From: Arenicola marina
Lineage: Eukaryota; Annelida; Polychaeta; Arenicolidae
Direction: 5' to 3'
DNA: 64,000 bases
Assembly: GCA_964019135.1 (NCBI GenBank)
Contig: OZ025249.1
Coordinates: 36,779,759-36,843,758 of the forward strand
Shown here: positions 1-64,000 of the stretch, piece by piece
Layout of the letters: every line of letters starts with the position of its first letter
How positions within the stretch are numbered: the first letter of the stretch is position 1
Notes under the pieces: generated by a model
Database searches by the model: none
What the model was told of the DNA's origin: nothing
Seen by the model: only the letters and a program-made list of their open reading frames with translations
Program-made: the position numbers and the translations under genes

Positions 1-540
1 AAACCGCCACTCTCTGCCAGTAGGAGACGCTCTCTGGGACCAACGACAGGTCAGTAACCGAGGACGGAGAAGTCGATGAACGGTGTGTACCCCACACAGG
101 CCAGGGTGGTGGGGTGTGGTGGGGTGGGAAGGGGACAGGGGCTTTGGCCGGCTTCAGCTGTGGCCTATGATTGATGCTATGCCGGGAGAAAACTCCCACG
201 CCTTGTCTCGTTGTGGCCATTTCATTCGGGGATTTTTGATTCGCTCAACCACTGTGTCTTCTGTTATTTCTTTTCTTAAGGCCTTAGCTGCCGCGGCCGA
301 CGACTCAGTGCGTCAGGTGACTGATGGGTTCGTCTTGCACAAAATACTTTCAGTGAAAGAAATGCGGTTCGCGTTGCATATTTAGCAATAAGTATCGTAC
401 ATGCATTTTGTTTTCGGTTTGTATTTCACTAGTTCACAAACACAATGATATTGAGTAGCCCAATTGGACGTAATAAATACAATTAAAGATGATACCAAAC
501 CGGTATTCTAATGTATATATGACATCGATAGTTTCCTTCG
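1..540. other. Unassigned sequence
   Basis: G-rich tract at 100-140. An open frame of about 100 codons from 83 has no recognisable family, so I do not call it a gene. Confidence 0.5.
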
Positions 541-772
541 TCACCCCGTGGTCTGCCGAATGTGCTCTGCTGGGGCAGCCCAAGCGGTCGTGTGCATGGT
601 TCGAATACCACCTGTACAACAGGTTGTGCAGCTTAAAGCTCAGAGCTGTTTCCTCGCGAAGATTAGGTGCTTACTCCGGCAGACCGGGCTCCTTTCTGTC
701 TTGATTCTTCCCATTGTCGCGATATGAATCACAAAGGTTAAAGCGTTCTATATAAATAAACCAGTCAGTCGT
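541..772 (+). repeat. SINE-like repeat, copy 1
   Basis: A tRNA-like head has a B-box match (ggttcgaatacc at about 598). The tail reads cccattgtcgcgatatgaat, then aaaggttaaagcgttctat, and is shared with the copy at 15183-15444. Confidence 0.6.
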
Positions 773-3654
773 TGTGTCTTTGTGGCCCCAGCGTCAATGG
801 TGAAGCATGCGCCAAATCTTCCTATTCAGGGTGCACATCAATGTACCCTTGTCGGGGGTCCATGTTTGTGCCAAAGTTTGTTTTAATATAGGCCACGAAT
901 GATTTAGGCCTGTGATTTACCTAGACTCCGATAATCTAGGACCCATTTCATAGCTTACCTCACATAATAATGGGGCAGGTCAGCCGTCTTTAGGCTTAGT
1001 TGAGAGGCAAAATGAATTATTAAAAAACTTGTAGATAATACAAATGTGACGTGAACCTTGTTAGGAACGATAGATAACATCCATTACTTTTTTCACCCTG
1101 AAGGTAAGCAACCCATAATAAGCCTCGGTGATTTTAAGCAAACATCGGTAAACATCGGCAAACATCGGCGGGCTTTAGCCCTGAGTTTTTACGCAGTCTT
1201 AATGAAACATAGCACGAATAAAATACTTCAAAAGAACATAGGCGGGTGTCAGTAAAAGCATCGATTGATGGAAATGAACGGTCTACAATGATATTTATAG
1301 GTCACAATGGCGGCTTAATATCGGCGGGAGAATAAAACTTGACTTGATGTAGCCGCCGGGGTCCCCACTCTGTAGCCAGGACGCTTCGTGAAATATAACA
1401 TGGACGTCAAAGATATGATACGTGCCTCAATGCTTAATGTATGAATCAACTGGGTAAGGGAGGGTTGCGGGACGGCGAAGAAGTGTGGGTGCCATCCCCA
1501 TGTGTTCGTAATAGACAGAATGATTTAGTTGCGGTCAATCAAGGCGACATGGCCACGACTTACGGGGTCTGGCTCACGTCATCGCTCTGTCGCACACCAC
1601 CAACTGTGAGGTAGCCTAGCTGAGACATGCGGACTAACAATGCGCCCAGGACATTGATATATGTCAAGGCAATAATACAATTGAATTACTGCTTTTGAAG
1701 ATAACGTCACTTGGAGGGACGGGTTACTTAGGGCCGAGTTTTACTTGGTGGGCAAAGCTGTCAAAAGGCCCAAGAGGAGAAGTAGTTAATAGGGTATTCT
1801 TCGTCTAAACGTCATTGTGAAAAATAGATTTGGTGTCCGTATCGACAGTGGTTCAATAATTATAATATTGTATAAAAGAGGGAAGAGTTCTGGGTTATTA
1901 TTTGCTTATTTTGTAACATAGTGCGAACTGTGAAAATGTGTCTGGCAAGGTTCATATCTTCAAAGGGAATCTGAATGTCACCCTTGCTGCCCCAATGGCC
2001 TCCAAACCACAGTTATTGCTGAAGTGTGCGGATGTGACGGTACAAAGTTAGCGGGCTATGTAGGGCTGGAGCCAATATCTGCATGTATAAGTTATGTGAT
2101 GTATTTATAGTACTATGTCTATATTGTTGAATAATACAAAAAAGCAGTGCCGTCGAAGATTTTTTCTAGTTTCCACATTTGGCGCTGATTGGCTACACTG
2201 ACACCTCGATATAATGTTATTGTGTACAAATACCCAACATGGAAGCGAGGTCAAATTGCACATAAGTCTGGCTTGACGAGTGTAGGGTTACGATAGCAAA
2301 CGAATTTTTCTGCGAAATTTGGAGTTGATGGGGTCGGAATACTCAGACGAGATAGAGGTAATGGAACGAAGTCACTTGCACGGTATCACCCGCAGAAGTA
2401 CTTAGCATTTAGGCGAAGCGTTCGCATGTTGCGCGTTACGACCGGTTTGTGATCGCTGTCATTCCTTAGCATATGCACCCATATTTACTGTATAGGCGCA
2501 TTCCGTGTTGAGTTGAGGCCATTTCAAGCTGAAGCTTCGTACCCACTGCTCATTTTGTTCCACCTGGCTGCCTTGTGTTATCCGTCATGCCGGTGGGCAA
2601 GGACACGGCCAGTTCTATGGCCGTCGTCTTGAAAAAGAATGTACGAGGCCCAAGCCGAATACATATCTATTCAAGACCTAAAGTACGGTGAGCCTGACTT
2701 GTTCCAGGGATCGTTGATATGAGTCCTCTTAAAATGTGCATTGCATCTCTCGCTTCCGAAACCAATAAAATAGCTGACTGAAGTTGGTCCATCTTCAATC
2801 TTACAACCCACGAAATGTATTATTGTAGCAATGGCAGGCTTGAGTCATACGTACGCTAAGCTGAAACAATGGTTCGCCCTGACATGGAAGAACGTCGGAC
2901 TATGCAGCCACACGTCAGTTTAGTTCATCTACAGATTGCAAGAATGAAGTGTTTTTCACTTAGGACGCGTGTGCTACTTTACATGACTTATGTGTCATTA
3001 TACAGAAATGAGATTATAATTGTCATTTGAACGTGGTATATGATAAAATCGTAGACATTATTGGATACTGAAAGGTATGATACGCAGCGATGCTGCGATG
3101 GTGTTTGAAATAAGAAACACGCAGTGCGTTGTTGGTGGATAGGACACGTTTTGCAAAATGAGTTTCATGGGATTCACGAGAAATAAAAATGATTTCTAGT
3201 CTGATTATAGAATATAAGGAAATGTTGGTATGTATTTTGCATACGAATTACATATGATTTCAAATTCAGTTTTTATAGATGGATTTTGTGATCTACGCTT
3301 GTTTAGAAGAGACATATGTATCTGTTTTTGCTGAAACTTTCCGTCGGGCGTAACGCTTCCAGTTGAACATCTATGGTTGTGACTTGTTTCAGATAAGCTC
3401 ACTTATTGCTCATGATTTGAATTGAATGTGATTGCCGATTTATTTCGTAACAGAAGAATGCTTGTTCAACAGGAAAATAGTTTGGTCTCCTCCTTTGGTC
3501 CATCGCAATTGATCAGCTCGCTAAAACAGTACATTCTTGAAAAAATAATGTACAGTTTAAACAATAGGATGACGTCATAACAGTACTTTAAGTACAAAAA
3601 GTGGTTATGTGGTCTCATTGGCCTGCGTTTCATCTCCCAAATCAGAGGGAACAC
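773..3654. other. Unassigned sequence
   Basis: About 2.9 kb of unique-looking, AT-rich sequence. No exon, RNA gene or repeat recognised. Confidence 0.5.
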
Positions 3655-3800
3655 ATATCTTTGTCGAACCACTGTAAGAGGTTACACCGGGGATGTGGTT
3701 TCGTCCACCCAGTGATCCTCCCCATTGATGCAATTTTATCTTGCGATTGAAAGCATCCGTCACAAACCAACGCAAGCCCACACAACGGGAAACATAGTAT
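3655..3800 (+). repeat. SINE-like repeat, copy 3 (3' part, diverged)
   Basis: The string gaggttacaccggggatgtg, then ccattgatgcaattttatc and gcgattgaaagc, parallels gggttacccccggggatatg, then cccattgacgcgatatgac, of the copy at 15183-15444. The head is not recognisable. Confidence 0.45.
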
Positions 3801-4054
3801 CAGGGGAAGTTTTCTCAAATTTATGAACATTCTATCACTCTTCTTGATGTGTCGCTATCTAACAATCGACACTAGGCAAAACGCCTTAACTTCATTCAAG
3901 GACTGGTTGGACTAATTCAAGGACTATTGTTACGATGCCTCGATGCAATAATTCAATGTGCCTTCAAGTCTTTTATCATGCATACATGGCGTCAGATTAT
4001 AAAATTTATAAGAGGCCGAATTCGTCCCATGGTCTTTTTATCGTGAATACCTTG

Positions 4055-4224
4055 ATTTGGACACGGTTTTCCAAGTGGCCTGCCCAGACGGTATCCGGCG
4101 GTAGGAATCCCATGACATCCGTGCTGAGGGTGACCGCCAGAGGAGCTGCCGGTCGCCTGGCACGGTGTGATAGCTGTGACGGCGTCCCGACAGATGGCGC
4201 TCACAACAGTTTTCATCACATGCC
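4055..4224. repeat. 170-bp direct repeat, left copy
   Basis: Matches 4533-4702 over its full length with about a dozen differences and no net length change. It contains cccgacagatggcgctcaca, which recurs in the partner. It is a recent local duplication or two copies of an unrecognised repeat. Confidence 0.9.
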
Positions 4225-4532
4225 CGTGATATCAATTTGTAACGTCCGTTAAACTTTCCATGCTGCCTGCAATGTCATGACTTCGTCTATCACGTGCATG
4301 ATGCTAATCGCTAATCGCGCAAGATGGATCACGATGTTGCCGGGGGGTGGTAAGTAGGAGGCGGGGCTGAGAGAGACAGGCAGCGAGGGGGGGGGGGGTG
4401 TACTGTCACCACTCTTCCAGCCTCACTCCGGCTGCATCATGTCTTCCTCTCAGTCAGCACGCCCCAGACAACATGTACCACGTACCAACCCGCACCACCT
4501 GCCAGATACATGTCTAACGTCGGCAACGGACA
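4225..4532. other. Spacer between the 170-bp repeats
   Basis: Includes a G-rich tract at 4386-4400. Nothing coding seen. Confidence 0.6.
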
Positions 4533-4702
4533 ATTTGGACAGGGTTTTCCAAGTGACCTGCCCAGACAGTATCCGGCGCTAGGAATCCCATGACATCCGT
4601 GCTGAGGGAGACCGCCAGAGGAGCTGCCGGTCGCCCGGCGCAGTGTTATAGCTGTGACGGCGTCCCGACAGATGGCGCTCACAACAGTTTTCATCACATG
4701 CC
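4533..4702. repeat. 170-bp direct repeat, right copy
   Basis: Partner of 4055-4224, 478 bp downstream, in the same orientation. Confidence 0.9.
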
Positions 4703-7479
4703 TAGTAAGCTTCTGGAGAATCCATCTTCAGCATGAGTAGCTGGTGCTCAGTATTTCGTTCTTTCTTTTCGCTGCCATTCATGTGCTTGTTTCGCACCAC
4801 GCATTATTTCTTCTCTAAATCAGCGTTATAAATGGGTGAGCCAAGAATGACAATGCGCCTATTGCCCAAAGCAACAAGGCTTGAATTTTTGCAATCAATT
4901 TGGGATGCGAAATGAGGATAACCGTTTTTGCTTATCAAGGATGACAACTCGTATTCCGGCAATGGGTTTCAAGCAAGAAACCTAAATAGATAACGACAAT
5001 ACGAAAACATACAATGTATTTTGCTAGCGGTGCTTCGTTACACTTTAATCAGAAACAATAATTTGTTAAGGTTTTATGGTTTGGGGGAGGAGTATATATG
5101 TTTCCTTGAATGTTCGTATAACATTTGGCTTTCTCTGGATCATTTCCGTTTTACGTTCTTCCATCTTACCCTTGGCGCTTTTTGATATGGACGCTAATGT
5201 GCCTTGCCTTGGTGGTGTGGCAGCGCCCGCGCGGCGGCAGACCGCTGCGTCCTTAATGCCCCCCCGCCACAAACCAAGCCGCTCTCACCCGTGGTGGTGT
5301 TGAATTTAATTTCATTTTATCTCCGTTCCCAGGGAAGGAATGGCGCGGTATAAACGGATTAAACCGCGTGATATCCTGCTAAGCCGCTTGACCCGGAACA
5401 GTAGAGACCGTCTGGATCTGCAACCACTCATCAATCATCCAGGCGCGCTATTCCCGGCTGCCATGGCAACATGGGTTGTCGGCGAAAGCGGGTGCCTGAC
5501 GCCCTGGTGCGACCATTCAAGTCACGCTGTCAACACAGCTTACGCCATCTTAAGAAAGATGAGTTACAAAAACGTACATTATAAGCATGGTAAAAAATAA
5601 GGGCGCGGTTTCTGCGGCCCTATAACTGACTGCCCTCGACATGAAACTGATCCCCTTTGAAATTGTAGCCAGTCTTCTGTGACCATTCTTCTGTGACCAA
5701 CCCGCGGTGCCCACTGTATGACGCGAGTTTTTCCATAAGTACCCACGCGACTCGCGTGAACAAAAGCGCGACATCTAACGACCACTAATGCTTAGTGATT
5801 TGGGAAACGAGAGCCATTTGCTGGTTCATTGATACATGAACAATTACGGAAATTCAAATCTAATATTGTTCTACGAGGTTTCCGTGCTGGGAATGCACAG
5901 CAGAGTAGGAAATGACTGCAATTCCAGCGAAATAAGTAAAAAAAAGCCATGACGTATGAATATCCCGTGAATCATCCATGTTTGCGAGGAAATAAAACGA
6001 TATCGTAACGAAGATTTGTTCAAGATAAGGAGCTCCCTTTTTTTAGGAAGAGCGCTGAGGTGGCGTGGACCCCTCCCCCCCCCCCCCTCCCCCCTACTTT
6101 GTTACCGCGGTTATTACCCCATCTTTGTAACATGTTACTAAAAGGTTATGTCAGTTTGGTTAAAACTACTTCATATGCGGAGCAGACCAATTCCAAAGAG
6201 CTGTTGCATTAAGTCATATAAAATGGGCGGAAATAGGAGGAAAATTGGAAGGTACGTACGTCGATTCACGGCCTTACGGTCGATGGAGCCTCCGCCGAGT
6301 TACGTATGTATACTTATTCTAGATCCGGAAAGATCAATCAATCCCTTAATCAATAGGATGGTGTCTTACAACCATGCGACTGCGAATATTTTATTTAGCT
6401 ACGGTTTTGGACACGTTTATATGTCACTGAGTGTTAGCGATGCACAAGTTTTCATGTCCGAATTTAAGCAAAGATTAAGAGATTGTTATCAACAATAGTG
6501 GTTGAGTAGCATTCGTGAATTTCATACAAGAGTTTACTCGAAAGAGAAAAGTATCTAATTAATGGACCTGTATTGAAACATTGTATAGCTATTACCAGAT
6601 TTAGATGATCAAATCACATACTTGCCATAGAAACAGGAAGGTACGAACACATTTCACGGTGTGACCGGATATGTGCATATTGTAATATAAATGGCCTCCA
6701 TTATGTGGAAGGCAAATACCAATCCCTCTGTATTTGTAACTTGTACAAGGATCTCCGAAATAAATACTTAAGGTACGTTCCAATTGCACTAGGCAAACAT
6801 TTATAAATATATATTAAAAACAGAGAATCATGTTAAGCTAGCAGAACTGGGAAGCTGCATCTACCAAGCAACAAATCTACGTAATCATTTTTCACCAAGT
6901 TGTCCTCATAATTAAGTTAATTGTGTTAATATCATAATCTGTATATATGTTGTACGATGGTTCGACGGCCAGCAGAACGGAATAAACCTTAACCTTACCT
7001 TACTTCCCGTTTAAAATCGCTTTGAAAGCGCCTGCGACAAATGCACAGGGAGCGTCTTGATTGCGAAAAGAGGATGGGTGCAACATAAAGCGAGAGGCAG
7101 CCAGGAAATTGGATAAGTCGCGTCCAGTGTCTCGCGCCTCTGGGTTCCAATCAAATGAACAATAAATTCTGTTAATTGTTGGTTATTTGCTTCATTATTT
7201 AATTTATTGCCTATTAAATTAATGCACAACAAGTAAAATAAGACGACGGTGCATTTCACTTGAGGAACAGCATGTGTATGCTTCCTTTTGTACTTGTAGG
7301 CCATGTGTAACTCTAGCTGTGTTTCATCTTGGCCTTTATGTGTTTGTTGAAGAGGCACTGTACATATGGTGTTTGTGCGTGTTCCATAAGGGGACGGACA
7401 TCTGTTGCCTCTGGACATTGCAGCCGACCTCGGGTGCTGACTGGCTCACACACTGGTCCTGACGGGCAAAGAACAATGG
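4703..7479. other. Unassigned sequence
   Basis: Contains a C-run at 6067-6095 and a 116-codon ATG-started open frame at 6148-6498 with no recognised domain. I treat that frame as chance until expression is shown. The string aaggtacgtacgtcgattca at about 6250 recurs as a motif at 8571-8660. Confidence 0.5.
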
Positions 7480-8260
7480 CGACCCACGGTCAGCTCACCT
7501 CACTATGATGTGCGATATGTAACTCACGATCAACTCGCCTCACTATCCTGTGCATCATGGAATTTACGATCAACTCACCTCACTGTTGTGCGTCATGTAA
7601 CTCACAATCAACTCACGATCAATTCATCTCATTATGATGTGCGTCATGTAATTTACGATGAGCTCACCTCATGACGTGGGCTTCATGTAACTCAAGATCA
7701 ACTCACCTCACTACGTTGTGCGTCATGTAACTCACGATCAGCTCACCTCACCATGCTGTGCGTCATAGAACTCACGATCAGCTCACCTCACCATGCTGTG
7801 CGTCATAGAACTCACGATGAGCTCACCTCACTATGCTGTGCGTCATGGAACTCACGATCAACTCACCTCACTATGCTTTGCGCCATGGAACTCACGATCA
7901 ACTCACCTCACTGTTGTGCGTCATGTAACTCACAATCAACTCACGATCAATTCATCTTACTATGATGTGCGTCATGTAATTTACGATGAGCTCACCTCAT
8001 GACGTGGGCTTCATGTAACTCAAGATCAACTCACCTCACTACGTTGTGCGTCATGTAACTCACGATCAGCTCACCTCACCATGCTGTGCGTCATGGAACT
8101 CACGATCAACTCACCTCACTATGCTGGGCGTCATGTAACTCACGATCAACTCACGCTAACTTTATCTCACTATGATGTGCTGCAGGTAACTCACGATCAA
8201 CTCACATCAATATAATGTGCGTCATGTAATTCACAATCAAGACACCTCACTACCATGACT
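7480..8260. repeat. 40-bp minisatellite with a 328-bp higher-order repeat
   Basis: About 20 units of the type actcacgatcaactcacctc, then actatgctgtgcgtcatgta, with variants. A block starting near 7581 recurs near 7909 with the same order of variants (shift 328 bp), so part of the array was duplicated as a multi-unit segment. Confidence 0.93.
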
Positions 8261-9815
8261 TCCTCATCCTCCGCTTTAGACTCGCACTTGCACTGATTTA
8301 TAAATGGCGGTGTAAATTCTTTGTAAAGTTTTTGTCATGGTGATGATTTTGTCATGAATTTCAATGACAGGCAATAAACGCACTTCTCATCTTTTTATTG
8401 CTAACGAGACGTCTGTTAGAAGACAGATCACCAGTTCGTGCGAAGTGTCACAAAACATAGCTACGGCTGGCAGTCTGATACCCCTTGATTGAGGTGAACG
8501 CCTCACCGCGCCAGATCACGCAATAGCAATGTCCCTAACAGCCACGTCAGGACAATCCGCTGACCGAAGTACGTACGACGATTAACGGCCAACTTTGTCA
8601 ATGGACAAACCACTGACTTAGGTACGTACGACGATTTAACCTACTGGTTACGGTACCTGCGACAATTCACGGGCGTCCTCGGGCCACTTGTATGGGATGG
8701 GAGGTAGCCCCCCACCGTCATCTGCCTTCCCTAATTATCTGCCTGATACGAAAGCACCCTCCTATAGATCGACCTCCCTCTTCACATACTTTTGGTTTTG
8801 TTATTTTCCTAACACGTGTGAGCATCTGCCTCCGTAGCAACGCTTGATGCCCCCCCCCCCCACCTCAAGCCCCCTGCCGCCGTACTCAAGTGTGGAGTGA
8901 TGGCGCCTCCCCGACCCAACTTTGACTCCCCCCCCCCCTCACATACCGCCTGCGCTGGCTCCACCATACCCACATCAATAACAGGTTAACCTGCAAATAA
9001 AGATGTCTGTTGAAGCAGTGCCTCTATCTAGTGAGATATTACAGAATGGCGTGGTGAGTTGGTGGGTGTCACTGAAGTGCAGCACTGCGACGCCATGTCT
9101 AGGTGTAGACAGCCATCGAACCCACTTTACTTGTACAGCTGACGAAATGGGACAACGGACTAGGGGACAGGCTTTAGGCAACAGCAACGCCTTGCGACAA
9201 TGGTGGACCTTTTTGTTGTTTTCTCAATCGCATCGTATCAATCAACTGAATAGAATGGATCGCCTTACTCTTACTACTACATGCATCGCCCTTTCCCCCA
9301 TGTCTATTTCAGAACTGTGCTATGGCCTTGCCCAAGTCGCCTTGCCCAAGTCGTATGGTCGTAAGATACCTTCCCATTGATTAAGGGATGATTGATCATT
9401 CCGGTCAAGAACTTGTATACGTACGTAATTCGGCTTCATCGACTGTACGGTCGTGAATCACCGTACATACGTTATTAAGTGCCGGCTGCAAGGGTGCCGA
9501 GGTGTATTGGATTGCACTTTAGTCTTAGTTCATTGATTCCGTCTGTTTGACTTGCACGGGGAATGGGGCTACCCTATCGCATCCTGTGCCGTGTGCCACG
9601 GCAGATGTATCAGGGCAAACACACTTCCTGCTGCGGCACCCGTACCCTGTGAGGGCGTGGGATGCTTGGCGCCTTGTAACTTGTAAGTTTTATAATCGAC
9701 TGTTATTGTGACGTAGGGTTGTAGTAATTGTTTGGATCTACTGTTGTAGTCATTGTTGTGACGTCGTTATTCTTGTCTATATTTACAGACACGACATCCG
9801 GACGTGGGAACTATT
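8261..9815. other. Unassigned sequence
   Basis: C-runs at 8849-8862 and 8928-8939. Near-repeats of tacgtacgacgatt lie at 8570-8655 and a related inverted form at 9418-9470. No exon recognised. Confidence 0.5.
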
Positions 9816-10045
9816 CAGGGGCGGATCTAGGGGGTGGGGGGGTTACGGGGGTTGCACCCCCCCCCCCCTTGGGAACCTGAACATACACTGTTAAAGTCGG
9901 CTTCTCCGAGCACGCCCCCCCCCCTCCCCCCTCCCCGGTCGCAAGTTTTTCAGAGAGCACACTCTACACCCCCGGTCGGAAGTTTTCAGAGAGCAACTCC
10001 CCCCCCCCCCCCCCTCCCCCTGGCAAATTCCTAGATCCGCCCCTG
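9816..10045. mobile_element. hAT-like MITE with 5-bp target duplication
   Basis: Perfect 16-bp terminal inverted repeats CAGGGGCGGATCTAGG and CCTAGATCCGCCCCTG bound about 230 bp. The element is flanked by ctatt on both sides (9811-9815 and 10046-10050). CAGGG-type ends and a 5-bp duplication fit the hAT5-like group; that family call is an inference. The inside is mostly C/G runs with gggaacctgaacatacactg. Confidence 0.85.
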
Positions 10046-10050
10046 CTATT

Positions 10051-11351
10051 CGTTATGGCTTACTCACCTGGCAACAGAGTTAAGTCACAAGGCGAAACAC
10101 CAGCTCAGCAGCAGAGTAGGAAGAACCAATACAACCACTGGGCATGAACAATGCGTTGATAAGGTCAAGATGTCGCCGCATGTAGTTTTCACAATGTTTT
10201 CACGTTGTTTACACACATAAAATGACATTAAATGCCAGATGCCATTAAAGCACATGATGCGCAGTGGCCGATATGCAGTTGACTTTAAGACTTGGTACAA
10301 GCGCGGTGAGGGCGAGACAACACGACAGCAATCAAAGTGTTGGCGTTCGGCGAAAGCGGAGATCGGAGCCGATGACTGGGATCACCCGCTGCTATTTACC
10401 ATGGAATATAGAAGACATTTCACATCAGCCAATAAAAATACTGGCCCCGCTTTTTGTCGGTTTCTCTGGCGTCAAGTTTTTGCTTTGAGAAGCCCTCCTG
10501 GTGATATCCCAGCATAGGAAGGGATTAGCTAGGGAGGTTCCGTCCCTTGTACGACGTAGCCGCCACCAAACATAACCTATGCTTTGAACTATTTAGACTA
10601 GCTATCCCTAAAATCCAATGCGATCGAAAACGAGGCCGAGGCGCCAGGATGTCCCGCTGGATTATGAATGTAACCCTATCACGTAAGTTGGAAACAGCCG
10701 TGGCCGAATATTCAAACCATGAATGAGACATTAGCATGGAGCTGGCGGTAATATTCGGCTTGCCCGTTTCGCCCTTCTGGAGCCGTCGCGCCAGGAACCT
10801 CGCTGATCAATGGACGTAGAACCACGAGGTTACGCACGACAGAATGGATACGCTCTCCGTTGCACACCGTGATCTTCCAGTCATCGTACATCGTACATCT
10901 TACATCTTACACATCGAAGACCTACGTTACATCAACTGACCCAAATATATATGCTATATCGCCATGAGAAACCTTAAACTAGGACTGGCGTGAATGCAAT
11001 TGGGATATCGTCGATTGATAGCTTTCTGCTTGTTTATAAATTCTAATACCAGACAAAAATGCTGATCCTCTCAAGTCAAATGTATTCTTTTCTGGTATTG
11101 AGATATTTTCAGGTGATATGTTATGATCCCTCGTTCATGTAACAGGCTTTAATATCATAGATTATTCATCATTGGCATGCCATATATTCACTTTTCATTC
11201 TCGTACTTGGTGGCACTATAAATGTTTTCACGTCGCCATGGCCACCTCATTTCATCTCATTTCATTGGCCAATCGCTTCATACTCATCGCTCATTGGTCA
11301 TTACTTGGAGGTGACATGTGACGCGGGCTTTTGTATCGTGGGTACGATCAC
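10051..11351. other. Unassigned sequence
   Basis: No exon or repeat recognised. Short tandem acatcgtacatcttac-type motifs at 10885-10912. Confidence 0.5.
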
Positions 11352-11437
11352 TTGCTCGTGATCCGTCGCCGTTGGCATATCGCTGACGGCTTGACTCTTT
11401 GTTTCATTTAATTACCTGTCATTTCTATTACCAGGTA
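11352..11437. repeat. 86-bp direct repeat, left copy
   Basis: gatccgtcgccgttggcata, then tcgctgacggcttgactctt, through attaccaggt recurs 264 bp downstream with about two differences. Confidence 0.9.
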
Positions 11438-11615
11438 TGTACCTCTCATTTTCATTTCAATTTAACTCTTACTTTCATTCATCGATAATATCATTAGACA
11501 ATCATAAAACCTAGTATTATAATGGTATCTTCAGTTTATATAATTGTGTCGGACAAAAGTCCTTAACTAGAATTTAGTTGTATTTTGTAGCAGCGTTTTA
11601 TGAACGCCTGCAGAT

Positions 11616-11701
11616 TTGCTCGTAATCCGTCGCCGTTGGCATATCGCTGACGGCTTGACTCTTTGTTTCATTTATTTACCTGTCATTTCTATTACCAGGT
11701 G
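11616..11701. repeat. 86-bp direct repeat, right copy
   Basis: Partner of 11352-11437. The 178 bp between them is unique, so this is a dispersed local duplication rather than a simple tandem. Confidence 0.9.
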
Positions 11702-12119
11702 TCTAATAAACTACCCGAATCTACACTTGGACTATGTTCTTTATGTCCGCCCGTCGATAACTTCAGTGACGGCAGCAACGGCTACCCAAACTGTCACATT
11801 CAGATGAACAGACGAGCAGCCACGGGTTTTGGGTGATATCAAGATATGTCTATCGGGGGGTTCGGACGGCAGAAAAAAACGGTCAGGACGTCGGCTTTTA
11901 GAGAAAAAATTGAATAATCCAGGTAACTGTGAGAGGAGCACGTGTCATCAGTTATCTCTCCCACTTCGAAACACAACACACAGTGATAGATATTTGATGA
12001 ATCTCTGATAAGGAAATGTCATTGTTTTTCTTCAGTCGACAACTCTGTCATTATGTAGGCTTTCTGCGTCAGAATACTATGCAATTTGACGCTTGATGGC
12101 AGATTAGAGCCAAAAGCAA
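11702..12119. other. Unassigned sequence
   Basis: Nothing recognised. Confidence 0.5.
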
Positions 12120-12370
12120 TATCGATCTCCCTTTATAGAGGGGGTAATACATTTTTCGTGATCCGTGACTGCACCTAAAATTATTATCGTGATCGAGAAC
12201 TGAGGAGAGTTATTTACGTGATTCGAGATCGAAGTAATTCTCGTGAGCGTGATTTGGGTAAAACCGCAAATCCCTGATGTGTGATTGAAAACAATTCTTT
12301 TCGTGATCCCTGACCTCCGTTTCACTTGTGATAGTGATTCGCACAACAGTTATCATCGTGATTGTGATAT
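12120..12370. repeat. Degenerate tandem repeat with cgtgatc core
   Basis: The phrase ttcgtgatc/ttacgtgattc recurs every 30-45 bp. A related stretch lies at 13940-14050 (tttccgtgatctgtgat). Confidence 0.6.
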
Positions 12371-13309
12371 GCGACTTTGTTGGAGTGTTTGGCCCTGATT
12401 CTCGCCATTTAGTTCCTTTTTTGCTGCCATGAAATTAACCTGGGCCGAGTTCCGTATCACGGTCGATGGCCGCGTACAATATGTTGCTCACTCTGAACTC
12501 GTTATAGAACGACATTGGTCACATCGAACTATTTCCAAATTTTTGCGGGCATGTTTGAAGGATGTCATCAAGAATGAGTGATTTGGTGTATTTTGCTTAA
12601 ACATTTTTCAGTGGTCCAATGCTTCGGTCAATTGGCGGCCTTATGTTATTGGGCCGACGGTATACCAATGTTGGCCCGCTAGACAAAACTACTTGGCATA
12701 CTTGAAGCTCCCTATTGCAAACTAGCCAACCAATCAAGTAAGTTAAATTTTATATCGAAATTTACGTTGATCCATAGCATAGTCGCCGCTCCCATAAGAC
12801 ATTGGTAAAGCTACCCACGTATAGCCACCTGCAACGCGAATATTTAGAGTTTAAATGGCTTGGACTTCGTGATTTTTATAGTTTCAATGTAACTTATCGG
12901 TAAATCTAAGTTTAACTTGCACATGTTTTGCGAATATCTACTGTTATGTCTATATGTATTTTAGGCGTGATGGACTTGAAAGCTCAATAAACTCACGCTC
13001 GTAAAGACAGTGTTTTTCTTTTTAAGGATGCTCAGCATACATCGACCCCACCTACGCGAAGCCTGGACAGCGGCGCATGAAGTGAAATGGTGGTGTCTTA
13101 TAGGCATCATGTGCGCACATTGAAGTTAAATTAGACCAAGAAACTTCTGGGACAATCAAATGGGGATAGACCAAACCTTTCATTTATTTATGATTATGTA
13201 TGTGTAAGTTTTACCCGAATGTGAGATGAAGCGATAATAAATTTCTATTAACTCGACCCCACCCCCTGTCTGCCGTCTGCCATTTCCTTCACGATGATGA
13301 CATATGAAG
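12371..13309. other. Unassigned sequence
   Basis: Nothing recognised. Confidence 0.5.
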
Positions 13310-13745
13310 TGTTCACGTGTTTTGGTTTTCAAACCACGCCTTCACATCGACAAAACGTGTATTTGCACACCGTATGCCATGCCTTCTGGTGGTCATGACA
13401 AACCAAACATTCACATGGTATGTCAAGGCCTCTCTCGGTCATGATAAACCAAGCATTCACACCATCTGCCAAGCATCTGCCTATCACAATTATCCGCTCT
13501 CACAGGCACATCAAGACACCCGAGGACCCCCCCTCAGCAGATTTTTATGATAGTGCCCCCCCCCCACCCCCCGGGGATTTAATCTTGAACCATCTTGCGC
13601 TCATGACAAACTAAGAACTCACGTCGTCTGCCAAAAGCCTCTCACGCTCATGACAAACAAGACCTTCATATATCGTTTGCAAAGCCCTGTGACGGTCATT
13701 CCTAATTCTTCTGCCAATCCCTCTCATGCTCACGACCAACAAAGC
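13310..13745. repeat. Degenerate tandem repeat, about 55-60 bp
   Basis: The phrases tcatgacaaaccaa and cattcaca...tctgccaa recur about seven times with much drift. A C-run interrupts them at 13556-13572. Confidence 0.6.
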
Positions 13746-13939
13746 ATTCACATCGTCACGGGCGAAACGAGATTTATTGTATCTTGTCATTAAGCCATTT
13801 AAATTCGTAATAAAAGCCACTTCGTGTGGCGAACACCAGAACATTTCAACTGTCATACTGCCAATGTCATAATCTGTCAGATTATGGCGTACACATTCTT
13901 TTGAATTACTAACGTTATGCATGAATGAAGTCAAGTCTG

Positions 13940-14050
13940 CTTATTTCCGTGATCTGTGATGGGCACCTTATTTCCGTGATCGTGCACTGCCATGATTCTT
14001 GTTTCGTGATGCAGGATTTAGGAATTTTATTTCTGTGATCCGAGATGAGA
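13940..14050. repeat. Degenerate cgtgatc repeat, second patch
   Basis: Three to four units of tatttccgtgatc-type sequence related to 12120-12370. Confidence 0.5.
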
Positions 14051-15182
14051 CACCGTTCTTACCCCCCCCCCCCCTCTTTATATAGCAGGTATTAAACGGT
14101 AGTATTATGGCTATGGAAAGAGGCGTGCAACCACTAAACAACAGGTATGAAATTGCAGCAATTATAAACTTTGGGGGAATTGCTCTGTGAAGCGCCAAAC
14201 TTTGCGTGACGCTGACTGGACGCTTTCGATGTGAGCTTAATCGTTGTAATTATTCCGGGGATTATGTTTTGTTGTCCACCACTCATTACAAACCACGTGT
14301 CAGTTTGGCAGGCCTATTACCTCTCGCTGTGCGTTCCGCCCTCGGCTGTCTTAACGTCAATTAACCTGAACTTAGTTTTATAACAAAAAAAATGCCATGC
14401 CAAGCCAACGTGAGCTGGCAATCAGACTGTGCTTTGACGACAATATCTGATTTTGCAGTAGATAAAACACCATGTTATCCTCACACAGTGTGATAAGGTT
14501 GGTGATTAAAGAGTGCGTTTTCCTCTGTCCGTGTTCTGTATCCTCTAGCAATCTCCTTCTCTTTTCTTTTCGGTCGTTGTCATTGTGTAGCTTGCAAGTG
14601 TAACGATGAGAGTCTTTCAGGACGCAGCAAATGTCTTCTGCTGTGTGCTGTTCATACTATCAGGCACCGATATCGTTAGCTGGCATGGCAGTCAAAGCAC
14701 ACCATCTCCCGCTTGACTCACTTCCCAGGCAAAGCAAGAAAAAACGCAATATCGTCCCAAGTTGGATTCCAAAAAAAATAGTATCTATTTGGCAGGTTTT
14801 TCTTTATCTTGAGCACATCGCTCGTGTCGCTTGCGTCAAACTGCAAGTGGTAATAATGCTGAGACCCTTATCGGTATCTTGGTCATGGGTATTGGGGGCT
14901 ACAACACTGGCCCTATGCATGGGGGCGTAGGAAGACAACCACTTTGCGGGCGGGGATTTGGTTGGGAGAGTGGGGTGGGAATTAGCAGAATTCCCGAGTT
15001 TATGGTACGAGTGCACGGGCAATACTTAAGCGATCTAATGCATCGGTCGTTCATAATAACGCGATCGTTACTTTGTAAAGACAACTACAGATAGTTATCG
15101 GTAATCAAAGGGTAAATGTGACCATTCATTGCATAACTGCTGCCAGTGCGGTTGAGATGACATACCTAGATATGTGCTGGGA
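14051..15182. other. Unassigned sequence
   Basis: C-run at 14062-14075. No exon recognised. Confidence 0.5.
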
Positions 15183-15444
15183 CCGGCGCGATAGCTCAGT
15201 GGGCGAGAGTGCTCGCATTGAGTACTCTGGCCACCTGAGAGCCTAACGGCACGTGGGTCGATGGTTCGAATCCCGCTGTGGCCATGTCTGTGTGGTCGCA
15301 GGATAAAGATCCTATGTCTTTCTTCGTAAAGAGTAGGGGGTTACCCCCGGGGATATGGCTCCACTCGCCCCTCTATCTCCCATTGACGCGATATGACCAA
15401 AAGCGGTTAAAGCGTCTTGAATATACAACCAATCGACCTAGATG
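15183..15444 (+). mobile_element. tRNA-derived SINE-like element, copy 2 (best preserved)
   Basis: The head has an A-box-like tagctcagtgggcgagag and a B box ggttcgaatcc 70 bp further on, with a long variable arm as in Leu/Ser tRNAs. The acceptor halves do not pair well, so it is not a functional tRNA gene. The body (gggttacccccggggatatg) and tail (cccattgacgcgatatgacc, then gcggttaaagcgtcttgaat) are shared with 541-772 and 3655-3800. Confidence 0.7.
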
Positions 15445-16539
15445 TTACAATGCTCAGCCCGTTCGATTGTATCTTTCGATCGATTGACCGCATAGCTATT
15501 GGAGCCGGAATAAATATTCATTAATTCGCTTTAATCATATATTCCCTATAAAGAGTTTTATCAGAATTGAATTCATTGTATGAGAAGTCAAAAGATAATC
15601 CGAACCAGATGCCAGTTTTATTACTCCGAACCTTAATACATACGTTAAGTATATAACATATTACACAAATCCGAAACATATTCCTTCTTAGACAAAACGT
15701 TTATGTTCACCAACTCAAACTGGAATTGTGTAGATATTTGTTGTAGATATTAAATGAGTTTAAGAACAGTTTATTACGTGTGTCCCGTGTAATTTGTAAT
15801 CTCGTATTATTGCGTGTCCTTTATGAAAAAAAGTTTGATGACAAAAAATATCAAGTCTCAATGTCCTGAATTACACCCTTACATTTCAAAAAGTTAAGTC
15901 CATTAATTAACTTGATTGGGGCGTTATTACGAAAATTACGAATGTACATAATGCGTATGTATGTACAATGAGCAGTCGGCTCTAAATATATAATACAATA
16001 AACAGTATATGGTAAACAGTGAGGCCATTCACCGCCTAGTCACGAATGGAAACTCATGTCTCCCGTTTCAAACAAAAGACCGTCTTCGGTTCGCCATGTC
16101 TTTACACCCTGACATTTTAAGAAGTTACCTATCAATCAACTTTAAAGATGATGGCGTTATACAATGACGGACATACATAACGGGTAAGGGCCGTTATGTC
16201 GGGAAACTAGAGAGCTTATCAGGGGTTCACTATGATTGGACCCTGGACAGAGCTTGCATAGATTAATTGGCGTCCCCGCTTCATAAACTATTCATCGACA
16301 ATACTAAGCCAGCAAGTTAATTTGGATGACCTGACATTTATATGACTGTCACTGATCTCGCGGGACCATTAATAATGTACGTGCCAGCACGTAGTCTCGC
16401 CGCCACGTTGGCCTACAGACGTCACGCCCCTTGAATGTGCTTGTCAATGCATTATAAATATACCGACGTGGTTCTGTTTGCCTCTATATTGTCATGTCAT
16501 CCTTATCCAATACTTAACCTGTCACAATAGAGTTCCAAT
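15445..16539. other. Unassigned sequence
   Basis: AT-rich. Two similar stretches (atgtcctgaattacaccctt at 15860, then catgtctttacaccctgaca at 16095) hint at a diverged duplication. No exon seen. Confidence 0.45.
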
Positions 16540-16765
16540 GATGAGTTGATAATGATAACAAAGCCATAAAGCCTTTGTTGACCAAGTGGTTTACATGATA
16601 CCCAACTGTAAAGGGTCCACATTATGACTTGGTAAAGATAATAAGGCCATTAACCCATTGTTGATCAAGTGATTTACATGATGCCTAACTACAAAGGGTC
16701 CACACGATGGCTTTTTAATGATAACGAAGCTATTAACCCATTGTTGACCAAGCGATTTAACAACA
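16540..16765. repeat. 83-bp tandem repeat, about 2.7 units
   Basis: ttgttgaccaagtg, ttacatgat and aaagggtccaca recur with starts at 16575, 16658 and 16741 (spacing 83 and 83). Confidence 0.9.
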
Positions 16766-18480
16766 TGACTCATACGATACTTCGATGGCCAGTATGTGGG
16801 CTAAAAAGCATGCGCGACATGTCGAACAAATTAAACTGCACATATATCGTCGGGAGGTATTGATACAGTTGCAACATATTCAGCGTTGGCCGGATCTATA
16901 AACTGGTTTCATTGATAAACAAGAAACCTAACCAAGATCGGCCATTGCCCGGCAGGCACTAAAATAAAACAGGACAGGAAAGAGAAGAACATCGATGAAA
17001 TGTCACTTTCTTGAATAATGGTGATCAAGGGAGCATAACAATTCAAACGCGCCTGTGCCAAGGGCGACGAAAAGGTGATTTAACGCCATCTGTTGTTAGC
17101 GTAAGCAGCTGGAAAATAATTGTTCATGTCGCCGTAACGATTGACACTTCATCCATTATTTAGTAACTGTTTGCTTGGCATCATCCATTGGCTGATGACA
17201 GGGAGTCAATTTGTTATAAGAATAATCAGAAAAAATAAAAGAAACCCAGATAATATCGAACGAAGGGGGAGTGAACTTAAGACACATAATATTATGGGAA
17301 TAAAATGACGTTGAAATGCCACATTGAGACAACGAACCGTAGTTGTCATTGACATGTGGTTCGATGCTACAGATAATAGCAAAGGCGTGCGTCGGGTAGA
17401 TCTCTACACGACTTTGACCACATCAATCGTGTGTGCTGTTTTTTTTTAATCGACGCTCGAAAAATTCTGAAACATAAATCTTACACTTGTTGCTGAAAAA
17501 TCCGACAATGTCACTCTTATACGGCGATGGGCACTGCGGAGTTAGACAAATAGACACGACACCCTCCCCCTTCCAGACCACACCCGTAATACATAGCAGC
17601 TATGTATATAAGCGTTTCGCGGACTTGTAACAGGTTCTTAATTGCCCGATGCTTGTCACTATGACGCTTAATGAATCGTCTCTCTGAGGCAGACAGCTTA
17701 TCAAATTAAGACATTAAGGCACTGTGTTTTAATGTGCGTGATGTTTAATAGCATTGTCGGTTTATGCTTTAGTCAACGCCTAACGGAACAGGTTTTTGAG
17801 CCATATGCAATCGTAAATTTTGATTGCCGGTGATAATATATTGTGAATCGTCTTCGTCATTTAATGACGGCCTGTTTAGGAAATCAGTTGATTGTATGTT
17901 TAAGCAGATATGCAGCCATATCCATTTATGTTTAGGCGCGGGACTATATAGGGGCGCGTCACTCTGCATATACTTCGTTCTGAAGAACAAAACTGGCCGG
18001 GTGATGCCAACTAACAAACGTAATATGTGCTGACTATGAGAACAAGATAATTTGTAAGCTACGCTTATATTTGACTAATTAGTATCACACTTAGTGTATC
18101 GTCCTCTTCATAGTTTCGAAACGAACTATTCATTAAGTCTAGTATTAAAAGGTGGCTTGTGTTCACGATCGGAGGCAGACTGCAGCCACCGTAGTGTCGT
18201 GCAGTGTACACGTGCTGCATCGTGACCATGGTGCCAGTTGCTGTCTGTCTCCCTGTGTATTGCATCGCTCACCTGCCACCCCAAGTGCTTCTTTATTCTA
18301 TGTGATAGTGGGCTGAAGGCGCCGGCTTTATCGCCAGCAGAGGTCTTGGTCCTGCCGTTATCCATAGGGGTCAGTGGACGTCAGAAGGTCTGGGGTTTAA
18401 AAGCTCCTTACGGACCACACCCTCGGTGGAGGCATCCCCCGGTGGTCACCCGTCAGATGTCCCTTTCCTACTGGGTCATG
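16766..18480. other. Unassigned sequence
   Basis: AT-rich, no exon or repeat recognised. Confidence 0.5.
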
Positions 18481-18530
18481 TCAGCCAGCGGGGCGGGGCG
18501 GGGGGTGGGGGGGGGGCTACCATGTCGCCT
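18481..18530 (+). other. G-rich tract (possible G-quadruplex)
   Basis: At least five G-runs of three or more in 30 bp (18490-18520). Confidence 0.5.
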
Positions 18531-18804
18531 CTTACGTCTGGGTCTTGACACTGCCTGGAGCAATCCGGGTTTATCAAGAATGGGTCGAAAAGCTATGGGG
18601 CAAACGGATTGGGGACGCGGTGCGTTGATGATAGGACCCAGCTAGCAAATGAGATATACACATCCATGGAACGGCTACACTCAGTGAGAGACTTGCACCA
18701 AACATTAGAACACTCAGCACATGGGTATCTACCTCCAAAGAAGAGAAAACACCCAACATATTGGGATCTACACCCAAGGAGAAGAAAGCACATGGGTATC
18801 TACT

Positions 18805-18892
18805 AGAGATCTGCGCAGGCGCAAATGCGCTGCCCGCGCACGCGCCCGCAGAAAGCTGCCTGCAGCGCGCCCGCTCCCGCATACGCTAGATA
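18805..18892. promoter_or_regulatory. CpG-rich patch with NRF1-like motif
   Basis: ctgcgcaggcgcaaatgcgc followed by cccgcgcacgcgcccgc is a CpG cluster in otherwise AT-rich DNA. TGCGCAGGCGCA differs by one base from the NRF1 palindrome TGCGCATGCGCA. No gene is recognised next to it, so the promoter reading is weak. Confidence 0.25.
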
Positions 18893-20058
18893 AGGCGCAA
18901 TTTACCCATTTCAGACCCCTCTGGACAAAAGAGGACAAAGAACTATCCATTATCGGTGTTTCAAAGGCTGCTTGACTGTCTATTTGTAACATTTCTCCAC
19001 CTTTGGAGAGAGACAGAGAGAGGGACGGAAAAGTAGAATAATTATTCGGCCAGTGGACGTTTCGGCCTAGGACGTTTCGGCCTAGGAGGTTTTGGCCAGG
19101 TATTTTGGGGAGGGGGGACGTTTTTGATAATCTCTCTCCGAGAAGATTTATAGCAAATCATTAAACCAAACCTCGCGGATGATGCAAGAGAAAGAGCCAC
19201 ATTGGTTTGGTAGCCGGCACCACGGAGGCAAATCTGTCCGATTAGCTCTGTTTAGTATCCGCGAAGCTTTCATCGTCCATGGTCCCCCCTGTCAGTCTCG
19301 CCTTGCCAGAAAGTTCATTATCAAACACACCGGAGGACGGATTTCTTTCATGGGGAGCTTTCATGGATGTAACCATAAAAGCCCGATAACAATTGCTGGA
19401 TAGACTGCGTACTCCGCGCAGGTTGCGCAATGAAATAGTTATGAGGAAAGAGTATAATGACTGTCTTAGAGAACGAGACAGTCGTGATAGACTTCACTTT
19501 ACCAGCGTCAAATATACTTTATTGGTCGTCGTAATCTGGGAAAATATTCCCCGGAAATCTTAATTGCGGTAATAATAATTTAAAACTGACATTGTTTAGC
19601 GCAGGAAGATGAATTCATCAACTTCATCGGGTGTTTTATGTAATTCCTGTGCTACATTTGGCGCACACCAACGTCCAATTAAAAAGTCGCGATGGAATCA
19701 TCCGCATTGACATCGCCATAAGCCACTTTTCTTGTGACAATACTCATCAGTCCATCTTCTGGGTGAGATACATCATCCAACGGGTCAAAGCAGTCATCCA
19801 GTGCCTTTCGTAGGCTCCGAAATCCAATTTGTCTGCCTCGATTCAACCCTTCGATTTCTCTTTATAGTGAGTTTGGGAAGTATCCTGCCGATCGTTGCTC
19901 ATAGTTCGAACATTTTATGACAGTTCCCCGCTCAGAGCAAAGCAGAAAGGCTCATTTTACTGTCTGGCTGTGTCGACGCTCACAGCTCCAGCTGGTCCGT
20001 GACCAAGTCGCATGTACGTTGTGCCTATATGGACATATCCTTTCAGGTTGAATAACTG
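18893..20058. other. Unassigned sequence
   Basis: Contains a short tandem repeat ggacgtttcggccta (three units, 19055-19101). Nothing else recognised. Confidence 0.5.
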
Positions 20059-20560
20059 TTATTGATTATAGCCAGGGATGTCTCGTACGAACGCACAATA
20101 CTGTAACGTGTCCATCAGCGTCTGATAGAGTCCTTGCATGCGATGAATGTAGAAGGCAACATACCGCGCGTATAGTTGTTGCAACCAGCCGTTCAGAAAT
20201 ACGGCAACATGGCTTCCGCAGAGAAGAGACGAAAAGCCCAATCTCCCGCACGAGAGAAGGCCATCATTATGATCACAGTCTTGACAAGGTTGTCCGTCTA
20301 CAACTTCGTAGCTCTGCTGAGACTTGCTCGAGCGTCAAGCACTTTGATGAGGCGAGTAAACGAACCAACACCTTGCTCCTGTACGACGCCACGGAGCTCC
20401 TCCTCTACTAGCATCCTAAGGGCCCGAAAGTTGTGTGGATAGTTCTTCTCATTCAACGTCTTAGCGGTGCCTCCTAATGTGCTAGCAAGAATCTCTTTCA
20501 TACCGCTGCCAGCCAAAAAAAAATTATGATAGTGTGGACGGTTTAACAGTTTGATCACAA
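20059..20560 (-). pseudogene. Decayed relic of a multicopy, presumably transposon-encoded protein
   Basis: The minus strand shows similarity by eye to the C-terminal part of a large uncharacterised protein family that is multicopy in marine invertebrates (recognisable pieces: FRALRMLVEEELRGV and MMAFSRAGDW). It is broken in several places and is not a working gene. The family name and element class are not certain. Its upstream edge lies next to the LTR that starts at 20588. Confidence 0.5.
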
Positions 20561-20587
20561 ACGTTAGTTATTATATTTTGATCGTAA

Positions 20588-20925
20588 TGTAAGTTCCCTG
20601 TGGTGGGAGAATGTTATATTCACGGTGGCGACGCCTGTCGGTGGGTTAACCATGTATGTACTATCGCGCATGCCCATCGGTTGGCGCGCAATTGCTCATT
20701 TCGTCATTTTCTTTGTTTACTGCCAACGAGGTAGTATTAGTAGACAGCTTTTACGCTGTTATACACGTCTTGGTGGTCTACTGAGACGAGAAGTTAATCA
20801 AGCCACAGGTGTATGTTTAGGGCTCGCTACCTGTCTAGCCCCAGCCCCGAGGCTGTGTCAAATAAAGATTTATTGGGGCAATCTGTCTTCAGTCTTACTG
20901 AAACCTGGCCCACAGCACTGCTACA
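20588..20925 (+). mobile_element. Fossil LTR of a retrotransposon (probably Ty3/Gypsy-like)
   Basis: About 338 bp beginning TGTAAG and ending CTACA, with an AATAAA signal at about 20860 followed by a short R/U5-like end. It is followed at 20930-20947 by TGGAGCCCGACGTGGGGC, which resembles the primer-binding sites of Gypsy-type elements. The element is incomplete; no gag or pol is recognisable after it. The family call is an inference from the primer-binding-like site. Confidence 0.6.
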
Positions 20926-21170
20926 TATTTGGAGCCCGACGTGGGGCTGGGGCTTCGCCTAGTGTACAGCAAGGGCGGTGTACAGGACTTGGGAGCTTAT
21001 ACACCTGTTTTGGACGCCTGCGGTGTTTGATCGTATAACGTCTCCGGAGACGGCGCGAGGTCTGCACAACCCAGAGAACGGAGGAGCAGCCTTGGGGAGC
21101 GCCACCAATAGCGAGTGTCACGGTGCTGCACTCATTACACACAAGCGCGACCATGTGACATAACGGAGAA
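20926..21170 (+). mobile_element. Primer-binding-like site and leader remnant after the fossil LTR
   Basis: The primer-binding-like sequence at 20930 leads into about 220 bp of GC-richer DNA that ends in AT-rich flank near 21170. No second LTR is seen in the window. Confidence 0.4.
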
Positions 21171-22380
21171 ATACGTAGATTTTCGTCATTAACAAACATA
21201 GGCTATGTACAACGCCTTCCGATATAATTGACGAAATAAATGTCGCAATGAATGAATGTATATAAAAAAAAAATCTGAATTCACGTATTTTGTTATTTGT
21301 TATTGGTACTTTCGCCTTCTCTCTCAGTCGCCGACAGCCTCCAAAAGTTTAAGAGGGACGACAGGGCAGTTTCCGGAAAGTATTCAATGTCAATAACGTG
21401 ACGTGGCGAAAAAAACCCATTTAAATACGGAATAAATTTATGATATAATTAATACTGAGGATAAAGAGATCAGGTTCAAGTCAACGGACGTCTGATGTTA
21501 TCCCGTTTAGTTGTTTCTTAGTTAAAAATGGATAATTTTGATTATCGCCACAGGGCGAAAGATTTTCCTATGGAGATTCCCATGTTAAACGTCGCTATCT
21601 ACTGTAATGGGTGAAAAAAGACAACATTATTACACTACAACGACTTGGTCGATTGGCACCCAAATCGCCACCGATCTTCATTCCGGTCATTTCGTGTATA
21701 CCAAGAAACCAAATCGGCGATGACACTCCCAATTCGTTTCCATGGCAACGGGAAATTTGGGCCTATTATAGGCGAAAGAACTATAGCATTTTAGGAGAAA
21801 AAATCTGCAAATCGTCAAAAATCACAAAATCTTGCCAGCGCTGAAATACTTGTCCCAAAAGCTAGAAACTATGTATCTGCTAGTATACCTAAAAAACTAA
21901 TCTTATCTTACTTTCGGCTGCATTGTCTATTATAGTTCTCCTCGGTTTTCATGTTTCAGTAAAATGGTGAACAATACTGCACGTTTGGATTAATTGAGTA
22001 TATAAACGTCGCGACTTTTTAATTGCAGGTTGGTTTGCGTCACGTCATGACGACGCTGTGACGCTGTGACGTCACCATTTACATGGGCCACTAATTCGCT
22101 GTTATACGTCACAATACGTATATACGTATGGATACGTACATACTGCAGTAGGTCAAGTAAACTTATATAAGCCACGTCGTTCTTTTTGTAACCGTCAACG
22201 GCGTCAAGTAACGTCACGGTTTTGTCGCATCATGTAAAAAGAAAACCTCCATAGACCCTCCATGATGTGTCTAGAGAATTGTTTCAGGCTTTAAAATACG
22301 CGATAAGGAATGTTCCAGTTTAGTATTTAATAACAACCGGAAGATGTCGCCTGACGGCATCGATACATCAGGGGTGTTGG
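21171..22380. other. Unassigned, with a diverged member of the dispersed repeat family at about 21540-21960
   Basis: The 21540-21960 stretch shares cccatgttaaa, gtttccatggcaacg, aatcgtcaaaaatca and atcttactttcgg, in the same order, with the family copies between 28 and 47 kb. Confidence 0.5.
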
Positions 22381-22616
22381 TAGCCTGAAAACAAGACGTT
22401 ACAGTCGTAAGACAGTCAGGGGATGGGACGACATAGTAACGTCTGAACTCATCCGCCCCGGCCTCTGTTAGCAATACCTATTTTGTGCAAAATGTCGAAA
22501 CACTCACCTGCTAGACGAAATGTGAAATTACACAAATATTCCTCAATCAAGAATGATGCATGGGCACACGATGTTGAAGAAATGTAATCTCAGATAAATG
22601 TGTATTTGCGAAGTTT
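22381..22616 (-). repeat. 236-bp inverted arm, left (minus orientation)
   Basis: Reverse complement of 25445-25680 over 236 bp, with about two differences seen by eye and no length change. On the minus strand it reads tctagcag|gtgagtg, then about 124 bp, then ttgttttcag|gct, a canonical donor and acceptor pair. Confidence 0.95.
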
Positions 22617-25444
22617 CTAAAGTCTAACAGTTATCTACTTCCACACGCCGCCATGATGCCTTATTCCGTGCCCTCTAGCGGCAGGTACACAAGTTATTGT
22701 ACTAGAGGTGACGCACGATATAACTCACATTAAGGGCCATTAGAACCGGTTTATTGACACCAGAGTAATTTTTTGAAAATTTTGTTTTGCCTGCCATACC
22801 TCTATTTAGTTGTTAAAATATTCTGCTACAATGTCCCCAGATAAATTATGAATGAAGCCCCAGTCATGCCTTTGCTCTAACCATTCACCTTTTCCTATTT
22901 ATTACCAAAAAATTAAGAAATATTGTGAGAAGTGCACATCCTAAGAACCACAGCAATATCTCTTAAAACTAAGTTAATTGTCTCCCCAATCGTCCGAAGT
23001 AGAACCAACGAGAATAATTTAACGTTACTAAACCCATATTACTGACTGACAGATGATTTTCTGTAAACATGTGTCCCTCGGGAGTCGCCATTTTTGACCG
23101 AAGGCGATAATAGAAGCATTTAAGCAAAGCTTAATTTTAGACTGGATTAACCCACGCCATATTTTGTCGGATTACGTCTTTACTTGACAAGCATGTTCTA
23201 CAACGTCATACCTACCAGTTATGGAGCTTCATCGGAGTGATCACATCACATTACCTGGGATTTTCCAATATATTGTGGGTCTTCTTCACCTCTTTTTTTC
23301 GTGGACACTTCGCACATAGTCTCATATTACTACGCATTTGTTTACCAGTCTATAATCCGCCAGTCTCTAGCTGATATACACTAGAACTGAATATAATCCA
23401 AACATGTATCCATATTTCATAACTGAATTGACATAAATTGTCCATATTTCTTCGGAAAAGCTCACCAACTTCAGGAACTATGTTTTCAGTAAGACGTCGA
23501 CACCCAAAGTATGTTGTTCGGTTACCGCACGTGCTTTAGTTTCGCAGGTTTCTCAAGAAATCGGTATACATTTCAGCTAAATCAGACAAGGATACTTTAG
23601 TAATTTAATAAACAAAAATAATGGAGTTAAAGAAATCATTCGATCATGTTTCAGATTGCTGTCAAGTCATATTTCCAACGACGAGGTCGCAGGTGATTGT
23701 TTACATGCCAACGCGTGACATGCCACAGGGCACCACACACAATATTAACCCGTTTGGTACTGAAGTCACTTGCAAGGATTTCAATCTCAGCGGCGAACAG
23801 TTGGTTATTGAAATGCATTTAACATTTAAGTAATCTGTCTCAGTGTAACAATATGCAGCCCCAGCGTGAACTCTCCGTGCTCTGCTTGACTGATAACCAG
23901 CATGTTCAATGGCTGGAGACAAAGAAACCACTGATCAAACACATGTCTGTGTGTGCCACGAGCCACACGCACAGTTTCACCCTAAAAATTCGATTCAAAA
24001 TTATAGAAATATCCCGATAATATTAGGTTAGCTTTTTTCTATTTCATGGCGAGTACATGGTTCAATCATAATACGATATTTGCATATATGGTCGTCTTCA
24101 CCTGTTCACACGAGGATATATTTTCAGGATTGCTTTTCCGAAGCCGAATTTGTCTGCCAATACACTCATTATTGCCAAAGGCCTTTTGCAAATGAATTTA
24201 TATTTTCCTTATGGTAAGCCAGCATTTACTACCATTATGTATTATCGATTAACAGACACATGTCAATATTCATGGTGTTTGCTGTCGCAGACCATTTTTT
24301 CGCGTTGTTCGAAAGCGGCTGTAGTATTGTGGAATAAGGAATGATCCCCCGTGCGTATGGGTGTAACGCAACGAATGCTCCCGGTGGAAATAAAGCAGAT
24401 TCAATATGGCCGACTAGTAACACACATGTTGTGTTGATTTGTGAACTCTTGAAAATAAAGGGTTAATGTGCCATAAAACGGACTACTTTTCTGCGAACCA
24501 GAAGTGAAAAATGACGACCAACTTTACAAAAATTTGGGATGACAAGGTAACTTCAAGTCTTCCGTAAGAATCCAATTTAAGTTAAATTAACAAAATAAGC
24601 CTCGTTGGCAATAAACCATTACGTCTACTTTCATTTTGATGAGGTTTAGCAAGTTTTCAACTGGCCGCTTTCTGTCGGCACTGCCTGAAATGAAATATTT
24701 CGGAATAATACACAATTTCACAAAATTATGTCCCCTATTTCATGGCCATAGCTTATTTAGCTCTTCTGGGTGCATAGACTGTAATGGTATATCAATTATT
24801 AGGTTATGCTTATAAATGGCACCAATAGAGTGCAAACAATATTTCGACACTTGAAACTTTTCAGGCTCACAACGCCGCTTCTACTGGCCCTTAAGCGTTA
24901 AATTTACTCTCGTCGTCCCTAACACGTGGTACAATTCATGCCACGATACCGACAACATGATGGCATAATGGAAAGTTTTCTTTATTTTATGGATAGACTC
25001 ATTCCAGATGAGTAAATAATGAGACATAAATATTGAAACGAATAATTTTCCTTGGGTTTTACGGTCCACTTTGTTTGCTTAACTTGAGTCACAATTGAAT
25101 ACAATAACGTAGACTCGCGGCCAGACGTCGAGCGCGACAGCAGGAGCAGGAGCAGGAGATCCAAGAAGAGCCAATGCAGTAGCGATCAGTGAGCAATTTC
25201 TGATAAACAATAACTTGCATATGGTCTTGTCTTTTTGTGCAATGTTTTTTTCACAGCGGGACTTGTAAGAAGGGGTATAGAGAATAGCCTTGCCTCGCAT
25301 ATCATTCATTTCGCCGCGACCAACGTCCTGCAAACTAAACATCGTTTACATCTCTACCAATCAACAACGTTATAGCGCCACCTGTTGGTTGAGTGTGAAG
25401 AATGTATCATGATAGCTCAGTTGTCTTTAAATTTGGTACATGCA
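22617..25444. other. 2.8-kb spacer between the inverted arms
   Basis: AT-rich. CTCF-like 14-mers lie just inside both arms (22668-22681 and 25375-25388). No exon recognised. Confidence 0.5.
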
Positions 25445-25680
25445 AAACTTCGCAAATACACATTTATCTGAGATTACATTTCTTCAACATCGTGTGCCCA
25501 TGCATCATTCTTGATTGAGGAATATTTGTGTAATTTCACATTTCGTCTAGCAGGTGAGTGTTTCGACATTTTGCACAAAATAGGTATTGCTAACAGAGGC
25601 CGGGGCGGATGAGTTCAGACATTACTATGTCGTCCCATCCCCTAACTGTCTTACGACTGTAACGTCTTGTTTTCAGGCTA
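25445..25680 (+). repeat. 236-bp inverted arm, right (plus orientation)
   Basis: Partner of 22381-22616. It contains the donor tctagcag|gtgagtg (about 25553) and acceptor ttgttttcag|gct (about 25677), and the open stretch LTEAGADEFRHYYVVPSPNC between them. The arm ends directly after the acceptor. Confidence 0.95.
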
Positions 25681-26096
25681 GGGTGTTGGCTGTAGTAACA
25701 TGGAAACACGCATGGGCGCGTTATGACCCCTTCTTATATGTCAACATGTGGCTTCACAGAGTACGTCGTTCAACATAGCGGGATTTGCACCTACTCGGTC
25801 GAAATGACGTCCTCTGTCAGGGAAAAACATCCGGTCTAATTGAGCCATTCGAAGCCAGCGTACTCGTGTCAAATTTGTTTTTGCTGTTCCGTCCTTCGGA
25901 TCGAATTGGGCCGTGAAACCATGCCCCGGCCAATAGCCCTATTGTCAATATTCAATTTTCGGAATTTTATCTCCGCTCGTCGAATTTGATAACTGAAAAA
26001 AATGGACGCCTAACGAATTCAAACTTGAGCATAAGAATCAGAGAGAAAATCATCGTTTACAGTTCGAAGTATATGAGGATCAAATGTCAAGGTCAC
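25681..26096. other. Unassigned sequence
   Basis: Nothing recognised. Confidence 0.5.
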
Positions 26097-26264
26097 CAGT
26101 GGCGGATCTAAGGGGGGGGGGGTAGGGTTAGGGGGGTTGCAACCCCAACCCCCCCCCTTGGGAACCAGAACATACAACATACATGTTAACATACATGTTA
26201 AAGTCACAAGTCTTCAAAGATCACACCCCCGGTCAGTTGGGAAACTGAACATACACTGTTAAAA
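26097..26264. mobile_element. Truncated relative of the hAT-like MITE
   Basis: Starts CAGTGGCGGATCTAAGG, then G/C runs, ttgggaacc and gaacatacactgttaaaat as in 9816-10045. The right inverted repeat is missing, and a short internal catacatgttaa duplication is present. Confidence 0.65.
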
Positions 26265-26365
26265 TCTTGATGTGGACAAAGATATTAGTATACCTATTAC
26301 TTTTGATGTGGGAAGTAGCGATGTGCAGTAAATTTCAGCAGAGATCGTCTAGTACCAAGTTATTA

Positions 26366-26455
26366 TGACGAAAATTTTCAATTTTTGTCATATGTCGGTC
26401 GGTCGTGTTTGTATGTTTGTTTGTTATGACGAAAATTGAAATTTTCAATTTTCGG
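26366..26455. repeat. Two hairpin termini of the dispersed repeat family
   Basis: gacgaaaattttcaattttt and gacgaaaattgaaattttca, each followed by catatgtcgg and ttggtcgtgttt or a close variant. The same hairpin opens the copy at 34768. Confidence 0.7.
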
Positions 26456-26479
26456 CATATGTCGGTTGGTCGTGTTTGC

Positions 26480-26873
26480 TTGTGTGTTTGTATGTGTGTA
26501 CAAAAGAAACGCACAGGCACAGGGTAAACCACAAGCTGTAGGTAAGTCCAGGATAACAATATAATAGATAAAAACAGGCCAAAAACAGATCTGGGGAAAA
26601 CATATAACAGATGAAAACATGTCTGGGGAAAATGAAATGGATCAAAACAGGCCAAAACGAGAATAGATCAAAATAGGCCAAAACAACAGTGAACAATCGT
26701 GAACAATTGCCACATTGCACACTTATGAATGAAAATGGAGACCCATGAACACTGAAACCAAGGTTTCAGGGGACCGAATAAGACGTGTTTCATCAGGGGC
26801 CGTTCACGTCTCATCGCTGTTTCTGATCGCACACCAAACTAGCCGATCGAGTCGCCGCCCCACAACATAGGAT
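26480..26873. mobile_element. About 390-bp direct repeat, left copy (possible terminal repeat)
   Basis: Matches 27806-28214 closely, from gtatgtgtgta to acaacataggatt. The copies differ by a 23-bp block and a few bases. The pair could be terminal repeats of a small non-autonomous element or a simple duplication. No coding part of a retroelement is visible between them. Confidence 0.55.
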
Positions 26874-27805
26874 TCATAACAAACCTCAATCGAGAAGGCG
26901 ACCCCGATCAGCTAGCATGGCGGCGAAATGGCCCAACAGCGATCTACCAGACTCTGATAGCAATAGGCTTGGTGAAAATACTGAAACGGTATAGAAAATC
27001 ATACCTAGTTCAGTGAACCTATAGAGTCTTGGTTACCTGGCGTGGCAGAGGCATCGAGTGAAGTCGCCAAGAAGGCTGCTGCCTTTTATACCGACCCACC
27101 GTGTGTTCTGTGCACGCAAAACTAAAACTGCAAATGAGTACTTCAGAGCCAAAATGTGAGCATAGAATGAGAAGGCCAAACCAAGGAGTGGTCGCGGTGA
27201 GGAATAAGGCCTAAAACGATGGTTATGTACAAGCCGGGTTGGGGCGGGTGGGCCAACTCATAATACAAACTGAATGCAGTCGCTCGGTCAACAAAGGACC
27301 GACTACAGACGAAGTAGCGATAATATGGATTATTTATTTATTTATTTATTAAGTATTATTTACTTACCAGGTAAATACCGTCCGTTATTGGATCGGAGCC
27401 TCAGACTATGAAATGACGGGAAACCCACACAAATAATTTAGGTACGCGTGGCTAGCCAATAGCCAAAATGCGTCGAATGGTCAAAACCGTGGGTGAACCT
27501 TAACTGTCAAAGGCAGGTGAAGTCAACTTGTAGCTCACAGTTGGATGCTAACAAGAGTACTTCTGACAGATGCTACTCCCGGTAACTTGACAAGATATTC
27601 AGGCAATAACTACCATATCAGGGCCTAGATTAGGCCTCATGATACACACACTGGCCTGAATGTCAATAGACTGCATATGCCCAGAGCCAACCTCAAACCA
27701 ATTTGCACTTACCATAGGTGAAATTTCGTCCTCGAATATGAACGTAAAGGCTTACCATACAAGCAGGCAGGGGGCTAAAGCCCTCTTGTAACCCAGGCAC
27801 TGGCT
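26874..27805. other. Region between the 390-bp repeats
   Basis: 932 bp without a recognised gene. It has a (atttatt)n patch at 27328-27350 and, on the minus strand, TATAAAAGG (27077-27085) followed 50 bp later by cacgccag|gtaac, a TATA-plus-donor arrangement of unknown meaning. Confidence 0.5.
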
Positions 27806-28214
27806 ATGTATGTATGTGTGTAAAAAAGAAACGCACGGGCACAGGGTAAACCACAAGCTGTAGGTAAGTCCAGGATAACAATATAATAGATAAAAACAGG
27901 CCAAAAACAGATCTGGGGAAAACATATAACAGATGAATACAGGTCTGGGGAAAATGAAATGGATCAAAACAGGCCAAAACGAGAATAGATCAAAATAGGC
28001 CAAAACAACAGTGAACAATCGTGAACAATTGCCACATTGCACACTTATGAATGAAAATGGAGACCCCGTGAGGGTAAATATGAGATAAACACTGAAACCA
28101 AGGTTTCAGGTGACCGAATAAGTCGTGTCTTCATCAGGGGCCGTTCACGTCTCATCGCTGTTTCTGATCGCACACCAAACTAGCCGATCGAGTCGCCGCC
28201 CCACAACATAGGAT
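27806..28214. mobile_element. About 400-bp direct repeat, right copy
   Basis: Partner of 26480-26873. It is followed directly by a member of the dispersed repeat family (gatatgtcagttggtcgtg). Confidence 0.55.
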
Positions 28215-29287
28215 TTGTTTGACGATATGTCAGTTGGTCGTGTTTGTTTGTTCGTTTGTATATCTGTTTCACGAAAAAACGGGAAGTCCTCTTGTAACCG
28301 AACGGCTGCATACATCGGTCCGCAGTCTTTAGTATCTAATAGCTAGGCTATAGGGCTACACCATACTAGTCACCCAGGTTAAAAAGTCAAAGGTCAAGGT
28401 CACAGTGATTTTTTGAAAAAATAACTAAAAACGCTTATATCTCCGTTAATATTGACGCTAGAGATCTCTGGTTAGTTTCAAGATGTGCTAGCATTCAAGT
28501 CGCAATTTTCGGGTATTGCTCACTTTTTGATGCGTAATACTCATTTTCAAGTAAAATGAGGTCATAAGTTTTGCGGAAAACGCACTAAATGACCTCTGTC
28601 AGTTTTCGCGCTTTTGGGCACATTTGCCATCAAGCTATCGCCACAATGTTCTAATATGCCATAGAAATATGAATTGAGATGAGTTGTGTCGAATCTTAGA
28701 GTTCTCTGATGCGACACGTGACGTCACGATGACGTCACTTTTGGTACTTAAAAAAAATCGTCAAAAATCAGAAAAAAATCCCAAAAATTAGTGAGTAACA
28801 TCATATTGTAGGAAAAGTAGTTCCTCGTATAGCAGCAAACTAAAAACCATATGTTCTTATCTTACTTCCGGTTTCAGGGCCGACGGCATTTCTCTATGGG
28901 ACTTCCCATGTTAAAGCGCTGTATCTTTAGGCTGGGAAAAATGTTTTGTCGTGTATTTCACAAGTGCCTCCATCAAGCAACACCGGGATTTCTTTCTTAG
29001 TTAAACATGATATATAGTGGCCTCAGTGCTTATCGCATACGATTGGAGCAGATAGTGACGTCACAGGATTTTTTTGAAATTTGGCCAATGATGAAAGATA
29101 CGGCTTTTTGGTGTTAGCAGAGGCTCCCACGGGCGTCCCATTCAAGCCATCCCCAAATGCTTGCATCTGTGGATGGATAATACTAAGCTGAGTCATAATC
29201 GGTCATCATGGTTCTATAGCCACATTACTTTTCGGTATATAGTCGAAATCGTTTAACATGGGATCCTATGGGGAAAAATTAACTTGA

Positions 29288-29758
29288 GGTTACACACCAA
29301 TAAGTCGTGCGTAGAAAAGTATATACCGTCAAGTAGTGCCTGAAATATGATCGTATATCAGGGTTATATGGTTACTGGTTACTTCTTTCTTTGTATATAT
29401 TGTTTCTTTTACTAATGTTTGGCCAGATTACTGCCTGTTGCATTAATCTGTGGCGTATTTAATCATGTTTGCGGACGTTACGGGTGCGTGGTTCGGTCGA
29501 CCTCATCACATGTTGATTCGCTGGGTGTTTAATTTTCGGCGGGTCGCGCTAAGGGGGGTGTCATACTATGGGCTGTAGCTAAAATATCGCACGTGAACCT
29601 ATGTTCTGTTTGTTGTTAAAATAAAGTTGGATACTTTCTCTATAATTTGCTATGGCCCATATAGTCAAACATGGTTACCGATTTTTTTCTAGCATGGGGT
29701 TGAAAATTTGGGTTTTTGCATTACTTAACATGGGGATGGTTTCTATTGGTGTGTAACC
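29288..29758. mobile_element. TIR element (MITE) unit 1 of the composite
   Basis: 471 bp with perfect 15-bp terminal inverted repeats GGTTACACACCAATA and TATTGGTGTGTAACC. It is preceded by TTGA (29284-29287) and followed by TTAA (29759-29762). Confidence 0.9.
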
Positions 29759-30334
29759 TTAAGGCAGTCTCGCTGACTGGCGTTACCTGCGTGCAATACC
29801 GGTATAAGTAATATATTTATTGGTTTTATATGTGATTTTCTTTGGTAGCATTATACCGAAATGTGTTCTTTGCCTTCTTGGACAAAAAACCCATTAACAT
29901 ATCGCGAATCTTATCTGCAGTGGCGCCATCTAGCGGCCATACTCGGAAGGTTTCATCTGTCTGTTCCATTTGTTGACGGTTGGTACCACCCTGTCGTCTG
30001 CTAGGCCTTAATAGACCAAACTATCGTTTATCTAACCACAAATGTGGCTCCAAGATTTCGCCAAAGGGGCGGAAGGTGACGATTTCGTTAGGGTGGTGGG
30101 GGGGGGGGGGCGTCGGGCAGGTCAAAGCATAGAACAGTCTCATGGTTATAATTAAGCCGTGGATAGATCGACCGAAAGAGGACCAGTAAGTGTTATACAT
30201 ATGGATTTCACACTGTTATTGTGTCGTCATTTTTGTATATGGGTTGACCAAATTGTGTACTTTATATGGAAATTGTGCCTTCTGTTCGGGGTATCTGTTG
30301 AAGATGAAGGGGGATGAAAATGTCATCTGCTTAA
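29759..30334. repeat. Spacer 1 of the composite, TTAA-bounded, with a CTCF-like motif
   Basis: 576 bp that starts and ends with TTAA. The core GCGCCATCTAGCGG (29923-29936) matches the reverse of the CTCF core CCASYAGRKGGCRS at 13 of 14 positions. A G-run at about 30100-30110 differs in length from spacer 2. Confidence 0.85.
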
Positions 30335-30806
30335 GGTTACACACCAATAAGTCGTGCGTAGAAAAGTATATACCGTCAAGTAGTGCCTGAAATATGATCG
30401 TATATCAGGGTTATATGGTTACTGGTTACTTCTTTCTTTGTATATATTGTTTCTTTTACTAATGTTTGGCCAGATTACTGCCTGTTGCATTAATCTGTGG
30501 CGTATTTAATCATGTTTGCGGACGTTACGGGTGCGTGGTTCGGTCGACCTCATCACATGCTGATTCGCTGGGTGTTTAAGTTTCGGCGGGTCGCGCTAAG
30601 GGGGGTGTCATACTATGGGCTGTAGCTAAATATATCGCAGGTGAACCTATGTTCTGTTTGTTGTTAAAATAAAGTTGGATACTTTCTCTATAATTTGCTA
30701 TGGCCCATATAGTCAAACATGGTTACCGATTTTTTTCTAGCATGGGGTTGAAAATTTGGGTTTTTGCATTACTTAACATGGGGATGGTTTCTATTGGTGT
30801 GTAACC
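30335..30806. mobile_element. TIR element (MITE) unit 2 of the composite
   Basis: 472 bp, same inverted ends, flanked on both sides by TTAA (30331-30334 and 30807-30810). This is what a piggyBac-type or other TTAA-targeting element leaves. Confidence 0.9.
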
Positions 30807-31385
30807 TTAAGGCAGTCTCGCTGACTGGCGTTACCTGCGTGCAATACCGGTATAAGTAATATATTTATTGGTTTTATATGTGATTTTCTTTGGTAGCATT
30901 ATACCGAAATGTGTTCTTTGCCTTCTTGGACAAAAAACCCATTAACATATCGCGAATCTTATCTGCAGTGGCGCCATCTAGCGGCCATACTCGGAAGGTT
31001 TCATCTGTCTGTTCCATTTGTTGACGGTTGGTACCACCCTGTCGTCTGCTAGGCCTTAATAGACCAAACTATCGTTTATCTAACCACAAATGTGGCTCCA
31101 AGATTTCGCCAAAGGGGCGGAAGGTGACGATTTCGTTAGGGTGGTGGGGGGGGGGGGGGGGCGTCGGGCAGGTCAAAGCATAGAACAGTCTCATGGTTAT
31201 AATTAAGCCGTGGATAGATCGACCGAAAGAGGACCAGTAAGTGTTATACATATGGATTTCACACTGTTATTGTGTCGTCATTTTTGTATATGGGTTGACC
31301 AAATTGTGTACTTTATATGGAAATTGTGCCTTCTGTTCGGGGTATCTGTTGAAGATGAAGGGGGATGAAAATGTCATCTGCTTAA
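30807..31385. repeat. Spacer 2 of the composite
   Basis: 579 bp, nearly identical to 29759-30334. The G-run at about 31147-31161 is longer and the CTCF-like core is at 30971-30984. A 66-codon open frame crosses from this spacer into the next TIR unit in both repeats; its identical translation only reflects the duplication. Confidence 0.85.
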
Positions 31386-31857
31386 GGTTACACACCAATA
31401 AGTCGTGCGTAGAAAAGTATATACCGTCAAGTAGTGCCTGAAATATGATCGTATATCAGGGTTATATGGTTACTGGTTACTTCTTTCTTTGTATATATTG
31501 TTTCTTTTACTAATGTTTGGCCAGATTACTGCCTGTTGCATTAATCTGTGGCGTATTTAATCATGTTTGCGGACGTTACGGGTGCGTGGTTCGGTCGACC
31601 ACATCACATGCTGATTCGCTGGGTGTTTAAGTTTCGGCGGGTCGCGCTAAGGGGGGTGTCATACTATGGGCTGTAGCTAAATATATCGCAGGTGAACCTA
31701 TGTTCTGTTTGTTGTTAAAATAAAGTTGGATACTTTCTCTATAATTTGCTATGGCCCATATAGTCAAACATGGTTACCGATTTTTTTCTAGCATGGGGTT
31801 GAAAATTTGGGTTTTTGCATTACTTAACATGGGGATGGTTTCTATTGGTGTGTAACC
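31386..31857. mobile_element. TIR element (MITE) unit 3 of the composite
   Basis: 472 bp, same inverted ends. It is preceded by TTAA and followed by TTGA (31858-31861), the outer target duplication shared with 29284-29287. Confidence 0.9.
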
Positions 31858-33410
31858 TTGATCGAATATGACCTACTTCCGCTCAAGCTATTTCAGTCTC
31901 CTTCGCCACACAGTGAGGTAATATCACCTTAAAGCAAGTTATAAGAAAAAACACGGCGATTTCTATATTACTTTGTATTTCCATGGCAACGAAGCCACTG
32001 GCCTAATGATAAACATACAGATTCTTGCCATTGAAAGAAAAATCGTCAAAAATCAGATAAAAATGCTAAAATTGCATTCTTTTCGCCAACTCGTTGCCAA
32101 TAAGCATCTACAGATCACTTAATGCTTCAATCAGGCGGATATTGCTCAGCTATGGCGCTAGAGCGCTTCAAAGTGGGACGTCACTTTTGCGGGGCCACCA
32201 ATGATGAGTGAATGGAGATTGTGTCCATCTTTAAAACAACGTCAAAATTAAGAATAACATGCCAGACCTGTGATCTTTACGCCAAATGGTAGGGACCATT
32301 GATCGGCAGAGAACTAGTAAAAGAAACAAATGAGTTGCTATATCACTTCGCATGCAGTGTTCTTTGTTCTTGTCCTAGGTCTCCGTGTCTCCGCAATGAT
32401 GAACTAATGCAACTTTTGGCCATTTCGTCAAGCCATGGCTGAAGGACTATTCTTTCTATCGCCTAGCTCTTCAATCAAATAAGTTGTGGCAGTAAACCTT
32501 GGCGTATTGCCACTTGGACGTTGTCGTGCGTCACGTCATAACGTCACTATGACGTCATGACGTCAAACATCTTAAGTAAGCTATTACTCAGCTATTATAA
32601 GGTATGGCGACTTTCGGGTCGCTTTACGTTGCAGGTCGTGTTCAGGGACAGTTTGTACCGTGTGTAACTGTTTTGGCGCAGGGGATAAGTATGCGTCAAA
32701 AATGACGTCATAGCTAACGTGCCCCTACGAAATGTTGGGTTTGCTTGTCATAACCCGAGTTGATAAGTAGATATATTAAAGAAATAGAAGCCATCTTGAG
32801 CATTTGCGCGAACGTCAAATGACGTCATGTCACGTCACGATGACGTATTATTAGATAAAAAGTGAAATTCGTAGCGCCATTCATAATGAGTCAAGCAATC
32901 GCTCTTGAGAACTAAATTTCACTTAAACACGTCGTCTTCAGAGACACCTATGGCGAGGGGGCTAAGTGTGCGTCAACGTCATAGCTTACGTGCTCCTACG
33001 AAAGTTTGGGCCTGCTTGATGTTCAGCGAATTTGGCAATAGCTACCATCACCCACAAGTTCATGAGATCACCCATGATTTCGTAAGTAGGTATACTTAAC
33101 AAAATAGAAGCCATCGCGAATATTGTCGTGATCGTCAAATGAAGTTCGTGAAGACACGAAGACATAATAAATAAAAGATACGAAAGTACCGTTAATATTG
33201 CTTCAAGAGAAGCGCCTTGGCGTCAAACTGGATGTCCAATTAAGCTCCGCCTACAGTGCCACACTGCCTGTCGAAGGCAGCATTTAGCCCAAATTGCCCC
33301 TATAAGGCCCTTTAGCCAAAATTGGCCCTGACGACTCGTAACGTCGCCATTAATACAGCTTCCAAGTGTACTTATGTATTTTCGTCCTCGACCTATGGTC
33401 GAATTATCTC

Positions 33411-34767
33411 TTGTTATGACTTGTTTTGTCGCGTATTTCACAAGTGCCTCCAGCAAACAACACCGCGATTTTTTCGTTAGTTGAACATGACGTTTAGTAG
33501 CCACAGTGCTTACCATATGCAATTAGAGCAAATAGTGACGTTACAGGATTTTTTTTACATTTGGCCAATGGTGAAAGATACGGCTTTTTGGTGTTAGCAG
33601 AGGCTCCCACGGGTGTCTTATTCAAGCCATCACTCAACGCTTGCAGCTGTGGATGGATAATACTAAGCTGAGTCATAATCTGTCAACATGGTTCCATAGC
33701 TACATTACTTTTCGGTATATAGTCGAAATCGTTTAACATGGGATCCTATGGGGAAAAATGAACTTGATCGAATATGACCTACTTTCGCTCAAGCTATTTC
33801 AGTCTCCTTCGCCACACAGTGCGGTAATATCATCTTAAAGCAAGTTATATGAAAAACACGGCGATCTCTGTATTACTTTTTGTTTCCATGGCAACGAAGC
33901 CACTGGCCCAATGATAAACATATAAATTCTGGCATGTTAAAGAAAAATTGTCAGAAATCAGATACAAATGCTAAAATTGCAATCTTTTCGCCAACTAGTT
34001 ACCAATAAGCATCTTCAGATCACTTAGTGCTTTAATCCGGCGGATGTTGTCTAGTTATGGCGCTAGAGCGCTCCGAAGTGGGACGACACCTTTGTGGGGC
34101 CGCCAATGATGAGTGAATGGAGATTGTGTCCATCTTGAAAAAATCGTCAAAAATCAGGAAAACAAGGTAGAGCTGTGATGTTGATGTCAAATGGTAGGGA
34201 ACATTGATGGTCAAAAAAATAGTGAAAGAAACAAATTAGTTGCAATATCACTTCGCTTACAGTGTTCTTTGTTCTTGTCGTCGGTCTCCGTGTTTCCGCA
34301 ATGATAAGCTAATGCAATTTTTGACCATTTCGCCAAGCCATAGCTGAAGGACTAATCTTTCTATCGCCTAGCTCTTTAATCGAATAAGTTGTGGCAGTAA
34401 AGGTTGGCATATTGCTGCTTGGACGTTGTCGTGCGTCACGTCATAACGTCACCGTGACGTCATGACGTCACATATCTTACGTAGGCTATTACTCAGCTAT
34501 TACAAGGTATGGCGACTTTCGGGTTGCTTGACGTTGCAGGTCGTGTTCAGGGACAGTTTGTGCCGTGTGTAACTTTTTAGGCGCAGGGGATAAGTATGCG
34601 TCAAAAATGACGCCATAGCTAACGTGCTCCTACGAAATGTTAGGTTTGCTTTATTTTCAGCCACTTTGGCAATAGCTGTCATAACCCGAGTTGATAAGTA
34701 GGTACATTAAAGAAATAGAAGCCATCTTGAGCATTTTCGCGCACGTGAAATGACGTCATGTCTCGTT
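33411..34767. repeat. Dispersed repeat family, copy B
   Basis: Starts inside the family at gacttgttttgtcgcgtat and runs to gacgtcatgtc, where it is cut by the hairpin end of the next element. It carries the empty site aacTTGAtcgaatatgacc (TTGA at 33764-33767) for the composite insertion of copy A, and an RFX X-box match at 33882-33895. Confidence 0.85.
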
Positions 34768-36228
34768 AAGACGAAAATTTTCAATTTTCGTCTTATGTCG
34801 GTGTGTTCGGTTTGTCTGTCTGCGTGTCTGTCTGTTTGTAACGTAAGACATTATCTTTCGAATGCCTTAAGACATCGACTTCCAAATTCACAGAAAGATG
34901 CGGAATGGCAATTGTCAGGCTAAGTTTGTAGATGGGCCATGTAAGTCAAAGGTCAAGGTCACAGGAATTTGTTGAAATTCGCTTAACCATTGAAAGATAG
35001 AACCAAAAAACGGGAACATCGCTATAACGTTCGCAGTTTCCATTCAATCATGCTGCAAATTATTTCACGTATTGGGCCCATTAGTACCTTCTATATCGTT
35101 TTTCATTTGTGCAAATCTCCCGAATAGTTTTCCTGCTAAAAATTCCCAAAGTTTAACATGGGACCCTATGAGAGCATTTTGGCGGGAATCAGGCCTCCTT
35201 AATTTCTCCATGAAGGGTACATGTCAGACAAACCACACCTTGCGTGAGATATGACATTAGTATTTGGGCGTAAAATATTATATTGACCAAGGTCACGCTT
35301 CCAAGGTCAAGGTCACCTCAAGGTCAAGGTTACGAAACCTTTTCCCGCGTAACTTTGTTAATATTTAGTTTTCGAGTTATTGGATGATCAATTTTGACAT
35401 TGCAGACAGTGCAAAAAAATCGCTGTGACTACATAAATGCAGGTAGATGACTCATATGTGGTGGAATATGCCCCCATATTACTGACATCATGTATGCCAA
35501 ATGCCATCGAAATACCAGTAGTTTCGACGCTGACAAATAATCACACTTTAACATTGCCAAGCCCATTATAAAGCCTCGATACGGCTTGGCAGGGACATTC
35601 GGTCCGCCACCCAGATAGACTATGCCAAGAATTACGGCGATCGAACTGGCAGTATTCGTCCTGAATATTTCTCGCTATCGCTATTAAATTTTACGTAGGA
35701 ACAATAGTTTTCACGCGACAGGCTCTGGAAATTTCAAAATTTTCCACAACAATTTTTTCCTTTAAATCTCAATGCGATTGACACGAGACTTTGAAGGGAC
35801 ATGAAGGGTTCCACTCAAGTACCCTATATCAAAAATTATCCCGATCGGACAGTTACTTTTTGTTTCCATGGCAACGCAAAAATTGCCCAATGGTAAAAGA
35901 TAGGACATTTTTGAAATTTACTAGGAGCTCAAAACAGACATCTATAAGCCACGTGACTTATCTTTGACACAACGATTACTTAAGGTCGTATCTTTAAATT
36001 GGTTATATTTCAGCAATCTGGGTCAAGGTTCAAGGTCGTGACCTTGACTATTGTAAATGTCGAGTGCTCGGTTGTAGCTCGAAAACTAAATAACACCTGA
36101 GCACCAAACTTACCCTGGCGGATAGGGGTGACGTAGCTTATGTCAAATCCAATCTCAGCTCGAACCCGGAGTGAGAAACGTAACGGTGCCAGAGCGCCTG
36201 AAAGTTGGGGGTTCGAACCCGACTTTTC
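34768..36228. repeat. Dispersed repeat family, diverged member beginning with a hairpin
   Basis: Opens with AAGACGAAAATT/AATTTTCGTCTT (12-bp arms, 3-base loop, 34768-34794). It then has tatgtcggtgtgttcggttt, gtcaaaggtcaaggtcacag and an X-box match at 35862-35875. It is less similar to copies A to F in its second half. Confidence 0.6.
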
Positions 36229-36360
36229 TCGGCGGGCCGACGCCCCCAAGCCCGTCACGGTCTGCCTCCCCCCAAAAAACATTCATTTTCACCCCTTTGT
36301 GCTGGGGTCATTAATTATAGGGCGCGGACGGCAAAAGTCGGGCGACGGTTTGTGGTGAGG
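36229..36360. repeat. About 132-bp direct repeat, left copy
   Basis: ctcggcgggccgacgccccc through gacggtttgtggtgaggt recurs at 36421-36553. Just before it lies a B-box-like gggttcgaaccc (36209-36220), so a SINE origin is possible. Confidence 0.8.
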
Positions 36361-36420
36361 TATGTCAGTCAGTGAAATAGGCGCCTGGAGCGATAGACGT
36401 AATAAATAAAGCTTTCGTAG

Positions 36421-36553
36421 CTCGGCGGGCCGACGCCCCCAAGCCGTCACGGTCTGCCTCCACCCAAAAAACATTCTTTTTCACCCCTTTTGTGCTGCTG
36501 CCATAAATTATAGGGCGCGGACGGCAAACGGCGGGCGACGATTTGTGGTGAGG
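36421..36553. repeat. About 133-bp direct repeat, right copy
   Basis: Partner of 36229-36360, same orientation, about 90 percent similar by eye. Confidence 0.8.
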
Positions 36554-38214
36554 TGGGGGTAAGAGGTACCTTATCGCTAATAATATATGTAGCGAACCTA
36601 TCGGCCATGCATGTTGTCGATCATCAACAACACTGAGTCATGTATAGTACAAAGTCAGACAAATAAATAAACAAGACAGCCGTAGGCTGAGGTACTGACA
36701 GAAGTGACTTCATATTCAGATCACCGTTCATGCGCCGAAAATGCCCCCCCCCTCCCCCACCCTCCCCCGCTCGTAGTTTGCGATTATCTAGATAACCGAC
36801 CGATACCCTAATCAACTGCTATTTGCAGTAAATTTATTCCACTCTCCTCATTTGGGTGATTGGCAGATAAGGGCACATTGCGTCGCCTAGAATACACATA
36901 TCACCTTCAGTCTTGCACAAACATTTCGTCTATTATACCAAATCTTAAGATCATTACAAGGCACTATTTTACAAACTGGCGAATCAATTCTGTCGTGTTC
37001 AATCAGCCGCAGGGCGCATATCTGTGTACCGACAGATTCATTAATTTAAATGTTTGGGCCCTGTAGTACAAATAAAATACATAGATACATGGCAAGTGTT
37101 CATTGGGTAAATCAATTGGTTCAAATTGAAGATATTTCATTACAGTAACATGTGAATATTTACAGGGTGTATAGGCCAACATACAGCCACACATATCATG
37201 AGCTTTTTTTATCGTCAGGCCGTTTTGCGTCACATCTAATGATCGATCGTTCTCGGTACACTTAAGTAACAACTGAGAGGGCGGGTTAGGGGCTTTTACC
37301 CCCCGCCCTCCCTCACACACACACTCGTATACGCACACGTCTGTGGCGCCCTTTAAGCGCCGACACTAATGTACATAGGAGGACATACAAACAAACATAC
37401 TAAAATAGACTATTGTCAGTTGCAACGCTTTACCATCAATACTGCGCGAGCGGTGGTTCGTCTAACCAAGAAAATGCACGTAGTCGATTTCCCCACTCAC
37501 TTATGATGGGCAACGGCAACTGACCTATGAAGGTACCGCTCTCTGTAGTGACCGGGTGCCCACGCCAAGCACACTGTCTGAATTCTGCGCAAATGCCTTT
37601 TTATCCATGAATGATCCCCACTAAGTGCCGCAAAGATCGCAGCTCTAGCTTGCTTATTTTTGACGTGACGTCATAAGACGTCGCCGACGCTTACCAACAC
37701 GTAGCAAATTGGCTTCTAATTTGCCAGTTTAATTACTTATTAACTGACAGTGATGGAAACTAATACTAAAGTAAGTGAACACGAAACGAGTCCACAATGA
37801 CGTCGGCTCACTTTAATTACGACGTCATTTTTTACGCACACGTTTAGGGACCGCAAATAAATTTACGAATGGCAGTACTTGTCCCTGGGTATAATGTACA
37901 AGGTACAAATAAACCGAAGTCACTATAACGTATAGCCGAGTAATGGCCATTGTAAAACACATCATGATGACGTCATGGCATGACGGCAAAGTCAAAATAA
38001 TAAGAAGCGAACGTTTTGCCCGACAACCCCAAAATGTTGACCAGCACGGCGGTATGCGCATCAGCCTTTCAGTTATGGATTGACGAAATTACGTTTTCCT
38101 TTCCTAGTTATTAGCCGCAAAGATTTCAGGTCTAGCTTGTTTTTCCGATTTTTGACGAATTGTCTAACTTATCCAGAATCTCTATGCTTTATCATTGGGC
38201 CACTGTTTCGTCAG
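36554..38214. other. Unassigned sequence
   Basis: A C-run at 36745-36770, tgacgtcat motifs at 37670-37680 and 37969-37976. No exon recognised. Confidence 0.5.
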
Positions 38215-38216
38215 TC

Positions 38217-38220
<4 letters not shown>

Positions 38221-38259
<39 letters not shown>

Positions 38260-38260
38260 T
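38221..38260. repeat. (GT)n microsatellite
   Basis: About 18 uninterrupted GT dinucleotides. Confidence 0.95.
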
Positions 38261-38264
38261 GCCT

Positions 38265-39166
38265 GTGAGCACGATAACTGTCGAACACTTGCAGCTATCG
38301 TTGTCAAACTTCGCCAACAGATGCCAGTCTAATCTCAGGTCAAGTTCGTTGCCGGGTGAAATCGGTCAAACGTCAACGTCACGGTGACGTCATACGTCCA
38401 AAACACATTTTCCGGTCTAACTCGCTCAGTATTACAGCTAGAAACACGAATAAAAACGCTCTTATCTCCGTTAATATTAAAGCTAAAGGTCTCTGGTAAG
38501 TTTCAGAATGTGCTACTAATTAGAGCGCAGTTTTCATGTATTGTCCACTTTTTGATGCGTATACTAATTTTCGAGTAAAATGAGCTGATCAGTTTTGAGG
38601 AAAACGCACTAAATGACCTCTGTCAGTGTTTTCGCTTTTTGACCCATTTACCTTTAAGCTATCGCTATGACTTTCCAATATGTCATAGAAATATGAACTG
38701 AGATGACTTGTGTTGAATCTTAGAGTGTTCTAATGCGTCACCTGACGTCACGATGACGTCACTTTTGGTACTTACCAAAAATCGGCAAAAATCGGAAAAA
38801 AATCATAAAAATAGTAGGTCAGTTGTAGGAAACGAGGTTCCCCTTATAGCTGCAAAGTAAAAACGATACGTTCCTATCTTACTTCCGGTTCCAGGGCCGA
38901 CGGCATTTCTCTATGGGACTTTTGTGGCGTTTCGACGTTCAAAGGGCCATAACTCGGTTAATAATTGAGCTTGGGAGCCCAGATTTGGCATGAAGCGAGA
39001 GAGAGATGGCAAGTTGACCCGCGGAAATCGCGATATAATTGCTCTAGGACGCTTAGTTTGACCGCTAGAGCGCTCGCGAGAGTTGCACCCCACTTTGGCG
39101 AGGTTCCCATTATGAGTGAACGGCGATAGCGACGCTAGAGAGTCGGGACTGGTTGCAAAAGACACG
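38265..39166. repeat. Dispersed repeat family, copy E (partial)
   Basis: Runs from cacgataactgtcgaacac through tatctccgttaatattaaag, tgacgtcacgatgacgtcac and acttccggttccaggg to tctatgggacttt, then switches to a different sequence (gtggcgtttcgacgttc) up to the next copy. Confidence 0.75.
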
Positions 39167-41640
39167 CTCTTTGACCCAAAGTCGATTTTCGTCATCATCA
39201 GTGTCCTCACTGACTTCTTGTATGTTTGTTATGACGATGTATGTATATATATGTATGTCTGTCCCACTCGAAAACGGGAAGTCTCTTTGTGGCCTAGCTG
39301 CTGCATGTATCGTTTTGTAATCTTTAACATCTTATAGATAGCTAATAGGGCTACAACATTCTCGTCGCACAGGTCGAAAGGTCAAAGGTCAAGGTCACAG
39401 CGATTTTTTGAAAAAATAACTAAAAACGCTTATATCTCCGTTAATATTAAAGCTAGAGATCTCGAATTAGTTTCAAAATGTGCCCCTCTTTCAGGTGCAG
39501 TTTTCGGGTATTGTTTACTTTTGATGCGTAATACTCATTTTCGAGGAAAACGAGGTCATAGGTTTTGCGGAAAACGCACTAAATGTCCTCTGTCAGTTTT
39601 GTCGCTTTTTGGCACATTTGCCATCAAGCTATCGCTATGATATTCAAATATGTCATAGAAATATGAATTGTGATGACTTGTGTTGAATCTTAGAGTTTTC
39701 TGATACGTCAAGTGACGTCACCATGACGTCACTTTCGGTACTTACAAAAAATCATCAAAAATCAGAACAAAATCACAAAAATGCACGACTGGTGTCATAT
39801 TGTAGGGAAAGTAGTTCCTCGTATAGCTCCTAACTAAAAATGATACGTTCCTATCTTACTTCCGGTTTCAGGGCCGGGGGAATTTCTCTATGGGACTTCC
39901 CATGTTAAAAGGGCTGTATCTTTAGGCTGGGAAAAATGTTTTGTCGCGTATGTCGCAAGTGCCTCCATCAAACAACACCGCGATTTTTTCCTAGGTTAAA
40001 CATGATACATAGTAATCACAACGCTTAGTATATGCAATCGCAGCAAAAAGTGACGTCACCGGATTTTTTTGAAATTTGGCCTATGGTGAAAGATGCGGCT
40101 TTTTGGTGTTAGCAGAGGCTCCCACGGGCGTCCTATTCAAGCCATCGCTTAATGCTTGCAGCGGTGAATGGATAATACTAAGCTGAGTCATAATCTGTGA
40201 ACATGGTGCCATAGCATTATTACTTTTCGGTATATAGTCGAAATCGTTTAACATGTAATCCTATGGGGAAAAATGAACTTGGTCAAATATGACCTACTTC
40301 CGTTCAAACAATTTCAGTCTCTTTCGCCACACAGTGAGGTAATATCACCTTAAAGCAAGCTGTAAGAAACACACGGCGATCTCAATATTAATTTTTGTTT
40401 CCATGGCAACGAAGCCACTGGCCTAATGATAAACATATAGATTCTGGCCATTTAAAGAAAAATCGTCAGAAATCAGATACAAACGCTAAAATTGCAATCT
40501 TTTCGCCAATTAGTTGCCAATAAGTGTCTTCAGATCACTTAGTGCTTTAATTAGGCGGATGTTGTCTAGTTATGGCGCTAGAGCGCCCCGAAGTGGGACG
40601 ACACCTTCGCGGGGCCGCCAATGATGAGTGAATGGAGATTGTGTCCATCAGAAAAACAAGCTAGAGCTGTGATGTTTGCGCCAAATGGTTGGGAACGTTG
40701 ATGGTCAGAAAAATATTAAAAGAAACAAATTGGTTGCTATATTGCTTCGCCTACAGTGTTCTTTGTTTTTGCCGTCGGTCTCCGTGCTTCCGCAATGATA
40801 AGCTAATGCAATTTTTGGCCATTTCGCCAAGCCATAGCTGAAGGACTAATCTTTCTATCGCCTAGCTCTTTAATCGAATAAGTTGTGGCAGTAAAGCTTG
40901 GCATATTGCCACTTGGACGCTGACGTGCGTCACGTCATAACGCCACCATGACGTCATGACGTCACATCTTACGTAGGCTATTACTCAGCTATTACAGGGT
41001 ATGGCGACTTTCAGGTTGCTTGACGTTGCAGGTCGTGTTCAGGGACAGTTTGTGCCGTATGTAACTTTTTTGGCGCAGGGGATAAGTATGCGTCAAAATG
41101 ACGTCATAGCTAACGTGTTCCTACGAAATGTTGGGTTTGCTTTATTTTCAGCCACTTTGGCAATAGCAGTCATAGCCCGAGTTGATACGTAGGTATATTA
41201 AAGAAATAGAAGCCATCTTAAGCATTTTTGCAAACGTCAAATGACGTCATGTCGCGTCACGATGACGTATTATTAGATAAAAAGTAAAATTCGTAGCGCC
41301 ATTCATAATGAGTCAAGCAATCGCTTTTGAGAACAAAATTTCATGACCACTTAAACTCTAATATGGCATTAAATTCGCGGGCGGAAGATGCGTCACATGA
41401 CGCGATCCTCACGTCATCGGCACAAACGACGGCTTTACCTGTAATTCCGTTAATATCGGTTAATTGTTCATTGCACACTGCTCAAAATAGAGCCTGCGGT
41501 GCGCACGTTGTCGGATGAATGCGCTATTTGGCTTAAATTTCCCGTTGTACGCGCTGTTTAGCCCGAATTGTCCCGTATACGCGCTGTTTATCCAAAATTG
41601 CCCCCTATATGCGCTGTTCAGCTCAAATCGCAATCTAGAA
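39167..41640. repeat. Dispersed repeat family, copy C (near full length)
   Basis: An uninterrupted run of all modules in 2.5 kb, from gtcgattttcgtcatcatca to a short 30-bp tandem end (41515-41635, gcgctgtttagcccgaattg). It carries a perfect DR1 (AGGTCAAAGGTCA, 39379-39391) and an X-box (40397-40410). Confidence 0.85.
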
Positions 41641-42320
41641 ATGGCCCTCATTCCCTTAATAATCATCGTGGACGGTCGCGGTTTCGATCAACATGTTCAG
41701 ATAGACACGCTCTTCGACCTAAAGTCGATTTTCGTCATCATCAGTGTCCCACTGAGTTCTTGGTTCTTTGTCGGTCTTCCCGTCCAAAAGGCGTGTATGT
41801 CTGTCTCACTCGAGAATTTCAATTCTCATTGCGTCCTAACAAACGTATACATTATTTCGCAGTAGTTTGTGCCTGATAGCTTATCCGTAGGGCTACAATA
41901 TGCTCGTCACGCAGATCGAAAGATCAAAGGTCAAGGTCACAGCGATGTTTTGAAAAAACCCATTAAAAACGCTTATATCTCCGTTAATATTAAAGTTAGA
42001 GATCTCTGGTAAGTTTCGGAATGTGCTACTTATTAGGGCGCAGATTTCATGTATTGTTCACTTTTTGATGCGTATGTTCATTTTCGAGTAATATGAGCTT
42101 ATAAGTTTTGAGGAAAACGCACTAAATGACCTCGTCAGTGTTTTCGCTTTTTGACCCATTTACCTTCAAGCTATCGCTATAATGTTCTAATATGTCATAG
42201 AAATATGAACTGAGATGACTTGTGTCGAATCTTAGAGTGCTCTGATAGGCCACGTGACGTCACGATGAGGTCACTTTTGGTACTTACCAAAAATCGTCAA
42301 AAATAGGAAAAATTTGCAAT
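41641..42320. repeat. Dispersed repeat family, copy D (5' part)
   Basis: Begins atggccctcattcccttaat, then cgctcttcgacctaaagtcg, gtcatcatcagtgtccc and the module up to tgacgtcacgatgaggtcac, and stops at aaaataggaaaa. Confidence 0.8.
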
Positions 42321-42915
42321 TGCAGCTTTGCAGCCACCTGAATTTGCAGTTGGGGACTTTTATTTTATTCATTCGAACACATTCCTGGTATTGGTAGAAT
42401 GTCTGAGCAATTCCCATGGATTTCTACTTACTGTTGTATTTTCTCTGGTTAGTAATTGGCATACATTGCCTTCAGTAGAATGATTAAGCTCCACCGGTTA
42501 GATAATATTTGTAGGTATAAAACCAGGTATATATGTCAGAAAAATACTTGTTTTATGAAATTGCAACTCATCAGGATCTACGATGATAAAAATTACTTCT
42601 GGCAGATGCAAAGTTCTATTGACATGATTGACCAAACATGATTTTCCTCATGGCTCAGGGTTAATAATAGACACTGTTATGGGATTTTCTTTCTGGGATG
42701 AATATGTACCGGTCCTTTGAATTGTTGTGCACTGAACATGCTGAATATTTAATTTTTGCCTAATTTGCATGTTTTCATAATGTTATTATTCATATACTGT
42801 ACCTCGTTTTTATAATATATATTTGGAAACAGGCATGATCAATATTGGGTGCCTTATTTTTGTGTGTTTTGTGACTCAGTGACTTTGTGTGCAAAGTGGC
42901 ATACCAACGAAACTG
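42321..42915. other. Unassigned sequence
   Basis: AT-rich, nothing recognised. Confidence 0.5.
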
Positions 42916-43101
42916 GTCATACACCAGTCGCTCTACAGACGTCAGAAAATAGTCATACACCCGTCGCTCTACAGACGTCAAAAACTAGTCATACACCAGT
43001 CGCTCTACAGACGTCGATAACACGGCTACACTCGTCGCTATGCACACGTCTGGAACCCATCAGGAACCCGTCGCTGAATACACGTCTGAAACACGTCGCC
43101 A
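42916..43101. repeat. 36-bp minisatellite, about five units
   Basis: Three near-identical units of gtcatacaccagtcgctcta, then cagacgtcaaaaacta, followed by two to three drifted ones. The acgtc core recurs in each. Confidence 0.9.
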
Positions 43102-44910
43102 TACACACGTCTATTTGATTTGCAAATCCGATATAATTTTGAACCAGTTTCCGACGACTGAAAATGACGTCTGTGAGAGCCCAAAACGTCCGACTGCCCA
43201 AAACGGGCCAGGATCAGGATTTTGACACCTACAACTTAATGCACAGTTAGCTACAACTCGAGCATCCACGAATAAATATATAACAAGAACCATGACCAGA
43301 GTTTGTCCATGTCCTTAAGGTGATCCCGACCTCACATAATTATTGTTTTAATTGATAGATATACGGCGGAAGGGTGTGACAAGTTCAAAAGAGGGCAAAG
43401 AGGCCAATTAAGGCTGTAAAATACCGCTAACGCTTATTTTGTCCGCGCCTTGTTATGCACCGCCCCACACGTAAACTCCCCCTGCCCCCCCCCCCCCACC
43501 CCTTCGAGCTTCTCCTCGAGTGTTATTCGTACATTGCTATCTAAGAGATACAAAACTAGCCTGGTTTTATATCACCAGATTGTGAATGATTGAAACGTCA
43601 AATGTAACTGTTCGTTGGTTCTTAGCTATGTAGGACGTTTTGGGTAGTCGGACGTTTTGGGCGCTCACAGACGTCGTTTTGACCAGTTTACGACGAGTTT
43701 TGCCCACTGGGAGGCCCGAAAAGATATGACTATATATTGTGAGACCTACAAGAGAACTAGTCAAGGCATAAGCCCCCCCCCCCCTCTACCACTCCCCTCA
43801 CCCACACAATTTCACACTGTATGCGCCATTGCGAAGTTTTATGTCAACGCTGAGGCGCGGAGAGAGCACAGGCTTCAAAGCCGACAATCCGTACACATCC
43901 CACTGCAAGCGGCACTAAGATACGGATTTACGACGGTCGTTTGCGGCACTCGTTCTTACCTCACTCGTTAGCCACGAGGCACTATCGAGCGGAGGTGGTG
44001 CTGTGGAAGAGCCTAGTGGCTTTCAAGGGTATCTTGGCAACAGGAGAAGAGAGATCAACAACAAACATGTCCTGTTTGAAAGAAACCTTCAGTTGGTATG
44101 TTCTACTCACAGACGTCTTATTTTGGGTAAGTAAGCAGATACCATATTTGTTTCTTTATCGCATGTTGAAATGTTGATATGTATTTGTAGGCCTACGCTC
44201 TATATATTATCTATATACTATGCCGCTGCATGCAAGAGCACATTGGGACCAGCAGCCGCCTTGAACCTATATCCAACCGAACCACTGCATAGGCTAAATG
44301 GTCCGCCTCGGATGTATCAACATTGTCGCTCATAGATGTGTCAACGCCATCGCGTGTGTCAACCCTACCGCATAATATCGCTTTCGGGTGCTTATCCCGC
44401 ATGGTGACCATGTCTGCGGCGGGCTACCTGGCTTGGTGCCAACAGTAATGATATTTTTCCCAACGCATTATCGCCCGAACTGTCATCAAAAACAAACAAA
44501 TCCCGAACTGTCTCGCGTCCACAACTTCCCATCAGTAGCAAATTTTGTCCACTGAAGGTACGTTAAATGACGAACAACGGGCGGGAAACAGCCCCTTTTT
44601 TACTCAATCAGCCCCCTTTTTGGAGTATTCTGTACTGGATGCACAATAATTGCACAGAAAGTGTTTTAACAACCTTAACACTTATGTCCCGGTACTCAGT
44701 AGCTCCCGGTCTCAATTTATGTCAATATACTTATCGATATTATTTCTGCCCAATGTCTACTTTCTGCCTGCTACTATTCATAGGCATTCTCAGTCATAGG
44801 CATAAACATGACGTTGCAAAATCGTCACATTCCTAACACAGTAAAAAAACATTGTTATTGTTTTGTTTTTCAAATTAATGGGACAGGTAAATTCCTGCGA
44901 GTGTGGGTCA
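43102..44910. other. Unassigned sequence
   Basis: C-runs at 43485-43497 and 43772-43783. No exon recognised. Confidence 0.5.
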
Positions 44911-45019
44911 CTGAGACTGCGTGAGTGCATGAGCCGCACTGAGACTGCGTGAGTGCATGAGCCGCACTGAGACTGCGTGAGTGCATGAGCCGCACTGAGA
45001 CTGCGTGAGTGCATGAGCC
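44911..45019. repeat. 28-bp minisatellite, 3.9 units
   Basis: ctgagactgcgtgagtgcat plus gagccgca repeats exactly at 44911, 44939, 44967 and 44995. It leaves all minus-strand frames open locally, which creates a spurious 139-codon frame. Confidence 0.95.
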
Positions 45020-45890
45020 TTGTGTCAGTGTGTGCAGTGTGGTGTGACCAGTCACAGTGACAAGACTCTAAAAAAAATCTCAATCTATAAAGGCTCCGTT
45101 TTGCATTATGTAATGGTGTCACGTTCAAACTTACTCTACAGGATGCAAAAATACGCCAAAATACGCTTAGCAACAACAAATCATTCCTCCCCCCCCCCCT
45201 GCCCCCCAAAAATATACTTTTTTCAAAGACTATTTCTATCTTGACAAAATTAAACTATATATATGGTTTTCCATTTTCATCTAACCTCATATATTATCTG
45301 AATGCGCACATGCAACGACAGGTTTCTACCCAGAAAATTAAAATATAACTGCATTACCCTAAAAGTGTTTTCACACTCTAATATCAACAACACCCATTTT
45401 CAGTCATTTGGGGGATTCTTACAGCTTGAACATACGAAAAAACGAAAACCTACATAACATATAGGGGTCCGCTGCAAATAGCCACTCTCTCTACTACAAT
45501 AATTGTCAACAACATTGGCACAAAATATATTTAATATAGCCATAATTAAAGAGCAAAGACGCTATCTCCCCACCTCACATCAAATTTGGGCGGGAAAATC
45601 AATTTCTTGATTTTAGGTGTTTTTTCTACATTGTTGGGTTACAAACCATAGACAGTTACATAGTACGTTTTCTGAGGTTTTCGTTGATGTATGTACGTAC
45701 TCAGGCGATGCTTATCTCGTATCGAACGGATCGAAAAACATTTTACGATTTAAAAAATGTATATTTTTCACTTCTGTTCTAATCGGTATTGATTAATGTA
45801 CGGTAATCAATTTCGACATAGTTTTCAATCTAACCCTGTGACAAATAGACCGTTAATAGTGGCCAACGGACACAATTAACAGGCTAGGGG
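45020..45890. other. Unassigned sequence
   Basis: C-run at 45190-45206. AT-rich otherwise. Confidence 0.5.
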
Positions 45891-47250
45891 GGTTCAAATC
45901 TGTGAACATGGTGAAATATCTATATTACTTTTCGGTATATAGTCGAAATCGTTTAACATGGGATCCTATGGGGAAAAATGAACTTGAGTAAATATGACCT
46001 GCTTCCGCTTAAACTATTTCAGTCTCGTTCGCCACACAGTGAGGTACTATCATCGAAAAGCAAGTTGCAAGATAAACACGGTGATCACAAAACTAGTTTT
46101 CGTTTCCATGGCAACGAACCCACTGGCCTAATGATAAACATACAGATTCTTGCCATTTAAAGAAAAAATCGTCAAAAATCAGATAACAATGCTAAAATTG
46201 CAATCTTGCAAAATTGCAAAATTGCAACTAGTTGCCAATAAGCATCTTCAGATCACTTAGTCTTTTAATTAGGCGGAGGTTGTCTAGTTATGGCGCTAGA
46301 GCGCTCCGAAGTGGGACGACACCTTCGCGGGGCCGCCATTGATGAGTGAATGGAGATTGTGTCCATCTTGAAAAAATCGTCAAAAATCCGAAAAACAAGC
46401 TAGAGCTGTGATGTTTGCGTCAAATGGTAGGGAACATTGATGGTCAGAAAAATAGTAAAAGAAACAAATTAGTTGCTATATCACTTCGCTTACCGTGTTC
46501 TTTGTTCTTGTCGTCGGTCTCCGTGTTTCCGCAATGATAAGCTAATGCAATTTTTGACCATTTCGCCAAGCCATAGCTGAAGGACTAATCTTTCTATCGC
46601 CTAGCTCTTTAATCGAATAAGTTGTGGCAGTAAAGCTTGGCATATTGCCGCTTGGACGTTCTCGTGCGTCACGTCATAACGTCACCATGACGTCATGACG
46701 TCACATACCTTACGTAGGCTATTACTCAGCTATTACAAGGTATGGCGACTTTCGGGTTGCTTGACGTTGCAGGTCGTGTTCAGGGACAATTTGTGCCGTG
46801 TGTAACTTTTTTGGCGCAGGGGATAAGTATGCGTCAAAAATGACGTCATAGCTAACGTGCTCCTACGACATGTTGTGTTTGCTTTATTTTCAGCCACTTT
46901 TGCAATAGCTGTCATAGCCCGAGTTGATACGTAGGTATATTAAAGAAATAGAAGCCATCTTAAGCATTTTCGCAAACATCAAATGACGTCATGTCGCGTC
47001 ACGATGACGTATTATTAGATAAAAAGTAAAATTCGTAGCGCCATTCATAATGAGTCAAGCAATCGCTCTAGAGAACAAAATTTCATGTTCACTTAAACTC
47101 TAATATGGCATTAAATTCGCGGGCGGAAGATGCGTCACATGACGCGATCCTCACGTCACCGGCACAAACGACGGCGTTACCTGTAATTCCGTTAATATCT
47201 GTTAATTGTTCATTGCACACTGCTCAAAATAGAGCCTGCGGTGCGCACGT
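45891..47250. repeat. Dispersed repeat family, copy F (3' half)
   Basis: Begins tgtgaacatggtgaaat and continues with ttttcggtatatagtcgaaa and all later modules to gcgcacgttgtcgg. X-box match at 46102-46115; tgacgtca palindromes at several places. Confidence 0.85.
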
Positions 47251-47890
47251 TGTCGGATGAATGCGGTATTTGGCTCAAATGTCCCGTTATACGCGCTGTT
47301 TAGCCCGAATTGTCCCGTATACGCGCTGTTTATCCAAAATTGCCCCCTATATGCGCTGTTCAGCTCAAATCGCCCGTTATATTCGCTATTTAGCATAAAT
47401 TGAGCGTTACATGCGCTTTTTAACCAACAATTACCCGCTACATGCGCAATTTAGGCCAAATTGCTCGTTATGCGCACTGTTTAACCGAAATTGCCAGTTA
47501 GATGCCCAGTGTACCTAAAATTCCCTGTTATACTAGCTATTTAGCCCAAATTGTCAGTTATGTGCGATATTTAGCTCAAATTGCCTGCTGAAAGCTCTAC
47601 TTAGGTCGCCAAATCTTTATTTTGCCAACAGAAAGCTCAATTTTGTAAACAGAAAGCTCTATTTTCTCAACAGAAGGCTCTATTTGGAATAAGTTGCTAT
47701 CCCACGCCGATATCTATGCTGAATTGCTCTCTGAAGGTTATATTTGGCCCCGCGAAAGCACTATTTACCCCAGATTGTACCTTAAAAGCTCTATTTGGGC
47801 CAAATTGTATGTGTAATGGCCTACTTTGCCAAATTTACTCGCTAAAACTCTATTTTGCCCGCTGAAACCTCTATTTGATCCAAATTGTCA
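47251..47890. repeat. Expanded 31-bp tandem array at the end of copy F
   Basis: ttatacgcgctgtttagccc plus gaattgtcccg repeats about 20 times with growing drift. The homologous place in copy C has only about four units. Confidence 0.85.
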
Positions 47891-48500
47891 ACTGAAGGCA
47901 CTAATTGACCCCTCAGATCCAGATTTGATCCATCAGATCCAGATTTGACCTCTCAGATCCAGATTGACCTCTCAGATCCAGATTGACCCCTCAGATCCCG
48001 ATTTGACCTCTCAGATCTAGATTGACCCCTCAGATCCAGATTTGACCCTTCAGATCCAGATTTGATCCCTCAGATCCAGATTTGATCTCTCAGATCCAGA
48101 TTTGACCTCTCAGATCCAGATTTAATCCCTCAGATCCAGATTTGACCTCAGATCCAGATTGACCCCTCAGATCAAGATTTGACAATCAGATCCAGATTCA
48201 ATCTGTCAGATCAAGATTGGACAACTAGGATGCAGATTGACCCGTCGCATCTGTATTTGACCATCAGATCCCGATTCGACCCTGGTGATCCTGATTGAAC
48301 ATTGCTAATCCAGATTGGACCCAACGAAACCAGCTTTGACCCGTCGTATACCAATGTATCCCACGGATCCCGTTTCGAACCGTCGAATTCGACCCTGCAC
48401 ATCTCGATTTGTCCCACACAACCCTAATCGACTCATCAGATCCCTATTTGTCCCACGAATCCTGATTAGAGCTCCCGCATCCCTATTCGAAGACCCTGCG
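47891..48500. repeat. 20-bp cagatccagatttgacc minisatellite
   Basis: About 17 clear units (47915-48235), then a drifting tail to about 48500 that still keeps gat-cc and ttgac-cc spacing. Confidence 0.9.
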
Positions 48501-48730
48501 GACCGCCACTTGCGGAGGACAACCCAAGGCATCATCGATACACGCCTGATCACTTCAGGGGGTGATTTTGTTTAGTCCTCTAATGAATGACCAGTGGCCA
48601 CGGTGCTGTCATCCCAACACATACCCACAGGAAATCCGGAAACTAAATTTGGGGAAAATTTCACAAAAATGTCATGCAGCGGCAATGTGAGAGACGACCT
48701 TGGGCAACAATAAACACCATTTAAGCCACT

Positions 48731-48751
48731 AACTTTTTACTTTTTTTTTTT
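48731..48751. repeat. Poly-T run
   Basis: About 20 T residues. Confidence 0.9.
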
Positions 48752-48904
48752 TTTTTTTTAAGTCCACACTAGGTCGGCACGAGCATTTGTTATACCATTC
48801 ACTCAAGCCGCTGACCTAATTCCGAGGCCCCGTCTTGACCTCAAAACCACGCTCTCCCATTCAATGTAAAGTTCAAGCCAGAGGACCGAGCAAATGTACT
48901 CAAT

Positions 48905-49045
48905 GTACTGGAATCTAGATATGGCCATAATTCCCTTAATACTCATCGTGGACGGTCGCGGTTTCGATCATGATCAGATAGACACGCTCTTTGACATAAA
49001 GTCGATTTTCGTCATCATCAGTGTCCCACTGAGTTCTTGTATTAT
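48905..49045. repeat. Dispersed repeat family, start of a further copy (cut short)
   Basis: tctagatatggccataattc, gtggacggtcgcggtttcga and gtcgattttcgtcatcatca match 41632-41760. The match ends at ttcttgtat, after which unique sequence begins. Confidence 0.85.
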
Positions 49046-49860
49046 ATCTCTGTTTTCAAGTAAAAGCTGGGATCGAGCTCTTTTACAAATAGCTACAAAT
49101 GTGGTCTCCATTTTCACCCATGACGCACCGTTTTCGAGAGATATGACGTCAAATTGAAGTGTGTGAACATTTTAGGAATGCCAAGATGCGGTAGCGCACA
49201 TCCGGTCGCGTCAGTTTTATGGTGTCATTCTGGAGTGTTAATTATATGCTGCAAAAAAAAATTGAAGATGACGCAGTTACTGCGCGGGGCCCTGGCTGTT
49301 GCTGGCAAAAATAACATATATGAATAACTGTTAGATCAAACTGAAAAGGGTCTTTCATTTTTGTCTACATTATGTATGTTGGCCATATATTATACATGAG
49401 CGTGTCCAGGAGTGGGGCGGGGGCACAGGGGGCACGTGGCCCCCTTTTAGACCATAAAGTATATGTGTGCCACGCCACCCGCCCCCCCCCCCCCCTCCGT
49501 CGTCAAATAAATAATGGACCCCCTTGGTCGCAATTTTGTTCATGACAGATAGACCTAGATCTACGTGCGAGCTCTGCGCGACACGTGGCCGGCTGTGAGA
49601 CCAAGACATTGTATGCAAAGAGCACGTGGCAACGGGTTACGCAAGATCCCCCAGCCCACTCACAACCATTACTGCTGGCGCGGCCTGCAGTAAATACTAA
49701 GCTTATTGAGAAAACTGTCGCGAACTTTGTGGGGGTGCTGGTGCGGCTGGTTGTGTGTGTGTGTGTCGAATGCCCACCCACAACCCAACCTTCATTCACC
49801 CTACAATATAGATCAAGATACAGTCTAGATAGGAGCTCTCTTTGGTGATGCCTTTGTTCC
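49046..49860. other. Unassigned sequence upstream of GATM
   Basis: C-run at 49481-49496 and an interrupted gtgtgt patch. A minus-strand open frame of about 150 codons here has no recognised domain and is not called. Confidence 0.5.
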
Positions 49861-50109
49861 AAAAAAAGTACGGTATTTATTGCGCGAGATATCTCCGGAA
49901 TGCTTGACGTCACGCCTTGTCGCACGCGCAAAAGGACAGCGTGCTTTGTTAATAAATGACTGACCAAGCCACGTAGCCCACGATTCCATTGAGACCATTC
50001 TGTTTCACTGAGATTGGTGCTTCATTTCACACTGATACATTGAAACAGCGTGGGACAGCGTGGACAAGGTTCGTTCTTCTTATGTGATAACTAATTGTCA
50101 GTGCGGAAC
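49861..50109 (+). promoter_or_regulatory. Candidate GATM promoter and 5' UTR
   Basis: The 250 bp before the GATM start codon contain a perfect CRE palindrome TGACGTCA at 49905-49912, CpG-rich sequence around it (cgcacgcgc) and an inverted CCAAT box (GATTGG) near 50013. No convincing TATA box is seen. The transcription start cannot be placed from sequence alone. Confidence 0.35.
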
Positions 50110-50175
50110 ATGCTTCTTGTGAGAATTCTCAGAGGTGGATGTCGAGGGAGAGAAGCTGCTCATTTTCTTGACAAG
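50110..50175 (+). CDS. GATM: GATM exon 1 (coding part): start of mitochondrial transit peptide
   Basis: ATG opens a 22-codon stretch, [20 protein letters not shown] plus DK, that aligns with human [20 protein letters not shown] without gaps. It is rich in Arg and lacks acidic residues until its end, as expected of a mitochondrial presequence. It ends at AAG followed by GTGAGATT, a good donor, in phase 0. This matches the phase-0 acceptor of exon 2 about 2.2 kb downstream. The exon is too short for an ORF search; the call rests on the alignment and the phase match. Confidence 0.88.
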
Positions 50176-53100
50176 GTGAGATTTGAGGCTTCATAGCCAT
50201 AGCCTAGGCCTACTAAATTTATAAGCTAAGGTTATGCATAAATGTCATTATCGAGATTATATGGAAGCCAGGAAGACACGACCTCTCATCAGACTGATGC
50301 AGTAATGTCTGATGATAAGCCTAAATACGTCTCCGTGATCTGGGAACACGACCCCCCATGCCCCCCCCCCCCCCTTGGGAAATTATTCTTTGTATTGGGC
50401 GACTTGGGGCTAGGCCCGGGGGATACTTAATACATTGCTGTGGGCAGGGGAGGGGGGAGCCGTAAGCCCCCCCCCTTGTTCACCGCCAAAATCCGCGCGG
50501 TCGGGGCCTTTTACGGTCAAAATCTGCTCGGAAGCCCGGGAAGGGGTGTTTTTTTCGCGGAAACTCTCTCTATGAAGGAACATTTGCAGAGCGCCTCCCC
50601 CAGCCCGTTGCAAGTTTTCAAATATCCGTTCTATAGGGGTATCTAGTTCATCATAAATGGCCGCTCCATAGCGGTATCTCTTTCATCATAAATGTCCGCT
50701 TATAGGGGTATCTTTTTCGTCATAAATGTCCGCTCCCTCAGGCATCGATGGGCACCCGCGGAATCCCCACACCAGCTTCATATAACAGTACCCCCGCCCC
50801 CCTCCCGGGGGCTAGGCCAGGGGGGGGAGGGGCGAGCTAGGCGATGAACATCGTCTGTTTGGAATACCGCTAGAACATGCAGCATCATTGAACATGATAG
50901 CGCCCTTCTACCTCTAGACTTTTTAACGCGTGCCAGGTACAATCATAATCACAATCGTAATTAAAGTTGCATATCGAGCTCTTTCCCGCCAAAACAAAGC
51001 CCATGCGAAATTTATATCAACATTTGCAGAAAACTCGATTGTTTCATTCTACAAATTCAGAAACCTGATAAATATCGTCGTTTTCTTTGCCTTTACCACT
51101 AAAATGAAAACTAGTGGTAAATTGATATCACGGAGAGACACTATTTGGCAGCCGGGCATGAGTAGATTATAGACAAAAGAAATCTTGAAAGTGTTGAATG
51201 GTTCAAGGACTGATTCTTATTTGTATTTTGACCTCTTTAGTTTTGGCGGGAAAGAGCATGACAAACCAGGTGGGAATCTGGCATTAAAGCTAGGAGGGAG
51301 GGGTCTGCGGGTAAATTTGAAATAATCCCAGTCAGGACCAATGTAAATGGTAGTTTCCTCAGTTTGCAAAGCTATTTACTTATTAACAAATTCGTCATCA
51401 TTCAAATGTTTCGATGTGAGAAAGATTGGACGAGTTGGCGGTGTTACGCGCAGAACCCCTTACACGTGTAAGTTGGCCAGTACGCGGTCAGATGAGCCAA
51501 ATGGCAAAAGGTCCGTCGTATGCCCCCCCCCCCTCCCCCCGATAGTCTCTTCCCACTTATCCATCGCCTCGACACCCATGGCACGATATAGCCTTACAGG
51601 CTGAAAGTGCCGTTAAACCCCAATCAAATCAACCTCGACACCCAAAGTAGGCACAATTTCTCCCCACCTAAGCCCAAGACAAGCTTAACATCTACTTACG
51701 TATCACTGTGGTCATGTCACCCTCACTTTTTGTCCTTGTTTTCGGAATTCAGGTCAAATTATGTTTTTGTCTTAAAAAGATCATAACCCACTCCCAGTTT
51801 GGTATCAACTTGAGCTACGTGTAATCTACGTGTGCATTATGATTACGGCTCTAATGGCAGCTAATACGATTGATGGCAAAACAAAACAAAGTTATCAGGT
51901 TATATAACTGAGACCTGGTGACGGGCTGCAACAGCGGGCGGGCGAGGTGGGAAATATCGCCCCGCTAGTTCATTATGCATTTAAAGCAATATATTCCGTA
52001 ATTTTTTGTATTACCAACCTCTTCCCCATGTCAAATAAGTATATTCTGTCTTGAATTTGAATCCTGAAAGCATGTGGGCTCTCCGGAGAGAAGCATTTTG
52101 GTCAACGGAGCAGAAGTTGGTGGCCGGCTCAATATCCCTACGCGCCTGTTCGCAGTTCGCTATTTTGTGTGTGATGTCGACCGCGGCTCGCTATCACGTC
52201 CGCGCGCGATAAAAATAAACCGCGCAGTGTTATGTTGAAATTGTTGTTTTACAGACTCTCAGAGATGTAAAACATGTATGCATCATAATTTTGAGATACC
52301 TTTAGTCTTGATTCTAATATGTAAACAATCTAAAATGGCGCATGTAAGTATATTGCTTTAATCACGACTTTAAGGCCTTCGGAAATCCCGGACGGATTGC
52401 TACGGTGACGACCTCTACCCCGCCATGGACCAAATCTTGCGGATCTACGGCTCAAAAGAACGCCAGCGAGACGAGAGAAACGCCCAAGTATCTGGGACGT
52501 CTGCATATAGTGGATGGGGAAGATGTGAACGTCCTGCCAGCCACAGCGGAATGCCCTGTCTGGTCTTGTAATGAATGGGACCCCCTGGAGGAAGTCATCG
52601 TGGGTCGTGTAGAAGGCGCCACCGTGCCCAGGCTTACAGCTGAGGTCAAGGTCAGTGCACCCATTGTAGTACATAAATATATATTACTCAATTTCCTCAA
52701 ATCAATGTACAGGTATAGATTAAAAGAAAATTAGCGTTTAACTGTGCAAGATATATAATTTAAACATGATAATAGTACTCAGGTGCAAAGTCTGCAGTAG
52801 TCATTAAGCTGGCGTCGTTAACATGATTAACGGTTTTTTTTTTCATGTAGGCCAATACATCAGAGAAATACTGGGACTTTTACGATCGGCGAGCGGGTCG
52901 TTCGTTCCCAAAACAACATCTGTTGAAGGCCCATGCTGAGATTGAGGAGCTGTGCAATGTTCTCCGCAGAGAGGGCGTCACAGTCAAACGACCAGATCCC
53001 ATAGACTTCTCGAAAACATATGAAACGCCAGACTTCAAATCAGCAGGTAGGTCGCGAGATTCATGCTTAACCAAAGACAATAGACATTTATTAAAGGGAA

Positions 53101-56100
53101 CTTACCCAAGCGAGTATGTTGTACGAGTGTTGTAAGATTACTATAGATTTGGAAGCGCATTTTTCCAATTTGAACGTTTGAACGGTTCTTTGTACCTTCT
53201 TCTGCCAATCATTGCTTTACCTTTGAAATTATGACTTCGATAAATTCGATGACAATACGTTAACATGGACCAAACACTGCTCACTAGGTTTGTACGCCGC
53301 CATGTCATAATGTCTTAGCCTGTCTCCCTCTTTGTTCACTAGGTCTGTACGCCGCCATGCCGAGGGACATTCTCATCGTAGTCGGTGAGGAGATAATAAT
53401 GTCATAGCCTGCCTCCATCTTTGTTCACTAGGTCTGTACGCCACCATGCCGAGGGACATCCTCATCGTGGTCGGTGAGGAGATCATAATGTCATAGCCTG
53501 CCTCCCTCTTTGTTCACTAGGTCTGTACGCCGCCATGCCGAGAGACATCCTCATCGTGGTCGGTGAGAAGATCATAATGTCATAGCTTGCCTCCCTCTTT
53601 GTTCACTAGGTCTGTACGCCGCCATGCCGAAGGACATCCTCATCGTGGTCGGTGAGGAGATCATAATGTCATAGCCTGCCTCCCTCTTTGTTCACTAGGT
53701 CTGTACGCCGCCATGCCGAGGGACATCCTCATCGTGGTCGGTGAGGAGATCATAATGTCATAGCCTGCCTCCCTCTTTGTTCACTAGGTCTGTACGCCGC
53801 CATGCCGAGGGACATCCTCATCGTAGTCGGTGAGGAGATAATAATGTCATAGCCTGCCTCCCTCTTTGTTCACTAGGTCTGTACGCCGCCATGCCGAGGG
53901 ACATCCTCATCGTGGTCGGTGAGAAGATCATAATGTCATAGCCTGCCTCCCTCTTTGTTCACTAGGTCTGTACGCCGCCATGCCGAGGGACATCCTCATC
54001 GTGGTCGGTGAGGAGATCATAATGTCATAGCCTGCCTCCCTCTTTGTTCACTAGGTCTGTACGCCGCCATGCCGAGGGACATCCTCATCGTGGTCGGTGA
54101 GGAGATCATAATGTCATAGCCTGCCTCCCTCTTTGTTCACTAGGTCTGTACGCCGCCATGCCGAGGGACATCCTCATCGTGGTCGGTGAGAAGATCATAA
54201 TGTCATAGCCTGCCTCCCTCTTTGTTCACTAGGTCTGTACGCCGCCATGCCGAGGGACATCCTCATCGTGGTCGGTGAGGAGATCATAATGTCATAGCCT
54301 GCCTCCCTCTTTGTTCACTAGGTCTGTACGCCGCCATGCCGAGAGACATCCTCATCGTGGTCGGTGAGAAGATCATAATGTCATAGCTTGCCTCCCTCTT
54401 TGTTCACTAGGTCTGTACGCCGCCATGCCGAAGGACATCCTCATCGTGGTCGGTGAGGAGATCATAATGTCATAGCCTGCCTCCCTCTTTGTTCACTAGG
54501 TCTGTACGCCGCCATGCCGAGGGACATTCTCATCGTAGTCGGTGAGGAGATAATAATGTCATAGCCTGCCTCCCTCTTTGTTCACTAGGTCTGTACGCCG
54601 CCATGCCGAGGGACATCCTCATCGTGGTCGGTGAGGAGATCATAATGTCATAGCCTGCCTCCCTCTTTGTTCACTAGGTCTGTACGCCGCCATGCCGAGG
54701 GACATCCTCATCGTGGTCGGTGAGAAGATCATAATGTCATAGCTTGCCTCCCTCTTTGTTCACTAGGTCTGTACGCCGCCATGCCGAAGGACATCCTCAT
54801 CGTGGTCGGTGAGGAGATCATAATGTCATAGCCTGCCTCCCTCTTTGTTCACTAGGTCTGTACGCCGCCATGCCGAGGGACATTCTCATCGTAGTCGGTG
54901 AGGAGATCATAATGTCATAGCCTGCCTCCCTCTTTGTTCACTAGGTCTGTACGCCGCCATGCCGAGGGACATTCTCATCGTGGTCGGTGAGGAGATCATA
55001 ATGTCATAGCCTGCCTCCCTCTTTGTTCACTAGGTCTGTACGTCGCCATGCCGAGGGACATCCTCATCGTGGTCGGTGAGGAGATCATAATGTCATAGCC
55101 TGCCTCCCTCTTTGTTCACTAGGTCTGTACGCCGCCATGCCGAGAGACATCCTCATCGTGGTCGGCGAGAAGATCATAATGTCATAGCCTGCCTCCCTCT
55201 TTGTTCACTAGGTCTGTACGCCGCCATGCCGAAGGACATTCTCATCGTAGTCGGTGAGGAGATCATAATGTCATAGCCTGCCTCCCTCTTTGTTCACTAG
55301 GTCTGTACGCCGCCATGCCGAGGGACATCCTCATCGTGGTCGGTGAGGAGATCATAATGTCATAGCCTGCCTCCCTCTTTGTTCACTAGGTCTGTACGCC
55401 GCCATGCCGAAGGACATCCTCATCGTGGTCGGTGAGGAGATCATAATGTCATAGCCTGCCTCCCTCTTTGTTCACTAGGTCTGTACGCCGCCATGCCGAA
55501 GGACATCCTCATCGTGGTCGGTGAGGAAATCATAATGTCATAGCCTGCCTCCCTCTTTGTTCACTAGGTCTGTACGCCGCCATGCCGAAGGACATCCTCA
55601 TCGTGGTCGGTGAGGAGATCATAATGTCATAGCCTGCCTCCCTCTTTGTTCACTAGGTCTGTACGCCGCCATGCCGCGGGACATCCTCATCGTGGTCGGT
55701 GAGAAGATCATAATGTCATAGCCTGCCTCCCTCTTTGTTCACTAGGTCTGTACGCCGCCATGCCGAGAGACATCCTCATCGTGGTCGGCGAGAAGATCAT
55801 AATGTCATAGCCTGCCTCCCTCTTTGTTCACTAGGTCTGTACGCCGCCATGCCGAGAGACATCCTCATCGTGGTCGGTGAGAAGATCATAATGTCATAGC
55901 CTGCCTCCCTCTTTGTTCACTAGGTCTGTACGCCGCCATGCCGAAGGACATCCTCATCGTGGTCGGTGAGGAGATCATAATGTCATAGCCTGCCTCCCTC
56001 TTTGTTCACTAGGTCTGTACGCCGCCATGCCGAGGGACATCCTCATCGTGGTCGGTGAGAAGATCATAATGTCATAGCCTGCCTCCCTCTTTGTTCACTA

Positions 56101-59100
56101 GGTCTGTACGCCGCCATGCCGAGAGACATCCTCATCGTGGTCGGTGAGAAGATCATAATGTCATAGCCTGCCTCCCTCTTTGTTCACTAGGTCTGTACGC
56201 CGCCATGCCGAGGGACATCCTCATCGTGGTCGGTGAGAAGATCATAATGTCATAGCCTGCCTCCCTCTTTGTTCACTAGGTCTGTACGCCGCCATGCCGA
56301 GAGACATCCTCATCGTGGTCGGCGAGAAGATCATAATGTCATAGCCTGCCTCCCTCTTTGTTCACTAGGTCTGTACGCCGCCATGCCGAGAGACATCCTC
56401 ATCGTGGTCGGTGAGGAGATCATAATGTCATAGCCTGCCTCCATCTTTGTTCACTAGGTCTGTACGCCGCCATGCCGAAGGACATCCTAATCGTGGTCGG
56501 TGAGGAGATAATAATGTCATAGCCTGCCTCCCTCTTTGTTCACTAGGTCTGTACGCCGCCATGCCGAGAGACATCCTCATCGTGGTCGGTGAGAAGATCA
56601 TAATGTCATAGCCTGCCTCCCTCTTTGTTCACTAGGTCTGTACGCCGCCATGCCGAAGGACATCCTCATCGTGGTCGGTGAGGAGATCATAATGTCTTAG
56701 CCTGCCTCCCTCTTTGTTCACTTGGTCTGTACGCCGCCATGCCGAAGGACATCCTCATCGTGGTCGGTGAGGAGATCATAATGTCATAGCCTGCCTCCCT
56801 CTTTGTTCACTAGGTCTGTACGCCGCCATGCCGAGGGACATCCTCATCGTGGTCGGTGAGAAGATCATAATGTCATAGCCTGCCTCCCTCTTTGTTCACT
56901 AGGTCTGTACGCCGCCATGCCGAGGGACATCCTCATCGTGGTCGGTGAGGAGATCATAATGTCATAGCCTGCCTCCATCTTTGTTCACTAGGTCTGTACG
57001 CCGCCATGCCGAGGGACATCCTCATCGTGGTCGGTGAGGAGATCATAATGTCATAGCCTGCCTCCCTCTTTGTTCACTAGGTCTGTACGCCGCCATGCCG
57101 AGAGACATCCTCATCGTGGTCGGTGAGGAGATCATAATGTCATAGCCTGCCTCCCTCTTTGTTCACTAGGTCTGTACGCCGCCATGCCGAAGGACATCCT
57201 CATCGTGGTCGGTGAGGAGATAATAATGTCATAGCCTGCCTCCCTCTTTGTTCACTAGGTCTGTACGCCGCCATGCCGAGAGACATCCTCATCGTGGTCG
57301 GTGAGAAGATCATAATGTCATAGCCTGCCTCCCTCTTTGTTCACTAGGTCTGTACGCCGCCATGCCGAAGGACATCCTCATCGTGGTCGGTGAGGAGATC
57401 ATAATGTCATAGCCTGCCTCCCTCTTTGTTCACTAGGTCTGTACGCCGCCATGCCGAGAGACATCCTCATCGTGGTCGGTGAGAAGATCATAATGTCATA
57501 GCCTGCCTCCCTCTTTGTTCACTAGGTCTGTACGCCGCCATGCCGAAGGACATCCTCATCGTGGTCGGTGAGGAGATCATAATGTCATAGCCTGCCTCCA
57601 TCTTTGTTCACTAGGTCTGTACGCCGCCATGCCGAAGGACATCCTCATCGTGGTCGGTGAGGAGATCATAATGTCATAGCCTGCCTCCCTCTTTGTTCAC
57701 TAGGTCTGTACGCCGCCATGCCGAGGGACATCCTCATCGTGGTCGGTGAGAAGATCATAATGTCATAGCCTGCCTCCCTCTTTGTTCACTAGGTCTGTAC
57801 GCCGCCATGCCGAGGGACATCCTCATCGTGGTCGGTGAGGAGATCATAATGTCATAGCCTGCCTCCCTCTTTGTTCACTAGGTCTGTACGTCGCCATGCC
57901 GAGGGACATCCTCATCGTGGTCGGTGAGGAGATCAAAATGTCATAGCCTGTCTCCCTTTTTGTTCACTAGGTCTGTACGCCGCCATGCCGAGGGACATCC
58001 TCATCGTGGTTGGTGAGGAGATCAAAATGTCATAGCCTGCCTCCCTCTTTGTTCACTAGGTCTGTACGTCGCCATGCCGAGGGACATCCTCATCGTGGTC
58101 GGTGAGGAGATCATAATGTCATAGCCTGCCTCCCTCTTTGTTCACTAGGTCTGTACGCCGCCATGCCGAGGGACATCCTCATCGTGGTCGGTGAGGAGAT
58201 CATAATGTCATAGCCTGCCTCCCTCTTTGTTCACTAGGTCTGTACGCCGCCATGCCGAGGGACATCCTCATCGTGGTTGGTGAGGAGATCAAAATGTCAT
58301 AGCCTGCCTTCCTCTTTGTTCACTAGGTCTGTACGCCGCCATGCCGAGGGACATCCTCATCGTGGTCGGTGAGGAGATCATAATGTCATCGCATGCCTCC
58401 CTCTTTGTTCACTAGGTCTGTACGCCGCCATGCCGAGAGACATCCTCATCGTTGTCGATGAGGAGATCATAATGTCATCGCATGCCTCCCTCTTTGTTCA
58501 CTAGGTCTGTACGCCGCCATGCCGAGGGACATCCTCATCGTGGTCGGTGAGGAGATCATAATGTCATAGCATGCCTCCCTCTTTGTTCACTAGGTCTGTA
58601 CGCCGCCATGCCGAGGGACATCCTCATCGTGGTCGGTGAGGAGATCATAATGTCATAGCCTGCCTCCCTCTTTGTTCACTAGGTCTGTACGCCGCCATGC
58701 CGAGGGACATCCTCTTGGTGATCGGGGACGAGATTATCGAGGCTCCCATGGCTTGGCGATCACGGTTCTTCGAGTATCGAGCATACCGTCGTCTGATCAA
58801 GGACTACTTTCTGCAAGGAGCTACCTGGACTACAGCCCCTAAACCCCAAATGTCAGATCAACTCTATGATATGGTGAGTGGTAATGACATAAGTTGATAG
58901 TGATACTGTATTAACAGAGCTACACGATCAAGCCAGCTTGCAGCAAATAATGTTTCAAAAAAATATATATTTGGCTTCGGTACATTTGACAATAGCTCGT
59001 TCTCAGATAGCATGCTAACGTTATGTTAACGTTATATTTTGGTTTGCATGATTGATATATGGTCGCCGGTTAACTAACAACATTCCCGCAAACGTTAACT

Positions 59101-60395
59101 TAACGTTTGCAACAAAAGGTTGCATGATGACGAGATATCAACGTTAAACTAACGTCTCACGGTAAAACCTAGAGTCGCAGTAACAATAGATAGGCCTGTA
59201 TATTTATTAAAGCATCAAAGCAAAATAAATGAAAGATATCTTCGTCTAAAGCAGAAAAGAAACATATTACACAAGGTATTTCGGTAACATTTGCAATCCA
59301 ACATTTACAATATAAATGCCGGTCTGAATTACTCATGGGTGTGATAATTGTAACATTTTTATTTTCACCTTTGCCCGGCAATGGGAAGCCACATTATTTT
59401 TGTTATCGGATGTGGGTGAATGCGTTGACAAATATACTAGTCATATTATCCAGGTCTTCTCTTGCGCTCCAGAATTACCCGATGACGACCGCTTCAGACC
59501 GTCACGAGCTGGCGGCTCAAGGACGCTTCGTAACCACTGAGTTTGAACCCTGCTTTGACGCAGCCGATTTCATTCGCGCCGGCCGGGATATCTTCGGGCA
59601 GAGGAGTCAAGTAGGTACACGTGTTGCCCTGCCGTTAGCCATTTTTTTTGCACAGGGCTGCCATAGCTAGTATGTACGTCGATAACAACATTTTTGGCTG
59701 GCCTACTTGCGATTTTGATAATGTATGGAATAATACATTCTGAGAGTGATTATTTCACTATTATTACACAGAAGCAAGACTCTGGGTTGGTAAGTAGTAA
59801 TTCTTACATGTATTGTCAGGAGTCATTATAAAAGAGCTAAATGGTACAAGTTTGTAACATAACACCTCGCTCATCTGTGCAAAAGTTGCTACTATTCAGC
59901 AAGTACAGATCGATGTACGTAGCTGTGATTTAGCAATTACTTTGGTTTGGGATACACTTAATTGCCCCGATAGCCATTTCTTTCACAGGAATAATGACTC
60001 TTAAAGGGCTTGATATGCGGCATTGTAAGAAACAAAATATTTAAAAGTACTTTTCTTACAGTCGGTTTTAATCCGTTCCATCAATACGGTAACTGGATAT
60101 CTCTTATTTTATCTCTTATTTTATGGTTATTGTTTCGCGTTTCACCTAATTGCCACCGACTAGGTGACCAACCAGCTTGGCATTGAATGGCTGAGACGCC
60201 ACCTAGCCCCGAAGGGAATTCGGGTCCACACGCTAACGTTTCGAGATCCCAACCCGATGCACATTGACGCGACCTTCAACATCATTGGGCCGGGTTTGGT
60301 GCTGTCTAACCCTGACAGACCGTGTCACCAGGCAGACATGCTGGAGAAAGCGGGCTGGCGCATCGTGCAGCCGCCGCGACCTCTCGTCTCTGATG
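50110..60395 (+). CDS. GATM: Glycine amidinotransferase, mitochondrial (AGAT), six 5' exons; gene runs off the right edge
   Basis: The product transfers the amidino group of arginine to glycine, giving guanidinoacetate and ornithine. This is the first step of creatine synthesis, in mitochondria. Exons 50110-50175, 52375-52650, 52851-53046, 58683-58873, 59473-59610 and 60164-60395 join in frame (phases 0, 0, 1, 0, 0, then 1 at the end) to about 366 residues. The blocks [69 protein letters not shown] (here with R for the first K), [17 protein letters not shown] and [10 protein letters not shown] match vertebrate GATM almost residue for residue. The catalytic Asp (FDAAD, about residue 272) and His (PMHID, about 322) are present. 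The catalytic Cys exon lies outside the window. The N-terminus [18 protein letters not shown] resembles the human transit peptide start. Introns 3 and 6 carry large tandem arrays. Confidence 0.97.
50176..52374 (+). other. GATM intron 1
   Basis: Intron of about 2.2 kb with long C/G runs (50352-50375, 50453-50473, 50792-50830, 51522-51540), a three-unit 35-bp tandem repeat and a cgcgcgataaaaataaac patch at 52201-52220 that could be a cryptic TATA-like site. I see no exon in it. Confidence 0.7.
50631..50733. repeat. 35-bp tandem repeat, three units, GATM intron 1
   Basis: Three successive units share the pattern ataggggtatct, ttcatcataaatg, tccgct, at a spacing of about 35 bp. Confidence 0.8.
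52375..52650 (+). CDS. GATM: GATM exon 2
   Basis: This exon encodes the variable linker after the transit peptide and the first conserved block ([20 protein letters not shown], then [15 protein letters not shown]). The acceptor chosen is the AG at 52373-52374 (ctttaag), because it gives phase 0 and keeps the frame open. A rival acceptor at 52539-52540 (cctgccag) would give the wrong phase for exon 1. The start is therefore good but not certain. The donor is AAG followed by GTCAGT, a weaker than usual site. The GTG at 52405 in this frame is not a start codon. Confidence 0.9.
52851..53046 (+). CDS. GATM: GATM exon 3
   Basis: The exon starts after a T-rich tract and catgtag. It reads [20 protein letters not shown], then [40 protein letters not shown] and DFKSAG, matching the vertebrate block ANTYEKYWPFY...RRPDPIDW. 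It ends one base into a Gly codon (G, then gtaggt), that is in phase 1. The Gly codon is completed by GT at the start of exon 4, or equally by any monomer of the intron 3 array. Confidence 0.96.
53288..53342 (+). repeat. Shortened first monomer of the intron 3 array
   Basis: This 55-bp unit matches the 89-bp monomer but lacks 34 internal bases. It keeps gtttgtacgccgccatg and the ctctttgttcactag acceptor segment, and has more point differences than the others, as expected at an array edge. Confidence 0.9.
53343..58682 (+). repeat. 89-bp x 60 tandem array of exon-like monomers in GATM intron 3
   Basis: Exactly 60 units of 89 bp fill 5,340 bp (first unit at 53343, second at 53432, the real exon 4 at 58683). 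Each unit is the 5' end of exon 4 (GTCTGTACGCCGCCATGCCG and onward), then GGTGAGGAG, an in-frame stop (ATGTCATAG), and a pyrimidine-rich tail ending in ttgttcactag. Read as exon, the part between the AG acceptor and the GTGAG donor is 42 nt, phase 1 at both ends, coding [14 protein letters not shown]. The implied intron between units is 47 nt. Units differ at a few sites (AGG/AGA/AAG/CGG codon, GAG/AAG after the donor, ATC/ATA, CTT/CCT in the tail). No unit length change is needed to explain the total length. Confidence 0.97.
58683..58873 (+). CDS. GATM: GATM exon 4
   Basis: This is the only copy of the GTCTGTACGCC module that continues into the real protein: [20 protein letters not shown], then [43 protein letters not shown]. 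Its length is 191 nt, entering in phase 1 and leaving in phase 0 at ATG followed by GTGAGTGG. Where the array monomers carry GGTGAGGAG, this exon carries GGGGACGAG, so the internal donor is absent here. The acceptor (ctctttgttcactag) is identical to that of the 60 upstream monomers. Confidence 0.97.
58874..59472 (+). other. GATM intron 4
   Basis: AT-rich intron of 599 bp without exon or clear repeat. It has a run of aacgttaactt-like short palindromes at 59020-59150. Confidence 0.7.
59473..59610 (+). CDS. GATM: GATM exon 5 (catalytic Asp)
   Basis: Forty-six codons, phase 0 at both ends: [46 protein letters not shown]. It contains the catalytic Asp of the FDAAD motif; by alignment this is human Asp254. 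The acceptor is gcgctccag and the donor is CAA followed by gtaggt. Confidence 0.97.
59611..60163 (+). other. GATM intron 5
   Basis: AT-rich intron of 553 bp. I see nothing else in it. Confidence 0.7.
60164..60395 (+). CDS. GATM: GATM exon 6 (catalytic His)
   Basis: This exon encodes [52 protein letters not shown] and PPRPLVSD. The His in PNPMHID is the catalytic base (human His303 by alignment). There is one extra residue relative to human between HLAP and RVH. The exon ends at GATG followed by gtaggatc, in phase 1. The next exon, which should begin the equivalent of human HPLWMSS, is not in the window. Confidence 0.96.
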
Positions 60396-60556
60396 GTAGG
60401 ATCAAGCACTTCCTTCTATCCGTAAAGAACAAAATACAGGGGTACAGTATAATTACTGCCACCCTGCAAATCATTCGGGCTATTAAATCACGCGGTGCGA
60501 GTGTATGTATCTACCACTTCCTCTTACGCATCTTACTTCCTCAGATCACTCGCTGG

Positions 60557-63500
60557 GAACGTGTTTTAACTGCCTCTATATATCACCCTCAGTGACTGTG
60601 TTTGACTTACCACTTCCTCCACCACCCTCAGTGGCTGTGTTTTACTACCGCTGCCTCCATCACCCTAAGTGACCGTGTTTTATTACCGCTGCCTCCACCA
60701 CCATCAGTGACTGTGTTTTACTACTACTTCCTCCATCACCCTCAGTGACTGTGTTTTACTACCGCTGCCTCCATCACCCTCAGTGACTGTGTTTTACTAC
60801 CGCTGCCTCCATCACCCTCAGTGACTGTGTTTGACTTACCACTTCCTCCATCACCCTCAGTGACTGTGTTTTACTACCGCTGCCTCCATCACCCTCAGTG
60901 ACTGTTTTACTACCGCTGCCTCCATCACCCTCAGTGACTGTGTTTTACTACCGCTGCCTCCATCACCCTCAGGGACTGTGTTTTACTACCGCTGCCTCCA
61001 CCACCCTCAGTGACTGTGTTTGACTTACCACTTCCTCCACCACCCTCAGTGACTGTGTTTTACTACCGCTGCCTCCATCACCCTCAGTGACCGTGTTTTA
61101 CTACCGCTGCCTCCACCACCCTCAGTGACTGTGTTTGACTTACCACTTCCTCCATCACCCTCAGTGACTGTGTTTGACTACTACTTCCTCCATCACCCTC
61201 AGTGACTGTGTTTTACTACCGCTGCCTCCATCACCCTCAGTGACCGTGTTTTACTACCGCTGCCTCCACCACCCTCAGTGACTGTGTTTTACTACCGCTG
61301 CCTCCATCACCCTCAGTGACCGTGTTTGACTACTACTTCCTCCATCACCCTCAGTGACTGTGTTTTACTACCGCTGCCTCCATCACCCTCAGTGACCGTG
61401 TTTTACTACCGCTGCCTCCATCACCCTCAGTGACTGTGTTTTACTACCGCTGCCTCCATCACCCTCAGTGACTGTGTTTTACTACCGCTGCCTCCATCAC
61501 CCTCAGTGACTGTGTTTTACTACCACTTCCTCCATCACCCTCAGTGACCGTGTTTTACTACCGCTGCTTCCACCACCCTCAGTGACCGTGTTTTACTACC
61601 GCTGCCTCCATCACCCTCAGTGACTGTGTTTTACTACCGCTGCCTCCATCACCCTCAGTGACTGTGTTTTACTACCGCTGCCTCCATCACCCTCAGTGAC
61701 TGTGTTTTACTACCACTTCCTCCATCACCCTCAGTGACTGTGTTTTACTACCGCTGCCTCCATCACCCTCAGTGACCGTGTTTTACTACCGCTGCCTCCA
61801 TCACCCTCAGTGACCGTGTTTTACTACCGCTGCCTCCATCACCCTCAGTGACTGTGTTTTACTACCGCTGCCTCCATCACCCTCAGGGACTGTGTTTTAC
61901 TACCGCTGCCTCCACCACCCTCAGTGACTGTGTTTGACTTACCACTTCCTCCACCACCCTCAGTGACTGTGTTTTACTACCGCTGCCTCCATCACCCTCA
62001 GTGACCGTGTTTTACTACCGCTGCCTCCACCACCCTCAGTGACTGTGTTTGACTTACCACTTCCTCCATCACCCTCAGTGACTGTGTTTGACTACTACTT
62101 CCTCCATCACCCTCAGTGACTGTGTTTTACTACCGCTGCCTCCATCACCCTCAGTGACCGTGTTTTACTACCGCTGCCTCCACCACCCTCAGTGACTGTG
62201 TTTTACTACCGCTGCCTCCATCACCCTCAGTGACCGTGTTTGACTACTACTTCCTCCATCCCCCTCAGTGACTGTGTTTTACTACCGCTGCCTCCATCAC
62301 CCTCAGTGACCGTGTTTTACTACCGCTGCCTCCATCACCCTCAGTGACTGTGTTTTACTACCGCTGCCTCCATCACCCTCAGTGACTGTGTTTTACTACC
62401 GCTGCCTCCATCACCCTCAGTGACTGTGTTTTACTACCACTTCCTCCATCACCCTCAGTGACCGTGTTTTACTACCGCTGCCTCCACCACCCTCAGTGAC
62501 TGTGTTTGACTTACCACTTCCTCCATCACCCTCAGTGACTGCGTTTGACTACTACTTCCTCCATCACCCTCAGTGACTGTGTTTTACTACCGCTGCCTCC
62601 ATCACCCTCTGTGACCGTGTTTTACTACCGCTGCCTCCACCACCCTCAGTGACTGTGTTTTACTACCGCTGCCTCCATCACCCTCAGTGACCGTGTTTGA
62701 CTACTACTTCCTCCATCACCCTCAGTGACTGTGTTTTACTACCGCTGCCTCCATCACCCTCAGTGACCGTGTTTTACTACCGCTGCCTCCATCACCCTCA
62801 GTGACTGTGTTTTACTACCGCTGCCTCCATCACCCTCAGTGACTGTGTTTTACTACCGCTGCCTCCATCACCCTCAGTGACTGTGTTTTACTACCGCTGC
62901 TTCCACCACCCTCAGTGACCGTGTTTTACTACCGCTGCCTCCATCACCCTCAGTGACTGTGTTTTACTACCGCTGCCTCCATCACCCTCAGTGACTGTGT
63001 TTTACTACCGCTGCCTCCATCACCCTCAGTGACTGTGTTTTACTACCACTTCCTCCATCACCCTCAGTGACTGTGTTTTACTACCGCTGCCTCCATCACC
63101 CTCAGTGACCGTGTTTTACTACCGCTGCCTCCATCACCCTCAGTGACTGTGTTTTACTACCGCTGCCTCCACCACCCTCAGTGACTGTGTTTTACTACCG
63201 CTGCCTCCATCACCCTCAGTGACTGTGTTTTACTACTACTTCCTGTATCACCCTCAGTGACTGTGTTTGACTTACCACTTCCTCCACCACCCTCAGTGAC
63301 TGTGTTTGACTTACCACTTCCTCCACCACCCTCAGTGACTGTGTTTTACTACCGCTGCCTCCATCACCCTCAGTGACTGTGTTTTACTACCGCTGCCTCC
63401 ACCACCCTCAGTGACTGTGTTTTACTACTACTTCCTCCATCACCCTCAGTGACTGTTTTACTACTACTTCCTCCATCGCCCTCAGTGACTGTGTTTTACT

Positions 63501-64000
63501 ACCGCTGCCTCCATCACCCTCAGTGACTGTGTTTGACTACTACTTCCTCCACCACCCTCAGTGACTGTGTTTGACTTACCACTTCCTCCATCACCCTCAG
63601 TGACTGTGTTTTACTACCGCTGCCTCCATCACCCTCAGTGACTTGTGTTTTACTACCGCTGCCTCCATCACCCTCAGTGACTGTGTTTTACTACCGCTGC
63701 TTCCATCACCCTCAGTGACTGTGTTTGACTTACCACTTCCTCCACCACCCTCAGTGACTGTGTTTGACTTACCACTTCCTCCATCACCCTCAGTGACTGT
63801 GTTTTACTACCGCTGCCTCCATCACCCTCAGTGACTGTGTTTGACTTACCACTTCCTCCATCACCCTCAGTGACTGTGTTTTACTACCGCTGCCTCCATC
63901 ACCCTCAGTGACTGTGTTTGACTTACCACTTCCTCCACCACCCTCAGTGACTGTGTTTGACTTACCACTTCCTCCACCACCCTCAGTGACTGTGTTTTAC
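60557..64000 (+). repeat. 38-39 bp minisatellite in GATM intron 6, continuing past the window
   Basis: About 89 units. The main forms are tgactgtgttttactaccgc plus tgcctccatcaccctcag (38 bp) and a variant with gacttaccacttcc (39 bp). Every unit ends in a pyrimidine-rich CAG that looks like a 3' splice site. Longer blocks of mixed variants recur (for example around 60960-61500 and 61880-62430), showing a higher-order structure. The right end is not seen. Confidence 0.97.

What the first reader, a model, noticed from the sequence alone, without database searches (positions are those of the whole stretch)
53343..58682. Sixty tandem potential micro-exons inside GATM intron 3
Seen: 60 units of exactly 89 bp, each with a pyrimidine tract and cactag acceptor, 42 nt of exon 4 coding sequence, and a GTGAG donor. 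The 42 nt enters and leaves in phase 1 and exon 3 ends in phase 1, so any number of units could be spliced in without a frame change. Each would add [14 protein letters not shown]. If a unit is entered but its donor is not used, a stop (TAG) follows after about 21 codons. Inference: the array may yield length-variant or null GATM transcripts, or be a large decoy field the spliceosome must skip. The 47-nt implied intron is very short for an animal, which argues against efficient splicing between neighbouring units.
Basis: partly seen in the sequence, partly recalled or inferred. Interest (0 to 1): 0.9.

Follow-up and report, generated by a model that had tools for sequence, protein, structure and literature searches.

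The report
Sixty splice-site copies in a gene
A creatine-synthesis gene carries sixty near-identical tandem copies of one of its own intron-exon borders; such "mirage" repeats were reported before in lancelet genes, but this one is very long and most copies look like small spliceable exons, so it is a natural test of how cells pick the right splice site.

Summary
Sixty exact 89-bp units (53343-58682, 98.2% identical to consensus), plus one truncated copy (53289-53342), lie in intron 3 of a glycine amidinotransferase (GATM/AGAT) gene and run without a break into exon 4. The unit is the end of intron 3 plus the start of exon 4. Of 60 units, 55 are complete acceptor / 42-nt open frame / GTGAG cassettes. 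Two details need correcting: only the first 32 nt are identical to exon 4, and 19 of 60 units do not encode [14 protein letters not shown] (15 have PKD where PRD is invariant in 49 of 49 bacterial relatives).

This anatomy is published for amphioxus as "mirages", minisatellites spanning intron/exon boundaries, reported not to disturb splicing (PMC3087553, PMC3902484). Direct exon 3-exon 4 joining gives a gap-free match to human AGAT. I therefore judge it a mirage removed with intron 3. Micro-exon inclusion is not excluded: in potato, a tandem duplication across an intron/exon border did create a spliced intron of the same geometry (PMC4974935). The bolder reading is an array of recursive-splicing (RS) exons, but the sequence scores lean against it. 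No RNA data could be reached, and the species is not established.

The parts
52851..53046 (+).
   Evidence: human AGAT alignment; donor PWM 10.05 (recalled matrix)
53289..53342 (+). truncated first copy of the unit (54 bp; internal deletion), preceded by a CACTAG with a poor pyrimidine tract
53343..58682 (+). tandem array, 60 units x 89 bp, each = first about 56-60 nt of an exon-4-like sequence followed by the last about 29 nt of intron 3
53699..53740 (+). example potential 42-nt micro-exon in unit 5 (consensus unit), [14 protein letters not shown], phase 1 to phase 1
53741..53787 (+). example implied 47-nt intron in unit 5, GTGAGG...CACTAG
58683..58873 (+). genuine GATM exon 4; first 32 nt identical to the unit consensus; donor ATG|GTGAGT
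59473..59610 (+). GATM exon 5
60164..60395 (+). GATM exon 6

Best explanation
This is a boundary-spanning minisatellite of the kind called a 'mirage' in amphioxus. A tandem duplication covering the end of intron 3 (pyrimidine tract and CACTAG) and the start of exon 4 was amplified to 60 copies and kept alike by unequal exchange. The true exon 4 is its last, partial unit. Most likely the whole array leaves with intron 3 and exon 3 is joined to the last acceptor, because only that acceptor is followed by the rest of exon 4 (191 nt) and a strong donor. The decoys are followed by a 42-nt segment with a weaker donor, and the next acceptor is 47 nt on. Shown: the anatomy, the phase, the open exons 3-6, the edge-biased rare variants. 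Inferred: the duplication history, normal splicing, exon definition as the reason for the choice, and that the host is a lancelet.
For: Array and its junction with exon 4. Joining exons 3 and 4 directly gives a protein that matches human AGAT over residues 58-352 at E 1.5e-152, gap-free across the junction. Rare variants concentrate at the array edges (18 of 30 occurrences in 11 of 60 units, binomial p 5e-7; edges chosen after seeing the data and shared variants not independent), as expected for homogenisation by exchange. PMC3087553 (section 16 read whole) describes the same anatomy in amphioxus globin BflGb6: 3' end of an intron plus 5' part of an exon, 6 and 3 repeat units in two haplotypes, many with AG/GT signals, and says that Adh3 data and globin RT-PCR suggest no interference with splicing. 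PMC3902484 (one passage) adds PGBD5 and cites Adh and troponin C. Donor scores: exon 4 10.23 against the commonest unit donor 7.46 (recalled matrix).
Against: No RNA data. The tract before the unit is identical to exon 4's in 53 of 60 and its pyrimidine fraction is equal in 56 of 60, slightly lower in 4; the acceptor AG is intact before 59 of 60 units. So nothing local explains why the last one should win. The commonest unit donor TCG|GTGAGG (PWM 7.46, U1 -8.8) scores above the gene's own exon 5 and exon 6 donors (6.71 and 6.17) and is at the 97.7th percentile of 4125 + strand GT sites in the window. Predicted RNA accessibility does not separate decoys from real sites. Variants in the coding part lean synonymous (7 of 10, p 0.05), which could hint at use. 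Potato RdRp shows that such a duplication can be spliced (PMC4974935).
Confidence: 0.8

Rival explanations
1. Some units are truly spliced in as 42-nt micro-exons through 47-nt introns, giving GATM proteins longer by multiples of 14 residues. (The rivals overlap with each other and with the best explanation, so the odds need not add to one.)
For: 55 of 60 complete cassettes; frame kept; donors good; potato RdRp gained an intron by a duplication across an intron/exon border, with the donor from the exonic part of the upstream copy and the acceptor from the downstream copy (PMC4974935, abstract and section 5); 43-56-nt human introns are spliced (PMC4463651, passages); synonymous-leaning variation, p 0.025-0.05 uncorrected.
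Against: 15 of 60 units encode PKD although PRD is invariant in 49 of 49 bacterial relatives; human AGAT has no insertion here, nor do 47 of 49 bacterial relatives, and the other 2 have a single extra residue; the synonymous lean is small, uncorrected for multiple testing, and could come from exchange with the constrained exon 4.
Confidence: 0.1
2. The array is a decoy field that costs or tunes expression: a fraction of transcripts enter a unit, hit the stop and are degraded, so copy number sets GATM output.
For: Stop after 21 codons in 58 of 60 units, 29 in 2 of 60; 59 of 60 intact unit acceptors precede the real one.
Against: Published mirages are reported not to give aberrant mRNAs; no expression data here.
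Confidence: 0.1
3. Recursive splicing: nearly every unit acceptor is directly followed by GT, so a wrong splice to a unit rebuilds a donor CAG|GTCTGT at the end of exon 3, which can splice again downstream and finally give the same clean exon 3-exon 4 join. Each unit has the layout of an RS-exon.
For: AG|GT at 59 of 60 unit starts; rebuilt donor PWM 5.76, U1 -6.4, near the gene's own exon 6 donor (6.17, U1 -7.7); most Drosophila RS sites have a further 5' splice site less than 100 nt downstream (PMC6224609, passages), as here.
Against: Efficient RS of cryptic RS-exons needs an RS donor that outcompetes the downstream one (PMC6224609); here the commonest unit donor is stronger (7.46 against 5.76). 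GT is simply how exon 4 begins, and exon 6 also begins GT.
Confidence: 0.07
4. Assembly artefact that inflated a short repeat.
For: Long near-identical array, no reads available.
Against: 30 distinct unit types and a graded 3' edge are not what copying one unit would give.
Confidence: 0.04

Closest known systems
Amphioxus 'mirages' (Adh3, globins BflGb6 and BflGb9, troponin C, PGBD5)
   Same: Tandem repeats that span an intron/exon boundary; in BflGb6 the 3' intron end plus 5' exon part, many with AG/GT signals (PMC3087553; PMC3902484).
   Different: 60 copies of 89 bp here against 6 and 3 copies of 150-160 bp in BflGb6 and 10-72-bp units in Adh3 (copy number in Adh3 not seen); 55 of 60 units also carry an internal GTGAG donor that makes a frame-neutral cassette, which I could not compare with the published arrays. 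Species of this window not established.
Intron gain by tandem duplication across an intron/exon border (potato RdRp)
   Same: Donor supplied by the exonic part of the upstream copy, acceptor by the intronic part of the downstream copy (PMC4974935).
   Different: One extra copy and splicing supported by RNA-seq there; sixty copies and no RNA evidence here.
RS-exons of recursive splicing
   Same: Acceptor immediately followed by GT, with a second donor within 100 nt (PMC6224609, passages).
   Different: Rebuilt donor is weaker than the downstream donor; sixty in a row; use untested.
[quoted passage not shown]
   Same: A minisatellite made of splice sites; known to me only by the title of Turri et al. 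1995 in a reference list and by recall.
   Different: Donor sites, not acceptors.

Membership tests
Mirage (boundary-spanning minisatellite) | tandem repeat whose unit covers an intron/exon boundary of the host gene | tested here: met
   unit = intron 3 end + exon 4 start, continuous with exon 4
Mirage (boundary-spanning minisatellite) | concerted evolution with less homogenised edges | tested here: inconclusive
   98.2% identity and rare variants 18 of 30 in 11 edge units favour it, but edges were chosen post hoc, shared variants are not independent, and the distance correlation is not significant (149 of 2000 permutations)
Mirage (boundary-spanning minisatellite) | found in a cephalochordate gene | not testable with these tools
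   no genome held for the window; no animal genome collection among the tools
Mirage (boundary-spanning minisatellite) | normal splicing of the host mRNA | not testable with these tools
   no RNA data
Mirage (boundary-spanning minisatellite) | length instability between alleles or somatic cells | not testable with these tools
   one sequence only
RS-exon | rebuilt donor strong enough to outcompete the downstream donor | tested here: not met
   5.76 against 7.46 bits, recalled PWM; a score comparison, not an assay
RS-exon | acceptor followed by GT and a second donor downstream | tested here: met
   AG|GT at 59 of 60 unit starts; 56 of 60 have GTGAG 42 nt on
Functional micro-exon | conserved peptide under selection | tested here: inconclusive
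   synonymous lean p 0.025-0.05 against PKD in 15 of 60 where PRD is 49 of 49

The most novel reading that the evidence does not exclude
The array works as a row of sixty RS-exon-like units: whichever decoy acceptor is taken first, the junction rebuilds a donor (CAG|GTCTGT) and can be spliced again until exon 4 is reached, leaving no scar. This would explain why boundary-spanning minisatellites are tolerated when the exon begins with GT, with occasional 14-residue insertions as leakage.
Probability: 0.07. Interest if true: 0.85.

Novelty: new member of a known kind. Interest (0 to 1): 0.5.

Why it matters
One transcript offers 61 nearly identical acceptors, the real one last. That is a natural experiment on first-come versus exon-defined splice-site choice, on whether recursive splicing repairs wrong choices, and on intron gain by tandem duplication. 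It also places a mutable repeat in direct homology with an invariant motif (PRD) of the enzyme, so exchange could carry changes into exon 4 (inference).

Tried and rejected
Hairpin hiding the decoys: a hand-picked 56-nt piece of unit 5 folds well (z -3.30), but the same piece of a variant unit less so (z -1.68), the whole unit not (z -0.44), the exon 4 counterpart moderately (z -1.14), and exon 4 in longer context worse than shuffles (z +1.28). Local accessibility (150-nt window) of unit donors, mean 0.29, lies inside the range of the five real donors (0.17-0.47). Pyrimidine-tract accessibility is about exon 4's (0.76 against 0.78), and around the AG it is 0.29 against exon 4's 0.38 (real acceptors 0.25-0.61). 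Rejected.

Higher-order repeats: 8 multi-unit runs against a shuffle mean of 6.2 and maximum of 18. No signal. Distance correlation between units not significant.

Branch site: the only yTnAy in the unit's intron part lies 4 nt from its end; weak TNA sites lie 27, 32, 35 and 43 nt upstream. Not discriminating, since exon 4's acceptor depends on the same sequence.

Selection test: naive binomial p 0.008 becomes 0.05 (nt 1-41) and 0.025 (nt 1-56) when the mutation spectrum is kept, among nine region-frame tests; the two wrong frames gave p 0.49-0.91 in those regions.

Polarising unit against exon 4: both I/V and L/I forms at the differing sites occur among 49 bacterial relatives (position 11: L 32, M 8, I 7; position 13: V 22, I 20), so undecided.

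GATM paralog in the window: none found by tblastn of the joined protein. Pfam gave no family for the 352-aa GATM piece and NCBIfam one hit far below its cut-off; identity rests on PDB. Rfam and tRNA scans were empty. Pfam on 10 of the 51 ORFs of at least 90 aa gave one hit below its cut-off.
Full report
OBSERVATION. The window holds 60 units of exactly 89 bp at 53343-58682, mean identity to consensus 98.2%, 30 distinct types. A truncated 54-bp copy precedes them (53289-53342). The last unit runs without a break into exon 4 at 58683. The acceptor CACTAG precedes 60 of 61 unit or exon 4 starts (unit 39 is the exception), the donor GTGAG is present in 56 of 60 units, and 55 of 60 are complete cassettes. 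The 42 nt is open in 60 of 60 units; 41 encode [14 protein letters not shown], 15 [14 protein letters not shown], 3 [14 protein letters not shown], 1 [14 protein letters not shown]. Entering a unit without using its donor gives a stop after 21 codons in 58 of 60 and after 29 in 2 of 60.

HOST GENE. Exon pieces at 52351-52650 (5' end not determined), 52851-53046, 58683-58873, 59473-59610 and 60164-60395 join to a 352-residue open frame. It matches human L-arginine:glycine amidinotransferase at E 1.5e-152 over residues 58-352, with no gap across the exon 3-4 join. Pfam gave no hit. Intron 3 is 5636 nt; 242 nt of it precede the first copy.

WHAT THE UNIT IS. Nt 1-32 are identical to exon 4. Nt 33-56 are homologous with 7 differences (5 at third codon positions), then similarity ends. 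The rest is intron 3's end. So the GTGAG donor is exonic sequence, two bases away from exon 4's own GGGAC. The unit reads ILIVVG like human AGAT, and exon 4 ILLVIG; both residues at the differing sites occur among 49 bacterial relatives, so the direction of change is open.

HOW IT VARIES. Rare variants lie mostly in the edge units (18 of 30 occurrences in units 1-2 and 52-60; edges chosen after inspection), which fits homogenisation by unequal exchange; the correlation of difference with distance was not significant (149 of 2000 permutations). Variants in the coding part are synonymous in 7 of 10 (expected 4.1, p 0.05), and in 10 of 16 over nt 1-56 (expected 5.9, p 0.025), uncorrected over nine tests. 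Against coding use, 15 of 60 units change PRD, invariant in 49 of 49 relatives; none of the 49 has an insertion longer than one residue in this motif. Exchange with the constrained exon 4 would also produce a synonymous lean.

SPLICE SIGNALS. With a recalled vertebrate donor matrix, 56 of 60 unit donors score 7.0-7.6 and the other 4 score 0.1 or less; exon 2 scores 8.42, exon 3 10.05, exon 4 10.23, exon 5 6.71, exon 6 6.17. The pyrimidine tract is identical to exon 4's before 53 of 60 units. The junction CAG|GTCTGT that would be rebuilt at exon 3 after a splice to a unit scores 5.76. RNA accessibility does not separate decoys from real sites. Sequence alone therefore does not say why the last acceptor should be used; exon definition by exon 4's length and strong donor is my inference.

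LITERATURE. PMC3087553 (section 16 whole, other passages) describes 'mirages' in amphioxus and reports that Adh3 data and globin RT-PCR suggest no interference with splicing. PMC3902484 (one passage) lists PGBD5, Adh, troponin C. The founding Adh paper (Canestro 2002) is not held. PMC4974935 (abstract, section 5) shows a spliced intron of the same geometry in potato. PMC6224609 (passages) describes RS-exons. PMC4463651 (passages) documents 43-56-nt human introns. PMC2812944 (passages) reports novel introns where human internal tandem repeats fall at exon-intron boundaries; PMC2206037 (passages) was not informative. Searches for amphioxus with minisatellite/intron, with mirages, with tandem repeats/splice sites (20 of 27 papers listed), and for Branchiostoma with glycine amidinotransferase listed no paper whose title or abstract start, as shown, concerns such an array in GATM; I opened only the papers named here and PMC4526556 (one reference-list passage).

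VERDICT. Species, RNA products and allele length are untested. Its worth is as a test case: 61 near-identical acceptors, and 55 complete frame-neutral cassettes.

Noticed in passing
60582-64000: A second long array (38 bp, about 90 copies by TRF) fills the visible part of intron 6 from 60582 and runs off the window. Read by hand in phase with exon 6, a stretch of it gives DHPQ-stop, and one unit (60623) DHPQW, which by recall resembles the DHPLW that follows in human AGAT; but no AG stands directly before that stretch. It may be a second boundary-spanning array of the same gene; exon 7 lies outside the window.
   Followed up: partly
7485-8252; 47269-47583; 47905-48282; 44909-45019: Several further minisatellites upstream of the gene, with units of 40, 30, 20 and 28 bp.
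   Followed up: no
60164: Exon 6, like exon 4, begins with GT after TAG, so the exon 5-6 join might also rebuild a donor.
   Followed up: no
52351-60395: Pfam finds no family in the joined 352-aa GATM piece although PDB gives human AGAT at 1.5e-152.
   Followed up: no
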